From: a virus
DNA length: 43,300 nt
Direction: 5' to 3' (one strand)
IMG/VR virus record: IMGVR_UViG_3300046501_000053
Span: 1-43,300 of that record
Below are positions 1-43,300 of this stretch, one piece after another. Position 1 is the first letter of the stretch. Each line of letters begins with the position of its first letter. The position numbers were made by a program, and so were the translations under genes. The notes below the pieces were generated by a model. The model had not been told where the DNA came from, made no database searches, and saw nothing but the letters and a program-made list of their open reading frames with translations.

Positions 1-17
1 TCCTTGAAGATTTCCAC
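1..17 (-). CDS. Possible 5' end of an integrase-position gene (partial)
   Basis: On the minus strand a GTG at 17..15 is preceded by AGG about eight bases upstream and opens a frame (VEIFK...) that runs off the left edge. A second frame, starting with TTG at 84 and overlapping the TGA of the Xis-like gene, is also open to the edge, so the true start cannot be fixed. A site-specific integrase is expected next to an AlpA/Xis-like gene at this end of a lambda-like early operon, but nothing visible here proves it. Confidence 0.25.
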
Positions 18-80
18 GGTATAACCTGTAGGGCAGGGTTTTAAAGGGTTCTGTGCGATTGTCAGATTTTGGTGTACTGA

Positions 81-293
81 TCAATGTACTGATTGGTCGT
101 TGCTGGGGGTTGTTGCAGCCATCCATTCAGCAATGACTGACTGGCGCCAGGCGACCGAGTTGGGGCCTATTCTAACCTGTTTTGGGAATGTGCCCTCCCT
201 GATCCGCCGATAAACTGTGTTTCGGCCCAGGCCGGTAGTGTGCAGCACCTCGTCGAGGCGCAGGAAGCGATCAATATTTTCTGCAGTAGCCAT
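81..293 (-). CDS. AlpA-family DNA-binding protein, possible excisionase
   Basis: A 70-residue protein with the winged-helix/MerR-like fold typical of AlpA and phage Xis proteins: a helix-turn-helix near residues 12-33 (LDEVLHTTGLGRNTVYRRI) followed by FPKQVRIG and a conserved Trp in VAWRQS. This family binds DNA next to att sites or prophage promoters. The start is set by GAGG eight bases before ATG. It is the last complete gene of the leftward operon, where xis normally sits beside int. Excisionase versus transcriptional activator cannot be decided from sequence alone. Confidence 0.75.
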   Translation of the reverse strand: MATAENIDRFLRLDEVLHTTGLGRNTVYRRIREGTFPKQVRIGPNSVAWRQSVIAEWMAATTPSNDQSVH

Positions 294-372
294 AGGAATA
301 CCTCGCCACGCCGTCGCCGGGTGGAATGATTGGTTTGTGGTGTCCTTGCCGCGCTGGGCGGCAGAAGGTGGG

Positions 373-912
373 TTAGTTGGTTGCTTTCTTGATTGCGGCC
401 CGCGCGTCGAACATGGCGTAGTACAGGCGGTGGAAGATCGCGCAGCTCGGGTCTTCGTGGTCGTCGCCGCCGTGCTCGAAGATTCCGTCGATGGGGCCGC
501 TGTAGTTGCTGGCGATCTGCTCGCATTCGCCTGCCACCTGGGTGAGCGCTGTCAGTGCTTTCAGAAGTTGCTCGCTGCTGGCGCGTTCCTCGCGACCGAT
601 ATCCCAGAACCGCTGACCCCAGTGATCCGGCGGCGGCGGGTTTGTGTTTTGGGCACCCATGGCCAGGGCCCCGACAATCGCGTCACACAGGTCGAGCTTG
701 TAGTCGTTGTCGCCGTCGATACTCAGGCCGCGCCGGCGCAGGGCGCTTACCACATCGTTTCGATCCAGGCCCTGATCTTCCAGAATGATGTCTCGCTCTG
801 GCTCGCCCGGGGTGACAATGACCAGGGCAAGCTTGGCGCCGGGCGGGAAGTAGCCGCTGAGTTTGACCAGGGCGTCGTTGGCTGCTTCGTGGAAACGCTG
901 AACTGCTGACAT
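373..912 (-). CDS. Hypothetical phage protein (179 aa)
   Basis: No family recognised. The ATG at 912 is preferred over an upstream ATG because GAGG stands eight bases before it. The same leader (CGAGGTATTCCTATG) precedes the Xis-like gene at 293. The N-terminal half looks like a compact alpha/beta domain with the motif DIILEDQGL, and the middle carries NPPPPDHWGQRF. A helical C-terminus follows, with a patch rich in Asp, His and Glu (HGGDDHED) that could bind metal. It lies in the leftward early operon; no function is claimed. Confidence 0.6.
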   Translation of the reverse strand: MSAVQRFHEAANDALVKLSGYFPPGAKLALVIVTPGEPERDIILEDQGLDRNDVVSALRRRGLSIDGDNDYKLDLCDAIVGALAMGAQNTNPPPPDHWGQRFWDIGREERASSEQLLKALTALTQVAGECEQIASNYSGPIDGIFEHGGDDHEDPSCAIFHRLYYAMFDARAAIKKATN

Positions 913-961
913 AGGAATACCTCGCCCGCCGCTCACCGGCAGGCATGTAGGGGGATTGGGG

Positions 962-1285
962 TTAGGGAAGCGTTGTGCCGATTTGTGCTGCTACGACGGT
1001 GATCGCCTGGCGTAGGGCGCCACCTCGATCCGCGTCGTCGGTCCAGCCGATGTTCTCGCCGAAGCCGCGCCGCTCGACCATCACGTATTGCAGATTGGTG
1101 AACCAGAGGATGCTGAGCTGGAGCGTCACCGCCAGGCGCATGGCCTGGACATCGTCACTGAGTGGGTGCCATTGCTCCCGCCCGGATTCCGGATCGTCGT
1201 AGTAGAAGGCATCGCTTCCGCGCCGATACTCCAGCTCGAAGCCCATGGCCTTTGCTGAAAGTCGTAACAGTTCGTGGTCCGTCAT
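962..1285 (-). CDS. Phage ABA-sandwich-like small protein (107 aa)
   Basis: A small acidic protein beginning MTDHELLRLSAKAMGFE, the opening typical of short phage proteins with a so-called ABA-sandwich domain, which are common in Pseudomonas prophage early regions. Their molecular role is unknown. It starts two bases after the stop of the upstream methyltransferase gene (TAACCATG), so it is probably translationally coupled. The weakly spaced AAGG lies inside the end of that gene. Confidence 0.6.
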   Translation of the reverse strand: MTDHELLRLSAKAMGFELEYRRGSDAFYYDDPESGREQWHPLSDDVQAMRLAVTLQLSILWFTNLQYVMVERRGFGENIGWTDDADRGGALRQAITVVAAQIGTTLP

Positions 1286-1287
1286 GG

Positions 1288-1758
1288 TTACGAGCCCTTC
1301 ATAAACGTGATCCAGTGCGTTTTCTCGCGTTTACCTGACTTGTGGCCAAACAGCGGCAACTCATCGGTCAGGGCAAGAATCTCGCTGACCCGGACCTGGG
1401 TCTCGTTCCATTTGAAGATCAGGAACTGGCCGGGCCTTAGCACCCTGAAGCACTCGGTGAACCCTTTGCGGAGATCGTCGCGCCAGTCGTCGGTGAGGAT
1501 TCCGTACTTCAGCCGAAGCCAGCTTTCACGGCCGGCGCGCACCAGGTGCGGCGGATCGAACACCACCATGTTGAAGCTGGCATCGGGGAAGGGCAGTTGC
1601 CGAAAGTCCATGATTACGTCCGGCTCGACCTTCAGCACCCGGCCATCACACAGAACATGCTCCTCATCGCGGATGTCGCCGAACAGGGCACGCTGATCGC
1701 CCTTGTCGAACCACATCATCCGGCTGGCGCTGCAGGGGTCGAGGACTTGCGCATTCAT
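1288..1758 (-). CDS. SAM-dependent DNA methyltransferase-like protein (156 aa)
   Basis: A compact class I methyltransferase. Motif I is a variant VLDPCSASRMMWFD near residues 5-18, and motif IV is FDPPHL near residues 67-72, the DPPH form of the DPPY/NPPY catalytic loop of amino-methyltransferases. FRVLRPGQFLIFKW follows as a late core strand. At 156 residues it is single-domain, with no recognisable target-recognition domain. Such enzymes in phages methylate DNA, perhaps against host restriction. Its ATG overlaps the stop of an 18-codon mini-gene upstream (ATGA). The substrate base is not determined by sequence. Confidence 0.75.
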   Translation of the reverse strand: MNAQVLDPCSASRMMWFDKGDQRALFGDIRDEEHVLCDGRVLKVEPDVIMDFRQLPFPDASFNMVVFDPPHLVRAGRESWLRLKYGILTDDWRDDLRKGFTECFRVLRPGQFLIFKWNETQVRVSEILALTDELPLFGHKSGKREKTHWITFMKGS

Positions 1759-1811
1759 GGCCTCGGCCCCTTGTAGATGAAGACGTAGGCGAACCAGAGG
1801 GTGGCGATCAT
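1755..1811 (-). CDS. 18-residue membrane mini-protein
   Basis: Reads MIATLWFAYVFIYKGPRP and stops. Its ATG overlaps the stop of the gene upstream and its stop overlaps the ATG of the methyltransferase downstream, both as ATGA. The product is almost entirely one hydrophobic, aromatic helix with a basic tail. The double overlap argues that it is translated, either as a peptide or as a coupling cistron. No function is known. Confidence 0.5.
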   Translation of the reverse strand: MIATLWFAYVFIYKGPRP

Positions 1812-2038
1812 GGCGTCACCCCGTCAGGTTTGTATTTGGTCAGACGCCACTTGGTGTTGTTGCTCTGGCTGTGATCCGACTCGACCAGGCCATCGCGCTT
1901 CATCAACTCCAGTTCGCGGCGGACCTGCTTGGTGGTGAACGGCTCGATGTGGAAGCGGAACCACCAGGTGCAGAACCAGTTATCCCGGGAGCCGCCCACG
2001 CCGCTCATGTATGTGGTGATGCGCTGGCGTAGGGTCAT
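1808..2038 (-). CDS. Winged-helix-like small DNA-binding protein (76 aa)
   Basis: The start is the ATG at 2038, which overlaps the stop of the upstream gene as ATGA; an ATG further upstream lies inside that gene. The segment FTTKQVRRELELMKRDGLV followed by TKWRLTKY reads as the recognition helix and wing of a winged-helix domain, similar to small phage regulators. The N-terminus is rich in aromatic residues (DNWFCTWWFRFH). A regulatory role inside the early operon is likely but its target is unknown. Confidence 0.55.
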   Translation of the reverse strand: MTLRQRITTYMSGVGGSRDNWFCTWWFRFHIEPFTTKQVRRELELMKRDGLVESDHSQSNNTKWRLTKYKPDGVTP

Positions 2039-2358
2039 GGCGTCACCCGCTTGCGCACCCAAACGCACATGGGGCCGTCGTCGGTATCGTGAATCGAGAA
2101 GATGAACCAGCCTTCGCCAGGAGGATTGGAGGGGTTCCAGGCTGCACAGTCGGCGATACCTTCAGCAAGCCAAGACGCCTGGACCTCTTCTGACGCGTCG
2201 TATTCGAAAGCCAGTTCGCGCACTTCCAGGCCGCGCGAGTCAAACCAAGCGTATGGGATAAGCTCGTCTTCGGTTGATGGCCAGGCGGGGTGTGTCCAAT
2301 AGCCGTGTGCGTCACGCTCAACTGGTAGCGGCTGGATCAAAACAGTTTCTTCAGGCAT
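2035..2358 (-). CDS. Hypothetical early phage protein (107 aa)
   Basis: The start is the ATG at 2358, with AAGGA nine bases upstream; earlier in-frame ATGs have no ribosome binding site. The C-terminus GWFIFSIHDTDDGPMCVWV is of a type that recurs in small Pseudomonas phage early proteins of unknown function. It is acidic and Trp-rich, with no catalytic motif or membrane segment visible. Confidence 0.55.
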   Translation of the reverse strand: MPEETVLIQPLPVERDAHGYWTHPAWPSTEDELIPYAWFDSRGLEVRELAFEYDASEEVQASWLAEGIADCAAWNPSNPPGEGWFIFSIHDTDDGPMCVWVRKRVTP

Positions 2359-2437
2359 GACTTCGTCCTTGCCGCTATAGCGGCTGACTTTGAAGGGGGA
2401 GGGGTTACAGGTTTTGCGAAAGAGTACGGATGTACTC

Positions 2438-3169
2438 CTATCGGGATTTGGCGGCACGCTTGCGGAACTCGTAAACCATGCCGCGCAGATCTACGAGGGC
2501 TTCCTGCAGGTCGCTGCGAGTGGAGTCGATATTCTCGAGCAGTTCACCTTCACCATCGTCGCCGCCCTCATCAACGGCCAGCAGAGCCAGTCCGTATGAC
2601 TGGAACTTCGCCAGCACGTCGTCGGCTGACTTGGCCATGTACTCGGCGTGCTCGATGGCATAGTCCTCTGGTGACCGATCGGGATGCTCGGGACCTAGAG
2701 GGTTGGGCGAATAGCGCAAGGCAGACTTGTATGCAGCATCAAGTGCATCATCCAGGTCGCCGCCTGTCTTCTTGGCCTCGTTGAAGGCGATGATCATCTT
2801 CGCCCGCACGTCGTAGCAGCGCTCAACCGGCATGCATGCCATCTGCTCGCCCTGTGGCTTAGTCAACTCATCAATTCGCTCATCCGCTGCGGTCAGGCGC
2901 TCCTGAAGTGCGTTTATCTTCAGCTGTTGAGTATTCCAGGCTAGGCCCGCGTTATCGCATTCTTCCGGGTCGACCTGATCGCAATGGGGGCAGCGCGCGT
3001 CCTCGTGGTCGCCGGTGTCGGCGATCTGTTCGCCGCCAAGGCAATGGTAGCTGGGGTAGACCTCGCCACAACCTTGACACTCGACCACGAACGGGCCGCC
3101 GGTGTTGTCATGCGTGACGAGGCCCAAGGCCTTGCGCTGGGGGAGTTTGGTGCAGTGCGGTAAGGTCAT
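2438..3169 (-). CDS. Zinc-ribbon and coiled-coil hypothetical protein (243 aa)
   Basis: The N-terminal 75 residues contain two cysteine clusters, CQGCGEVYPSYHC and CPHCDQVDPEEC, consistent with zinc ribbons. A coiled coil follows near residues 78-105 (LKINALQERLTAADERIDEL). The middle (DRSPEDYAIEHAEYMAKSADDVLAKF) resembles segments found in other phage early proteins. The C-terminus is acidic, then basic (FRKRAAKSR). The ATG overlaps the stop of the DUF4406 gene (ATGA). No enzymatic motif is seen; a nucleic-acid or protein scaffold role is possible. Confidence 0.5.
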   Translation of the reverse strand: MTLPHCTKLPQRKALGLVTHDNTGGPFVVECQGCGEVYPSYHCLGGEQIADTGDHEDARCPHCDQVDPEECDNAGLAWNTQQLKINALQERLTAADERIDELTKPQGEQMACMPVERCYDVRAKMIIAFNEAKKTGGDLDDALDAAYKSALRYSPNPLGPEHPDRSPEDYAIEHAEYMAKSADDVLAKFQSYGLALLAVDEGGDDGEGELLENIDSTRSDLQEALVDLRGMVYEFRKRAAKSR

Positions 3170-3480
3170 CCCGCAATCTCCTTCGATACCAGATCATGGG
3201 CATTCACAACCGTCATGCCGAGTCGTTCGGCGATCAGGACTTCCAGGCGGGCACCCTTTGAATGCTCCCAGCCAGGCAGGGTGGCCACGGTGTCGCACTC
3301 CATCAGGGCGACAATGTCGCGGCGCATGCAGTCAGTCCAGCTGCCGCCCTCGGGGTTGAGTTCGGCGGGGTTGGTGACGCCGTGGCCGCCGGCGCGCAGG
3401 CTGGCGGTCATGCTGTGGAAGGCGGGGAAGTTCAGGCCAGGCAAGCCGCTCATTGGCCCGCTGAGGTAGATACGTTTCAT
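3166..3480 (-). CDS. DUF4406 protein, nucleoside 2-deoxyribosyltransferase-like
   Basis: Opens with MKRIYLSGPMSGLPGLNFPAF, the diagnostic N-terminus of DUF4406, a Rossmann-like fold related to nucleoside deoxyribosyltransferases. NPAEL, the acidic MECDTVATLPGWEHSKGA segment and LEVLIAERLGM follow in the family order, and the 104-residue length is typical. A role in nucleotide metabolism or nucleotide sensing is inferred from fold kinship only. Its start overlaps the stop of the methyltransferase remnant (ATGA). Confidence 0.8.
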   Translation of the reverse strand: MKRIYLSGPMSGLPGLNFPAFHSMTASLRAGGHGVTNPAELNPEGGSWTDCMRRDIVALMECDTVATLPGWEHSKGARLEVLIAERLGMTVVNAHDLVSKEIAG

Positions 3481-3776
3481 GCTGCCTCCATCAATGCTTG
3501 AATGATGCGTTGGCCCGCCAACGGCGGCACCGCGTTTCCAGTCATGTGCATGGTCAGCCGGTGGTTGTCCGGTCGCTGCGTGTCTTTCGGAAAGGATTGC
3601 GCGGCCATGGCCTCGTCGGCGGTAATCATGCGCATCCGATCACCGTCGACCACGGCCCATCGGTCCAGAGTGGTGATGGTGCCGATCGGGCGATCCAGGC
3701 TCCTGCCGGTGAGGCCTGACCCTGAGCCGTAATAGGGCATCACGAACCGCTCGCCGAACCGCTCCCGTCCATTCTT
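3477..3776 (-). pseudogene. C-terminal remnant of a cytosine-C5 DNA methyltransferase
   Basis: In its own frame this stretch encodes the end of a Dcm-type phage methyltransferase: GRERFGERFVMPYYGSGSG, then DRPIGTITTLDRWAVVDGD, RMRMITADEAMAAQSFP, and motif X as HMTGNAVPPLAGQRI. Motif I and the catalytic Pro-Cys loop (motif IV) are absent, because the sequence upstream is reverse transcriptase in another frame. It is therefore a fragment of about 100 codons with no start of its own, left by a deletion that fused two genes. The tail still reads cleanly to its stop, suggesting a recent event. Confidence 0.8.
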
Positions 3777-4362
3777 CACGCGGGTCGTGCATGAGGATTT
3801 GTGTGGCCAGTGCCAGCCACCAGGGTTCGGTGATTCTGGCTTCCAACTGCTTGCGCAGCACCTCCTTGTCGATTGCAACGAAAAAGTTTGCCAGGTCGCA
3901 CTTGAGGTAGAAGATCGGTTTCGACCAGTTCTCGCTGGCGCTGCGGATCTTTGACTCCAGCCGCGTGGCGGCATACAACGTGCCGCGCCCTGGAATGCAT
4001 GCGCAACTGTCCGCTATGAAGCTGGCGTAGAAGCGCGGGGCCACATGGTTGTACATGAGGTGGTGGACGACGCGGTCCCGAAAGGCTGCCGCCCAAACTT
4101 CGCGGGCTTTCGGCCTGGTGACAACGAAACAAATGGAACGGCCTGGCCGGTAAGTGCCGGCAATCAGGTCGTCGTGTAGCTCCAGCAAGTTGATCTCCAT
4201 GTCCTTCTCGAACAGCCGAGCACTTGCGGTGTTCCGCTTGTTGCGTCGGCAGTCGTAGTAAGCCTGGACGAGATCCTCGAACTGGAAGGGGGCAACACTT
4301 AAATCTGCGGACAGGGCGCGCGAGCCGCTCGTTGTTCTTGTCGTTGTTGTTGAGCCAGCCAT
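3777..4362 (-). pseudogene. Truncated DGR reverse transcriptase
   Basis: About 176 residues match the N-terminal half of DGR (Bordetella bRT-like) reverse transcriptases: FQFEDLVQAYYDCRRNKRN, FEKDMEINLLELHDDLIAG, AFRDRVVHHLMYNHVAPRF, IPGRGTLYAATRLESKI and motif A, YLKCDLANFFVAID, with the first catalytic Asp. Just after MHDPRE the frame runs into methyltransferase DNA, and no YxDD motif or thumb is found anywhere on this strand. Family members are normally 300-400 residues. The start is unclear: an in-frame ATG at 4362 and a TTG at 4368 lie inside the template repeat, and there is no good ATG after it. Target genes, Avd and TR all lie just upstream in the same direction. Confidence 0.85.
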
Positions 4363-4405
4363 CTTCAAAGTCCATGTTGTAGGCGTTGTTGGCGGAGCGC
4401 TGCGA
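4305..4405 (-). repeat. DGR template repeat (TR)
   Basis: This 101-bp non-coding copy matches the 3' ends of the two target genes. On the minus strand its centre is a run of AAC, ATG, GAC, GAA and AAG codon-like triplets with 28 adenines, flanked by invariant ends (TCGCAGCGCTCCGCC on one side and a GC-rich 26-base end on the other). Every difference from VR1 (10) and VR2 (14) falls on a template adenine, the signature of DGR mutagenic retrohoming. It sits between avd and the reverse transcriptase, the usual place. Confidence 0.95.
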
Positions 4406-4574
4406 CCTGTCGAGCTATCTACATCGCCAAACCGAAGGCAGTGCCGATCAGCTTGGAAACTGCGCGAGACCTACGCGGACGTTTTAGACCGGCGGTATCT
4501 GTTGTGCGCATGGCGGTGACCCAGAGGTCAGCGGCTCGACCAGATTTGGCGCACAGGCAAGAGGGCCTTGACCC
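4406..4574 (-). other. Leader between avd and TR, with an operator-like site
   Basis: This non-coding stretch between the avd stop and the TR probably forms the 5' part of the TR RNA, which in studied DGRs is needed for priming and RT binding. It contains an imperfect operator-like palindrome at 4485-4499 (ACCGGCGGTAT core) that matches the phage operator consensus AATACCGNCGGTATT at 11 of 14 specified bases. No convincing -35/-10 pair was found beside it. Confidence 0.5.
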
Positions 4575-4928
4575 TCAAGCAGCGGGCGCGGTTGCGGATT
4601 TCTTCCAGGCGTTTGCCTGGCGGCCAACTGAGGCCGTCATCATCATTGCTCTGGCGTGCTGCCCCTTGCTGATCAATCCTCGATTGGTGAGGGCGCGCAG
4701 CAAGTAGTTGAGCATCCAGATGCTTTCCAGCAGGAGGTTGATCTGGGGCAATTTGTCCCGGGTCATGTTGGCCCGACCGATCAGCACCAGGACCTGCAAG
4801 CACTCGTCCCGAATCTTTGCCCCGACAACCTGTTTCAGGTCGCGCGGGATATTGCGCACCAGGTCAAGCGAAAGGCCGAGCAGCTCCTCGGCAACCTTGT
4901 GGATTTCCAAATCCGTATGCAGCGCCAT
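4575..4928 (-). CDS. avd: Avd-like DGR accessory protein (four-helix bundle)
   Basis: A 117-residue, all-helical, basic protein of the four-helix-bundle (S23/Avd) family. Characteristic segments are DLEIHKVAEELLGLSLDLV, NIPRDLKQVVGAKIRDECL, LVLIGRANMTRDKLPQI and LLLESIWMLNYLLRALTNR. Avd forms a pentameric barrel that binds nucleic acid and the reverse transcriptase and is required for mutagenic retrohoming in the Bordetella phage system. The start is the ATG at 4928 (AGGAG eight bases upstream). Its length is normal and it appears intact, unlike the reverse transcriptase. Its place between targets and TR fits a DGR cassette. Confidence 0.88.
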   Translation of the reverse strand: MALHTDLEIHKVAEELLGLSLDLVRNIPRDLKQVVGAKIRDECLQVLVLIGRANMTRDKLPQINLLLESIWMLNYLLRALTNRGLISKGQHARAMMMTASVGRQANAWKKSATAPAA

Positions 4929-4985
4929 CCCTGGACTCCTGAAAAGCGAGGGTGCTATCGCACCCATGAATGAAGAATTGAATGA

Positions 4986-5573
4986 TCAAATAAACTTTCT
5001 GCGGACAGGGCGCGCGAGCCGCTCGTTGCTCTTGTCGTTGTCGAAGAGCCAGCCATCTACAAAGTCCACGTAGTAGGCGAAGTCGGCGGAGCGCTGCGAA
5101 CTGGTCCAGTGATACGCCTGGGTAAACACCTCCGGCACCGTGATTTCAAGGAAGGACGCCTCCCGGCGCGCCATCAGGTAGAAGTCTTTGTGTCCGTCGC
5201 GCTCGAAAGCGGCGCAGAACTGGGCTGCCGGGTGCGAGGTGTCGACGCCGACCAGGTCAGCAGTATTTGCCTGTCCATCCCATGGGCTGTTGGCGCCGTT
5301 CAGTTCATCGCCGTACCCGCCCCACTCATGGGTGGCTTCGGCATCGGCGCCGGTCGGCACGATGAGGTAGTAGGGCTTGTCGCCGCCAGGGAATAGTCCA
5401 CCGTTCACGCCGCCTTCGCCCGGCCAGTACTCGCCGATGGCGGGGATGCCGCTTAACGCAATGGCCGGTGTGGCGGCGATGGCCAGGGTTGCCAGCTTCA
5501 GCACCACCCCTTCGTCCGGGCTGCTGATAGTCAGATCACCACGGGTGTACGTGGTCAGTTCATTTGCGCGCAT
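4986..5573 (-). CDS. DGR variable target protein 1 (195 aa)
   Basis: A C-type-lectin-like/DUF1566-type protein whose last 40 residues are variable region VR1. The middle carries IPAIGEYWPGEGGVNGG and PYYLIVP, then YHWTSSQRSADFAYYVDF and the invariant ERLARPVRR end. In such folds the variable residues lie on an exposed ligand-binding face. The start is the ATG at 5573 with AGGAG eight bases upstream. It has no signal peptide and is encoded among early genes, far from the tail module, so its ligand is probably not the usual tail-fibre receptor. It follows target 2 in the same transcript direction. Confidence 0.85.
   Translation of the reverse strand: MRANELTTYTRGDLTISSPDEGVVLKLATLAIAATPAIALSGIPAIGEYWPGEGGVNGGLFPGGDKPYYLIVPTGADAEATHEWGGYGDELNGANSPWDGQANTADLVGVDTSHPAAQFCAAFERDGHKDFYLMARREASFLEITVPEVFTQAYHWTSSQRSADFAYYVDFVDGWLFDNDKSNERLARPVRRKFI
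4999..5099 (-). repeat. DGR variable repeat VR1
   Basis: 101 bp aligned without gaps to the TR at 4305-4405. The ten differences change AAC to GAC, TTC, TAC, TTC, GAC and AGC, ATG to GTG and GAA to GTA; all sit on template adenines. The 15 bases at the upstream end and the 26 GC-rich bases at the downstream end are identical to the TR. The downstream block is the expected initiation region of mutagenic homology. Confidence 0.95.
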
Positions 5574-5637
5574 GAGATGCTCCTATGAGCGGAATAAGGG
5601 TGCAGGTAGCCGGCGCTTCCCGACGAGCTTCTGGTCT

Positions 5638-5656
5638 GAGCGCCGTCCTGGCGCTC
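5638..5656 (-). other. Stem-loop downstream of VR2
   Basis: A perfect 7-bp inverted repeat (GAGCGCC / GGCGCTC) with a five-base loop lies in the gap between target 2 and target 1, about 40 bases after the stop of target 2. DGRs often have a DNA hairpin just after the VR that aids retrohoming, so that is one reading. It could equally be an mRNA structure ahead of target 1. There is no T run, so it is not a standard terminator. No equivalent stem was found after VR1. Confidence 0.45.
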
Positions 5657-5693
5657 CCGGGAATCACCTGCGAAAAACGATTGAAGGAATGAA

Positions 5694-6170
5694 TTACTGA
5701 ATAGGGAGGCTGCGGACAGGGCGCGCGAGCCGCTCGCGGTCCTCGCCGTCGCCGCTGAGCCAGCCATCTCCAAAGCCCATGGTGTAGGCGGTGTCGGCGG
5801 AGCGCTGCGAGCTCAACCAGTGGAAGCGCTCTTCGTTCATCGTTACCAGGCCGTCCGCCTGTGCCGCCTTAACCAGCTGCCCCTCAAGGCAGGAAGGGAT
5901 GTGCCCGCCCAACTCAAGAGCCTTGATGGCGATCACGCTGCCAGCTTCTGCCATGGCGCGGGTATTCGCTTCGCCGTCGCTGTAGCTGTCGGCGCCTTTG
6001 ATCTTTACGCCGTACTCGCCCCAGGGCCCGACGAGTTCGTCAGGCAGCTGGATCAGGGCGCGCTCGACGCCGTTGAGCCAGTAGCGGGTGATGAACACGC
6101 CACCGGCCAGCGGTTGGCCGCGCTCGGGGAGTTCGGCGGCGAGTACTGCTTGCTGTGCTTGCTTGGTCAT
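5694..6170 (-). CDS. DGR variable target protein 2 (158 aa)
   Basis: A second protein ending in a variable region, VR2. The N-terminal part differs from target 1: GGVFITRYWLNGVERALIQLP and VGPWGEYGVKIKGADSYSDG, then RFHWLSSQRSADTAYTMGF and ERLARPVRSLPIQ. The shared WxSSQRSA...DGWL...ERLARPVR frame suggests the same C-type-lectin-like fold. The start is the ATG at 6170 with GGAG eight bases upstream. It lies upstream of target 1 and both lie upstream of avd, so one template serves two receptors. The substituted residues are Ser, Gly, Asp, Thr and Arg, unlike VR1, which gained Phe, Tyr and Val. Confidence 0.85.
   Translation of the reverse strand: MTKQAQQAVLAAELPERGQPLAGGVFITRYWLNGVERALIQLPDELVGPWGEYGVKIKGADSYSDGEANTRAMAEAGSVIAIKALELGGHIPSCLEGQLVKAAQADGLVTMNEERFHWLSSQRSADTAYTMGFGDGWLSGDGEDRERLARPVRSLPIQ
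5710..5810 (-). repeat. DGR variable repeat VR2
   Basis: 101 bp aligned without gaps to the TR. Fourteen differences, every one at a template adenine and dominated by A to G and A to C. The flanking invariant blocks match both the TR and VR1. VR1 and VR2 changed different subsets of adenines, so the two were diversified independently. Confidence 0.95.
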
Positions 6171-6227
6171 GGGTTTACTCCGGGTAAGCGCCGCCCTCCG
6201 GTTACCGGATGCAGCGAGTAGGGTGGG

Positions 6228-6539
6228 TTATGCTTCTTCGGCGTCGAGCCGTGATGCTTGGCGCTGGCCTATGGCGTATAGCTCTGCCGCCACGTTTCCG
6301 TTAACTTCGATTTTGTGGCGCGAACGGAGCGCTTCTTTTGCGCCGACCGGGCCGAGGGAGTGCACATAGCGCAGGCATCCAGCGATCACCGATGCCTGCT
6401 CAGTGTCTTCAGTCCAGGCCATGAGCTCGGCAAGCATCTGCTTGTCGCCAGCACGCACCCGGTGCCGCAACTCTTCCTCGCCAAGCACCTTGCGTTTCGC
6501 CGCGCTCTTTGCAGATCGCGTCTTTTGATCCATGGCCAT
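6228..6539 (-). CDS. Hypothetical early phage protein (103 aa)
   Basis: The basic N-terminus (MDQKTRSAKSAAKRKVLGEEELRHRV) followed by an all-helical body (MLAELMAWTEDTEQASVIAG) is a type seen in small Pseudomonas prophage proteins, possibly DNA-binding. The start is the ATG at 6539 with AGAGG upstream; an ATG two codons later is an alternative. It lies just upstream of the DGR targets in the same direction and may share their transcript. No function is assigned. Confidence 0.5.
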   Translation of the reverse strand: MAMDQKTRSAKSAAKRKVLGEEELRHRVRAGDKQMLAELMAWTEDTEQASVIAGCLRYVHSLGPVGAKEALRSRHKIEVNGNVAAELYAIGQRQASRLDAEEA

Positions 6540-6608
6540 GGCCTACCTCTTCTATTCCGCTGGCCGGCAGTGCGAGCCAGGTTTGACGTTTGCGTTGCTG
6601 GGTGCGGG

Positions 6609-7205
6609 CTATGCGGCGCATGAATCGACCTTGCCCTGACGTGCCTTTGGGTAATCGATATCGTGCTCTTCCAGAATGCGATCAAGCGTCCCGTGTGATA
6701 TCGCCAACATGCCGCAGACGCGGCGCCGGGAAATGCCCAGTTCCTTGAATGCCCTGATGCGCTCGGCGTACTTGGCATCACGAACTACCGTTTCCGCTTT
6801 CCACTTTTCGCCGTAGTGGCCGCCGTGGGCTGATCGTTTGAACGTAAACCCAAAATCCTTTGCGAGGTCTCTGAGCGTTCTTGGTGTCATGCCGGTGATG
6901 CCCGACACTTCCGCCTGGGTGTGAGTTGGAGCCATGGCCCTTACCATTTTAGCCTTCTCTGCGCGCTTTTCGTTTCGCACGTCGAGGGGCGCGACCGGCA
7001 GGGGCGCGGCTTGAACCCGGCGCCGCACGAACGGTTTCGGCGCCGGTGGCATCTGATTGCTGTAGGTGATGGGCTTTGGCTTGTAGCCGATAGGGTCGGC
7101 TACTTCGATCTTGCCGCCGGCCGCCACAAACTCGGCGACCTGGGCGGCCAGTTCATCCGATACAGGCCGTAGCGCCTCGACCAGGCTTAGGTGGTTGCTG
7201 ATCAT
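6609..7205 (-). CDS. Double helix-turn-helix DNA-binding protein (198 aa)
   Basis: Two helix-turn-helix segments are visible: TQAEVSGITGMTPRTLRDLA in the middle and ISRRRVCGMLAISHGTLDRI towards the C-terminus. A Pro-rich linker after residue 40 (KPKPITYSNQMPPAPKPF) precedes them. The start is the ATG at 7205 (AGG eight bases upstream); longer in-frame extensions overlap the Gp157 gene. Eight bases separate it from the stop of that gene. It is probably a phage regulator or a primosome/recombination adaptor; which one is not visible. Confidence 0.6.
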   Translation of the reverse strand: MISNHLSLVEALRPVSDELAAQVAEFVAAGGKIEVADPIGYKPKPITYSNQMPPAPKPFVRRRVQAAPLPVAPLDVRNEKRAEKAKMVRAMAPTHTQAEVSGITGMTPRTLRDLAKDFGFTFKRSAHGGHYGEKWKAETVVRDAKYAERIRAFKELGISRRRVCGMLAISHGTLDRILEEHDIDYPKARQGKVDSCAA

Positions 7206-7212
7206 GACGACC

Positions 7213-7776
7213 TCACTTGATGCGGATCGAACTGTCGCCGCGCTCCAAGTGAGCCCAGGTCGGTTCGGGTAGAAGTTCGTGTTCCGCGTCTTCACCAGCA
7301 TCCAGTCGCTTGCGCACTTCGGCGTTGTGGTCGCGGATTTCCTTGAGCTTGGCGGCAATGGCCTTTTTGTCCGGAGCAATGCTCGACTTCACGGTGGTCA
7401 GTTCATCCGGCACTGCATCTTCGTTGTCCACGATCACCCGTTCGCTGCCCATGGCTAGCGTGATGGTGAACAGCGGCCGCTTGATCGACTTGATGTTGGC
7501 GGCTTCCATGTTGCGGCGCAGGTAGTCACTGATCTGCGAGACGCTGTTGGATTTGATCCGTTTGAGTTCGGCCAGGCGTTCGATCTCGTTGTCGATCGCT
7601 GTCACGTCGCTTTCGATGTTCCGGCGCAACATGACGATATTGTCGGCCTTGTCGTTGAAGTCGCCTTGAACCTCGTCCATGGCGTGCTGCAGGGCCTCTT
7701 TCAGGCCCTCATCATCGGTGTCGGCCATGGCCTGGAGTTCGGCAAGCTTGCCAGTCAGTGCGTAGAGTTGCGTCAT
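7213..7776 (-). CDS. Siphovirus Gp157-like protein
   Basis: 187 residues with the features of the Gp157 family (PF05565): a helical, acidic N-terminal half with a coiled coil near residues 40-75 (NIESDVTAIDNEIERLAELK), the motif SQISDYLRRNMEAANIKSIK, and a beta-rich end containing TITLAMGSERVIVDNED and VPDELTT. In streptococcal phages the family was linked to phage resistance. In lambdoid genomes it accompanies single-strand annealing genes, as here. Its ATG overlaps the stop of the annealing protein gene (ATGA). Confidence 0.85.
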   Translation of the reverse strand: MTQLYALTGKLAELQAMADTDDEGLKEALQHAMDEVQGDFNDKADNIVMLRRNIESDVTAIDNEIERLAELKRIKSNSVSQISDYLRRNMEAANIKSIKRPLFTITLAMGSERVIVDNEDAVPDELTTVKSSIAPDKKAIAAKLKEIRDHNAEVRKRLDAGEDAEHELLPEPTWAHLERGDSSIRIK

Positions 7777-8504
7777 GCTGCTGACTCCTGAGTGAATTTA
7801 GGGGCGAGATCGCGAAGCTCTTTGGCGATGCGCTTGATGGCGGTGTCGTCGTTTCGGGCGGCAAGCCGACGAACTGCGTGATCGTGGAGCTTTTTCAGCT
7901 CCTGCATCGACTGAGCGCCCTGCATGGTCTCGACCACCGACTTGATGTAGTCCAGGCGCTCCTGCTTCTGGCGTTCGATCTCCGCATCCCGGTCCTCTGC
8001 CTGCTCGATTGCCTGCTCGGCCTGGAGCTGCTGCACGTAGTCCTGGTCATCAAAAAGGCCAAGGAACACGTCTGCGCTGAAGCCGAGCATGGACAGTGCC
8101 TTCTTGATGGCATCAGTCAGCGACTTTTTCGGCGCTTCGCCGTCGGTAGTCATGCCGTAGCTGGTCTTGTACTGATAGCGGGTGCAGCCGTACTGCTCTA
8201 TCTCGCCGCGCTTGTCGTCCTGCATGAACCAAAGGGCAATTTTCACTGTATGCCCGATCTCGCGACCGATGCAGACACGCTTGTCGCCTTCTCCGGTGAA
8301 AATCTCATGACCCTCATCGAAGCGCTCTTCGACAATCCGCCAGCCCCAGCCAATTCCGACCGGGCCAAACAGCTCGGTGGCCTTCATGACCATCGCGGTG
8401 CCGCTCAGGCTGGTGATGTCCTGGCCGTTGACCTTGGCTTTCTTGGTGAACCTGGTGTCGGTCTTGTCGACCTTGCTCCAGATCTGCATGTTCTGTTCGG
8501 ACAT
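7773..8504 (-). CDS. Rad52/Sak-like single-strand annealing protein
   Basis: The N-terminal 165 residues match the general pattern of Rad52-like phage recombinases: SSLSGTAMVMKATELFGPVG-type opening, GWGWRIVEERFD, then EAPKKSLTDAIKKALSMLGF, which corresponds to the Rad52 helix that anneals single strands. A charged coiled-coil C-terminus (EQAIEQAEDRDAEIERQKQE) follows. The role would be annealing of complementary strands during phage replication. The start is the ATG at 8504 (GGAG upstream), whose ribosome binding site lies in a hairpin. The Rad52 link is by pattern, not by search. Confidence 0.55.
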   Translation of the reverse strand: MSEQNMQIWSKVDKTDTRFTKKAKVNGQDITSLSGTAMVMKATELFGPVGIGWGWRIVEERFDEGHEIFTGEGDKRVCIGREIGHTVKIALWFMQDDKRGEIEQYGCTRYQYKTSYGMTTDGEAPKKSLTDAIKKALSMLGFSADVFLGLFDDQDYVQQLQAEQAIEQAEDRDAEIERQKQERLDYIKSVVETMQGAQSMQELKKLHDHAVRRLAARNDDTAIKRIAKELRDLAPKFTQESAA

Positions 8505-8509
8505 GATTG

Positions 8510-8529
8510 CTCTCCGCGCCACCGGAGAG
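8510..8529 (-). promoter_or_regulatory. Hairpin covering the annealing-protein ribosome binding site
   Basis: A perfect 7-bp stem, CTCTCCG with CGGAGAG around the six-base loop GTGGCG, ends five bases before the ATG at 8504. The Shine-Dalgarno GGAGAG is the 3' arm itself. Folding would block translation unless opened by a ribosome, protein or other RNA pairing. Confidence 0.6.
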
Positions 8530-8546
8530 GGGCGCTGTGAAGGGGG

Positions 8547-9056
8547 TTATTGGGCTTTAGCGAACGCCTGGGCCATGGCTGTTTTCGGCGCCGAGAGCTG
8601 TACGGCTTGCTCGGCGGCAATACATTCGGCGTGGTCGAACCAGCCGAAGTGACATTTCCCGATATCGATGCGCATCTGGCCGGCCAGCCACTGGTAGGCG
8701 AGCGTTCTGCTCATGCCTGACTTCTTCATGTAGTCGTGAAACGCGGCCTTGCTTCGGTTCCGCACGGCGCGCAGCTTGTCGTCGGCAAGCGTGCCAAGCG
8801 GGATATCCGTGTCTGGGTGCAGCCCTACATAGGCTCGGCAGCCTTGGCAGAGGTAGGCAAACGGCCAGTCGCCATAACTACGGCCGTTGTAGATTTCAGA
8901 GTTGCACACCAGGTGGACTTCATCGCCGCAGTAGCGGCAAGCGGTCGGAGCAGGGATAGGGTTCTTCACGCGTTTGAGTGCGCGGCGGCTGATGTGAGGC
9001 AGCGGTGCCGGCGCAGCAATGCGCTCGGGGGCGTTCGCCCGAGGATCGAGAAACAT
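8547..9056 (-). CDS. DUF3268 zinc-finger protein
   Basis: Zinc-binding pairs CRYCGDEVHLVCNSE and YLCQGCRAYVGLHP, then DIPLGTLADDKLRAVRNRSK, are the standard DUF3268 (PF11672) order. The C-terminal half (SRTLAYQWLAGQMRIDIGKCHFGWFDHAECIAAEQ) also fits the family, whose members occur in phages and look like DNA-binding zinc fingers. The start is the ATG at 9056 with AAGGA upstream. The 169-residue length is slightly long because of a Pro-rich N-terminus. Confidence 0.82.
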   Translation of the reverse strand: MFLDPRANAPERIAAPAPLPHISRRALKRVKNPIPAPTACRYCGDEVHLVCNSEIYNGRSYGDWPFAYLCQGCRAYVGLHPDTDIPLGTLADDKLRAVRNRSKAAFHDYMKKSGMSRTLAYQWLAGQMRIDIGKCHFGWFDHAECIAAEQAVQLSAPKTAMAQAFAKAQ

Positions 9057-9066
9057 AATTAGATCC

Positions 9067-9183
9067 TTATTGAGTAAGTTGCCCGGCGTATGCGCTGAGC
9101 AGCATCCAGGTCGTAAAGAATGCGAGTGCTATGGCAGACCCGCGCCAGAAGCAGTAGCGCTTGGCTCTTTGGTAACTGGTCAC
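9067..9183 (-). CDS. 38-residue single-pass membrane protein
   Basis: Starts at a GTG that overlaps the stop of the upstream gene (GTGA) and stops just before the ribosome binding site of the DUF3268 gene. The N-terminus is basic (TSYQRAKRYCFWRG) and a hydrophobic helix follows (SAIALAFFTTWMLLSAYAG), so the basic end is probably cytoplasmic. Function unknown. Confidence 0.55.
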   Translation of the reverse strand: MTSYQRAKRYCFWRGSAIALAFFTTWMLLSAYAGQLTQ

Positions 9184-9533
9184 AGTGTCAGCTCCTGTGG
9201 CACGCTAACGGTGTCGCCAAGGGCCGAGGTGACGATGGCGCGGCAAGCGGCGATCAGAGGTGTGTCGCCCCTGTATCCCATGGGGTGACCCCACTCAGTG
9301 GCTGCATTCCATGGGCCATTCTGGTTTTCCATTGGCGCGCCGATGTCGAGCTTGTACTTCTCGATAAGCGGACCACCATCGCTCCAGTCGGTTGACGGGC
9401 AATAGCAACGAAGCCAGTCATGCGCCCAGGCTTCCCGACTATCACGGTCATGCCAGCGCACCGCATACCCAACAGCCCAGTCCAGCGCCGCGCCCGACAG
9501 GTCTTGCGTCTTCACTTCTACGAACTCGCTCAC
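9180..9533 (-). CDS. DUF2591-like phage protein (117 aa)
   Basis: Begins VSEFVEVKTQDLSGAALDWAV at a GTG that overlaps the stop of the previous mini-gene (GTGA), with AGGTGG upstream. The opening and the closing pattern (GYRGDTPLIAACRAIV) match the DUF2591 / ABA-sandwich group of phage proteins. The middle is rich in Trp, Asp and Glu (NGPWNAATEWGHPMG). Common in Pseudomonas and enteric prophages; molecular role unknown. Confidence 0.7.
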   Translation of the reverse strand: MSEFVEVKTQDLSGAALDWAVGYAVRWHDRDSREAWAHDWLRCYCPSTDWSDGGPLIEKYKLDIGAPMENQNGPWNAATEWGHPMGYRGDTPLIAACRAIVTSALGDTVSVPQELTL

Positions 9534-9667
9534 ATCGCCACCTTGCAAGTCCAGCGGCCCGCACACTTGCAAGGCTGCTCGATCCATTTCACTTCGCCCA
9601 AAAGCAAGAAGCCTCGATTTCTCAAGGCTTCCACGATTCCTTCAAATGATCCGGCGATGATGGTCAT
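9530..9667 (-). CDS. 45-residue protein with a Cys cluster
   Basis: Begins MTIIAGSFEGIVEALRNRGF. The C-terminal half carries CKCAGRWTC, which could bind one zinc ion. The ATG shares one base with the upstream stop (TGATG) and has GAGG eight bases before it. Its stop overlaps the GTG of the DUF2591-like gene. The two-sided coupling supports expression. Function unknown. Confidence 0.55.
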   Translation of the reverse strand: MTIIAGSFEGIVEALRNRGFLLLGEVKWIEQPCKCAGRWTCKVAM

Positions 9668-9792
9668 CACAACACCTCAAACTTGATTGGGCAGCAGTAC
9701 CCGTCTTCGTATGCCCGAAAGCATTCCATATGCCCGCTATATGGCACGATGAACCACAGGATCAAGCCGTTACACCAGAAGGGGGCGATCAC
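9667..9792 (-). CDS. 41-residue protein
   Basis: GTG start overlapping the stop of the upstream gene (GTGA), ending in TGATG with the next gene. The first half is hydrophobic (LILWFIVPYSG) and the second half has a Cys pair (DGYCCPIKF). It may be membrane-associated. Function unknown. Confidence 0.5.
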   Translation of the reverse strand: MIAPFWCNGLILWFIVPYSGHMECFRAYEDGYCCPIKFEVL

Positions 9793-10211
9793 AGTTCGTC
9801 ATCCTCGGCCTGGGCGATTAGCGCGTCATCGACAAGTGGGCGCAGCAGGGCCTCTGCAATCTCGCCAAGCTTGCCGAAGGGGTGATCGCTTGGGCCGAGT
9901 AGTTCTGCTACGGCGCTCTTGTCGGGCTTGTCGTCAGTGGTGACCAGAAGCCAGCCCAAGGCTGGGGAGGAGACCTCGCAGTTCGCCAGCCGGTTGTTCA
10001 CGTGTTCATCTACTGCCAGGGCGAACTGGGACACCCTCACGCCCAGCGGCTGGCACATCCGGCGTTGGAACTTGACGTCCATACGGAACCGAACCAGCTG
10101 CTCCGTCGCGTTGTACAGCCACTCCCTGCGCGCAATCTCCACCGCCGACTCGCTCACTGGAGGCGGCTGACGGTTTTCGTAGTTCAACTGAGCAATCAAT
10201 GCTGCGTTCAT
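9789..10211 (-). CDS. Hypothetical early phage protein (140 aa)
   Basis: The start is the ATG at 10211 with GGAGG six bases upstream; the in-frame extension further upstream overlaps another gene. The mostly helical sequence includes AVEIARREWLYNATEQLVRF and an acidic C-terminus (VDDALIAQAEDDEL). No family, membrane segment or catalytic motif was recognised. Its stop overlaps the GTG of the next mini-gene. Confidence 0.5.
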   Translation of the reverse strand: MNAALIAQLNYENRQPPPVSESAVEIARREWLYNATEQLVRFRMDVKFQRRMCQPLGVRVSQFALAVDEHVNNRLANCEVSSPALGWLLVTTDDKPDKSAVAELLGPSDHPFGKLGEIAEALLRPLVDDALIAQAEDDEL

Positions 10212-10234
10212 GTTTGCCTCCAGAATGGCGTGGG

Positions 10235-10360
10235 TTATGCGATGTAGCCGCCCGGCATAGTCCTCACGACCTTTCTCGCTACCGGGTCGTGCATCTGACC
10301 TTTGGCGCAGTCGTGTAAATCGGGGCGGGGCTTGCGGGGTTGTCTTGGGGTGCGTTTCAT
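10235..10360 (-). CDS. 41-residue basic protein
   Basis: Begins MKRTPRQPRKPRPDLHDCA six bases after the stop of the DUF551-like gene and ends before the ribosome binding site of the next gene. Strongly basic and Pro-rich at the N-terminus. The Shine-Dalgarno is weak, so reinitiation after the DUF551-like gene is likely. Function unknown. Confidence 0.45.
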   Translation of the reverse strand: MKRTPRQPRKPRPDLHDCAKGQMHDPVARKVVRTMPGGYIA

Positions 10361-10366
10361 GGCGGG

Positions 10367-10579
10367 TTACTCGGTGGATGGCGGCGGTAATGGCTGCCAC
10401 TGAATAGGGGTTGCATCAAACGCAACGCCACCGCAGCCGTCGTATGTCGCATGAACGCCGCTACAAACCCACGTCTTCCAGGCATCGAAGTAAGCGACAG
10501 CCATTTGCCCGTCACCTAGCAGCACCAGATAGTCGCCAGATTGCGGCGGCAGTTCGTCAATTGGTTTCCAATCGCTCAT
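10367..10579 (-). CDS. DUF551-like protein (70 aa)
   Basis: Has the DUF551 frame: WKPIDELPPQSGDYLVLLGD at the start, a Trp-rich middle (AYFDAWKTWVC) and the terminal IQWQPLPPPS. These short proteins are frequent in phage early regions of Gammaproteobacteria. Their role is unknown. Confidence 0.75.
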   Translation of the reverse strand: MSDWKPIDELPPQSGDYLVLLGDGQMAVAYFDAWKTWVCSGVHATYDGCGGVAFDATPIQWQPLPPPSTE

Positions 10580-10600
10580 GGCGACCTCCAGTGTTTGGGG

Positions 10601-10813
10601 TTAGGCGGAACGGGCCGATATTTCTAAAATCTGCTCAGCCCGCTCGGTGCAGAAATCTTCAAAGTCGCTGCTCTCAAGCCACTGCGAGTGAACCGAGTCG
10701 CAGTCACCGCTGGGCGACGTTCGTTGCAGCCAGTCTTCGAACACCCGTTGTTCTGCGTTGTCGACAGCAGAAGAAAGCGCTTTCAGTGGATCTGGATCGA
10801 TCTTCGATTCCAT
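10601..10813 (-). CDS. Hypothetical acidic protein (70 aa)
   Basis: The start is the ATG at 10813 with GGAG six bases upstream. An ATG at 10858 also has GGAGG but only one base away from the codon, which is too close. The sequence is acidic and helical (LKALSSAVDNAEQRVFEDWL). No family recognised. It lies just after the terminator at 10914-10946, so it needs its own promoter or readthrough of that terminator. Confidence 0.45.
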   Translation of the reverse strand: MESKIDPDPLKALSSAVDNAEQRVFEDWLQRTSPSGDCDSVHSQWLESSDFEDFCTERAEQILEISARSA

Positions 10814-10913
10814 GACTCTCTCCATTCGTTGGTTCACCTGTATTCGTTCAACACTCATGCCTCCCGCTAGTTGCCGATGGGCGCGGGGGAGGAGTGCTGA
10901 CGGGTAGAGGCGC

Positions 10914-10946
10914 GATAAAGAAAGCCCGGTTGGACGTCCGGGCTTT
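10914..10946 (-). terminator. Rho-independent terminator (leftward)
   Basis: On the minus strand a 9-bp perfect stem (AAAGCCCGG / CCGGGCTTT, eight-base loop) is followed by a T-rich tail (TTTCTTTAT). It lies inside the leftward early operon, so transcripts from the phage early promoter would have to read through it. That fits the boxA element at 12943. Confidence 0.8.
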
Positions 10947-10982
10947 CGGATGCAGTAGTTGTCAGGTTTTTGGGCGGGACCG

Positions 10983-11126
10983 TCAGCGCCAGAACGCCGA
11001 GGGGCCCGGTCTAGAACGCCAGCGCTCACGATGGAAGCGCAATGGATCGGTTGGCAGGCCGTCATCAGGTGGCGGTTCTGGCCGCGCATGGCTGAGCGCT
11101 GCGCCGATCAGGAACAGTAGGAGCAT
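10983..11126 (-). CDS. 47-residue protein with an N-terminal hydrophobic segment
   Basis: The start is the ATG at 11126 with GGAG eight bases upstream. It opens with MLLLFLIGAALSHARPEPPP, a short hydrophobic stretch resembling a signal peptide or anchor, followed by a Pro- and Arg-rich tail (RFHRERWRSRPGPSAFW). The terminator at 10914-10946 lies about 40 bases after its stop. Function unknown. Confidence 0.5.
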   Translation of the reverse strand: MLLLFLIGAALSHARPEPPPDDGLPTDPLRFHRERWRSRPGPSAFWR

Positions 11127-11470
11127 GGTGATCTCCAGTTGGGGTGGGTGATGCAGATGCCCGGTGCTGATCTCCGGGTTGAGAGTCATGCCGCGGTCAG
11201 CGCCTTTCGGCTACCGCAATGCCAGTTATTACGAGCCGGTACCACGAGGGCATAAAATAGTACTTAGCCGGTCAGCGATCACTCTCGGAACTGTTAGTTT
11301 TCAAACCTGCCCATCAGCCTGGGCGTGCATCCGCATCGGGGATCAACCTGCCTGTAACGACATTTGATCAGGACGATTCAAGGTGATTTCCGATGCAGCC
11401 TCTCCCTATACGAGTCTCCCCAAGGAAAGGATCGGGCCAATTTTCGTCTGGCTGACGTGCAAGGAGAGGG
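11127..11470. other. Gap without a supported gene
   Basis: About 340 bases between two minus-strand genes. Only very short frames without good ribosome binding sites occur. No clear sigma70 promoter or terminator was identified by eye. A stretch near 11400-11425 resembles a T7 promoter on the minus strand but lacks one base of its spacing. It is probably a leader or promoter region for the 47-residue gene. Confidence 0.4.
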
Positions 11471-11773
11471 TTAATCGTCCGGCTGCTCGTCGTGAGTGAC
11501 GTAGCCAAGCCAAATGAGATCGCTCATCACATTCCAGAATTCTTTGGTTGCCTCGAAGTCGCTGGCGCCACCACTGATCCAGCCGCGGGCACGCCAGTCA
11601 CTGAGGATTGCTCGTTCTTCGGAGTTGATCTTGTTTGGCTCAATGTTGTTTCCGTTGACCAAGCAATGTTGCGCGTAGGGCATCAGCCGCAGTTCGCGCT
11701 GGCAAATCTCCTTGCCAAGCAACTCAAGGGCCTTTGCTTTGATCTGGACGGTTAGTTGTCCTCGGTTAGCCAT
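11471..11773 (-). CDS. Hypothetical early phage protein (100 aa)
   Basis: Begins MANRGQLTVQIKAKALELLG and continues with ICQRELRLMPYAQHCLVNG and EERAILSDWRARGWISGGAS, a layout familiar from small Pseudomonas phage proteins of unknown function. The start is the ATG at 11773 with a weak GAG upstream; an earlier ATG at 11830 has no ribosome binding site. Mostly helical, with no membrane segment. Confidence 0.55.
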   Translation of the reverse strand: MANRGQLTVQIKAKALELLGKEICQRELRLMPYAQHCLVNGNNIEPNKINSEERAILSDWRARGWISGGASDFEATKEFWNVMSDLIWLGYVTHDEQPDD

Positions 11774-11840
11774 GTCGTCTTGCTCAAATTGGTAGGGCTT
11801 CCAAATACCTCCAGGGGGGGCTAGAGGCATTTGTGAAACC

Positions 11841-11873
11841 AGATGGCAGGCCTGAAACAGCAGGTCGCCATCT
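11841..11873 (-). other. Two-part stem-loop in the leader of the 100-aa gene
   Basis: An outer 7-bp stem (AGATGGC / GCCATCT) encloses an inner 4-bp stem (CCTG / CAGG) with a six-base loop. It lies about 70 bases ahead of the start at 11773. No T run follows, so it is not a simple terminator; a leader RNA structure is possible. Confidence 0.4.
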
Positions 11874-12005
11874 GTGCACCCGGTCCAGCTACTGGCTACG
11901 GATCGGGGTAGGTCGTTATAGGTGTGATGCAGGGGACGGCATTGCGCCGCGTGTAGTGGTCATCCGCATCCCGCTGCGCACTCTGTGAATGCGCAGGAGG
12001 ATGGT

Positions 12006-12143
12006 TCAGTACGGCAAAAGCACTATCTGGCTGATCGTCCGTGTGCAGTAGCACCTCGCCACGAACTCGCGCAGATCGGCTTCGCTATCGCCGAACTCTT
12101 GGACTTCTGACCCGTCCGCGAACACGATTTTGTAGAAGTTCAT
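12006..12143 (-). CDS. 45-residue early protein
   Basis: ATG at 12143 with a strong AAGGAG seven bases upstream, encoding MNFYKIVFADGSEVQEFGDS and ending IVLLPY. The residues alternate like a small beta-rich domain with an acidic helix. It follows the HNH/AP2-type gene by 22 bases and probably shares its transcript. No known family. Confidence 0.6.
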   Translation of the reverse strand: MNFYKIVFADGSEVQEFGDSEADLREFVARCYCTRTISQIVLLPY

Positions 12144-12165
12144 TTGCTTCTCCTTGGTTGATTTT

Positions 12166-12738
12166 CTATGTTGATTGCAGTTTTGCAGCGCTACCTAAAA
12201 GCGCATCACAAATACGCGAATCGAAACGATCAGTAAGGCGGTACAAATCGACGGCCTGATTAATTGCGGCTGCTTTGGCATGAGCCCATGCTTGATGGGC
12301 TTCTTCAGCAGTGTCGAATACTCCAAGTCCTACCTTTTCAGCACCCAGCACGCGAATCATTGCCATGTAAGGTCGGCCTCTAAGCGTTCTGACCACCCCG
12401 ATAGGTAGGCCTGTGAGGCTTGAAGGCTTTTCGCTCATCAGCGTGTTGATGTACTGCGGAACAAACACAGACGTTTCTGGGCAGTAGAGCTTTTCCCATG
12501 GCCGGAGAATGTCTTTATCTAAATGGTTGCCCTGCCAAGGCTGCTCAACCATCCAGGCCCGAAAGGCGCTGAACCTAAGCCACTCGTCTACCACGCGGCA
12601 GCCTTTGTATGAGTCAGGTACATCTCCGTTTTTGCTGTGGCAGCGCCTTAGAACTCCTTTCCATCGACTGTAGAGCTGACATCCGTGATGGCTAGGCGAA
12701 TCATTGATTCCAACGCCGAGAACTAAACCTCTTCCCAT
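12166..12738 (-). CDS. HNH/AP2-type phage DNA-binding protein (190 aa)
   Basis: First gene of the leftward operon, with GGAGG eight bases before the ATG. The order matches phage homing-type proteins that join an HNH-like N-terminus (YSRWKGVLRRCHSKNG, YKGCRVVDEWLRFSAFRAWM, LDKDIL, YCPETSVFVPQYIN) to an AP2-like DNA-binding end (GVVRTLRGRPYMAMIRVLG, LGVFDTAEEAHQAWAHAK). Canonical HNH triads are hard to place, so nuclease activity is uncertain. It could be a mobile endonuclease or a DNA-binding remnant. No intron or inserted gene was seen nearby. Confidence 0.65.
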   Translation of the reverse strand: MGRGLVLGVGINDSPSHHGCQLYSRWKGVLRRCHSKNGDVPDSYKGCRVVDEWLRFSAFRAWMVEQPWQGNHLDKDILRPWEKLYCPETSVFVPQYINTLMSEKPSSLTGLPIGVVRTLRGRPYMAMIRVLGAEKVGLGVFDTAEEAHQAWAHAKAAAINQAVDLYRLTDRFDSRICDALLGSAAKLQST

Positions 12739-12753
12739 TACTCTCCCTCCGTA

Positions 12754-12808
12754 TCACCAAAACCTTCTGCGAAAAGGCTTTGGTGATGACCCTGTCTCCA
12801 AGGTCATC
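12754..12808 (-). promoter_or_regulatory. Tandem hairpins before the first leftward gene
   Basis: In the leader RNA, one stem (GATGACC / GGTCATC, ten-base loop, 12785-12808) is followed by a longer one (TCACCAAA with TTTGGTGA, one mismatch, then CCTT with AAGG, 12754-12786). The two share two bases, so they compete slightly. The second ends three bases before the Shine-Dalgarno of the gene at 12738. There is no T run. They may modulate translation or transcription of the early operon. Confidence 0.5.
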
Positions 12809-12942
12809 GAGGAAATCTGTGGTTTTGCTCAGCTAACCTTGCGCGCCGAATTACCGGACACGGAAGCAAGCCGTGATGCGTACTGTTCCCAGAACTCAAT
12901 GGCCGGATTCACTCGGCGCCTGGGTCTACGTCTTCAGGTTTT

Positions 12943-12951
12943 TAAAGAGCG
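12943..12951 (-). promoter_or_regulatory. boxA-like element in the leftward leader
   Basis: The minus strand reads CGCTCTTTA, equal to the boxA consensus of lambda nut sites and rRNA leaders, about 45 bases after the predicted start of the leftward promoter. A possible short CCTG/CAGG stem follows a few bases later where boxB would be. BoxA binds NusB-NusE, so the operon may be transcribed by an antiterminated polymerase. Confidence 0.55.
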
Positions 12952-12999
12952 GCGGGCGGAGGCCCTTCGCAGTCCCTCGTAAGTCGCTGCGATGGGTGA

Positions 13000-13041
13000 A
13001 CAATACCGCCGGTATTCTATCGGGTCAATACCGCCGGTCAT
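13000..13041 (-). promoter_or_regulatory. Leftward early promoter (PL-like) with two operators
   Basis: On the minus strand -35 TTGACC (13023-13028) and -10 TATTGT (13000-13005) are 17 bases apart. Two copies of the phage operator overlap it: AATACCGCCGGTATT at 13002-13016, a perfect palindrome, and AATACCGCCGGTCAT at 13027-13041, 25 bases away. The same operator occurs three times between cI and cro. This is the equivalent of lambda PL/OL and drives the leftward operon, shut off by CI or Cro. Confidence 0.85.
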
Positions 13042-13102
13042 GTATTTTTCATTGGGCGTAAAAAAGCCTGCTCGGCGGCGGCCATAGCTGTAGTCGAAGG
13101 AC

Positions 13103-13111
13103 TGCTACAAT
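13103..13111 (+). promoter_or_regulatory. Extended -10 promoter of the secreted moron
   Basis: TGCTACAAT is an extended -10 (TGnTACAAT) about 28 bases before the ATG at 13139; no good -35 is present. A near copy, CTGCTACATT, precedes the second secreted gene at 37212. It lies outside the operators, so expression from the repressed prophage is possible. Confidence 0.5.
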
Positions 13112-13138
13112 CGGCTCAATCAGCGTGTGGAGAGAATA

Positions 13139-13480
13139 ATGAGAAGGATTGTCTTGGTAGGGTTTTTGTCGCTGCTTAGCGTGCCGAGCCTGGCGCTCGG
13201 GTATTCGCAGCAGGCTGCCAACGAGGATGCCAAGTTCATATGGGTGTCAGGCTGTACGGATTTCAAGGCCGGCATGAACGCGGGAGATTTTCGTGGCTGG
13301 TTGAGAGTGGGCGAAGCCGTGAAGACCTTTAAAGGCATCAAGGGCATCGCCGTCAACAACCTGTACATGAATGGCTGGGAGACAGCCAGGAAGCTCGGCG
13401 GGACCATCAACTGCGAAGAAATGGCTGAGGGCCGCGCCGCAGACTATGTGTCAGGAGTGGACATTCGAAAGGCAGAGTAG
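13139..13480 (+). CDS. Secreted hypothetical protein, probable lysogenic (moron) gene
   Basis: The start is the ATG at 13139 with GGAG seven bases upstream. A Sec signal peptide is clear: basic MRRI, hydrophobic VLVGFLSLLSVPSLALG, with likely cleavage after Ala-Leu-Gly. The mature part of about 90 residues has two Cys (SGCTDF and INCEEM) that may form a disulfide. It sits alone on the plus strand between the leftward promoter and cI, convergent with cI, with its own promoter. That placement is typical of genes expressed in the lysogen, such as superinfection-exclusion or fitness factors. No family recognised. Confidence 0.7.
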   Translation: MRRIVLVGFLSLLSVPSLALGYSQQAANEDAKFIWVSGCTDFKAGMNAGDFRGWLRVGEAVKTFKGIKGIAVNNLYMNGWETARKLGGTINCEEMAEGRAADYVSGVDIRKAE

Positions 13481-13492
13481 GGCGAAAGCAAT

Positions 13493-13525
13493 TAGCTGTG
13501 CGTAGAAACGTGCGTAACACAGCTA
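13493..13525. other. Inverted repeat between convergent moron and cI
   Basis: An 8-bp perfect inverted repeat (TAGCTGTG / CACAGCTA) with a 17-base spacer lies between the stop of the secreted protein and the stop of cI. It could act as a weak bidirectional transcription barrier, but there is no T run on either side. Confidence 0.4.
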
Positions 13526-14308
13526 TAGCATGCCGCCGCGCCAAACAACGCGCCCAATGATGCGAACCTCGTTTATCTCCCCATCACGTAGCGTCTCATC
13601 GCCATAGCGAGCCTTATCTGGGTTGTCGCTGCGGATGATCCAACCTTCGAAATCAGACTTCACAAGGCGCTTCACGATCGTGCCCTTGGACTCGCTCTGC
13701 ATGGCAAATATCTGGCCGTCCTTCGGCTCGATCTTTGACTCATCTACCAGCAGCACGTCGCCGTCGTTGATGGTCGGTTCCATGCTGTTGCCGCTGGCAT
13801 AGATCACGTCCAGGTGCTTCTGGTTGAGGTTGTTAGCACGCAGCCATGAGGACTTAAATGCCATGACGCCGCGTATCTCTACGTGCGGGTTGTCATCACC
13901 GTCGCCGGTTGAGCCGCGCGCTGTAAGTTGCATTACACCTGTGTAGCCGGGCTCATCCATTAAATCAAAGCTACGCGCCGGGATGCGTCCATCAGTTGGC
14001 TGCTGCACGACCTTCCCAGGGAGCGCCTGAGACATTTTTTCTATCTGAGCAGCAAGCGTCGGACTAATTTCCGAAACTGGCACCCCGAGCGCTCTCGCAA
14101 ATACAACTGCCGCATTCACGCTCAGGGCGGTGCGACCGTTCATGAAGTGGCTGACGGCGCCTTGGGTAACGCCATCCCCCAAGTCAGCGGCAAGTTTTTC
14201 TTGGGTGAGGTTGAGCTCTCCGCGTTTAGCCTGGAACAGGGATTTAAGGCGGGCACTGTCTTGCAGCTGCCATTCGGATAACGGAAGCCGTCGCGAGTCT
14301 TTTTTCAT
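13523..14308 (-). CDS. cI: CI-type repressor (HTH plus S24 peptidase-like domain)
   Basis: 261 residues. The XRE helix-turn-helix spans roughly residues 34-62 (LTQEKLAADLGDGVTQGAVS, HFMNG). The C-terminal LexA/CI domain has Ser175 in ASGNSMEPTI and Lys213 in GTIVKRLV, the catalytic dyad. It would bind the five operators and maintain lysogeny. No Ala-Gly or Cys-Gly cleavage dipeptide is visible in the linker (residues 90-170), so RecA-stimulated self-cleavage is in doubt. The gene has no Shine-Dalgarno, and the predicted promoter places the mRNA start within a few bases of the ATG, as in lambda PRM. Confidence 0.9.
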   Translation of the reverse strand: MKKDSRRLPLSEWQLQDSARLKSLFQAKRGELNLTQEKLAADLGDGVTQGAVSHFMNGRTALSVNAAVVFARALGVPVSEISPTLAAQIEKMSQALPGKVVQQPTDGRIPARSFDLMDEPGYTGVMQLTARGSTGDGDDNPHVEIRGVMAFKSSWLRANNLNQKHLDVIYASGNSMEPTINDGDVLLVDESKIEPKDGQIFAMQSESKGTIVKRLVKSDFEGWIIRSDNPDKARYGDETLRDGEINEVRIIGRVVWRGGML

Positions 14309-14317
14309 CTGCTGATG

Positions 14318-14345
14318 GTATTACCTACGGTATTTACTTAACCAA
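14318..14345 (-). promoter_or_regulatory. cI maintenance promoter (PRM-like)
   Basis: On the minus strand -35 TTGGTT (14340-14345) and -10 TAATAC (14318-14323) are 16 bases apart; the predicted start is about three bases from the cI ATG, giving an essentially leaderless mRNA. The -10 overlaps the operator at 14320-14334, so high repressor would shut off its own synthesis. Confidence 0.65.
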
Positions 14346-14383
14346 TATCGCCGGTATTGACTATCAACAATACCGGCGGTCAT
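14320..14383. promoter_or_regulatory. Three operators between cI and cro (OR-like)
   Basis: Three 15-bp sites: ATTACCTACGGTATT (14320-14334), AATATCGCCGGTATT (14344-14358) and AATACCGGCGGTCAT (14369-14383). Centre spacings are 24 and 25 bases, a little over two DNA turns, suited to cooperative binding. Together with the two sites at 13002-13041 they define the consensus AATACCGNCGGTATT. The cro-side promoter, -35 TTGACT at 14357-14362 and a weak -10 CATACT at 14381-14386, overlaps the last two sites. Confidence 0.85.
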
Positions 14384-14386
14384 ACT
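14357..14386 (+). promoter_or_regulatory. Rightward early promoter (PR-like)
   Basis: TTGACT and CATACT are 18 bases apart, with operators covering both hexamers, so CI blocks it. It would drive cro and the replication genes. The -10 is poor, and the exact hexamer is less sure than the position. Confidence 0.55.
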
Positions 14387-14416
14387 TGTGGTGAAATCTA
14401 CGTAGAGGACGCCGCA

Positions 14417-14611
14417 ATGCGCCGAATCACACTCACCGAATTTGCCAAAGAGCACGGCCATACCAAAGCCGCCCAGATGCTTGGTTGTACCCAGGGCGCA
14501 TTGAGTAAAGCGATCCGTGTAGGCCGCGATGTTTTCGTGACCCTCGAAGAGGACGGCAGCTTGTCGGCCCAAGAGCAGCGTCCGTTCCCATCCCAAAAAT
14601 CAGCTGCATAA
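14417..14611 (+). CDS. cro: Cro-like repressor
   Basis: 64 residues beginning MRRITLTEFAKEHGHTKAAQ and continuing MLGCTQGALSKAIRVGRDVF, the helix-turn-helix of lambda-type Cro proteins, and ending in RPFPSQKSAA, common in Pseudomonas phage Cro. The start is the ATG at 14417 with GAGG upstream. It is divergent from cI across three operators. Its role is to shut down cI and later the early promoters in the lytic cycle. Confidence 0.88.
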   Translation: MRRITLTEFAKEHGHTKAAQMLGCTQGALSKAIRVGRDVFVTLEEDGSLSAQEQRPFPSQKSAA

Positions 14612-14640
14612 CCACTTCGAACACCCAAGGAGCCTCACCA

Positions 14641-14835
14641 ATGGCATACGACGACACGCGCCACCTGAAAGACCGGGAGATCAAGTCCCGATATGACGAT
14701 GAAACCTATGAGGCGTTAAAGGCTGTGGCCCGACTGCACAAGTTGCAGCTTGCCGTGTTCGTTCGGATGTGCGTCGAGGAGAAGTTGGAAAGCATCGTTG
14801 AACCGAATGCTACCGGTAAACACATGCAGGCCTGA
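14641..14835 (+). CDS. Ribbon-helix-helix-like small protein (64 aa)
   Basis: Begins MAYDDTRHLKDREIKSRYDD, with the short strand IKSRYDDETYEALKAVARLH followed by a helix pair (LQLAVFVRMCVEEKLESIV), a pattern typical of Arc/MetJ-type repressors and antitoxins. A Shine-Dalgarno AGGAG precedes the ATG. It directly follows cro, the position of CII in lambda, but shows no CII likeness. Confidence 0.6.
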   Translation: MAYDDTRHLKDREIKSRYDDETYEALKAVARLHKLQLAVFVRMCVEEKLESIVEPNATGKHMQA

Positions 14836-14855
14836 AGGCCCTGAAGGAGGCTTAC

Positions 14856-15101
14856 GTGCCTGAAACCACGATCTGCCACGGGATCGATGGGCGCCTCTAC
14901 GAAAAGCTTGAACGGTTGGCAAAAGCGGAGGGCATGACGCCCGACGAGTACGCCGCAAAGCTTGGAGCAGAACGCTTTTTCGAGAAGACCAGGCCAAGAG
15001 GGGCCGGAAAGATCCGGCATCTACCAACAACAAGGCGTGACCCGCCGAAGGCCGTATTAGGGCCTGAAAAAGGAGGGACTGATGAAGACCTCAACCAATA
15101 A
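14856..15101 (+). CDS. Small RHH-like or hypothetical protein (81 aa)
   Basis: GTG start with GGAGG seven bases upstream. ICHGIDGRLYEKLERLAKAE and GMTPDEYAAKLGAERFFEK suggest a short helical DNA-binding domain like those of antitoxin-type proteins; the C-terminal half is basic and Pro-rich. A terminator follows 20 bases after its stop. It lies between the cro and Rha genes. Confidence 0.5.
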   Translation: MPETTICHGIDGRLYEKLERLAKAEGMTPDEYAAKLGAERFFEKTRPRGAGKIRHLPTTRRDPPKAVLGPEKGGTDEDLNQ

Positions 15102-15123
15102 ACCCAAATCGCAGGCACAAAAA

Positions 15124-15150
15124 AGCCGGGGCGCAATCCCGGCTCTTTTT
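15124..15150 (+). terminator. Rho-independent terminator after the immediate-early genes
   Basis: A 7-bp perfect stem AGCCGGG / CCCGGCT with loop GCGCAAT is followed by CTTTTT. It would limit transcription from the cro promoter into the antirepressor and replication genes unless polymerase is antiterminated, like lambda tR1. Confidence 0.85.
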
Positions 15151-15188
15151 ACATCGCTTGCAAATAACGTTTCAACATGGAGCTGATT

Positions 15189-15989
15189 ATGCATACGTCG
15201 AACACTGATGTACAGGCCCTGAATAATCCCGCGCCACGTTTTCAGCAATCGCAAAACGTGGCGCGGACAATGTCATCCAGAGAAATCGCCGATCTGGTCG
15301 AGGCCAGGCACAACGATGTCATCACCACTATCGCGCGTCTTTTTGCCAAAGGGCTTTTACGATCAGGTCGTAAAACTCGTCGTGAAGCCACCGGCGGACG
15401 CCCCATCGATGTCTACGACCTGACCGAGCGTGACACGCATTTGGTTGTGGCTGGTTACAGCGACGAGCACCGCGCGCGAGTTATCGACCGCTGGCAGGAT
15501 CTTGAAGAGTCCAACGCGAAGCCCTCCTTCGATGTTGCCAACCTGAACGACCCCAAAGTTCTGCTGGCTCTGCTGACCGATAACGTCCGTAAGGTCGTGC
15601 ACTTGGAGGCTGACAACACCGAACTCACGCAGGAGAACCACCTGCTGGAGCAGAAGTTGGTTGCTGATGCGCCGAAGGTCGATTTCTTCAACGCCGTCAT
15701 TACATCTACCAGCATCCATTCCGTCCGGGAGGTGGCCCAGTCCATCGGCACAGGACAAAACCGTCTGTTTGCGTTCATGCGCCAGCAGCGCTGGGTTGAC
15801 CGTCACAACACGCCATATCAGGGCCGGGTCGAATCGGGGCATCTGGTGGCTGAGCCGCATTCCTACAACTGCCCTGAAACCGGTGAGCGCAAGACGAAGT
15901 TCACCTGCAAGGTCACCGGCAAGGGCTTCACCAAGCTTCAGGCGCTGTGGTCCGGTCGAGACAAGGCGATCTTGGGCGGTGCCGCGTGA
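15189..15989 (+). CDS. Rha-family / KilAC antirepressor-like regulator
   Basis: 266 residues. The N-terminal Rha-type domain runs from about residue 25 to 110 (MSSREIADLVEARHNDVITT, GRPIDVYDLTERDTHLVVAG), with a central coiled coil (ADNTELTQENHLLEQKLV). The C-terminal KilAC-type domain begins near residue 150 (VDFFNAVITS, VAQSIGTGQNRLFAFMRQQR) and ends in VTGKGFTKLQALW. Proteins of this layout act as phage antirepressors or growth-interfering regulators. The start is the ATG at 15189 with GGAG eight bases upstream. It could induce the prophage by removing CI. Confidence 0.85.
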   Translation: MHTSNTDVQALNNPAPRFQQSQNVARTMSSREIADLVEARHNDVITTIARLFAKGLLRSGRKTRREATGGRPIDVYDLTERDTHLVVAGYSDEHRARVIDRWQDLEESNAKPSFDVANLNDPKVLLALLTDNVRKVVHLEADNTELTQENHLLEQKLVADAPKVDFFNAVITSTSIHSVREVAQSIGTGQNRLFAFMRQQRWVDRHNTPYQGRVESGHLVAEPHSYNCPETGERKTKFTCKVTGKGFTKLQALWSGRDKAILGGAA

Positions 15990-16729
15990 ACGACGTGCCG
16001 CGCCAATTCAAAGGCGTGTGGATTCCTGCCGAGGTCTGGTTGGACCGATCACTGTCGATCACTGAGAAGGTGATGATGGTCGAGATCGGCAGTCTGCAAG
16101 ACCCTGTGCGGGGCTGCTACGCCAGCAACAACCACTTCGGCCGGTTCTTTGGGTTGTCGAATTCTCGCGTATCGGAAATCATCAGCTCACTCACCAGCAA
16201 GGGACTATTGCGGGTCGAACTAATCCGCGATGGTCGCCAAGTTGTAGAGCGCCGTGTTCGCCTTACTGACCTATTCGGAAAGTCGAATACCTATTCGGAA
16301 AACGCTTCGACCCTATTCGGAAAAGGCGGCGACCCCTATTCGGAAAAGGCGCAGGAGAGTAATACAAAGAGCAACAGTACAACTGAGGGTGAAAAGGGCG
16401 GCTCAGCCAAGGCTTCTCCGACCGCTTCGCGCAAGGCTTCTAAGTTCGATCCTCTTACTGCTCGACCTTCAAATGTCAGTGAATCGACATGGGCTGATTG
16501 GTGTCAGCACCGCCGTGAAATCAAGAAGCCCCTGACCGCTACCACCTGCGCCAAGCAAGGCAAGAACCTGGCCGGCCATCCAGATCCTGACGCCGTGATC
16601 AACCAGTCCATCAGCAACGGCTGGACCGGCCTGTTCCCGGAGAAGGTCGTGGCCGGTGGCAGGACTGTCGGCAACGGTCCGGACTTCTACGACCAGTCGT
16701 GGCGCACCGACACGAGTGATGACCTATGA
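15986..16729 (+). CDS. Replication initiator (O-like, helix-turn-helix)
   Basis: 247 residues from a GTG that overlaps the stop of the Rha gene (GTGA). The N-terminal winged helix (LDRSLSITEKVMMVEIGSLQ, SNNHFGRFFGLSNSRVSEII, SSLTSKGLLRVELIRDGRQV) is the DNA-binding part of phage O-type initiators. A low-complexity linker follows, and the C-terminal third (WADWCQHRREIKKPLTATTC, GWTGLFP) is common to Pseudomonas phage replication proteins. The linker DNA holds four iterons, as in lambda O. It would recruit the partner P protein. Confidence 0.82.
   Translation: MNDVPRQFKGVWIPAEVWLDRSLSITEKVMMVEIGSLQDPVRGCYASNNHFGRFFGLSNSRVSEIISSLTSKGLLRVELIRDGRQVVERRVRLTDLFGKSNTYSENASTLFGKGGDPYSEKAQESNTKSNSTTEGEKGGSAKASPTASRKASKFDPLTARPSNVSESTWADWCQHRREIKKPLTATTCAKQGKNLAGHPDPDAVINQSISNGWTGLFPEKVVAGGRTVGNGPDFYDQSWRTDTSDDL
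16271..16347 (+). other. Candidate replication origin: four iterons
   Basis: The 10-bp motif CTATTCGGAA occurs four times, starting at 16271, 16291, 16313 and 16336, at intervals of 20, 22 and 23 bases, inside the linker-encoding part of the O-like gene. The last three copies continue as AAAA. Phased repeats inside an initiator gene are the hallmark of lambda-type origins. The spacing near two helical turns suits side-by-side initiator binding. Confidence 0.7.
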
Positions 16730-17466
16730 AAACAGTCACTCAGATGATCCCCGGTGCGGCGCGTGCGCTGGGCACCGCCGCCCCTTATCAGGCCCCGGCC
16801 CAGTCAGGCACCCAGCTGGGCGTCGTGGATGACGCCACCGGTGAAGTGGTTGAGCGCCTGTTCCGCCAGCTGCAGGCCATCTTCCCGGCTCACAAGCAGG
16901 CATGGCCAGACGACAAGGCCAAGGCCGCCGCGATGCGCAACTGGACCATGGGCTTCATGGCCGCCGGCATCCGCACGCTGGAGCAGATCCGTTATGGAAT
17001 CGAGCAGTGCCGGAAAAGCGGCTCACCGTTCGCGCCAAGCGTCGGCCAGTTCATAGGCTGGTGCACGCCTGGACCGGAGTCGTTCGGCTTGCCAGCGAGC
17101 GCTGACGCATGGGTAGAGGCATTGATGGGCGTCTACAGCCACGAAGGCGTGAAGGTCGCGGCTATTGCCACGGGCCTGTTCGACCTGCGCTCAGCCAAGC
17201 AGGAAGACAAGGGCCTGCGCCAGCGCTTCGACCACAACTACGCCGTGGTGATCCGCCGCGCCCAGGAAGGCCAGCCGCTGGACGGGAAGATCCTCACTGG
17301 CATCGGCCACGACAGCCAGAAGACAGAATTCGAGCTGGCCAACGAGCTGGCCGACCAGCAGACCCAGGCGCGAATCCTCCAGCAAGGCATACCGGCCGAC
17401 GGCAAGTCAGCCCGTGAGCTGCTGATGGCGAAATTCGGCAAGAAACCCACGGAGCAACGGACATGA
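16726..17466 (+). CDS. Replication protein P-like (helicase loader)
   Basis: 246 residues, ATG overlapping the stop of the O-like gene (ATGA). RLFRQLQAIFPAHKQAWPDD, RNWTMGFMAAGIRTLEQIRY and SGSPFAPSVGQFIGWCTPG are the conserved parts of lambda P-type proteins, which bind O and deliver the host DnaB helicase. The length is close to lambda P (233 residues). The position directly after O supports the call. Confidence 0.85.
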   Translation: MKTVTQMIPGAARALGTAAPYQAPAQSGTQLGVVDDATGEVVERLFRQLQAIFPAHKQAWPDDKAKAAAMRNWTMGFMAAGIRTLEQIRYGIEQCRKSGSPFAPSVGQFIGWCTPGPESFGLPASADAWVEALMGVYSHEGVKVAAIATGLFDLRSAKQEDKGLRQRFDHNYAVVIRRAQEGQPLDGKILTGIGHDSQKTEFELANELADQQTQARILQQGIPADGKSARELLMAKFGKKPTEQRT

Positions 17467-17876
17467 GCGACTACACGGACCTCCAGAAGGCTGCCGCATA
17501 CGCCGCCCAGGACACAATCAAGTTTGCCGACGAAGACGAGGAGATGCGTGCGCTCCAGCAGTTCCACGAAGAGGTTGACCCGGAAGCGGTCCTGGCCCTG
17601 ATCGCCGAGAGCGCGCGCCTGCGGTCGGCAGCCAAAACTCTTGAGCGCCTTGGCTACAGGGACAATGGCGGAGAGCTGTGGAAGCCTCCACTCGGCCAAA
17701 AGCCCGACTTCAGCCTGATGGACCAGCTCAAGGCCGAGAACGAGGCGCTGCGAAGCGTGCTTCAGGAGGCTGCTGATGAGCTCCGTGAGCTGAAGGCATC
17801 CGTTGGGTTTCGTGGGCACACATTGGCGGTGCTTCAGCGCATCGACGCCGCCATGGGCAAGGGAGGGCAGTCATGA
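17463..17876 (+). CDS. Hypothetical coiled-coil protein (137 aa)
   Basis: ATG overlapping the stop of the P gene (ATGA). Acidic N-terminus (KFADEDEEMRALQQFHEEVD), then a coiled coil near residues 80-115 (DQLKAENEALRSVLQEAADE). It resembles the structural proteins of lambdoid accessory regions loosely called Ea22-like, but no firm family call is made. Confidence 0.55.
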   Translation: MSDYTDLQKAAAYAAQDTIKFADEDEEMRALQQFHEEVDPEAVLALIAESARLRSAAKTLERLGYRDNGGELWKPPLGQKPDFSLMDQLKAENEALRSVLQEAADELRELKASVGFRGHTLAVLQRIDAAMGKGGQS

Positions 17877-18100
17877 CAATCGACTCCATCGCTTTGTGGC
17901 TGGGCTACGGCTCAATGATCGTTGGCGCCGTGCTGCTGATCACGTCGATGCTCTTCGTTGGCGGTTGCGCGCTTGCTGCGGTCGCCAACAAGAGCCTTCG
18001 TGCGCTGATCCGTATTTATGACCTGAAGACGCTGCGCGCGGCCATGCGCCAGCTTGAGGCGGAAGGGAAGGTCAGCAAGAAGACAGGGGTGCAGTCATGA
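17873..18100 (+). CDS. Small single-pass membrane protein (75 aa)
   Basis: One long hydrophobic segment (LGYGSMIVGAVLLITSMLFV) near residues 10-37, followed by a basic, helical cytoplasmic-type tail (LRAAMRQLEAEGKVSKKTG). ATGA overlaps on both sides place it in the rightward early operon. Function unknown. Confidence 0.6.
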   Translation: MTIDSIALWLGYGSMIVGAVLLITSMLFVGGCALAAVANKSLRALIRIYDLKTLRAAMRQLEAEGKVSKKTGVQS

Positions 18101-18567
18101 CCGACAAGATCAGCGTCAACTGCCGCTCAATGCTCACCGAGGCCATCACCCGCATGTCCAAGATGTTCGAGGACAAGCACTTCGTGGTGGTGTCCCTTCG
18201 CCCGGGCAAGGACCGCACGCTCGACCAGAACCGACTGTGGTTCGCGATGTACAAGCGTATCGCTGAGATGACCCAGATCGGTGATGCGGCCGACGCGCGT
18301 CGGTACTGCAAGCTGCACATCGGCGTGCAGATCCTGCTGAACGAGGATTCAGGGTTTCAGGCCGAGTGGTACCGGGTGATGCGTCACCTCCCGTACGAAA
18401 CCAAGCTGGACATGATGGGCGAGTGCCACCTGTTTGGCCCCGACGGGTTCCCGGTGACCAGTCTGTTCAATCGCGCCCAGGGCATCGCTTACACCGACCG
18501 CATCGTCGCGCGCTTTGCACCGCAGGGCGTGTACTTCTCTGACCTGCTTAGCCAGGAGGCCGCATGA
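18097..18567 (+). CDS. ninB: NinB-like recombination protein
   Basis: 156 residues with the NinB (lambda Orf) signature RPGKDRTLDQNRLWFAMYKR, then RYCKLHIGVQILLNEDSGFQ and MMGECHLFGPDGFPVTSLF. NinB binds single-stranded DNA and helps recombination, standing in for RecFOR functions in lambda. It is followed by NinG, as in the lambda nin region. Confidence 0.78.
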   Translation: MTDKISVNCRSMLTEAITRMSKMFEDKHFVVVSLRPGKDRTLDQNRLWFAMYKRIAEMTQIGDAADARRYCKLHIGVQILLNEDSGFQAEWYRVMRHLPYETKLDMMGECHLFGPDGFPVTSLFNRAQGIAYTDRIVARFAPQGVYFSDLLSQEAA

Positions 18568-18833
18568 GCCATAACTTCAAGCCGGGCGACCTGGCGCTGG
18601 TGATCTCTGGTGGCTACATGGGCGAGACAGCGGAGCTGATGCACTTCGTCATGCCAAACGAGGTAGTGGTTTCCCCAACGTCTGGCAAGAAATATCAATT
18701 CAGGCCTTTGGCGGGGATCGGTGGCTGGATGTGCCGCTTCCGCGGTGAGTGGGCAATCAAGCACGAGAAGAACCTGATGCCCCTGCGTGGCGATTTCACT
18801 CACGAGAAGCAGAAAGCCAAGGAGGCTGTATGA
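18564..18833 (+). CDS. Hypothetical early protein (89 aa)
   Basis: Begins MSHNFKPGDLALVISGGYMG, a small beta-barrel-like start, then IGGWMCRFRGEWAIKHEKNL with a Trp-rich turn and a Lys-rich end. It lies between ninB and ninG with ATGA overlaps at both ends. No family assigned. Confidence 0.55.
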   Translation: MSHNFKPGDLALVISGGYMGETAELMHFVMPNEVVVSPTSGKKYQFRPLAGIGGWMCRFRGEWAIKHEKNLMPLRGDFTHEKQKAKEAV

Positions 18834-19435
18834 CCATCGAACGGAAGCCGGCCAAGCCGAAGAAGTGCCGCGTTGCTACGTGCAGGGCCTCATTCGTCCC
18901 AGCGAAGCCGTTTCAAACCTGGTGCTCGCCAGACTGTGCAGTGGCGATCATCCGCCAGCGACAGGATAAGCAGCGAAAGTCGTTCGCACAGCGCGAGCGC
19001 CGGGAGATCAAGGTACGCAAGGAGAAGCTGAAGACCAGGGCGGATCACTTGCGCGAAGCCCAGGCGGCGGTGAACGAGTACGTGCGCCTGCGTGACGCTC
19101 ACCTTCCGTGTATCAGCTGCGACTCGACGCCGAACGACAATGACCTCATGACCGGCAGCCGGTGGGACGCTGGCCATTATCGTTCCGTGGGGGCCTGCCC
19201 GGAGTTGCGCTTCGAGCCGCTGAACATCCACCGCCAGTGCGTGAAGTGCAACCGCAACCTTTCCGGAAATGCCGTGGAGTACCGCATCCGCCTGGTGCAT
19301 CGCATCGGCGCCGAGAAGGTGGCCTGGCTGGAGGGGCTTCACCCGGCCTGCAAGTACACCGTGGATGAAATTAAGGCCATCAAGGCCAAATACCGGGCAA
19401 TGTCCAAAGAGCTGAAGAGGGGAGAGGCAGCATGA
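18830..19435 (+). CDS. ninG: NinG-like (Rap) recombination nuclease
   Basis: 201 residues. The zinc cluster CRVATCRASFVPAKPFQTWC plus the next Cys, a long basic coiled coil (AQRERREIKVRKEKLKTRAD), then CISCD and DAGHYRSVGACPELRFEPLN with HRQCVKCNRNLSGNAVEYR form the NinG order. NinG/Rap is a structure-specific endonuclease acting on recombination intermediates. The ATG at 18830 overlaps the previous stop (ATGA). Confidence 0.9.
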   Translation: MTIERKPAKPKKCRVATCRASFVPAKPFQTWCSPDCAVAIIRQRQDKQRKSFAQRERREIKVRKEKLKTRADHLREAQAAVNEYVRLRDAHLPCISCDSTPNDNDLMTGSRWDAGHYRSVGACPELRFEPLNIHRQCVKCNRNLSGNAVEYRIRLVHRIGAEKVAWLEGLHPACKYTVDEIKAIKAKYRAMSKELKRGEAA

Positions 19436-20013
19436 AGATCAACTCAGCGCGCCAAGCGTGGCATGACTGCAAGTACAACCCGGCCCCCGGCCAGACCTCT
19501 GACGTTGTCCAGCTGGGCGTGGTGGTGCAGAACACCGAGCGGGGCCCCACGGCAAACCACGCGGTGCACGGCGCCCTGGCTGGGCATATCCAATCGGCAA
19601 TCGCCCGGCTGCACCCGCAGATCCGCGTCTTCGGTGATTTCATGTACGCCGCTGATCAGTGCGACGACATTCGCGAGGCTGCGGAAGAGGTGGTGTTCCT
19701 GATGGTGGTTGGCAAGTCGCCGCGCATGACGGCGGCCAAGTGCGAGAAATTGGAGTTCGTCGTAAAGGGCGTGATGCGTCGGTACCAGCACATGCACCAG
19801 GGCGGGCAGTCGGCCAACGAAGATCCCTTCGCCAATGCCGAGAAGTTCCGGGCGTGGATGTGGCAGTTCTATGGCGTGCGCCTGGAGTCGTGCAACTGGG
19901 AGCGGGATTGGGGGGGCGTGCTGCAACTGATCTTCGAGTGCTGCGAGGATCTGGACCGCCGCGCACTGAGCCCCGTAGCAGCGGTGATTTATGAAATGCG
20001 CGAGGCCGCATGA
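19432..20013 (+). CDS. Late-regulator (Q-position) protein
   Basis: 193 residues beginning MKINSARQAWHDCKYNPAPG, with SPRMTAAKCEKLEFVVKGVM and RYQHMHQGGQS in the middle and WMWQFYGVRLESCNWERDWG near the end. This type sits at the Q position in Pseudomonas prophages. The evidence for Q is context: it is the last gene of the early operon and is followed at once by a promoter and a terminator laid out like lambda PR'-tR'. A zinc or HTH motif is not obvious, so antitermination is inferred, not seen. Confidence 0.45.
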   Translation: MKINSARQAWHDCKYNPAPGQTSDVVQLGVVVQNTERGPTANHAVHGALAGHIQSAIARLHPQIRVFGDFMYAADQCDDIREAAEEVVFLMVVGKSPRMTAAKCEKLEFVVKGVMRRYQHMHQGGQSANEDPFANAEKFRAWMWQFYGVRLESCNWERDWGGVLQLIFECCEDLDRRALSPVAAVIYEMREAA

Positions 20014-20020
20014 GGGCCTA

Positions 20021-20049
20021 TTGCGTTCCCGTGCGGCTCATGGCATGAT
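20021..20049 (+). promoter_or_regulatory. Candidate late promoter (PR'-like)
   Basis: TTGCGT at 20021-20026 and CATGAT at 20044-20049 are 17 bases apart, just after the stop of the Q-position gene. A transcript starting near 20056 would reach the terminator at 20101 after some 70 bases, as in lambda. Both hexamers are only moderate matches. Confidence 0.4.
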
Positions 20050-20100
20050 TTCGCCACTGTTAGAGTTTTGCCTTCGGCAACTTACTCGATGATCCAAGAA

Positions 20101-20125
20101 AACCCGGCCGCCGCGCCGGGTTTTT
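20101..20125 (+). terminator. Rho-independent terminator before the late genes
   Basis: An 8-bp perfect stem AACCCGGC / GCCGGGTT with a six-base loop, followed by a run of T. It separates the early operon and the late promoter from the lysis and structural genes. Late expression would need readthrough. Confidence 0.88.
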
Positions 20126-20136
20126 ATTGCCTGATT

Positions 20137-20493
20137 TTCACCTGTAGCCAGGACAGTCCTCGGGAAGGCCTGGACGTCGATAGCCGGATAGTGCGACGTA
20201 CGGAATCAACACCGGCAGCCCGCGCACTCTGACCTCACATGCTTGTGGAGTGGCGCGAGACAGGAAGGGTGCGATCGATGCATTGGGGCGTCGACACCTG
20301 GATCGCCTTCGGCAGACAGCGCGGAAAGACGCGCGCACCTATTCAGGGCCTCGACATTGATCGGGGCCTTTTCGTTTTCGGCCCCGCCACACCCATTGCC
20401 CCGAACTGGGAGTGCTGCCGGGGCTTATTCAATTTGCCGCTGCTCCCCAGCGTTTGGCCGACCACACCGGCCCTTTTATTCCTGGTGCCCCCT
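20137..20493. other. Gap before the late operon
   Basis: About 350 bases with no convincing plus-strand gene. A 30-codon minus-strand frame (GTG start, GAGG upstream) spans roughly 20145-20237 and contains RGLPVLIPYVALSGYRRPG, but its reality is uncertain. A GGGGCC / GGCCCC stem lies near 20370-20400. A cos/pac site or a late promoter could be here; none is proven. Confidence 0.35.
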
Positions 20494-20811
20494 ATGACAG
20501 AAGTGTCGCGCATTGCAGACAGCACCGCGTTCAAGGTCGCCGTGCCGATACTGCAAGCGGTTCTGTCTGCCGCTGCGGTGGGCGCCTTCACGTACGTGGT
20601 TAGCTCGCTTGGTTCGCTCCAGGTGCAGTTGGCAACATACCAGACCAATCAGGCCCTAATCGGCCAGAGGGTGGAATCGTTGGAGCGAGCCAGGGAGTCG
20701 ACAGACAAGTTCGTCGACTCCCTGCGGATCAACTCCCAGCGCCAAGAGTTCCAAATCAACCAAGTAGGTGAAAGCCTGCGCGACCTGGTGAAGAACGGAC
20801 GCCCAAAATGA
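20494..20811 (+). CDS. Membrane-anchored coiled-coil protein (105 aa)
   Basis: The start is the ATG at 20494; the in-frame sequence upstream does not look coding. The N-terminal hydrophobic segment FKVAVPILQAVLSAAAVGAF, near residues 13-40, is followed by a coiled coil (YQTNQALIGQRVESLERARE). Its stop overlaps the start of a lipoprotein gene (ATGA). The layout resembles an i-spanin/o-spanin pair, although a real Rz/Rz1 pair lies at the far end. A holin-associated or accessory lysis role is possible. Confidence 0.55.
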   Translation: MTEVSRIADSTAFKVAVPILQAVLSAAAVGAFTYVVSSLGSLQVQLATYQTNQALIGQRVESLERARESTDKFVDSLRINSQRQEFQINQVGESLRDLVKNGRPK

Positions 20812-21041
20812 GAATAGTGCTGTTCGTGATGTTCCTGATTGCCGGGTGCACGACCAAGCATGTTCCGCCACCCCAGATCACCTACACGGTATCCGGCCTC
20901 ACTGCCTCGAACTGCGCACCGTCAGAGCGACTGGCTCGACAACTGCGAGAGGCCCTGAAGAGTCGCGATGAATGGAAGCTCTACGCCGAAAGGCTCGAGA
21001 AACTCCCAGCAGCGAAGACACCTGATGAATTTAATCCCTGA
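20808..21041 (+). CDS. Small lipoprotein (77 aa)
   Basis: Signal peptide MRIVLFVMFLIAGC with lipobox LIAGC at residues 10-14, then TTKHVPPPQITYTVSG and a helical, charged C-terminus (ERLARQLREALKSRDEWKLY). Cys14 would be lipidated and the protein attached to a membrane. It overlaps the coiled-coil gene upstream by four bases and the holin-like gene downstream by 17. Confidence 0.65.
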   Translation: MRIVLFVMFLIAGCTTKHVPPPQITYTVSGLTASNCAPSERLARQLREALKSRDEWKLYAERLEKLPAAKTPDEFNP

Positions 21042-21258
21042 ATGGCGAAAGTTCTGGCGCATGACCAGTGTTCAACTGGCAATCATCGGTGTTGCCCTCA
21101 ACGCGGCGGCCGCTGGCTGGTCCGCCTTCCAGGGCGCAGTAGACCCGCTGATATTCGCCACGGTGAACATGGTCCTCGGTATCGGGGTTGCAGTGTTCCG
21201 AGTGATCCAGCAGCCGGCACTGCGTACTGACGACAAGCCGGACGAACCAACGAATTAA
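21025..21258 (+). CDS. Holin-like membrane protein (77 aa)
   Basis: MNLIPEWRKFWRMTSVQLAI opens a small protein with two hydrophobic segments: VQLAIIGVALNAAAAGWSAF and PLIFATVNMVLGIGVAVFRV, and a charged C-terminus. This pattern is common in phage holins of Pseudomonas (DUF7940-like), which permeabilise the inner membrane to release endolysin. The start is the ATG at 21025, with only a weak ribosome binding site, so coupling to the lipoprotein gene is likely. Confidence 0.65.
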   Translation: MNLIPEWRKFWRMTSVQLAIIGVALNAAAAGWSAFQGAVDPLIFATVNMVLGIGVAVFRVIQQPALRTDDKPDEPTN

Positions 21259-21305
21259 TCGCGCCACGATTTGGCGTACTCGAAAACGTAGCGCGGAGAA
21301 TTGAG

Positions 21306-21503
21306 ATGGGCGAACGAATTAATGCGGATGTGCAACTGGAAGTCACCAGCGATGACGGTAATCGGGTTGATCTCGTTACTGGCGCCACTTCGGATATCGA
21401 CATGCATGGATTTCTGCACATCCTGGATTCTAAAGGATCGGTAGTCGCGGTATTTGCCAAGTTCGATTCCGTGATCGTCAAGCATCAAGTCAAAGAAGAG
21501 TAA
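21306..21503 (+). CDS. Hypothetical late protein (65 aa)
   Basis: MGERINADVQLEVTSDDGNR, then TGATSDIDMHGFLHILDSKG: a small beta-rich acidic protein between the holin-like gene and the terminase. A Shine-Dalgarno GGAG lies upstream. No family assigned. Confidence 0.55.
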   Translation: MGERINADVQLEVTSDDGNRVDLVTGATSDIDMHGFLHILDSKGSVVAVFAKFDSVIVKHQVKEE

Positions 21504-21508
21504 CTGAC

Positions 21509-22069
21509 ATGGCATTGACCCCAAAGCAGGAGGCCTTCTGCCTGGCCTACCTGAAGACGGGTAACGCCAGCGAGGCTTACAGGCAGGCATACGCTGCCAA
21601 GGACATGAAGGCGGCGACGATTAACCGGAAGGCAAAGGATCTTCTGGATAACGGCAAGATCGCGGCAAGGCTTTCTGAGCTCAACCAATCGGCGGTCACG
21701 GACTCTGTGATGACTCGTCAGCGCGCCCTCGAGCGCCTCAGCCTGATTGCAGAGACTTCCATCACCGATATCCTTGAGTTCGATCAGCGCGAGATTGACG
21801 GGCCTGAAGGCCCTGTCAGCGAAACCATTTGGCGGATGAAGGACAGCGTCGAGATTCCGGAAGTGGCAGCGGCCACCATCAAGTCGGTGACCATGACCAA
21901 GTTCGGGCCGAAGATCGAGATGTACGACCGCCTGAGCGCGATCCAGCAGCTCGCCAGAATGCAAGGCTGGGAGTCGGCGCAGAAGCACGACCACACCAGC
22001 AGCGATGGCAGCATGAGCCCCAAAGGGAAGTCTCTGGACGACTTCTACGCCGGCGATGTACCAGCTTAA
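21509..22069 (+). CDS. terS: Terminase small subunit
   Basis: 186 residues of the Terminase_2 family. LTPKQEAFCLAYLKTGNASE and AYRQAYAAKDMKAATINRKA form the N-terminal helix-turn-helix that recognises phage DNA. SLIAETSITDILEFDQREID and the charged C-terminus follow. It is immediately upstream of and overlaps the large subunit. Confidence 0.9.
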   Translation: MALTPKQEAFCLAYLKTGNASEAYRQAYAAKDMKAATINRKAKDLLDNGKIAARLSELNQSAVTDSVMTRQRALERLSLIAETSITDILEFDQREIDGPEGPVSETIWRMKDSVEIPEVAAATIKSVTMTKFGPKIEMYDRLSAIQQLARMQGWESAQKHDHTSSDGSMSPKGKSLDDFYAGDVPA

Positions 22070-23399
22070 CCCGAGCCTTCGTGAGTTTTGGCGGATCAGG
22101 AAGCCGTACAAGCTTCTGAAGGGTGGGCGGTTCTCATCGAAGACCCAAGATGCGGGCGGCATGGCTGCCTTCCTGGCTCGCAACTACACGGTGAAGTTTC
22201 TCTGCATTCGCCAGTTCCAGAACCGCATCGCCGACTCGGTGTATACGGTCATCACGGAAAAGATCAATCAGGCCGGATGGTCGGATGAGTTTGATATCGG
22301 CGTCTCGTCGATCAAGCACCGCAAAACCGGTTCTGAGTTTCTGTTCTACGGCATTGCCCGCAACCTGAGCGACATCAAGGGTACAGAGGGTGTCGACATC
22401 TGCTGGATCGAGGAGGGAGAAGGTCTCACCGAAGATCAGTGGAAAGTCATCGACCCGACAATCCGTAAGCAGGGTTCGGAGATCTGGATTCTGTGGAACC
22501 CGGACCTGATGACCGACTTTGTCCAGGCCAAGCTTCCAAAGCTGCTGGGCGACGACTGCGTCATCAAGCACATCAACTACGCCGACAACCCGTTCCTGTC
22601 CGATACCGCGCGCTCCAAGGCTGAGCGTCTGAAAGAGGCCGACGAGGAGTCGTACAACCACATCTACCTGGGCCAGCCGCGCACCAACGACGATGCGGCG
22701 GTAATCAAGTTCTCCTGGGTGGAGGCGTGCGTCAACGCGCACCTGAAGCTGGGTATGAGCTTGTCCGGCGCCAAGGCTGTTGGTTATGACGTGGCGGACA
22801 GCGGTGACGACAGCAATGCCTGCGCGCTGTTTGACGGTGCGATCTGCTTTGACATGGATGACTGGAAGGCCGGTGAAGACGAGCTGAACGAGTCAGCCAT
22901 GCGGGCCTGGTCTCACGTCAAAGGCGGCCGGCTGATCTACGACAGCATCGGCAACGGTGCTCATGTGGGGTCCACCCTGAAGGCAGCACGCATTCATGGC
23001 GGGTACTTCAAGTTCAATGCCGCCGGCGCCATCGTCAATCCTGAAAAGGAATACGCGCCCAAGATCAAGAACAAGGACAAGTTCGAGAACCTGAAGGCCC
23101 AAGCCTGGCAGGACGTGGCCGACCGCATGCGAAACACGTTCAACGCGGTCACCAAGGGGCACAAGTTCAAGGCGTCCGACCTGATCAGCATTTCCGGCGA
23201 TCTGCGAAAGATCGAGCAACTCAAGCTAGAGCTTTCCACTCCACGCAAGCGCTACAGCAAGCGAGGGCTGGATATGGTTGAGACCAAGGATGAACTGGCC
23301 CGGCGCAGCGTTGCGTCGCCCAACTTGGCCGATGCCTTCGTGATGGGCGCATGTCCGCACCTGGTGGCTAACTCGAGACCAATCCGCGACCTCTTATAA
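22056..23399 (+). CDS. terL: Terminase large subunit (PBSX type)
   Basis: 447 residues. Walker A variant KGGRFSSKT at residues 22-30, Walker B GVDICWIEE near 112-120, and the nuclease-domain start AVGYDVADSGDDSNA near 241-255 with Asp245 and Asp248. It packages DNA into the prohead by ATP hydrolysis and cuts it. Length and order are normal for the family. It overlaps the small-subunit gene by 14 bases. Confidence 0.93.
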   Translation: MYQLNPSLREFWRIRKPYKLLKGGRFSSKTQDAGGMAAFLARNYTVKFLCIRQFQNRIADSVYTVITEKINQAGWSDEFDIGVSSIKHRKTGSEFLFYGIARNLSDIKGTEGVDICWIEEGEGLTEDQWKVIDPTIRKQGSEIWILWNPDLMTDFVQAKLPKLLGDDCVIKHINYADNPFLSDTARSKAERLKEADEESYNHIYLGQPRTNDDAAVIKFSWVEACVNAHLKLGMSLSGAKAVGYDVADSGDDSNACALFDGAICFDMDDWKAGEDELNESAMRAWSHVKGGRLIYDSIGNGAHVGSTLKAARIHGGYFKFNAAGAIVNPEKEYAPKIKNKDKFENLKAQAWQDVADRMRNTFNAVTKGHKFKASDLISISGDLRKIEQLKLELSTPRKRYSKRGLDMVETKDELARRSVASPNLADAFVMGACPHLVANSRPIRDLL

Positions 23400-23415
23400 C
23401 CAAATCGGTGACCCC

Positions 23416-25281
23416 ATGAGCAAGAAGGGCTTAGTGCCAGCAGACAAAAAGCTGGGCAAAGCCCTTGTGCGGGCCGCTCAGAAGTACGAGGCGCAGATCA
23501 AGTCGTCAAGTGATGGCCTGGTGAATGTCGTGTCCGGCCTGGGCACGCAGAAGGCCAAGCGGTCCCACAACCAGTTCCAATACGGGTTCCTGAACGACTT
23601 CCAGCAGTTGGATGCTGCGTATCAAACCAGTTGGCTTGCCCGAGCGATCGTGGACTACCCAGCCGAGGACATGACCCGCGAGTGGCGCACCCTCAAGTGC
23701 GACGACGCGGACGTGATCCGCGCCGAGGAAGACCGCCTGCAACTGCCGGCCATGGTCAGCGAGGCAACCAGCTGGGCCCGGCTGTACGGTGGCGCCGGCA
23801 TCCTCATGCTGACCAACCAGGACCTGACAAAGCCGCTCAAGCCGGAGAAGATCAAGAAGGGCGACCTCTACCGTCTGCTGGTCATCGACCGCTTCGACAT
23901 GACGGCGATGGACCTGAACCAGACCAACATCCTTGCCGCGAACTACCTGCAGCCTGAGTTCTACACGATCGCCGCCGGCGCCCAGCAGATCCACTGGACG
24001 CACTTCGCGCGGTTCGCTGGTGCCAAGTTGCCACGTCGCCAGCGCGCGCAGACGCAGGGCTGGGGCGACTCAGAGCTGCGCAAGTGCCTCGACGACGTAA
24101 TGGACATCGTAGCCAGCAAGGACGGCATCGCCGAGCTGATGCAGGAAGCGAACGTCGACATCATCAAACGCGAAGGCCTCTCGGATGAGCTGGCAAGCGA
24201 TCAGGACGACGCCATCACGGCGCGTTACGCCCTGTTCAGCATGATGAAGTCGTCGATCAACCTGGCGCTGCTTGATGGTGACGAGACCTACGACCGCAAG
24301 ACCCTGGACCTGTCCGGGGTGGCGCCGGTGCTTGATCTGCTGATGACCTGGATCGCTGGTGCCGCTGGTATCCCGGTGACGCGCCTGTTCGGCGAGTCTG
24401 CCAAGGGCCTGGGCAACGATGGACAGGGTGACGACACCAACTACTACAACCACCTCTCATCGAAGCGACTGACGCAGATCGACCCCGGCCTGCGCCAACT
24501 CGACGAAGTGATGGTGCGGTCGGCGACCGGTCGCTGGCTGGACGACTTCAACTACGTCTGGAACCCGTACAAGCAGCCTGATGCAGTGCAGATCGCCACG
24601 GCCAACAAAGCCAAGGCTGAAACCGACCTGCTCTACAAGGACGGCGGAGTCGTCACCACCAGCCAAATCCAGCGCCGCCTGCAGGCCGAAGAGCTCTACC
24701 AGTTCGACGACGAGAAGATCGCCGCGCTGGAGGCTGATGAGGACCTGACGATGTTCAACGATCCGCCGGATGACGACGACACTGGCGACAACAGGAAACC
24801 ATCATCTGACGCCGCTCCAGCACCGCTCTATGTGTTTAGGCCAGTACTGAACGCTGACGAGCTGATCAGCTGGGCCAAGTCGCAAGGCTTCACGCAGACC
24901 CTGCCAGAAGATGATCTGCATGTGACCGTGGCGTTCAGCAAGTCGCCTGTTGATTGGATGAAGGCCGGGGAGGCGTATAGCTCGCGTGATGATGGCGGTG
25001 TGACTGTTCGCCCTGGTGGCCCTCGCATGATTGAGCAGTTCGGCGAGGGCGCCGTCGTTCTGGCGTTCAACAGTTCTGACTTGTCGTGGCGCCACATGTC
25101 GCTGCGGGAGATCGGTGCTTCGTGGGATTACCCTGAATATCAGCCGCACATAACCATCACCTACAACTCGGGCGATGTGGATGTGAGCAAGGTCGAGCCA
25201 TACCGTGGACAGATCGTGCTCGGGGCCGAGGTGTTCAAGCCGATCAAGCAGAACTGGAAGGCCGATGTCAGCGAGGAGTAA
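23416..25281 (+). CDS. Portal protein fused to an Acb1-like 2H domain
   Basis: 621 residues. The first part of about 450 residues is a DUF1073 portal (FQQLDAAYQTSWLARAIVDY, PAEDMTREWR, WARLYGGAGILML, FGESAKGLGNDGQGD). After an acidic linker (DDDDTGDN) a second domain starts near residue 469 and carries two His-x-Thr motifs, LHVTVAF (His502, Thr504) and PHITITY (His578, Thr580). That is the 2H-phosphoesterase signature of the anti-CBASS nuclease Acb1, which cleaves cyclic oligonucleotide signals. The portal forms the DNA entry ring; the extra domain may disarm CBASS. Activity is inferred, not shown. Confidence 0.85.
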   Translation: MSKKGLVPADKKLGKALVRAAQKYEAQIKSSSDGLVNVVSGLGTQKAKRSHNQFQYGFLNDFQQLDAAYQTSWLARAIVDYPAEDMTREWRTLKCDDADVIRAEEDRLQLPAMVSEATSWARLYGGAGILMLTNQDLTKPLKPEKIKKGDLYRLLVIDRFDMTAMDLNQTNILAANYLQPEFYTIAAGAQQIHWTHFARFAGAKLPRRQRAQTQGWGDSELRKCLDDVMDIVASKDGIAELMQEANVDIIKREGLSDELASDQDDAITARYALFSMMKSSINLALLDGDETYDRKTLDLSGVAPVLDLLMTWIAGAAGIPVTRLFGESAKGLGNDGQGDDTNYYNHLSSKRLTQIDPGLRQLDEVMVRSATGRWLDDFNYVWNPYKQPDAVQIATANKAKAETDLLYKDGGVVTTSQIQRRLQAEELYQFDDEKIAALEADEDLTMFNDPPDDDDTGDNRKPSSDAAPAPLYVFRPVLNADELISWAKSQGFTQTLPEDDLHVTVAFSKSPVDWMKAGEAYSSRDDGGVTVRPGGPRMIEQFGEGAVVLAFNSSDLSWRHMSLREIGASWDYPEYQPHITITYNSGDVDVSKVEPYRGQIVLGAEVFKPIKQNWKADVSEE

Positions 25282-25284
25282 TCC

Positions 25285-26100
25285 ATGGACATGATCGGCA
25301 TCCAGTACAACGCTAAGCTGCAGCGGCTGGTGAAGCAGGTCAAGGCGTCGATCAGCAAGGAGATCATGCCTCTGGTTCGCCAGCTGGCGCCGGAGTACAC
25401 CCAGGACGCGGTGGTCACGACTGATGCCTGGTCTGACCTGATCCTCAACGCCATATCCACACTGGTGAGCCGATGGTCATCGCCGACGGTTCAGGCCGCC
25501 GGCGCACGAATCGCCGGAGAGTTCGTCCAGTCGTCGCTCAAGAAGTCGGAGCGCGACCTGAAGAAGTCTGCCGGGATCGACGTGTACAGCGGCAACACCG
25601 CGCTGCAGGACTACCTGAAGGCCTCGGCCCAGCAGAACGCCCAGCTGATCAAATCCATCCCCGCCAAGTACCTGGAAGAGGTACAGACGCTGGTGATGGC
25701 GAACATGCGTTCCGGCATGCGGCCTGGCTTCATCGAGAAGGCGTTGCAGGAGCAGTTCGGTGTGACTCAGCGCCGAGCCAAGATGATCGCCCGCGACCAG
25801 ACATCGAAGATCAACGGTGAGCTGGCCGAGAAGCAGCAGAAGGGCGCCGGCTTTGAGTACTTCCAGTGGATTGACTCCGACGACAGCCGTGTCCGGCATC
25901 GCCACTCGGAGATCGCCAACAAGGTCACCGCCTACGGCAAAGGGATCTACCGCTGGGACGACCTGCCGTTGAGTTCTGACGGCGTTCCGATCAAGCCGGG
26001 CTCCGACTATCAGTGCCGATGCATCGCGCGCCCAGTGAGCGCCCGCGAGGTTAAGGCCAACCAAGACGCAGGCCGCACAGCGCCGGGCGTCCACCGCTAA
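25285..26100 (+). CDS. Head morphogenesis protein (Mu gpF / SPP1 gp7-like)
   Basis: 271 residues. The C-terminal half has RRAKMIARDQTSKINGELAE and WIDSDDSRVRHRHSEIANKV, then GSDYQCRCIARPV, the order of the phage Mu gpF-like minor head family. These proteins sit near the portal and help prohead assembly or DNA ejection. It follows the portal by three bases. Confidence 0.88.
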   Translation: MDMIGIQYNAKLQRLVKQVKASISKEIMPLVRQLAPEYTQDAVVTTDAWSDLILNAISTLVSRWSSPTVQAAGARIAGEFVQSSLKKSERDLKKSAGIDVYSGNTALQDYLKASAQQNAQLIKSIPAKYLEEVQTLVMANMRSGMRPGFIEKALQEQFGVTQRRAKMIARDQTSKINGELAEKQQKGAGFEYFQWIDSDDSRVRHRHSEIANKVTAYGKGIYRWDDLPLSSDGVPIKPGSDYQCRCIARPVSAREVKANQDAGRTAPGVHR

Positions 26101-26125
26101 TTCATCCACTCCGCGAGGCCGCAAC

Positions 26126-27286
26126 ATGAAGTGCACGGTTTTCGACCGGGCTGGGTATCGCATCACCCAGCGAGAGTACACCGACGAGGGGTTCCTCAGG
26201 GTTCCGGGCCGAGTGGCCCGCACCGGGATTCAGGAATACCTGGCCCGAGAGCTTGGCCTCGATGGCGACCCAATGCGGGTTGTCCGCGTGTACAGGCCAG
26301 AGGACGAGGTGTTCAACGACGCTTCACTGAGCACGTACGACGGCGCGACGGTCACAAACGACCATCCGAAAGACCTGGTGACGGCCAAGAACTACAAGGC
26401 CGTGGCTGTCGGGGAAGTGCGCGGCGCAGGGCGTCGAGACGGAGAGTTCGTCGTCTGCGATCTGATCATCAAAGATCAGAAGACCATCGATGACATCAAC
26501 TCAGGCAAGTGCGAGCTCTCTGCGGGCTACACCGCTGAATACGTCCACACCCCCGGCCTCGTCATCGACGGGCAGGAATGCGAGTACACCCAGCGCAACA
26601 TCATCATCAACCACCAAGCGGTGGTTACCAGAGCAAGAGCGGGCGGCAATGCTCGCGTCTTCGACCACAACCCAGGAGGCAACACAATGCCTGTACTTAT
26701 CACCACCGATAGCGGGCGCAGCGTTGATGTTGCTGATCCTGCGAACGCCCAAGTGGTCGCCGACTCGTTCGACCGATTGCTGAAGCGTGCCACTGATGCG
26801 GAAACCAAGGCTGATAAGGCCCAGGCGACCGCTGACAAGGCTGCCGAATACCTGGCCGAAGCTCGCAAGGCTTCGAGCGACGAGTCAATCAATGCCCGCG
26901 TCGTCCTGATCGGCAACACACAGGCCCTGGCCCGCAAGGTCGCCGGCGACGGCTTTACCTGCGACAGCCTCGACGTGATCGAGATCAAGCGCGCCGCCCT
27001 GGCCGTGGCCCTGCCGAAGCGTGACTGGTCGGACAAGTCCGCCGGCTACGTTGAGGCCGCCTTCGACGCTGAGTCCGACAAGGATGAGGACGAAGACGAC
27101 GACATGGACGACAGCGGCAAAAAAAAGGTCAAGGCGCCCACCGGTGACACCGCCGCGCTCTTCGCCCAGTTCGTACAGCTCGCCAAGGACGGCGCAACAC
27201 CGGCCGTTACCGCTGACGCAGCACCGACCCCATACCAGGCGCACAAGAAAAGCTTGTCTGGCGCCCACAAACAGAAAGGAGCCTAA
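26126..27286 (+). CDS. DUF2213 prohead protease with scaffold-like C-terminus
   Basis: 386 residues. The N-terminal DUF2213 part includes ARELGLDGDPMRVVRVYRPE, ATVTNDHP, CELSAGYTAEYVHTPG and QRNIIINHQAVVTRARAGGN, the His/Ser-type pattern of prohead proteases. From residue 215 it becomes a charged coiled coil (RATDAETKADKAQATADKAA) and an acidic stretch (DEDEDDDMDDSGKKK), typical of a scaffold. Protease and scaffold are one polypeptide, so the scaffold is probably self-removed. Confidence 0.85.
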   Translation: MKCTVFDRAGYRITQREYTDEGFLRVPGRVARTGIQEYLARELGLDGDPMRVVRVYRPEDEVFNDASLSTYDGATVTNDHPKDLVTAKNYKAVAVGEVRGAGRRDGEFVVCDLIIKDQKTIDDINSGKCELSAGYTAEYVHTPGLVIDGQECEYTQRNIIINHQAVVTRARAGGNARVFDHNPGGNTMPVLITTDSGRSVDVADPANAQVVADSFDRLLKRATDAETKADKAQATADKAAEYLAEARKASSDESINARVVLIGNTQALARKVAGDGFTCDSLDVIEIKRAALAVALPKRDWSDKSAGYVEAAFDAESDKDEDEDDDMDDSGKKKVKAPTGDTAALFAQFVQLAKDGATPAVTADAAPTPYQAHKKSLSGAHKQKGA

Positions 27287-27288
27287 CC

Positions 27289-27783
27289 ATGCCAGTTCAA
27301 GGTGGTAACGCAATCAACCACGGCGTCGCGTATGCGGGCATGGTCGCTGACGGTGAAGTGTCCAACGGCGTGTCCAAGCTCAACAAGGGCACCGTCAACA
27401 TCGCCTACGGTCTCGGTGTCGTGAGCGACGGTGATGACGGCGCCAAGCTGCCGGTCGCCGCATCCACTGCCGCCCAGTTTGTCGGTGTTGTGCGTCGCGA
27501 ACTGAACCGGGCCTACACCACTACTGACGTGTTCGGCGCTGTCGCCAAGCGCGATATGACCGTCGAGACCATGGCATCTATCTGGGTGACCGCCCGCGTA
27601 GCAGTCGCCAAGGATGACCCGGTCTACCTGGTGGTCGGCGACGGCACCGGCGCCAACCAGGGCCAGTTCTCCAACGTGATCGGCGCCGCCGCTACTCTGG
27701 CCGTCCTGATCACGGACGCAAAATGGGTCAGCACCGCCGCCGCAGGCGCACTGGCTAAAATTTCTCTGAAGGTCGGGGGCTAA
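27289..27783 (+). CDS. Capsid cement protein (Gp24-like)
   Basis: 164 residues, beta-rich with GNAINHGVAYAGMVADGEVS, GVVRRELNRAYTTTDVFGAV and VTARVAVAKDDPVYLVVGDG. It matches the structural cement proteins next to DUF2184 capsid genes. It stabilises the shell by coating capsomers. It lies between protease and capsid, the normal position. Confidence 0.8.
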   Translation: MPVQGGNAINHGVAYAGMVADGEVSNGVSKLNKGTVNIAYGLGVVSDGDDGAKLPVAASTAAQFVGVVRRELNRAYTTTDVFGAVAKRDMTVETMASIWVTARVAVAKDDPVYLVVGDGTGANQGQFSNVIGAAATLAVLITDAKWVSTAAAGALAKISLKVGG

Positions 27784-27788
27784 TCGAC

Positions 27789-28817
27789 ATGACTCAGCTT
27801 AAGAAAATCGTCGTAGCCATCGACGCAGCGATTGCGTACCAGATTGGTCGCGACGCTCACCAAGTGACCTTCAACGACGGTCTGCCGACTCTCGACGACG
27901 GCCTGGCGTTCTACATCAGCCAGCTGGCGAGCCTGGAATCTCGTATCTACGAGGCCAAGTACGCCGCTATCAACTACATGGAGCTGATCCCGGTCGATAC
28001 TTCTCTGCCTGAATGGGTAGATCAGTGGGACTACATCAGCTACGACGGCGTGACCCTCGGCAAATTCATCGGCGCCAGCGCTGACGACCTGCCCGACGTA
28101 ACGCTGAACGCCAACAAGTCGACCGTGCCAATCGGCTACGCCGGCAACAAGTACAGCTATAGCCTGGACGAGCTGCGCAAGTCTCAACAGCTGCGCATCC
28201 CACTGGATACCACCAAGGCTAAGCTGGCCTTCCGTGGCGCTCAGGAGCACACCCAGCGCGTGGCCTACTTCGGCGACGCCGCTCGCGGCATGACCGGCTT
28301 GTTCAACAACCCCAACCTGGCGCTGTCGAACTCCACCCTGGACTGGTACAACGCTGCCACCACCGGTGACCAGATCGTTGCCGACCTGAACAAGATCCTG
28401 GTTGATACCTACCTCAACTCGTCGACTGTTCACCTGCCAGATACGATCATCTTGGATGCTGCCCGCTTCGCGTTCATCTCGAACAAGCGTATGGGCACCA
28501 TCACCGACAAGACGATCCTCGAGTACTTCCGCACCAACAACCAGTTCACCGCGCTGACCGGTCGGCCGATCAACATCTTCAGCCGCCTGCAACTGTCCGC
28601 TGCCCAGCTGGCCGCCGCCGGCGTGTCCAACGGCAACAAGGACCGCATCGTCGCTTACGAGTTGAACGACGAGAACCTGGGCATGCAGGTGCCGATCCCT
28701 TGGCGCTCCCTGGCTCCGCAGATGTGGAACCTGAAGGTCAACGTGCCGTGCGAGTACAAGATCAGCGGCGTTGAATTCCGCTACCCGTTCTCTGGCGCGT
28801 ACCGCGACCAGTTCTAA
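27789..28817 (+). CDS. Major capsid protein (DUF2184, HK97 fold)
   Basis: 342 residues. FYISQLASLESRIYEAKYAA, PEWVDQWDYISYDGVTLGKF and YSYSLDELRKSQQLRIPLDT with AYFGDAARGMTGLFNNPN are the landmarks of DUF2184. The C-terminus (PCEYKISGVEFRYPFSGAYR) is conserved. Forms the icosahedral shell. Strong codon bias towards C-ending codons suggests high expression. Confidence 0.92.
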   Translation: MTQLKKIVVAIDAAIAYQIGRDAHQVTFNDGLPTLDDGLAFYISQLASLESRIYEAKYAAINYMELIPVDTSLPEWVDQWDYISYDGVTLGKFIGASADDLPDVTLNANKSTVPIGYAGNKYSYSLDELRKSQQLRIPLDTTKAKLAFRGAQEHTQRVAYFGDAARGMTGLFNNPNLALSNSTLDWYNAATTGDQIVADLNKILVDTYLNSSTVHLPDTIILDAARFAFISNKRMGTITDKTILEYFRTNNQFTALTGRPINIFSRLQLSAAQLAAAGVSNGNKDRIVAYELNDENLGMQVPIPWRSLAPQMWNLKVNVPCEYKISGVEFRYPFSGAYRDQF

Positions 28818-28885
28818 CCAGCCGATCCGTGGCCGCCTCCGCTATGCCCGGGGCGGCGGCCAATGACTCCGGGCGAGGATTCGAC

Positions 28886-29119
28886 ATGTTCCTGAAGAAC
28901 GATGCAGCACGACTGATCACCATCAACCACCTGGTGGACGACAAAGAAACCAGCTACCCGATTCTGCCTGGCGAGAACCCGGCGGTCGAAGTGCCGGACG
29001 CTGTGGCCAAGATTGATTTCGTGAAGGCCCTGCTGCAAAACGGCGACCTGCGCCGCGTTGGCGCTGATGAGCTGGAAGACGGCGAAGCAGAGCAAGTGCC
29101 TGCAAAGAGCAAGAAGTAA
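28886..29119 (+). CDS. Hypothetical head protein (77 aa)
   Basis: The start is the ATG at 28886 with GAGG eight bases upstream. It encodes MFLKNDAARLITINHLVDDK and ends in a charged tail (EDGEAEQVPAKSKK). Small proteins of this type sit between capsid and the DUF4054 gene in related phages. A head-decoration role is possible, unproven. Confidence 0.6.
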   Translation: MFLKNDAARLITINHLVDDKETSYPILPGENPAVEVPDAVAKIDFVKALLQNGDLRRVGADELEDGEAEQVPAKSKK

Positions 29120-29162
29120 CACCTGGGCGCCTGGCGCCCACTCATTCATAGCTGGAGAGCCC

Positions 29163-29582
29163 ATGTTAATCACTCCCGAGATGATTGCGGCTTTCCGCAG
29201 CAATCCTGTGTTCAAAGCGTTTGCTGACCCGGTGAAGTGGCCCGACGAATACATCGTTGAGGCCCTTTGCGAGGCCGGTACCGAGACCGGCTCAAGCCGG
29301 TGGGGCGCCCTCGAACTGACCTGCGACAACTTCAAATGGCGTGGCATGCAGTACTTCGCCGCCCACTGGCTGGCAACCAACTTTGCCACGCTCGGCGCCG
29401 GCGGCACGCCCAACTCTGAGGCCCGCCTCAACGTGGCCCAGAAGTCGGTCGGTGACGAATCGATCGCCTACCGCGTGCCCCAGATGATGGACGCGGGCAC
29501 CGACTGGCTGACCTACACCAACTACGGCCAGCAGTTCTACAGGCTCAAGAAGCGCGCCGGGATGGGTGCCAAGGCGGTTTAG
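29163..29582 (+). CDS. DUF4054 head-tail protein
   Basis: 139 residues beginning MLITPEMIAAFRSNPVFKAF, with DEYIVEALCEAGTETGS and YFAAHWLATNFATLG, then YRVPQMMDAGTDWLTYTNYG. This is DUF4054, a head-tail connector-like family. The start is set by GGAG six bases upstream. Confidence 0.82.
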   Translation: MLITPEMIAAFRSNPVFKAFADPVKWPDEYIVEALCEAGTETGSSRWGALELTCDNFKWRGMQYFAAHWLATNFATLGAGGTPNSEARLNVAQKSVGDESIAYRVPQMMDAGTDWLTYTNYGQQFYRLKKRAGMGAKAV

Positions 29583-29741
29583 GTGGGTATCAACGCACCG
29601 CGTGGCGAAAAGCCGCGCACCAGATTGCGCAAAGCGGGCGATCTTATTCTGCTGCTGGTCATTGTTGTGGTGTTCTCGACCGCCTTGGCGGCCGGCCTTG
29701 AATCATGCCAGCAGCGCGTCTTGGAGATCGTCCGCAAATGA
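29583..29741 (+). CDS. 52-residue single-pass membrane protein
   Basis: GTG directly after the TAG of the DUF4054 gene, with AAGG nine bases upstream. The N-terminus is basic (PRGEKPRTRLRKAGD), then one hydrophobic segment (LILLLVIVVVFSTALAAGLE). Its stop overlaps the ATG of the next gene (ATGA). An integral-membrane mini-protein in a structural operon is unusual; function unknown. Confidence 0.55.
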   Translation: MGINAPRGEKPRTRLRKAGDLILLLVIVVVFSTALAAGLESCQQRVLEIVRK

Positions 29742-30337
29742 TCACTCTCGACATCCAGGGTTTTCAGGAACTGCAGGACGAGCTGGCGAAAGAGCTGAAT
29801 GCGCTGAAGTCGAACAAGGTCGTCACCGTCGGCATCCATGAGGAAGCCGGAGACGTTGAGTCGGGCGACCTGACCATGGCCAGCCTCGGCGCGATCAACG
29901 AGTTCGGCGCCGACATCAAGCATCCAGGCGGAACCTCCTACGGCTACGCCAGCAAAGCAGCAGCTGACCGCGATGAGGTTCGCTTCCTCAAGGCCGGAAA
30001 GGGATACATGGAACTGGGCGTGACCCAGGCGCACACCATCAACATCCCGGCCAGGCCATGGCTTGAGCCGGGGGTTGCGAGCGCGACGCCAGAAGTGCTG
30101 CTGACCATCCAGGATGGTATGGAGGCAGGCAAGTCGATGGACCAGATCCTCGAGGCAGTCGGTGTGGTGGCCGCGGGCAAGGTGAAGGTGTACATGACCG
30201 ATCTGAAGACGCCACCCAACGCAGCGTCGACCATCCGCAAGAAGGGCAGCAGCAATCCGCTGATCGATACCGGCGCTATGCGCCAGTCGGTCACCCACCA
30301 AGTTTCCATTGGTCCCGCATCGGAGGGTCTCGAATGA
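29738..30337 (+). CDS. Neck protein, HK97 gp10-like
   Basis: 199 residues starting at the ATGA overlap. SLGAINEFGADIKHPG and the C-terminal SSNPLIDTGAMRQSVTHQV are the landmark of gp10-like tail-completion proteins, which help join head and tail. Confidence 0.83.
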   Translation: MITLDIQGFQELQDELAKELNALKSNKVVTVGIHEEAGDVESGDLTMASLGAINEFGADIKHPGGTSYGYASKAAADRDEVRFLKAGKGYMELGVTQAHTINIPARPWLEPGVASATPEVLLTIQDGMEAGKSMDQILEAVGVVAAGKVKVYMTDLKTPPNAASTIRKKGSSNPLIDTGAMRQSVTHQVSIGPASEGLE

Positions 30338-30705
30338 GCCTGAATATGGAGGGCCAGATCGATGGCGTCTTCGAGAGCGTCGAGGCATCCCGCACGGTTG
30401 ATACTGGCGGCGCATGGGTAGACGGCATATGGACGCCGGGCACGCCGAGCACCACGCCTTACATCGTGAACATCCAGCCCGCCAGCGATAGGGAAGTCGA
30501 TTTCCTGCGACAGGGCGGCGAGCGGATCACCGACGCGCGCCGGATCTACATCAACCAAGGCGACATGCAGCTGATCGATCAGACCGGTACCTGGGCGTTC
30601 CTGGGCCAGCAGTGGAAGGCCGTCAAGGTCGACAACCGCTACTGGCGGAACTACTGCAAGGTCATTGTCATGCGCATTGACGATCAGTCAGGTGGCCCAG
30701 CATGA
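30334..30705 (+). CDS. Head-tail closure protein-like (123 aa)
   Basis: NIQPASDREVDFLRQGGERI and GTWAFLGQQWKAVKVDNRYW resemble the small beta-barrel head-closure proteins that follow gp10-like genes. It overlaps both neighbours as ATGA. Assignment is by position and pattern. Confidence 0.7.
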   Translation: MSLNMEGQIDGVFESVEASRTVDTGGAWVDGIWTPGTPSTTPYIVNIQPASDREVDFLRQGGERITDARRIYINQGDMQLIDQTGTWAFLGQQWKAVKVDNRYWRNYCKVIVMRIDDQSGGPA

Positions 30706-31247
30706 CCAACCAAGAGCTATTCGCAAAGCTGCGCCCGATTGTGATGCTGGCGACCGGCGTGCCTGAGTGCCTACTGGCCGATCAGATCGGTCCTGGCAGC
30801 ATGCCTGCACCACAAGGGGCCTACGCAACGATCACGCCACGGCAGTCCGTCAGCGAGCGCGGCCAGGCCAACATCGTTTCGCGCAACAGACCGGGGGAAC
30901 TCGTAGAGGTAGATGTTCGAGCGCAGATCATGTGCTCGGCCAGCGTCAACTTCTACCGCGGCGAGGCCCTGATGTACGCCGAACGCCTGAAGCAGGCCAA
31001 CAAGAGACCCGACGTGAGCATGATGCTTTTCAAGGCCAAGATCGGCTGGAACAGCACCGACGCCGTCAACAACCTCACCAGCCTGCAGTCGGCCAACTTC
31101 GAGCAGCGGGCACAGATCACCATCCGCCTGATGTACGAAACCAGCAGCCTGCCGGTCATCAACAACATTTTGAGCGCCACCGTGGCACTCGAGAACGAAA
31201 AAGCGCAGGTCATTCAGACCTTCACCGTGGAAGTCGACCCCACATAA
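30702..31247 (+). CDS. Neck / tail-terminator-like protein (181 aa)
   Basis: Begins MTNQELFAKLRPIVMLATGV and contains PAPQGAYATITPRQSVSERG, then RGEALMYAERLKQANKRPDV. This layout is found in phage neck-terminator (gp12-like) proteins just upstream of a DUF3383 sheath. It is expected to cap the tail tube and sheath. Confidence 0.75.
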   Translation: MTNQELFAKLRPIVMLATGVPECLLADQIGPGSMPAPQGAYATITPRQSVSERGQANIVSRNRPGELVEVDVRAQIMCSASVNFYRGEALMYAERLKQANKRPDVSMMLFKAKIGWNSTDAVNNLTSLQSANFEQRAQITIRLMYETSSLPVINNILSATVALENEKAQVIQTFTVEVDPT

Positions 31248-31265
31248 CCCATTGGAGCTAGCACA

Positions 31266-32408
31266 GTGAGCTATCCAGCTACCAACATCATCCGGATTAA
31301 TGCCCGGATCAGCCCGGCCGGCCTGGGCAATGCGAACTTTGCCAGCGCCATGCTGTTCGTTCCGCAGCTTGAGCTGCCGGTGGGCTTCGCGCCGGACACG
31401 TACCGGACGTATTTCACACTGGTCGCACTGTCTGAAGACTTTGCCGACACCACCGAAACTTACAAGGCGGCCCAGCGTTGGCTTGGCGGCACTCCGGCTA
31501 CGCGACAGATTCAGGTTTGGGGCGCAGCAACGGCTGACGCTACCCGCGCCGCGACGCTCAACAAAGCCCGAAACATGCTCTGGTGGTACTGGACCATGTG
31601 GACGGCGCCAGTATTGGCCGTCAAGGCGGATGCTCTGGCGATCGCCCAGTGGTGCGAAGACAACACCAGCATGTTCATCGACAACCAGACCGGCGCCTCG
31701 GCCGCCGAGATTCGCGACCCTGCGGATACCGATGACATCGCCACCCAGCTGACCTCGGCCGGTTTCCGTCACGCGTTCACGCCGACGCACGCCACCGACG
31801 CTTATTCTGGATCGGCATTGGCCAAGCACTACGCGGCAGTGAACTACAGCGCCGACCGTTCGACCATTACCGGTGAGTTCAAGAAATCGCCTGGCGTTGT
31901 CGGTGAGTCGCTGTCCGGAACAGCCTACACCGCCATGCAGAGCGACAAGAAAAAGGCGGTCTTCTACACGGTGGTCGACAACCAGGGCTCTACCGACTCC
32001 GGTCGCTGGCTCAATACCCTGACGCACAGTACCTATGGCGAGTTCATTGACGATGTGGTCAACCTCGACGCGTGCGTCAACTACCTGACGACCGCGCTCT
32101 ACAACGCAGTGGCCAACCAGACTACCAAGCTTGCCCAGACCCCGGTCGGCCAGGCCGTGCTGATCGGCGCCGCCCGGGCGACAATGCAGCAGTTCATCAA
32201 CAACGGCTATCTAGGGCCGCGCAACTACATCGACCCGGACGACGGGCTTGAGAAATACACCATCGGTTTCGAGATCCTGACCAAGCCCGAGGACATCCTC
32301 GATTTGTCGGATGCCGACCGTAACGCCCGCAAGTCCGCACCACTTCGCATTCGCCTGTTCCGCGCCGGCGCAATCCACATCGTTGATGTTGACCTCGACG
32401 TTTATTGA
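31266..32408 (+). CDS. Tail sheath-like protein (DUF3383)
   Basis: 380 residues from a GTG. FASAMLFVPQLELPVGFAPD, YKAAQRWLGGTPATRQIQVW and GFRHAFTPTHATDAYSGSAL are typical of DUF3383, a contractile sheath type. The C-terminal RKSAPLRIRLFRAGAIHIVD closes the family order. It marks the virus as a contractile-tailed phage. Confidence 0.87.
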   Translation: MSYPATNIIRINARISPAGLGNANFASAMLFVPQLELPVGFAPDTYRTYFTLVALSEDFADTTETYKAAQRWLGGTPATRQIQVWGAATADATRAATLNKARNMLWWYWTMWTAPVLAVKADALAIAQWCEDNTSMFIDNQTGASAAEIRDPADTDDIATQLTSAGFRHAFTPTHATDAYSGSALAKHYAAVNYSADRSTITGEFKKSPGVVGESLSGTAYTAMQSDKKKAVFYTVVDNQGSTDSGRWLNTLTHSTYGEFIDDVVNLDACVNYLTTALYNAVANQTTKLAQTPVGQAVLIGAARATMQQFINNGYLGPRNYIDPDDGLEKYTIGFEILTKPEDILDLSDADRNARKSAPLRIRLFRAGAIHIVDVDLDVY

Positions 32409-32418
32409 TAGGTGACCC

Positions 32419-32826
32419 ATGAGCCTGAGTAATTTCTCGAACGAACTGACCGTCGTCACCATCAATGGCCGGCAGATCCAGGACTGGGGCGATACCGCTA
32501 CCCCGTACACGGACGCACCGATCGATCCTCGTAGCCAGTTGCGCCGGGGGCAGGGCGGGAACGCCGTCCGCCTCGACCGCCAAAACCCTGGCCGCGAAGT
32601 GAACGTCTACCTCAACCCGGGCTCGTCCGACTCGGCATACGTGCAGGGCCTGCTGAATTCGAACGCGAACATCACACTGACCTTCACCCAGATCGGCACG
32701 CTGGAAACGGCACTGGGCTCGGAAGGCGTGATCGTGAACGACGGCCAGCGCGGTCGGGCCGGATCAACCATCACGGACGACCAGTTCACGATGCAATTCA
32801 ATATCTGGGAAGCGACAAGGGGCTGA
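32419..32826 (+). CDS. Tail tube protein (DUF3277-like)
   Basis: 135 residues: LSNFSNELTVVTINGRQIQD, VYLNPGSSDSAYVQGLLNSN and SKITDDQFTMQF-like end (TITDDQFTMQFNIWEATRG). Forms hexameric rings within the sheath, through which DNA passes. It directly follows the sheath. Confidence 0.85.
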   Translation: MSLSNFSNELTVVTINGRQIQDWGDTATPYTDAPIDPRSQLRRGQGGNAVRLDRQNPGREVNVYLNPGSSDSAYVQGLLNSNANITLTFTQIGTLETALGSEGVIVNDGQRGRAGSTITDDQFTMQFNIWEATRG

Positions 32827-32829
32827 TAG

Positions 32830-33231
32830 ATGAGCGTGAAACCATTCACCATCGGCGGCGTGCAGTACAACGCCGCCATGGCCAGCGCAGTCGATCAAGA
32901 CCGGCTGATGTCCCTGCTGTCCGGCGCCGTGCTGGAGCGATTCGCCACCGCGGCGCAGGCTGGCATTGAGGTCGATGACCAGGTGCTCTGTTCGATGTTC
33001 ATGTCGATGCGCCAGGACGTAAAGGCCCAGGTCGTCCAGATCCTCATGACGCGGGTGTTCATCAACGGCACCGAGCGCGCGGTCACCGTGGCCGACTTCG
33101 GCGGCAAGATGGTGCACTACAACCAGTTGCTGGCCGAGCTGCTGCGCTGGAACCTCTCCGATTTTTTCGACTGGCTGCCAAGCGGCGAAAAAGGCGCTCG
33201 GCAGCAGGGCGCGCAAAGCGCAGCGCAGTAA
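32830..33231 (+). CDS. Tail assembly chaperone, short form (G-like)
   Basis: 133 residues, mostly helical (DQDRLMSLLSGAVLERFATA, QVVQILMTRVFINGTERAVT, GGKMVHYNQLLAELLRWNL). Position between tail tube and tape measure defines it as the G-type chaperone. A slippery heptamer at 33162-33168 lies at codon 111-113 in the right phase, allowing a -1 shifted longer form. Confidence 0.82.
   Translation: MSVKPFTIGGVQYNAAMASAVDQDRLMSLLSGAVLERFATAAQAGIEVDDQVLCSMFMSMRQDVKAQVVQILMTRVFINGTERAVTVADFGGKMVHYNQLLAELLRWNLSDFFDWLPSGEKGARQQGAQSAAQ
33162..33168 (+). promoter_or_regulatory. Slippery heptamer for -1 frameshifting
   Basis: T TTT TTC follows the X XXY YYZ rule in the frame of the chaperone (GAT TTT TTC). 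The -1 frame is then open for 75 codons to a TAG at 33393. Downstream RNA structure was not calculated. Confidence 0.75.
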
Positions 33232-33395
33232 ATTGGTTCCTAATGCGCCCTTGTGTCGGGATTGTTGGTGTGTGCCCGCCGCTGTGCACATGGGCTCAAC
33301 TTGAAGACGGAACCCACTCCCTAGCCAGCGTCGAGCGATTTAACCAGGCCATGGACGAACTGTGGGATCAATACGAGGCTGCGAAGAATGGCTAG
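33168..33395 (+). CDS. Frameshift extension of the tail chaperone (GT-like)
   Basis: In the -1 frame there is no stop from the slippery site to the TAG at 33393-33395; the end overlaps the start of the tape measure gene. The segment after position 33243 reads MRPCVGIVGVCPPLCTWAQL and SLASVERFNQAMDELWDQYE, like the T-domain part of phage chaperones. A fusion would be 113 plus 75 residues. An internal ATG at 33243 could also start a separate 50-residue protein, but it has no Shine-Dalgarno. Confidence 0.7.
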   Translation, partial: RLAAKRRKRRSAAGRAKRSAVNWFLMRPCVGIVGVCPPLCTWAQLEDGTHSLASVERFNQAMDELWDQYEAAKNG

Positions 33396-34755
33396 CAAAG
33401 TACTGAAGTCATTCCTGATCGGCATCGGCTATGACACGAAGGCGCTGGAGGCGGGCGACAAGAAGATCGGCGCCAGCCTCAATGGGATCAAGTCGAATGC
33501 CCTGGGTATCTCGGCGGCCCTCGTCGGGGCCTTCGGCGCTGGCGCCAGCGCTATCGTTGGTGTGGCCAACCGCGTAGACAAGCTTGCAATGTCCACGCAG
33601 AACCTGCGTACCTCTCAGGCGGCCGTGTACAACTACGGCAACGCCCTCAAGCTTATGGGGGGGGATGCGGCAGACGCGGTAGAAACCCTGGCGCACTTCG
33701 AAGAGATCCAGAACAACCTGCGCCTGAAGGGTGATGCTGGGCCGATCAATGACCTGGCTACCGCCGGCATTGATGTCAGCTCGTTGTATCAGACGAATAC
33801 TGGCGAGGAATTCATGCGCGCGATCGCGGACATGATCCCCAAGCTGGACGAGGGCCAGCGTGCCCAGGTTCAAAGCTCGCTTGGCCTGTCTGATGGCGTA
33901 TTCCGCTCGCTTGCTGGTGGCATTGAAAATCTCGACGAGACCATGAAGCGCGCCAATGCGCTGACTGGCAGTGTCGACCAGCTCACCGAGAACAGCAGAA
34001 AGCTTGCCGACAACTCGGCGCAGCTCGGCCTGATCATCGAAGGTGTCAAGAACGAACTGGCAGAGAAGTTTCTGCCAAGCCTGATCGGCGCGACTGAGGG
34101 GGTGAACAACTTCCTCAAGGAGTACCGACCGGAGATCAGCAAGGGCATCGATGCTCTGGCGGAAAACCCGCAGGCAACGGCTGGTATCGGCATTGGTGCT
34201 GCAACTACCGTCGCCGGGGCCGGGCTATCCAAGATCGGCTTGAGCGGTATTGGCGGCGCGCTGAAAGGTGCAGGGCAGATCGGCATGGCAATCAGCCTTG
34301 CCGACCTCATGACGCCTTACATTGACCCGATGTTCGACAAACTGTTTGGCGTCGACAGGGCAAAGTCCGAAGTGTATTCGGGCCAGGTGCAGCGGTCACA
34401 GGAGGATATCGAATACCTGGATCACCGGGATGGGGCGCCTATTGATCAGTCTGGAAATCCCTACGAGCAAATCCTTCCTCCGCAAATGGTCCAGCCTCAA
34501 TTGGATTCAATTTATGGTGAAAGAACGCCCGCAGACAGCATGCCGCCAGCCAGCGTCACCACTCCAGACGAGGATCGCCAGGCGTCGGCTGAGGCGCTTG
34601 CGGGTGTGCTGGCCCGCACGCCGATCAACGTGAAAAACCAACTCGGCATTACGCTTGAGCTTGACGGCCAAGCACTGGAAACCAAGATCAACCAGGTCAA
34701 CGAGCGCCAAAACTACGAAACGCTGGGTGACCTGAAGACCACAACGGAGCGATAG
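33388..34755 (+). CDS. Tape measure protein (short, 455 aa)
   Basis: Mostly helical and Ala/Gly-rich, with LIGIGYDTKALEAGDKKIGA at the start, SAALVGAFGAGASAIVGVAN and GIGIGAATTVAGAGLSKIGL as hydrophobic stretches, and a polar C-terminus. Tape measure length scales with tail length, so 455 residues predict a short contractile tail. It follows the chaperone frameshift pair, the universal order. Confidence 0.85.
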   Translation: MASKVLKSFLIGIGYDTKALEAGDKKIGASLNGIKSNALGISAALVGAFGAGASAIVGVANRVDKLAMSTQNLRTSQAAVYNYGNALKLMGGDAADAVETLAHFEEIQNNLRLKGDAGPINDLATAGIDVSSLYQTNTGEEFMRAIADMIPKLDEGQRAQVQSSLGLSDGVFRSLAGGIENLDETMKRANALTGSVDQLTENSRKLADNSAQLGLIIEGVKNELAEKFLPSLIGATEGVNNFLKEYRPEISKGIDALAENPQATAGIGIGAATTVAGAGLSKIGLSGIGGALKGAGQIGMAISLADLMTPYIDPMFDKLFGVDRAKSEVYSGQVQRSQEDIEYLDHRDGAPIDQSGNPYEQILPPQMVQPQLDSIYGERTPADSMPPASVTTPDEDRQASAEALAGVLARTPINVKNQLGITLELDGQALETKINQVNERQNYETLGDLKTTTER

Positions 34756-34757
34756 CC

Positions 34758-35414
34758 GTGAGCATTATCAACATCTTCACGCGCAAAGCCCCGACAATTG
34801 CCGGGTACTCGTTCGACGCGGTGCTGGAGGACACATTCGAGGCGACGGTGACGATCACCTCTATCCCGATTGAGTCGGGCGTGAGGATTTCAGACCATCG
34901 CATTCTGAACCCCTTCAAGTGGACCATGACCGGCGCAATCAGCAACAACCCGGTCAAGGTTCAGCTGACGGACTTCCTCGGCGGTGCGCTTTCCAACCTC
35001 ACCGACAACCCCATCGTATCCACGGTAGCGGGCCTGTCAGCTGGCTGGCTGGCTGGTAGCGACGAAACGCGCGCCAGCACCACTCTGGACTTCCTGATCT
35101 GGCTGATGAAGTCGTACGACCCGTTCGACATCGATGCCGGTGACATCCTGCTGAAGAACATGGCTATCACGCGCCTGTCCCGAACAAAGGAGCCAAGGAA
35201 CGAGGGTGGCCTGGAGTTCATCGTGGAGATGCAGGAGATCATCGATCTCGACCGCATACAGCGGGACTACCAGTGCACGCCTGACCAGCTGCGCGACGGA
35301 GACCCGTCAAAGTCGGCGCTGACCCGAGCCATCAACCGCGGGCAGGCCATTGCCAAAGAAGCATCCGACAGCGTTTCGAAGTCGGTAAACGGAATCCTTG
35401 ACGGAGTCGTCTGA
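34758..35414 (+). CDS. Dit-like / phage tail protein N-terminal type (218 aa)
   Basis: GTG start. APTIAGYSFDAVLEDTFEAT and SGVRISDHRILNPFKWTMTG at the front, then GGLEFIVEMQEIIDLDRIQR. It resembles the small baseplate adaptor family that follows the tape measure in related myophages. Confidence 0.75.
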   Translation: MSIINIFTRKAPTIAGYSFDAVLEDTFEATVTITSIPIESGVRISDHRILNPFKWTMTGAISNNPVKVQLTDFLGGALSNLTDNPIVSTVAGLSAGWLAGSDETRASTTLDFLIWLMKSYDPFDIDAGDILLKNMAITRLSRTKEPRNEGGLEFIVEMQEIIDLDRIQRDYQCTPDQLRDGDPSKSALTRAINRGQAIAKEASDSVSKSVNGILDGVV

Positions 35415-35722
35415 TGTACACCATCCCGCTGCGCGCCGGTGCCGCCAACGCTCACCAGCGTTTTGGCGTACAGCTCGGTGACAACCTGATCGACTTTGAG
35501 ATTGACTTCATCTCCTATCTGGACGTACCGGCCTGGTCAATGAACCTGCTGCGTGATGGCAGCCGTATTGTGGCCGGTGCAATGCTTGAGCCTGGCAGCG
35601 ACATCATCCAGAGCTACCGATCCGGTATCGGGCAGATGGTCTTCACCGGCAAAGATGTGACCCTCGATAACCTGGGCGTCGATAACTTCCTCGTTTGGAT
35701 ACCCCCATTGGTGGAAACATGA
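35414..35722 (+). CDS. Baseplate plug-like protein (102 aa)
   Basis: MYTIPLRAGAANAHQRFGVQ and LIDFEIDFISYLDVPAWSMN match short baseplate plug proteins (DUF6983-like). It starts at the last base of the previous stop and overlaps the hub gene by four bases. Confidence 0.75.
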   Translation: MYTIPLRAGAANAHQRFGVQLGDNLIDFEIDFISYLDVPAWSMNLLRDGSRIVAGAMLEPGSDIIQSYRSGIGQMVFTGKDVTLDNLGVDNFLVWIPPLVET

Positions 35723-37134
35723 GAGAGCGTGTTTGGTCGATTGACGTGAATGGCCAGCCGTACATCGAGTCGCAGACTGGGCGCCGGCAGTTCCGCATTC
35801 AGTTCAATATCGATATCTCCCCCGGTGACGCGCTGTCGTTCGCCGACATCCGCCTCTACAACATGAACAAGGGATCTGCGATCGCGCAACGGTCAAGCAT
35901 CGTGCTGCGTGCTGGCTACAACGACAACGTCGACGCGATCTTCACCGGATTTGTGACCAACACTCTGCGGGAGCGCGAGCCAGGCGCTCCTGAGATCATC
36001 ACCAGGCTGATCTGCCGATCAGGTCAGCCGGCGGTTGATCGAGCATCTGCCCAGCTGTCATTCGGCATCGGCACCAGGGTGGAGGAGGTGATCCGCGCCT
36101 TGGCCGCGGCATGGCCTCTGCCGATCGATATCGACAACGCTCTGTTTGCCGACGCTAAGCCGCTATCTTCTGGCCTGGTGGTGGACGGCGATATCCCGCA
36201 AGCCATGACCGATCTGGCATACGCCTACAAATTTGAATGGATGCAGGACCGCGGGCGCATTGTCGTCACGAAGCCGAATATGCCGCGCACCACAACTATG
36301 GTGAAGGTAGATCAGTTCAGCGGAATGATCGGCATCCCAGAGGTCTCCCGCGGGCCTGACGGCCTCGGCGTGTTCGTGGCGGTTCAGCTCAACCCCGCGC
36401 TGCGCATCAACGGCAAGATCAACGTAGAGAGCGAATTCGCCACTTTCAATACCGGCAACCTTTTCGTGTCCGAGCTGAGCGGCGACGCCAGCGCAAACGG
36501 CGAGTACAACATTTTCGCCATGAAGCATTCCGGTGATTCGCATAGCGACCTATGGCGAACCGAAATCGACGGGCTGCGTGCTGGCACCACTCCTGCGGCG
36601 ACTGAGACCGCAACCCCGCAAAACGGCAAGCTTATCTGGGGCGCCAGGGTTGACCAGGCGTTCCGGGTAAAGGTGCGCGAGATATGCGACCGTCTGTCCT
36701 TCGACCCGAACTGGCTCATGGCTGTGATGGGCTTCGAGACTGGCTACACGTTTAGCCCTGCTGCGAGAAACCCAGGCAGCACCGCAACGGGTCTCATCCA
36801 GTTCCTGGAGGCGACCGCGCGCGCGGTCGGCACATCCACCGCCCAGCTTGCACGGATGACCGCAGTTCGCCAGCTCGACTACGTGGAGGCGTACTACAAG
36901 CCTTACTCAGGGCGTATCCGGAACCTCGGTGACGCTTACCTGGCTGTCCTTTGGCCGGCGGCAGTGGGGCGCCCGGATTCTTACGTGATGTGGGAGCGGG
37001 ATAGCGGCCCATACCAGCGCGAGTACGCGGCTAACTCCGGCCTGGACGTGAACCGCAACGGGGTTATCACCCGCGGCGAGGCCGTTGCATCCGTTAACAC
37101 CTCTTACATGCGCGGCCAGCAGTTCGTCAGGTGA
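35719..37134 (+). CDS. Baseplate hub protein with C-terminal lytic transglycosylase domain
   Basis: 471 residues. The first 290 resemble a gp44-type hub (FRIQFNIDISPGDALSFADI, LREREPGAPEIITRLICRSG). From about residue 305 an SLT/lysozyme-like domain follows: LSFDPNWLMAVMGFETGYTF with the catalytic Glu340, then NPGSTATGLIQFLEATARAV and GDAYLAVLWPAA. A fused murein hydrolase lets the tail cross the peptidoglycan, as T4 gp5 does. The ATG at 35719 overlaps the previous stop (ATGA). Confidence 0.85.
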   Translation: MRERVWSIDVNGQPYIESQTGRRQFRIQFNIDISPGDALSFADIRLYNMNKGSAIAQRSSIVLRAGYNDNVDAIFTGFVTNTLREREPGAPEIITRLICRSGQPAVDRASAQLSFGIGTRVEEVIRALAAAWPLPIDIDNALFADAKPLSSGLVVDGDIPQAMTDLAYAYKFEWMQDRGRIVVTKPNMPRTTTMVKVDQFSGMIGIPEVSRGPDGLGVFVAVQLNPALRINGKINVESEFATFNTGNLFVSELSGDASANGEYNIFAMKHSGDSHSDLWRTEIDGLRAGTTPAATETATPQNGKLIWGARVDQAFRVKVREICDRLSFDPNWLMAVMGFETGYTFSPAARNPGSTATGLIQFLEATARAVGTSTAQLARMTAVRQLDYVEAYYKPYSGRIRNLGDAYLAVLWPAAVGRPDSYVMWERDSGPYQREYAANSGLDVNRNGVITRGEAVASVNTSYMRGQQFVR

Positions 37135-37166
37135 GTCGCAGGCCCTCGAAATACATGCGCTCGATC

Positions 37167-37175
37167 TGCTACATT
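37167..37175 (+). promoter_or_regulatory. Extended -10 promoter of the second secreted gene
   Basis: TGCTACATT, an extended -10 some 40 bases ahead of the ATG at 37212. The surrounding bases (CTGCTACA and a following AATCAG) match those before the moron gene at 13139. Confidence 0.45.
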
Positions 37176-37211
37176 TCGCCGTAATCAGAAGGCTATTTAA
37201 AGGATGCTCCA

Positions 37212-37628
37212 ATGAAGAGCGCAGCCATGCTTGGCGCTTTTGTGCTGGTCGCCGTAGCGGGCTCCTGTGGAGCTTTTGCAGGCGACAGTGCGGCGCAGTG
37301 CGACGGTCGCCAGATGTACAACTATGTCGACACCGCGCTCATGGCTGGTAGCGGCGTGGTGAATGTTGCAAATGACCCAGCCTATGGTGGCGGCGCTGTA
37401 TCTCTGGCCCTCAAATCCCAAAACATGCAGACCTACAACGCCATGATCGCCGATATCAGGGAGCATGACCTTAGCCTGGCGCGCAGTGGCTGCAAGTCGC
37501 TGGTCAATGGTCCGACAAAAGGAATGATGACGAGCCTGCGCCAGGTCGAGGCGAAGATTAGAACCCTGGTGAATCGCCAGTACGGCGATAAGGGAATCCT
37601 TACTGACGGTTTCGGTGACATCAGATAA
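37212..37628 (+). CDS. Secreted hypothetical protein inside the tail module (moron)
   Basis: Signal peptide MKSAAMLGAFVLVAVAGSCG with probable cleavage at GAFAG. The mature part has Cys in QCDGRQMYNYVDTALMAGSG and SGCKSLVNG, with a helical C-terminus. Own Shine-Dalgarno (AAGGA), own promoter-like element and a terminator right after it show an independently expressed insert between hub and spike genes. Exported proteins are not tail parts, so a lysogen-related role is likely. Confidence 0.7.
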   Translation: MKSAAMLGAFVLVAVAGSCGAFAGDSAAQCDGRQMYNYVDTALMAGSGVVNVANDPAYGGGAVSLALKSQNMQTYNAMIADIREHDLSLARSGCKSLVNGPTKGMMTSLRQVEAKIRTLVNRQYGDKGILTDGFGDIR

Positions 37629-37655
37629 GCGCCAGCCACCGTAAATATTCAATAG

Positions 37656-37677
37656 ACCCGCTCCGGCGGGTTTTTTA
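37656..37677 (+). terminator. Rho-independent terminator after the second secreted gene
   Basis: A 6-bp perfect stem ACCCGC / GCGGGT with tetraloop TCCG, then six T. It would block leakage of the moron transcript into the downstream tail genes. Late transcripts must read through it. Confidence 0.85.
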
Positions 37678-37703
37678 TTGCCTGTGAGAAATGGAGGTCC
37701 GGA

Positions 37704-38411
37704 ATGCTTGAGTCAGAAGGTCGCGCAAAACAGGCGAAGCTGATCCGCGATTCTTTCCGTGAGCTGCAGAAAGGGGTTTTTACCTCGGTTCCCGGTCATA
37801 TTTTGGCGTTCAACCCCAAAACTCAGCTGGCTCAAGTGCAGGTTGGGATTGTCAGGGTTGACATCAACGATGCGGAATTCACCTTAAAGCCAATCATCGA
37901 AGTGCCAGTCTACTTCCCTGGTGGTGACTTCTGCCTCGAGTACCAGATAGACGATGGTTGCGAGGGTGACATCCTGTTCTCGCAGCGCTGTATTGATGGA
38001 TGGGTACAGAGCGGCGGGGTGGCATCCAACCCGATTGGGCGCTTCCACAACATACAGGACGCCATGTTCTTGCCGGGGTTCAGGTCTCAGCCCAACGTTT
38101 TGCCCGAATTCCAGAACAACGGCGTGCGCATGCGCAACCGTGCCGGCACCCAATTCGTCTGGCTGAAGAGCGACAACAGCATATCCATGGACAACGGGGT
38201 CGCCAGGTTCAACGTGCTGGCCGATGGCACAACCCTGATGCAGAACGGCGCCGGCAGCTTCCAGTTGCAGGCCGACGGCACTTTCCTGATCAACGGGCTG
38301 AAGATCACGCCGGACGGCAACGTCATCACCGCCGCCGGCACAAACCTCAACACGCACCGCCATGGCGGTGTAACCCCGGGCTCCGGGACAAGCGGAGTTC
38401 CAGTTCCATGA
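37704..38411 (+). CDS. Baseplate spike protein (gpV / Gp138-like)
   Basis: 235 residues. The OB-like N-terminal domain (GVFTSVPGHILAFNPKTQLA, PVYFPGGDFCLEYQIDDGCE) is typical of Gp138/gpV spikes; the C-terminal half is a repetitive beta helix (GTTLMQNGAGSFQLQADGTF) ending in NTHRHGGVTPGSG with an HxH motif. In P2-like spikes HxH holds an iron ion at the tip. Membrane-piercing spike of the contractile tail. Confidence 0.85.
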   Translation: MLESEGRAKQAKLIRDSFRELQKGVFTSVPGHILAFNPKTQLAQVQVGIVRVDINDAEFTLKPIIEVPVYFPGGDFCLEYQIDDGCEGDILFSQRCIDGWVQSGGVASNPIGRFHNIQDAMFLPGFRSQPNVLPEFQNNGVRMRNRAGTQFVWLKSDNSISMDNGVARFNVLADGTTLMQNGAGSFQLQADGTFLINGLKITPDGNVITAAGTNLNTHRHGGVTPGSGTSGVPVP

Positions 38412-38758
38412 CCGTACGCAGGCTGGACGAAGATACGGGCGACATCGTGACGCGCGGGCAGCAATTCATCACCGGCCAGTCCGAGGTTGCCCAGACCGTG
38501 CTTACCCGGTTGCGCCTGTTCCTGGGCGAGTACTTCCGGGACATCACCGATGGCACGCCGTGGTACGAGCAGATCCTGGGCAAGTTCACCAGCCTATCCA
38601 CCGCCGAGGCGGCACTCAGGGCGCGCATCGCCAACACGCCCGGCGTGATCCGGCTCACCAGCTTCTCCGCTGACTTTGACATCAATAACCGCACCTACAG
38701 CGTAACAGCTGGGATTCTCACCGAGTTCGGTCTGGAAGAGGTAACACTGAATGGCTAG
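38408..38758 (+). CDS. Baseplate wedge protein (gp25 / W-like)
   Basis: 116 residues from the ATGA overlap. MTVRRLDEDTGDIVTRGQQF, RLFLGEYFRDITDGTPWYEQ and TPGVIRLTSFSADFDINNRT fit the small wedge subunit family that starts sheath assembly. It overlaps the J-like gene by eight bases. Confidence 0.78.
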   Translation: MTVRRLDEDTGDIVTRGQQFITGQSEVAQTVLTRLRLFLGEYFRDITDGTPWYEQILGKFTSLSTAEAALRARIANTPGVIRLTSFSADFDINNRTYSVTAGILTEFGLEEVTLNG

Positions 38759-39965
38759 CCTGACTTCGACCGGCTACGTGCTACAGACGCAAAATGACTG
38801 GTTCGCCCAGGAGCGGCAGTTATATCTGGACATCGATCCACTATGGAACCTAGACCCGTCGACGCCTGACGGCCTGAAAATGGCGCACGACTCCGAGATC
38901 TTCTATGCGCTCGACGAGACGCTGCAGCAGGCCTACAACTCTAAAGATCCGAACAAGGCCAAGGGAAACGATCTCGATATTGTCTGCTCGCTGACTGGCA
39001 CCATCCGCTCTGGTGGTTCGAGATCCAACACCCCGCTAACGCTAATCGCCACGCCAGGTACCGTTATTCCGGCTGGAAACCGATTTGAGTCGATCACCAC
39101 CGGCAGCCGATGGGTCACGGACCAGACTGTTACAGCGGACTCGCTGGGGTCGGCGACTGTCAACGCGACGTGCACAGTCGTCGGGCCTACCCAGGCTGAC
39201 GCTGGCACCATCACCCGCATCGTGGACGTGGTTGCCGGCCTTGCTGGCGTGACAAATGCCGCGCCAGCAACACCAGGTACTCAAGGGCAGCAGGATGAAC
39301 AGCTGCGCGTTACTCGAGCTACAGCAGTAGGGCGACCTGGCAACAACCAGATTGACTCCATGATCGGGGAATTGTTCGGGGTTGATGGCGTGCGCCGGGT
39401 GAAGGTCTACGAGAACGATACAGACAGTAGCGTGGTGTCGATAGGAAACCCATACGGGCTGCCACGCCACTCGATTGCGCCAATCATCGACGGGGGAACC
39501 GATGACGATGTGGCCATGGCGATCTACCTGAAGAAAAACCCAGGCGCATCGCTATACCAGGCTGGGACACCGTTTCAAGTAGAAGTGACATCGCCAAAAT
39601 ACCCAACCAACAAAAAGGTTATCAAGGCAAGCCGGCCGGCATACGTCGACATGATTATGGTGATCAATGTGAAAAACGACGGAACGCTGCCGCCCAATGC
39701 AGACCAGCTTATTAAAGAGGCGGTGATGGAGTACGCCGCCGGCGACCTGATCCCTGCGGATGTGGGCTTCAAGATCAGCGGGTTTGATATCGGCGAGACG
39801 GTCCCATTCAGCACAATGTTCACCCCAATCAACAAGGTCATCGGCTCTTATGGCAATAGCTACGTGACCCTGCTGCAGCTCAATGGCGCCCAAGCAAACG
39901 TTGCTATTGCCTTTAACCAGATGTCCCGCTGGACGGAGAGCAACATCACCGTAGTGATCACGTGA
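38751..39965 (+). CDS. Baseplate J-like protein
   Basis: 404 residues. Early GSRSNTPLTLIATPGTVIPA, then ATPGTQGQQDEQLRVTRATA and GVDGVRRVKVYENDTDSSVV, and the end PADVGFKISGFDIGETVPFS. This is the baseplate J/gp47 family, the wedge arm around the hub. The order gpV, W, J matches P2-type baseplates. Confidence 0.9.
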   Translation: MASLTSTGYVLQTQNDWFAQERQLYLDIDPLWNLDPSTPDGLKMAHDSEIFYALDETLQQAYNSKDPNKAKGNDLDIVCSLTGTIRSGGSRSNTPLTLIATPGTVIPAGNRFESITTGSRWVTDQTVTADSLGSATVNATCTVVGPTQADAGTITRIVDVVAGLAGVTNAAPATPGTQGQQDEQLRVTRATAVGRPGNNQIDSMIGELFGVDGVRRVKVYENDTDSSVVSIGNPYGLPRHSIAPIIDGGTDDDVAMAIYLKKNPGASLYQAGTPFQVEVTSPKYPTNKKVIKASRPAYVDMIMVINVKNDGTLPPNADQLIKEAVMEYAAGDLIPADVGFKISGFDIGETVPFSTMFTPINKVIGSYGNSYVTLLQLNGAQANVAIAFNQMSRWTESNITVVIT

Positions 39966-40606
39966 TGAACATCCCAGACCGAATTTACGCCCAGTACCGC
40001 GACAAGCCTAAGGCGGTGGCCTGGTACGCAATCGCCAGGGAGCTTGGCGGGAGCATTGAGGCGGCAGCTGAGGCTGTGCGCAAGAGCTACGACATCGACA
40101 CAGCTGTCGGAGAGCAGTTGAGTGTCATCGGTAGGATCGTCGTGGCGCCGCGGAGCTTTGTAGGATCGATGCCGATGAACCCTGGCCTGTTTGATCTAAC
40201 AGACGGCGATGAGTTTGGCGACGACGAGGCTATGTTCAGTGCTCTAACGATTGATCAAGACGGCCAACTCTCAGACGACCTATATCGGCTAGTCATCAAG
40301 GCCAAGATTGTTAAGAACAATGGCGACGCCTCGATAGAGAACATTCTTGATGGAATGAATTTTCTTCTGCCGAAAGCCGATGTGCTGCGTGTAACTGACG
40401 GCGAGGATATGTCGTTCAGTATCGAGTTCTACGGTCAGATAACCAACCTTGAGCGCTTCGCACTGCTCAATGCAGGCTTGGTTCCGAAGCCGCAAGCCGT
40501 GAGATTTAACGGATTCCTTGAAGGGTTCGATATGGTCGAATTTGGTGATGTTGATGCTGAATTTGGTGATGAAAGCGAAGAATTTGCAGGATATATAGGG
40601 GCGTAA
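39962..40606 (+). CDS. DUF2612 / gpI-like baseplate protein
   Basis: 214 residues. AQYRDKPKAVAWYAIARELG, VGEQLSVIGRIVVAPRSF and LYRLVIKAKIVKNNGDASIE give the DUF2612 pattern. The acidic end (EFGDVDAEFGDESEEF) is a short near-repeat. It connects the baseplate to the tail fibres. It overlaps the J-like stop (ATGA). AT content rises from the end of this gene into the tail fibre. Confidence 0.82.
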   Translation: MMNIPDRIYAQYRDKPKAVAWYAIARELGGSIEAAAEAVRKSYDIDTAVGEQLSVIGRIVVAPRSFVGSMPMNPGLFDLTDGDEFGDDEAMFSALTIDQDGQLSDDLYRLVIKAKIVKNNGDASIENILDGMNFLLPKADVLRVTDGEDMSFSIEFYGQITNLERFALLNAGLVPKPQAVRFNGFLEGFDMVEFGDVDAEFGDESEEFAGYIGA

Positions 40607-40607
40607 A

Positions 40608-41621
40608 ATGGCACTTAAGCTAAACGAGAGATATCCGAGCCGCTTCAATAACCCATCGGACGGATATCCACAGGGTTCTTTCAAAAACAGAACCACTCCA
40701 ACTTCGAAAGATGGCTCATACCTTGAGCAAGACTGGGCTAATGATAAAGAGGGATTCTTTCAGTCGCTTCTGTCGGCTGCCGTAGTACAGGCGAACGGAT
40801 CTGTAGATAGGGTAGGTAGTTCGCAATATTTCGATGCAATGAAATCCATTATTGCGAGTGCCGGTGTTAGCTTCAGTAATATCACAGGAAAACCGACCAC
40901 CCTTTCCGGGTACGGAATTACTGATGGCATGCTGAAAAATACTGGCGGCATCGGGTCCACCCTGAACACTCCAACAGCGTCCGACACCAACGCTGCTTTG
41001 GCTGGCGGCCTGTGGTCCTTGGCTGGGACTGCTAGTGCCCCGTTCGCCAACGGCATGCTCCTGCGCGGCAACTACAACGGCGCCTTGAGCTGGACCCAGA
41101 TCGCGACAAGCATCGATAACGCCGGGATGTTTTGGCAGGGCTCTATTAACGGAACCATCAACCCGTGGAGGCAGGTCTGGGACTCTGTAAGCTTCAACCC
41201 GGCATCCAAGATCAACGCCACAAACGTCGCAAATGCGGGCTTCGCCAACAGTACGACAGACACCCCGTTCATGACGCACTCCAACGGGACTACTGTAGCC
41301 CTGTCGAAGAAAAACACGGCTCAGCTGGCGACCTCCGGGTGGAGCAAAAACACTGACACCGGCGAGATCATTCAATGGGTTGAATATTTGATCGGGGATA
41401 TCCCATCCAACCCAACAAAAGCTGTAGCGTGGCCTATTTCTTTCCCTACTGCATGTCTCAATGTTATCTGTGGATTCAAGCAGTCCAGCACGTCATTCAG
41501 GGCAAACGCCACTGCCAATTATATCGGCGCAACCACCTCCGGATGTACCGTAAAACTGGATAACTGGGCCTCCGGCCAAGACCCGCAATTAACGCTAGTA
41601 GTGCAGGCTCGAGGTAACTAA
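40608..41621 (+). CDS. Tail fibre protein (gp53-like C-terminus)
   Basis: 337 residues. N-terminal NERYPSRFNNPSDGYPQGSF attaches to the baseplate; ITGKPTTLSGYGITDGM is a repeat typical of fibre shafts; the end LATSGWSKNTDTGEIIQWVE and LTLVVQARGN is a gp53-like receptor-binding tip. No sign of a DGR variable repeat in it. Codon use is more AT-rich at its start than in its neighbours, suggesting past exchange. Confidence 0.85.
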   Translation: MALKLNERYPSRFNNPSDGYPQGSFKNRTTPTSKDGSYLEQDWANDKEGFFQSLLSAAVVQANGSVDRVGSSQYFDAMKSIIASAGVSFSNITGKPTTLSGYGITDGMLKNTGGIGSTLNTPTASDTNAALAGGLWSLAGTASAPFANGMLLRGNYNGALSWTQIATSIDNAGMFWQGSINGTINPWRQVWDSVSFNPASKINATNVANAGFANSTTDTPFMTHSNGTTVALSKKNTAQLATSGWSKNTDTGEIIQWVEYLIGDIPSNPTKAVAWPISFPTACLNVICGFKQSSTSFRANATANYIGATTSGCTVKLDNWASGQDPQLTLVVQARGN

Positions 41622-41623
41622 AG

Positions 41624-42199
41624 ATGAAAATATACTTTCGCGCCAAAAATATTGGGTTTTACAGCGAAGAGGCCCATGGAGCTCGCACATTATTGATCCC
41701 GGATCCTAGCTGGGTTAGGCCTACCATTGCTTTTACCCCAGCAGATACTGGGATTGAGGATGTGCCGCCCGAGGAGACGCAGATCCCGGATATGAGCGTT
41801 TCAGCTCCATGGATCGAAGTCCCGAATCCGCTGTGCACACTGCCGCCCGAGTCGGAACTGGTTGAGATTTCGGAAGAAAAGTATGCCGAAATCTTTTCGG
41901 GTATCGCTTCGGAAATAAAGGAAATCGTAAGCGGCCCGGACGGATATCCGATGCTTAAGGATCCGGATCCCCTTACTCCGGAGCAGCTTTCCCTCTTTGC
42001 CACAACGAAAAGGGACGGGCTCCTGGTGCTGTCGGCGACAAGAATTGCTCCACTGCAGTCCGCCGTGGACCTGGATGACGCAACCGCCTCCGACATCGCC
42101 AATCTGAAAAAGTGGAAGCAATACCAGGTGGCGCTGAACCGCATCCAAGATCAGCCCGCATTCCCGCGGGACATCGCCTGGCCTGTTGAGCCGTCCTGA
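41624..42199 (+). CDS. Tail fibre assembly chaperone
   Basis: 191 residues. The N-terminal part begins MKIYFRAKNIGFYSEEAHGA; the C-terminal LSLFATTKRDGLLVLSATRI and LKKWKQYQVALNRI plus QPAFPRDIAWPVEPS are the standard end of Caudo_TAP chaperones. It folds or trimerises the fibre encoded just upstream. Confidence 0.88.
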   Translation: MKIYFRAKNIGFYSEEAHGARTLLIPDPSWVRPTIAFTPADTGIEDVPPEETQIPDMSVSAPWIEVPNPLCTLPPESELVEISEEKYAEIFSGIASEIKEIVSGPDGYPMLKDPDPLTPEQLSLFATTKRDGLLVLSATRIAPLQSAVDLDDATASDIANLKKWKQYQVALNRIQDQPAFPRDIAWPVEPS

Positions 42200-42208
42200 G
42201 CAACGCCG

Positions 42209-42240
42209 AGTTGAGAACTCGCCGCCATTGAGCGGTTTTT
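42209..42240 (+). terminator. Possible terminator before the lysis genes
   Basis: A 5-bp stem (GAGTT / AACTC) is followed at once by CCGC / GCGG and TTTTT. The stems are short, so strength is doubtful. It would separate tail fibre from endolysin transcription. Confidence 0.45.
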
Positions 42241-42256
42241 GTGCCCGGAGAAACCC

Positions 42257-42862
42257 ATGCCGATTACTGAGCAGCAGTTGCTGCAGATACTCCCGAACGC
42301 CGGCCGCCAAGCCGGCGTTTTTGTTCCTGTGCTGAATACGGCCATGGCCAAGTACGGAATCGTCACCAGGTTGCGCAGCGCCGCATTCATCGCCCAGATC
42401 GGGCATGAGTCGGGACAGCTGGCGCGCCTGGTGGAAAATCTGAACTACAGCGCCGAAGGACTGATGAAGACATGGCCCGGCCGGTTCGACTTGCCTCGGG
42501 CCACGGCTGCTGCCCGCAAGCCCGAGCAGATCGCCAATATCGCGTACGGCGAACGCATGGGTAACGCAGCCCCAGGTGATGGCTGGAAGTACCGGGGACG
42601 CGGCCTGATCCAGGTGACAGGGAAGAGTAACTACGCCGCGTGCGGGGATGCCCTTGGCCTGGACCTGATTGGTAGCCCCGAGCGTTTGGAGCAGCCGCAA
42701 TACGCGGCGCTTTCGGCGGCCTGGTACTGGGCGATCAATGGGTTGAACACCTTGGCCGATGCCGGTGACCTCAAGGGAATCACCCAGCGCATCAATGGTG
42801 GGCAGACTGGCGCGGCAGATCGCGGCGATCTGTACACCCGGGCGCTAAGGGTGCTGGCATGA
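42257..42862 (+). CDS. Endolysin, glycoside hydrolase family 19
   Basis: 201 residues. The start is the ATG at 42257 with GGAG eight bases upstream. FIAQIGHESGQLARLVENLN carries the catalytic Glu; WKYRGRGLIQVTGKSNYAAC, YAALSAAWYWAINGLN and ITQRINGGQTGAADR are the GH19 landmarks. No signal peptide, so export depends on a holin. It cuts peptidoglycan at lysis. Confidence 0.92.
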   Translation: MPITEQQLLQILPNAGRQAGVFVPVLNTAMAKYGIVTRLRSAAFIAQIGHESGQLARLVENLNYSAEGLMKTWPGRFDLPRATAAARKPEQIANIAYGERMGNAAPGDGWKYRGRGLIQVTGKSNYAACGDALGLDLIGSPERLEQPQYAALSAAWYWAINGLNTLADAGDLKGITQRINGGQTGAADRGDLYTRALRVLA

Positions 42863-43230
42863 CGCCGGTGCAAAAGTTGGTGGGCCTTGGCCTGGTGGTG
42901 ATCCTGCTGCTGGTCTTGGGCGCCACCGCTGGGGCTTGGTTGACCGCCGGGCATTACAGGCCGCTACTCGATGCGGCCAACAACGACCTGGCCACCACAA
43001 AGTCAGCCCGGGACAATCTGGAAGAACTGGCAGGCGAGCAGGGCAAGAAGCTCGGCGAGCTGGTGCAGGCTGGAAAGGATCGTGAGCTTGCAGCAACCCT
43101 GGCCCGGAACAAGGCAACGCAGGAGGCGCAGCCTGACTTCGCCGCCGCCAATCAATTGCTCCGGGAGAGAACGGGCGGTGACCCCGCCCAGGCAGCGGCG
43201 GCGATCATTGATCAGGAGTTGGGGCTATGA
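42859..43230 (+). CDS. Rz: i-spanin (Rz-like)
   Basis: 123 residues. One N-terminal membrane helix (LVGLGLVVILLLVLGATAGA), then a long coiled coil (LLDAANNDLATTKSARDNLE). Typical inner-membrane spanin that spans the periplasm and works with Rz1. ATGA overlaps with endolysin upstream and Rz1 downstream. Confidence 0.85.
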   Translation: MTPVQKLVGLGLVVILLLVLGATAGAWLTAGHYRPLLDAANNDLATTKSARDNLEELAGEQGKKLGELVQAGKDRELAATLARNKATQEAQPDFAAANQLLRERTGGDPAQAAAAIIDQELGL

Positions 43231-43300
43231 GGATATTTCTGATGGGGCTGGTTTTGCTGCTGGCGGGGTGCGCAGGCAGAGAGCCTGAAGTTCGCACGGT
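43227..43300 (+). CDS. Rz1: o-spanin lipoprotein Rz1 (partial)
   Basis: ATG overlapping the Rz stop (ATGA), reading MRIFLMGLVLLLAGC and running off the right edge. The lipobox LLAGC shows an outer-membrane lipoprotein. Here Rz1 follows Rz, whereas in lambda it is embedded within Rz. Confidence 0.85.
   Translation, partial: MRIFLMGLVLLLAGCAGREPEVRT

Follow-up and report, generated by a model that had tools for sequence, protein, structure and literature searches.

We find that the DGR of a temperate Pseudomonas-type phage carries, with a probability of roughly three in four, a real and recent loss-of-function deletion. About 1.2 kb would have been lost between two direct repeats of 11–14 nt, the first within the reverse transcriptase (RT) gene and the second within the methyltransferase gene that lies downstream of it. 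The deletion would have knocked out both genes and fused them out of frame, leaving the target genes, VRs, hairpins, Avd, RT-15 RNA and TR untouched. The two target proteins would then be locked in their current variants, except where an RT acts in trans or recombination with a relative restores the gene.

Organization of the DGR cassette

The window, i.e., the whole stretch of DNA analysed here, is a complete IMG/VR virus record, 43,300 bases long and without Ns. It encodes a CI-like repressor, an antirepressor, a terminase, a portal protein, a tape measure protein and baseplate proteins, and its annotated relatives are Pseudomonas phages. The record represents a temperate, Pseudomonas-type phage.

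All parts of the cassette lie on the minus strand and are transcribed in the order target gene 2/VR2, target gene 1/VR1, avd, RT-15, TR, RT, methyltransferase C-terminus and DUF4406. Target gene 2 (5694–6170, 158 aa) and target gene 1 (4986–5573, 195 aa) both belong to phrog_4245 and carry VR2 (5709–5810) and VR1 (4998–5099) at their 3' ends. The DGR targets are two small proteins of the leftward early region (4986–6170) and not the tail fibre genes (33388–42199). The AF2 model of the target protein has a pLDDT of 78, with values below 50 in the VR segment; it gave no PDB fold match and is too uncertain for assignment of a C-type lectin-like fold.

Compared with the 102-nt TR (4304–4405), VR2 is changed at 15 of 29 adenines and VR1 at 10 of 29, and neither differs at any of the 73 other positions. 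Together, 25/58 adenines and 0/146 other positions are changed (p ~2e-16). Intact relatives are alike in this respect, most of their VRs having 0 or 1 non-adenine mismatches. Several intact relatives (L156, L157, L005 and others) have a TR that matches that of the window at all 102 nt. A hairpin/cruciform feature is present downstream of both VRs. That after VR1 (4950–4965, GGGTGC-GATA-GCACCC) has a 6-bp stem and a GRNA-type tetraloop, and that after VR2 (5638–5656) is an inverted repeat with a 7-bp stem and a 5-nt loop, identical in L005. Hairpins with GRNA-type tetraloops occur in other phage DGRs (PMC3240598).

The Avd accessory protein gene (4575–4967) matches bAvd (PF22296, E 6e-13) and phrog_3206 (E 2e-27). 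Between avd and TR lies a full-length RT-15 structured RNA (4403–4591, RF03018, 171 bits), whose end coincides with the start of TR. In 399 Pseudomonas genomes, every RT-15 place over the cut-off is followed, after ~40 nt, by a full-length RT from this DGR family. Because RT-15 abuts TR and precedes a full-length RT in this genome set, it looks like a structured 5' leader of the TR RNA. An earlier note on this DNA had said that TR, Avd and both VRs look intact, which agrees with our results; the RT-15 RNA and the VR hairpins, which it did not mention, are intact too.

The RT remnant and the methyltransferase remnant

The RT gene remnant (3773–4362) extends from the start codon to MHDPRE. Its frame opens with the ATG at 4362, reads ...YLKCDLANFFVAID...ILMHDPREEW, continues for 42 unrelated residues and stops at 3640, confirming the earlier description of an RT that keeps motif A and ends after MHDPRE. 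The remnant matches phrog_1423 positions 107–275 and tracks intact homologues, with up to 97% identity, as far as MHDPRE (3773), after which the frame passes into out-of-frame methyltransferase codons. The intact RT of relatives has 385 aa and contains YVDD. About 190 of these 385 residues are lost here, including the IGNLSSQ motif, YVDD and the thumb, and motif A is retained. The absence of YxDD and thumb noted earlier holds across the 43.3-kb record: a tblastn search with an intact RT matched only residues 1–234 of the L005 open frame. The C-terminal half of the RT was likewise not found elsewhere in the window by tblastn, and no second RT was found in the record. Judged from these motifs, the remnant cannot make cDNA, because it has one catalytic aspartate motif only and lacks YxDD and the thumb. 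Homing in BPP-1 is abolished by mutation of the RT active site (PMC12875486). The RT gene start lies inside TR (4304–4362), an arrangement also conserved in intact relatives; TR therefore encodes the RT N-terminus.

The methyltransferase C-terminus (3477–3782) comprises 101 codons and a stop, and its frame ends with ...MTGNAVPPLAGQRIIQALMEAA at 3477. It covers PF00145 positions 269–322 of 324, which bears out the proposed out-of-frame passage into a cytosine-C5 methyltransferase. The methyltransferase of L079 has 307 aa, and its SPCCQ and ENV motifs fall in the part lost here. What the window lacks of this enzyme are thus its first 206 residues, which hold ENV and the catalytic cysteine motif (SPCCQ in relatives). 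The remaining part is conserved (omega 0.05 versus L079). On these sequence features, both enzymes, RT and methyltransferase, are predicted to be inactivated, and their genes are joined out of frame. A second, different phage DNA methyltransferase gene (phrog_954) nearby, at 1288–1758, looks intact.

Ancestral order and the probable deletion

The complete RT-methyltransferase-DUF4406 order is found in L079 and L083, and therefore a single deletion of ~1.2 kb explains the window, which is 1239 nt short when set against L079 and 1197 nt short when set against L083. The downstream neighbour, an intact DUF4406 gene (3166–3480), stands in the same order as in these two relatives. In blastn comparisons with the fetched viral loci, RT homology ends at 3773–3779 in nearly every relative, the exception being one contig fragment in which it ends at 3806, and methyltransferase homology begins between 3793 and 3782. 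The breakpoint is thereby located at the junction (3773–3786), which reads GACCCGCGTGA(AGA). The 11-nt stretch GACCCGCGTGA is common to RT (L007) and methyltransferase (L087, L093) sequences and grows to as many as 14 nt if one synonymous A/G difference among the RT relatives is allowed. A repeat of 11–14 nt shared by both parents suggests illegitimate recombination between short repeats, and we infer a deletion by this route. The undeleted order and the shared repeat both fit the earlier proposal that a deletion took the second half of the RT and the first part of the methyltransferase. The same junction was found neither in IMG/VR nor in GTDB genomes by a degenerate pattern search, no fetched locus gave a junction-spanning blastn match, and no plasmid matched the DGR remnant region.

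Intact relatives and RT loss elsewhere in the family

Intact relatives are abundant. An essentially full-length RT was present in nearly all of ~70 related viral contigs and in 64/65 genome loci, and L079 and L083 have the methyltransferase as well. Pseudomonas phages Cruim01 (PP179333) and Haboob (OR683404) show the same order of targets, Avd, RT-15/TR and RT, but with a full-length RT, unlike the remnant here. RT genes of this family were found in 31 of the 399 Pseudomonas genomes, five of which have two copies, and none contains internal stops; in these genomes, each of the 35 RT-15 places and each of the 35 Avd places belongs to a cassette with a full-length RT. Among loci fetched by RT similarity, a full-length RT was usual, with L053 and L171 as exceptions, and the L074 RT has a stop only close to its last residues.

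When viral contigs were searched with Avd as the anchor, 58 loci were obtained, two of which were cut by contig ends and left out. An intact RT was missing in 5 of the remaining 56 (L240, L250, L249, L265 and L273, the last being the same locus as L053). In L240, the RT-15 3' end, TR and the RT to about residue 346 are deleted, and in L250, TR after 26 nt and the RT to about residue 334 are replaced; a C-terminal stub remains in both. RT-15, TR and RT are all gone from L249 and L265, and L273 has a small deletion and a frameshift near RT residues 304–316. The RT of L171, from the isolate P. fluorescens HK44, breaks off at residue 301, after which the sequence passes downstream into the final part of the DUF4406 region. 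The breakpoints differ among the RT-defective loci, so the losses are independent events. RT loss, as read from these loci, recurs in this Pseudomonas phage DGR family, in at least six further loci including HK44, and is not peculiar to the phage studied here. The rate in viral contigs (5/56) was not significantly higher than that in genomes (0/35; p 0.15).

The VR-bearing target frames are still open in the RT-defective cases examined, although one L053 VR frame was not resolved, and most VRs of these loci fit the TR of a relative at non-adenine sites, usually with 0–3 mismatches. The RT would thus have been lost repeatedly and in most cases recently, and old RT-less cassettes would be few. 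Two of these loci have further peculiarities. The L053 TR (~3960–4066) is near-identical to its own VR (2587–2688) and has 21 adenines versus 29–31 in relatives, as if it had been overwritten by a VR. Of the two L171 VRs (3503–3604 and 4197–4298), one matches the TRs of relatives at every non-adenine site but has 4 such mismatches to the TR of L171 itself, and the other shows a perfect fit to the L171 TR; the last rewriting of the two targets therefore did not coincide. Homologues of the target protein also occur without a DGR RT of this family in G030, G097, G144, G276, G329, G357 and other Pseudomonas genomes. They could be solitary, unrelated genes or else RT-less relics of greater age.

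Age of the loss

The RT loss looks recent, as the earlier note had suggested as one possibility. The VRs have no non-adenine mismatch, and of the changes private to the RT remnant among 22 distinct sequences, 8 are synonymous and none is nonsynonymous. If the neutral ratio is taken as 2.9, at most ~13% of the private branch post-dates the loss, although recombination among mosaic phages weakens this branch-based bound. Given the conserved RT and methyltransferase remnants and the adenine-only VR changes, either the loss is recent or an intact form is hidden behind the record.

Alternative explanations

The second of these options belongs to a broader reading, in which the junction is an artefact of template switching in library preparation or of assembly, or is a minority deletion allele alongside intact phages. 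The evidence for the junction comes from a single record, which counts against a real deletion, as do the distance to the nearest RT (~93% identical in DNA) and the nearest methyltransferase (~92%), found in different relatives, and the full-length RT of all other Avd and RT-15 cassettes in the 399 Pseudomonas genomes. The junction was seen in no second record, both of its flanks look pristine, and amplification chimeras also arise at short direct repeats. However, the join preserves the order of L079 and L083, the record contains no Ns, and comparable deletions occur in other family members, including an isolate genome. A stretch of 11–14 nt is shorter than usual assembler k-mers, and k-mer collapse over so short a stretch is unlikely to have made a chimera. 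Intact and disrupted DGR alleles have been found together in one Thiohalocapsa sample (PMC10907252), which favours a minority variant. We consider an artefact or minority variant unlikely.

The cassette might also be a non-autonomous DGR whose diversification continues in trans, through the RT of a related prophage that is co-resident or co-infecting. Every cis part of the cassette is intact, and its TR is identical to that of relatives whose RT is 97% identical. Two RT copies occur in 5/31 RT-positive Pseudomonas genomes, with identical TRs in three sampled cases. Moreover, avd, TR and brt function in trans for BPP-1 (PMC3240598), and natural trans action has been inferred in Thiohalocapsa (PMC10907252). 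On the other hand, no RT donor was found in the virus record, and the state of the VRs alone does not separate recent loss from trans action. Comparison of two DGRs in one genome does not resolve cross-homing in three of four pairs, because their TRs are identical; the VRs of the fourth pair (L156/L167) each agree with the TR of their own element. RT-less cassettes are few (5/56 evaluable Avd loci in viral contigs and 0/35 in genomes) and are therefore unlike a maintained class. It is improbable, for this phage as for the family's other RT-less cassettes, that they are non-autonomous DGRs diversified via the RT of a co-resident prophage with the same TR.

Illegitimate recombination between two different phages, rather than a deletion within one genome, could likewise have made the junction. 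These phages are mosaic, and the closest relatives of the RT and of the methyltransferase differ. However, L079 alone holds both genes in the right order, so one deletion suffices, and an origin from two phages seems rather improbable. Finally, it is scarcely credible that the joined reading frame encodes a functional new protein: the frame is open for 42 codons beyond the junction, but the added residues are out-of-frame, unconserved methyltransferase codons and the fusion occurs in no relative. A conserved RT-methyltransferase fusion, which the earlier note had named as an outcome that would contradict decay, is rejected, as no relative among the records searched spans the junction.

Comparison with known systems

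DGRs with a dead RT are already known, and the deletion reading adds a member with a distinct cause. DGRs with an inactivated RT and intact TR and VRs were reported in 2012 (PMC3521204, Fig. 4). Like the phage here, they have a broken RT, intact TR and VRs, and adenine-specific differences; however, their RTs were lost through nonsense mutations, insertion elements or frameshifts, whereas the phage here has a deletion into a neighbouring methyltransferase gene. The degenerate DGR loci of Thiohalocapsa PB-PSB1, described in 2024 (PMC10907252), also combine a missing or broken RT with persisting targets, and trans action or coexisting intact alleles have been proposed for them. These loci lie on a bacterial chromosome, are driven by mobile elements and do not form a prophage family. 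In BPP-1 deletion derivatives, targets without local machinery were diversified by avd/TR/brt in trans (PMC3240598); these are engineered forms of a Bordetella phage, unlike the natural deletion in a Pseudomonas-type phage. In Treponema denticola, target genes occur in strains without RT and TR (PMC4891356).

If a real, recent deletion is the correct reading, the targets of this cassette are probably now frozen. More broadly, phage DGRs shed their RT repeatedly, by different deletions, with the hypervariable target genes staying intact. Intact and RT-less examples stand side by side within one Pseudomonas phage family, making possible a natural test of whether such a phage freezes one useful variant, decays, or borrows the RT of another prophage.

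Follow-up and report, generated by a model that had tools for sequence, protein, structure and literature searches.

The window, that is, the whole 43,300-nt stretch of DNA to which the gene and domain coordinates refer, encodes a 621-aa portal–Acb1 fusion protein in an intact open reading frame (23416–25281, + strand). The fusion gene belongs to a closely spaced row of genes on one strand, in the order terminase, portal–Acb1, MuF, DUF2213, cement and major capsid. The terminase small subunit (21509–22069, +; PF03592) is the first head-operon gene listed, and the large subunit (22056–23399, +; PF04466) stops 16 bp short of the portal gene. Downstream, a MuF-like head morphogenesis protein (25285–26100, +; PF04233) starts 3 bp after the stop of the fusion, followed by a DUF2213 protein (26126–27286, +; PF09979, phrog_530), described by PHROG and in the Pam3 annotation as a head maturation protease/scaffold. 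Since the genes are tightly spaced and no sigma-70-like promoter was seen within the head-gene stretch, the fusion is regarded as a head-operon protein, and the gene order, taken alone, suggests that it is expressed late. The PHROG matches also included a CI-like repressor (13523–14308, −), an Ant anti-repressor (15177–15989, +) and a tail sheath (31266–32408, +); as judged from its sequence, the phage is temperate and contractile-tailed. The nearest named carrier of the fusion is a Pseudomonas prophage.

Within the fusion protein, Pfam assigned residues 64–404 (23605–24627, +) to the portal core family Phage_portal_3/DUF1073 (PF06381, E = 8.1e-92), and residues 470–616 (24823–25263, +) to the Acb1 family of 2H phosphoesterases (PF23474, E = 4.2e-44, 150.2 bits against a cut-off of 27), with weaker LigT and 2'-5' RNA ligase matches overlapping the position of the latter. 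The intervening residues 405–469 (24628–24822, +) comprise the portal C-terminal helices and an acidic linker (446–469, MFNDPPDDDDTGDNRKPSSDAAPA), as delimited by the junction alignment, the tails of relatives, and the low pLDDT of linker residues 444–465 in the full-length model. A preliminary description of this DNA had read the gene as a DUF1073 portal, an acidic linker and then a C-terminal domain, and the profiles bear out this order. PHROGs classified the whole protein as a portal (phrog_146 over residues 23–616) and its C-terminal part as 'RNA ligase' (phrog_755), a name that several T4-type 57B genes also bear in their records. The full-length model matched the Pam3 portal (8hds, Z 26.4) and the E217 portal (Z 23.1) over residues ~58–449, and Acb1 over residues 469–618. 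By profile, fold and place between the TerL and MuF genes, the portal part is a phage portal.

The C-terminal domain was modelled with AlphaFold from 38 related sequences, with alignment rows taken only from the window and contig loci, to a mean pLDDT of 89.9. The best structural match was the FBB1 Acb1–cGAMP structure 7t27 (Z 16.8, rmsd 2.1, 134 residues, 31% identity), followed by the apo Acb1 7t26 (Z 15.7) and BCSR5 Acb1 (Z 14.0 and 12.9), and E. coli LigT-type structures reached Z 11.1 or less. The nearest PDB sequences over the domain were the Pam3 portal 8hds (E = 1.3e-31) and FBB1 Acb1 7t26 (E = 3.5e-16); indeed, a PDB profile search with the domain returned these two and BCSR5 Acb1, all of them Acb1-domain proteins, and nothing beyond them. 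The earlier proposal of an Acb1-like 2H domain, together with the suggested comparison of its predicted structure with Acb1, was thus upheld, as the curated profile, the predicted fold, for which a crystal Acb1 is the closest structure, and the intact HxT/HxT tetrad all agree. We assign the domain firmly to the Acb1 family.

The two HxT motifs first noticed 76 residues apart are present at H502-V503-T504 (24919–24927, +) and H578-I579-T580 (25147–25155, +), corresponding to T4 H44/T46 and H113/T115, respectively. As evidence, the motif alone is weak, because the portal part of the fusion itself contains a third HxT (H193), and because two HxT motifs 60–90 residues apart arose by chance in 0.45% of whole-protein shuffles and in 0.06% when only the last 160 residues were shuffled. 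We thus rejected the spacing as proof of a 2H domain, and the Acb1 claim is carried by the family, structure and conservation evidence. Across 62 aligned Acb1 domains, the His and Thr of the first motif were found in all 62, while the second motif had its His in 59 and T or S in every one, and the catalytic residues belong to the invariant positions of the domain.

In the alignment including T4 57B, the T4 residues Y12, H44, T46, F107, H113, T115 and W147, named for stacking and catalysis by Hobbs et al. 2022 (PMC9117128), corresponded to Y472, H502, T504, Y572, H578, T580 and W614. According to the same paper, 3'3'-cGAMP and cAAA are substrates of T4 Acb1 as well as of nine further homologues. 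Three of the four base-stacking aromatics of T4 Acb1 (Y12, F107 and W147) therefore have counterparts here; T4 W74 was aligned to R532, within a poorly aligned stretch. The adenine N6 contact of T4 Acb1, E141, aligned with K608 (25237–25239, +). This column holds E in 37 of the 62 domains; those with K are the domains of this Pseudomonas clade plus a small number of others. Since the position varies across the Pfam Acb1 members, it is a feature of specificity rather than of membership, and the substrate range or base preference of the predicted enzyme may differ from that of T4 Acb1. Separately, the second catalytic His is replaced by Tyr (QPYIS/QPYIT) in L031 and L032 (domain at 4001–4429) and in L045, and these copies are possibly naturally inactive; L030, near-identical to L031 and L032, keeps the His.

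2H folds act on RNA 2',3'-cyclic ends, 2'-5' oligoadenylate and cyclic nucleotides. As such folds perform all these reactions, the domain might be a 2H enzyme for RNA ends, for 2'-5' oligoadenylate, or for a cyclic nucleotide that T4 Acb1 refuses, in line with the PHROG family name, with Lys608 in the place of T4 E141, and with the RNase role offered by Iyer et al. 2017 (PMC5512222). However, the model and the profile are much nearer to Acb1 than to LigT, Usb1 or 2'-5' PDEs, and the three base-stacking aromatics are conserved, which makes such a different substrate unlikely.

The portal part was the only query used to collect relatives of the fusion, which kept the Acb1 domain from biasing the sample. 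The domain was present in 6 of the 79 related portal ORFs and absent from 73, and among portals at least 87% identical it was found in 3 of 35. The domain-less relatives mostly end in an acidic tail (e.g. ...MFNDPVDDDDKVE, stop), after which there is either the MuF gene directly or an unrelated small ORF in the gap, such as L101:4191–4445 and L065:4200–4565; the portal–MuF gap appears to serve as an insertion site for optional genes. The portal cores of L049, a Pseudomonas morbosilactucae prophage carrying the domain, and of L066, a relative lacking it, are identical, and the Jedunaviruses, ~70% identical over the portal, also lack the domain, the MEW1 portal ending at 464 aa. On the tree, domain presence required nine changes, at least six of them forced by well-supported branches. 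No Acb1 was found elsewhere in 21 records of fusion-less relatives, which may be incomplete records. The portals of another branch without Acb1 (L102–L118) carry a conserved short C-terminal tail (DAFMSAYTALTRDGVSHESAMAVLMG-like) that may be a binding peptide.

Among close carriers, dN/dS was 0.03–0.10 in the domain, as low as in the portal, indicating strong purifying selection on the Acb1 domain. In addition, the dS values of domain and portal disagreed between pairs of close carriers, a mismatch that fits module exchange by recombination. The domain was also conserved above the portal in locus set A3, but this was set aside because those loci had been fetched with the domain, and the portal-fetched set and dN/dS were used as evidence instead. 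The existence of near-identical portals without the domain ruled out that it is essential to the portal and, together with the low dN/dS, argues that it is kept for a function while being dispensable for the portal. A structural or packaging role, with the enzyme activity irrelevant, would suit a domain that belongs to the portal chain in every member of this architecture; it is nevertheless most improbable, since the domain is missing from portals whose cores are up to 100% identical, its invariant residues include the catalytic ones, and natural relatives already resemble a phage stopped at the acidic tail. The junction also contains an in-frame ATG (M446, 24751) with GAGG 8 nt upstream, from which a free 176-aa Acb1 could be made beside the fusion. 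The same ATG and upstream bases occur in relatives without the domain, so this start did not evolve for the domain, and we give an internal start hardly any credence.

The domain is found on other head proteins as well. Among 51 Acb1-domain proteins, some of them from near-identical contigs, Pfam detected PF06381 in 39, Portal_Mu in two, an HK97-type Phage_portal in two, and an XkdF protease in three. Thus, L038:2582–5110 joins a Mu-type portal, Acb1 and an XkdF protease in one 843-aa chain; L016:3839–4876 and L045:3692–4834 combine Acb1 with an XkdF-type head protease, the latter also with a ChaB domain; and L046:2468–5149 consists of an HK97-type portal, Acb1 and a further C-terminal ~230 aa, for which there was no Pfam match. 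Two genes annotated as 'prohead protease', in phage DSS3P8 (gp129, L059:3492–3941) and phage ZHS_4 (L060:2116–2712), matched Acb1 and no Pfam protease family; in ZHS_4, this Acb1-like gene stands unfused between the terminase and portal genes. Support was weak in the tree that relates the domains to their fusion partners, and no count of separate fusion events is drawn from it. In 298 Pseudomonas genomes, five Acb1 domains scored above the cut-off, and every one lay in a long, portal-sized frame of 624–645 aa, a warning for annotation; matches of 20–25 bits in Pseudomonas and other genomes were below the cut-off and were excluded from the counts. Since the annotations of such genes read portal, 'RNA ligase' or 'prohead protease', anti-CBASS capacity is under-counted.

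The E217 portal ends in a C-terminal barrel that extends into the head (PMC10329688). As such portal C-termini point into the head, the domain is placed inside the capsid, not on the virion surface, and by analogy the linker and domain would follow the portal barrel, with 12 copies inside the capsid. The delivery initially envisaged for a fused copy, late in the cell or on the virion, thus stands for the location of the gene within the late head operon, but not for a surface position. In the Pam3 portal 8hds, the only solved portal found with an Acb1 domain, 442 of 621 residues were modelled, and the part aligned to our full-length model spans 34–430. The few modelled residues outside this range are too few for a 148-residue domain, unless large portions of the core are missing, and the domain in the mature Pam3 portal is either flexible or lost or cut off.

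This mature model without the domain, the inward direction of the portal C-terminus, the head protease/scaffold gene two genes downstream, and the fusion of Acb1 to XkdF-type head proteases would all agree with a virion-borne effector, freed by the head protease during maturation, kept loose in the head like T4 internal proteins, and ejected with the DNA for immediate protection of the incoming genome. T4 57B adjoins ipI, an internal virion protein, and packaging and injection are favoured by Iyer et al. 2017 and 2022 (PMC5512222, PMC9503650). However, the absent density is explicable by plain flexibility, cutting presumes a putative cleavage site, each virion would hold only 12 copies, and an uncut domain would be unable to leave with the DNA. 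We consider a virion-borne effector a serious alternative, but a clearly less likely one.

The reading we favour, and consider probable, is that the gene encodes a portal subunit carrying an in-frame Acb1-family 2H phosphoesterase as dispensable cargo, which would remove CBASS signals during head assembly. It builds on the observed domain identity, predicted fold, tetrad, head-operon place, presence/absence pattern and purifying selection. The portal–Acb1 protein would be made in the cytoplasm alongside the other head proteins, and the domain, on its flexible acidic linker, would linearise CBASS cyclic di- and trinucleotides. By analogy with T4 and FBB1 Acb1, the chemistry would be metal-free HxT/HxT catalysis with 2'-OH attack on the 3'-5' bond. 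Both unassembled portals and prohead portals would cleave the signals while head assembly is under way, and in the finished virion the 12 domain copies would hang inside the head. T4 Acb1 acts early (PMC11722364), so that a late-made fusion would be handicapped against an early-triggered CBASS. Since a prohead protease was reported to interact with a CBASS sensor and to set it off (PMC12409349), we place the main action in the cytoplasm at head assembly, and the signals would most likely be removed late in infection, at that stage.

A broader proposal is offered tentatively, as something possible rather than expected. Acb1 would be a swappable head-borne cargo module, grafted repeatedly in frame onto three portal families and head proteases, which destroys CBASS signals at the site of head assembly or via freed, ejected copies, and whose E141-to-Lys change shifts base preference in this clade. 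A free Acb1 is early and dispersed, whereas the action of a portal-tied copy would be late and local, or the copy would travel with the virion; this is relevant to the moment at which CBASS is triggered and to the timing of phage counter-defence. The existence of near-identical phages with and without the domain makes the question testable with natural pairs.

Fusions of 2H domains to MuF or portal proteins were described by Iyer, Burroughs and Aravind in 2017, with the suggestion that the fused domains degrade nucleotides of counter-invader systems (PMC5512222); a 2022 paper repeats the proposal, adding packaging and injection (PMC9503650). Since the 2017 work had already put forward both the fusions and their role against nucleotide signals, and since a portal in the PDB, that of Pam3, has the same domain, the architecture is not new. 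What is added here is that, on sequence comparison, the Acb1 domain is an optional cargo on the portal; neither this presence/absence pattern, nor the domain's occurrence on a protease and on portals of three families, nor the K608 change was found in the open-licence literature. The fusions of Iyer et al. likewise combine a 2H domain with a head protein and are predicted to counter nucleotide-activated immunity, but that prediction predates Acb1 and, in the excerpted text, is left between RNase and nucleotide degradation and comes without presence/absence data. The Burkholderia phage BCSR5 Acb1 (9q2g, 9q2y) has the second-closest fold, but is a 165-aa chain with ~18% identity to the fusion domain. 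The Pam3 cyanophage portal (8hds, 621 aa) has the same architecture and length, with Acb1 at 471–618, and a similar gene order (terminase–portal–minor capsid–scaffold–cement–capsid), whereas its domain shares 40% identity with ours, has HxS as its second motif, and is unmodelled in 8hds. Finally, phage T4/FBB1 Acb1 (gp57B; 7t26, 7t27) shares the 2H fold, the HxT/HxT tetrad and the domain length with the fusion domain, in which Tyr12, Phe107 and Trp147 have counterparts. T4 Acb1 is, however, a free 152-aa enzyme that acts early, whereas the fusion is portal-attached and, by gene order, probably late, with K608 in place of E141 and additional conserved WAKSQGF and PVDW motifs.
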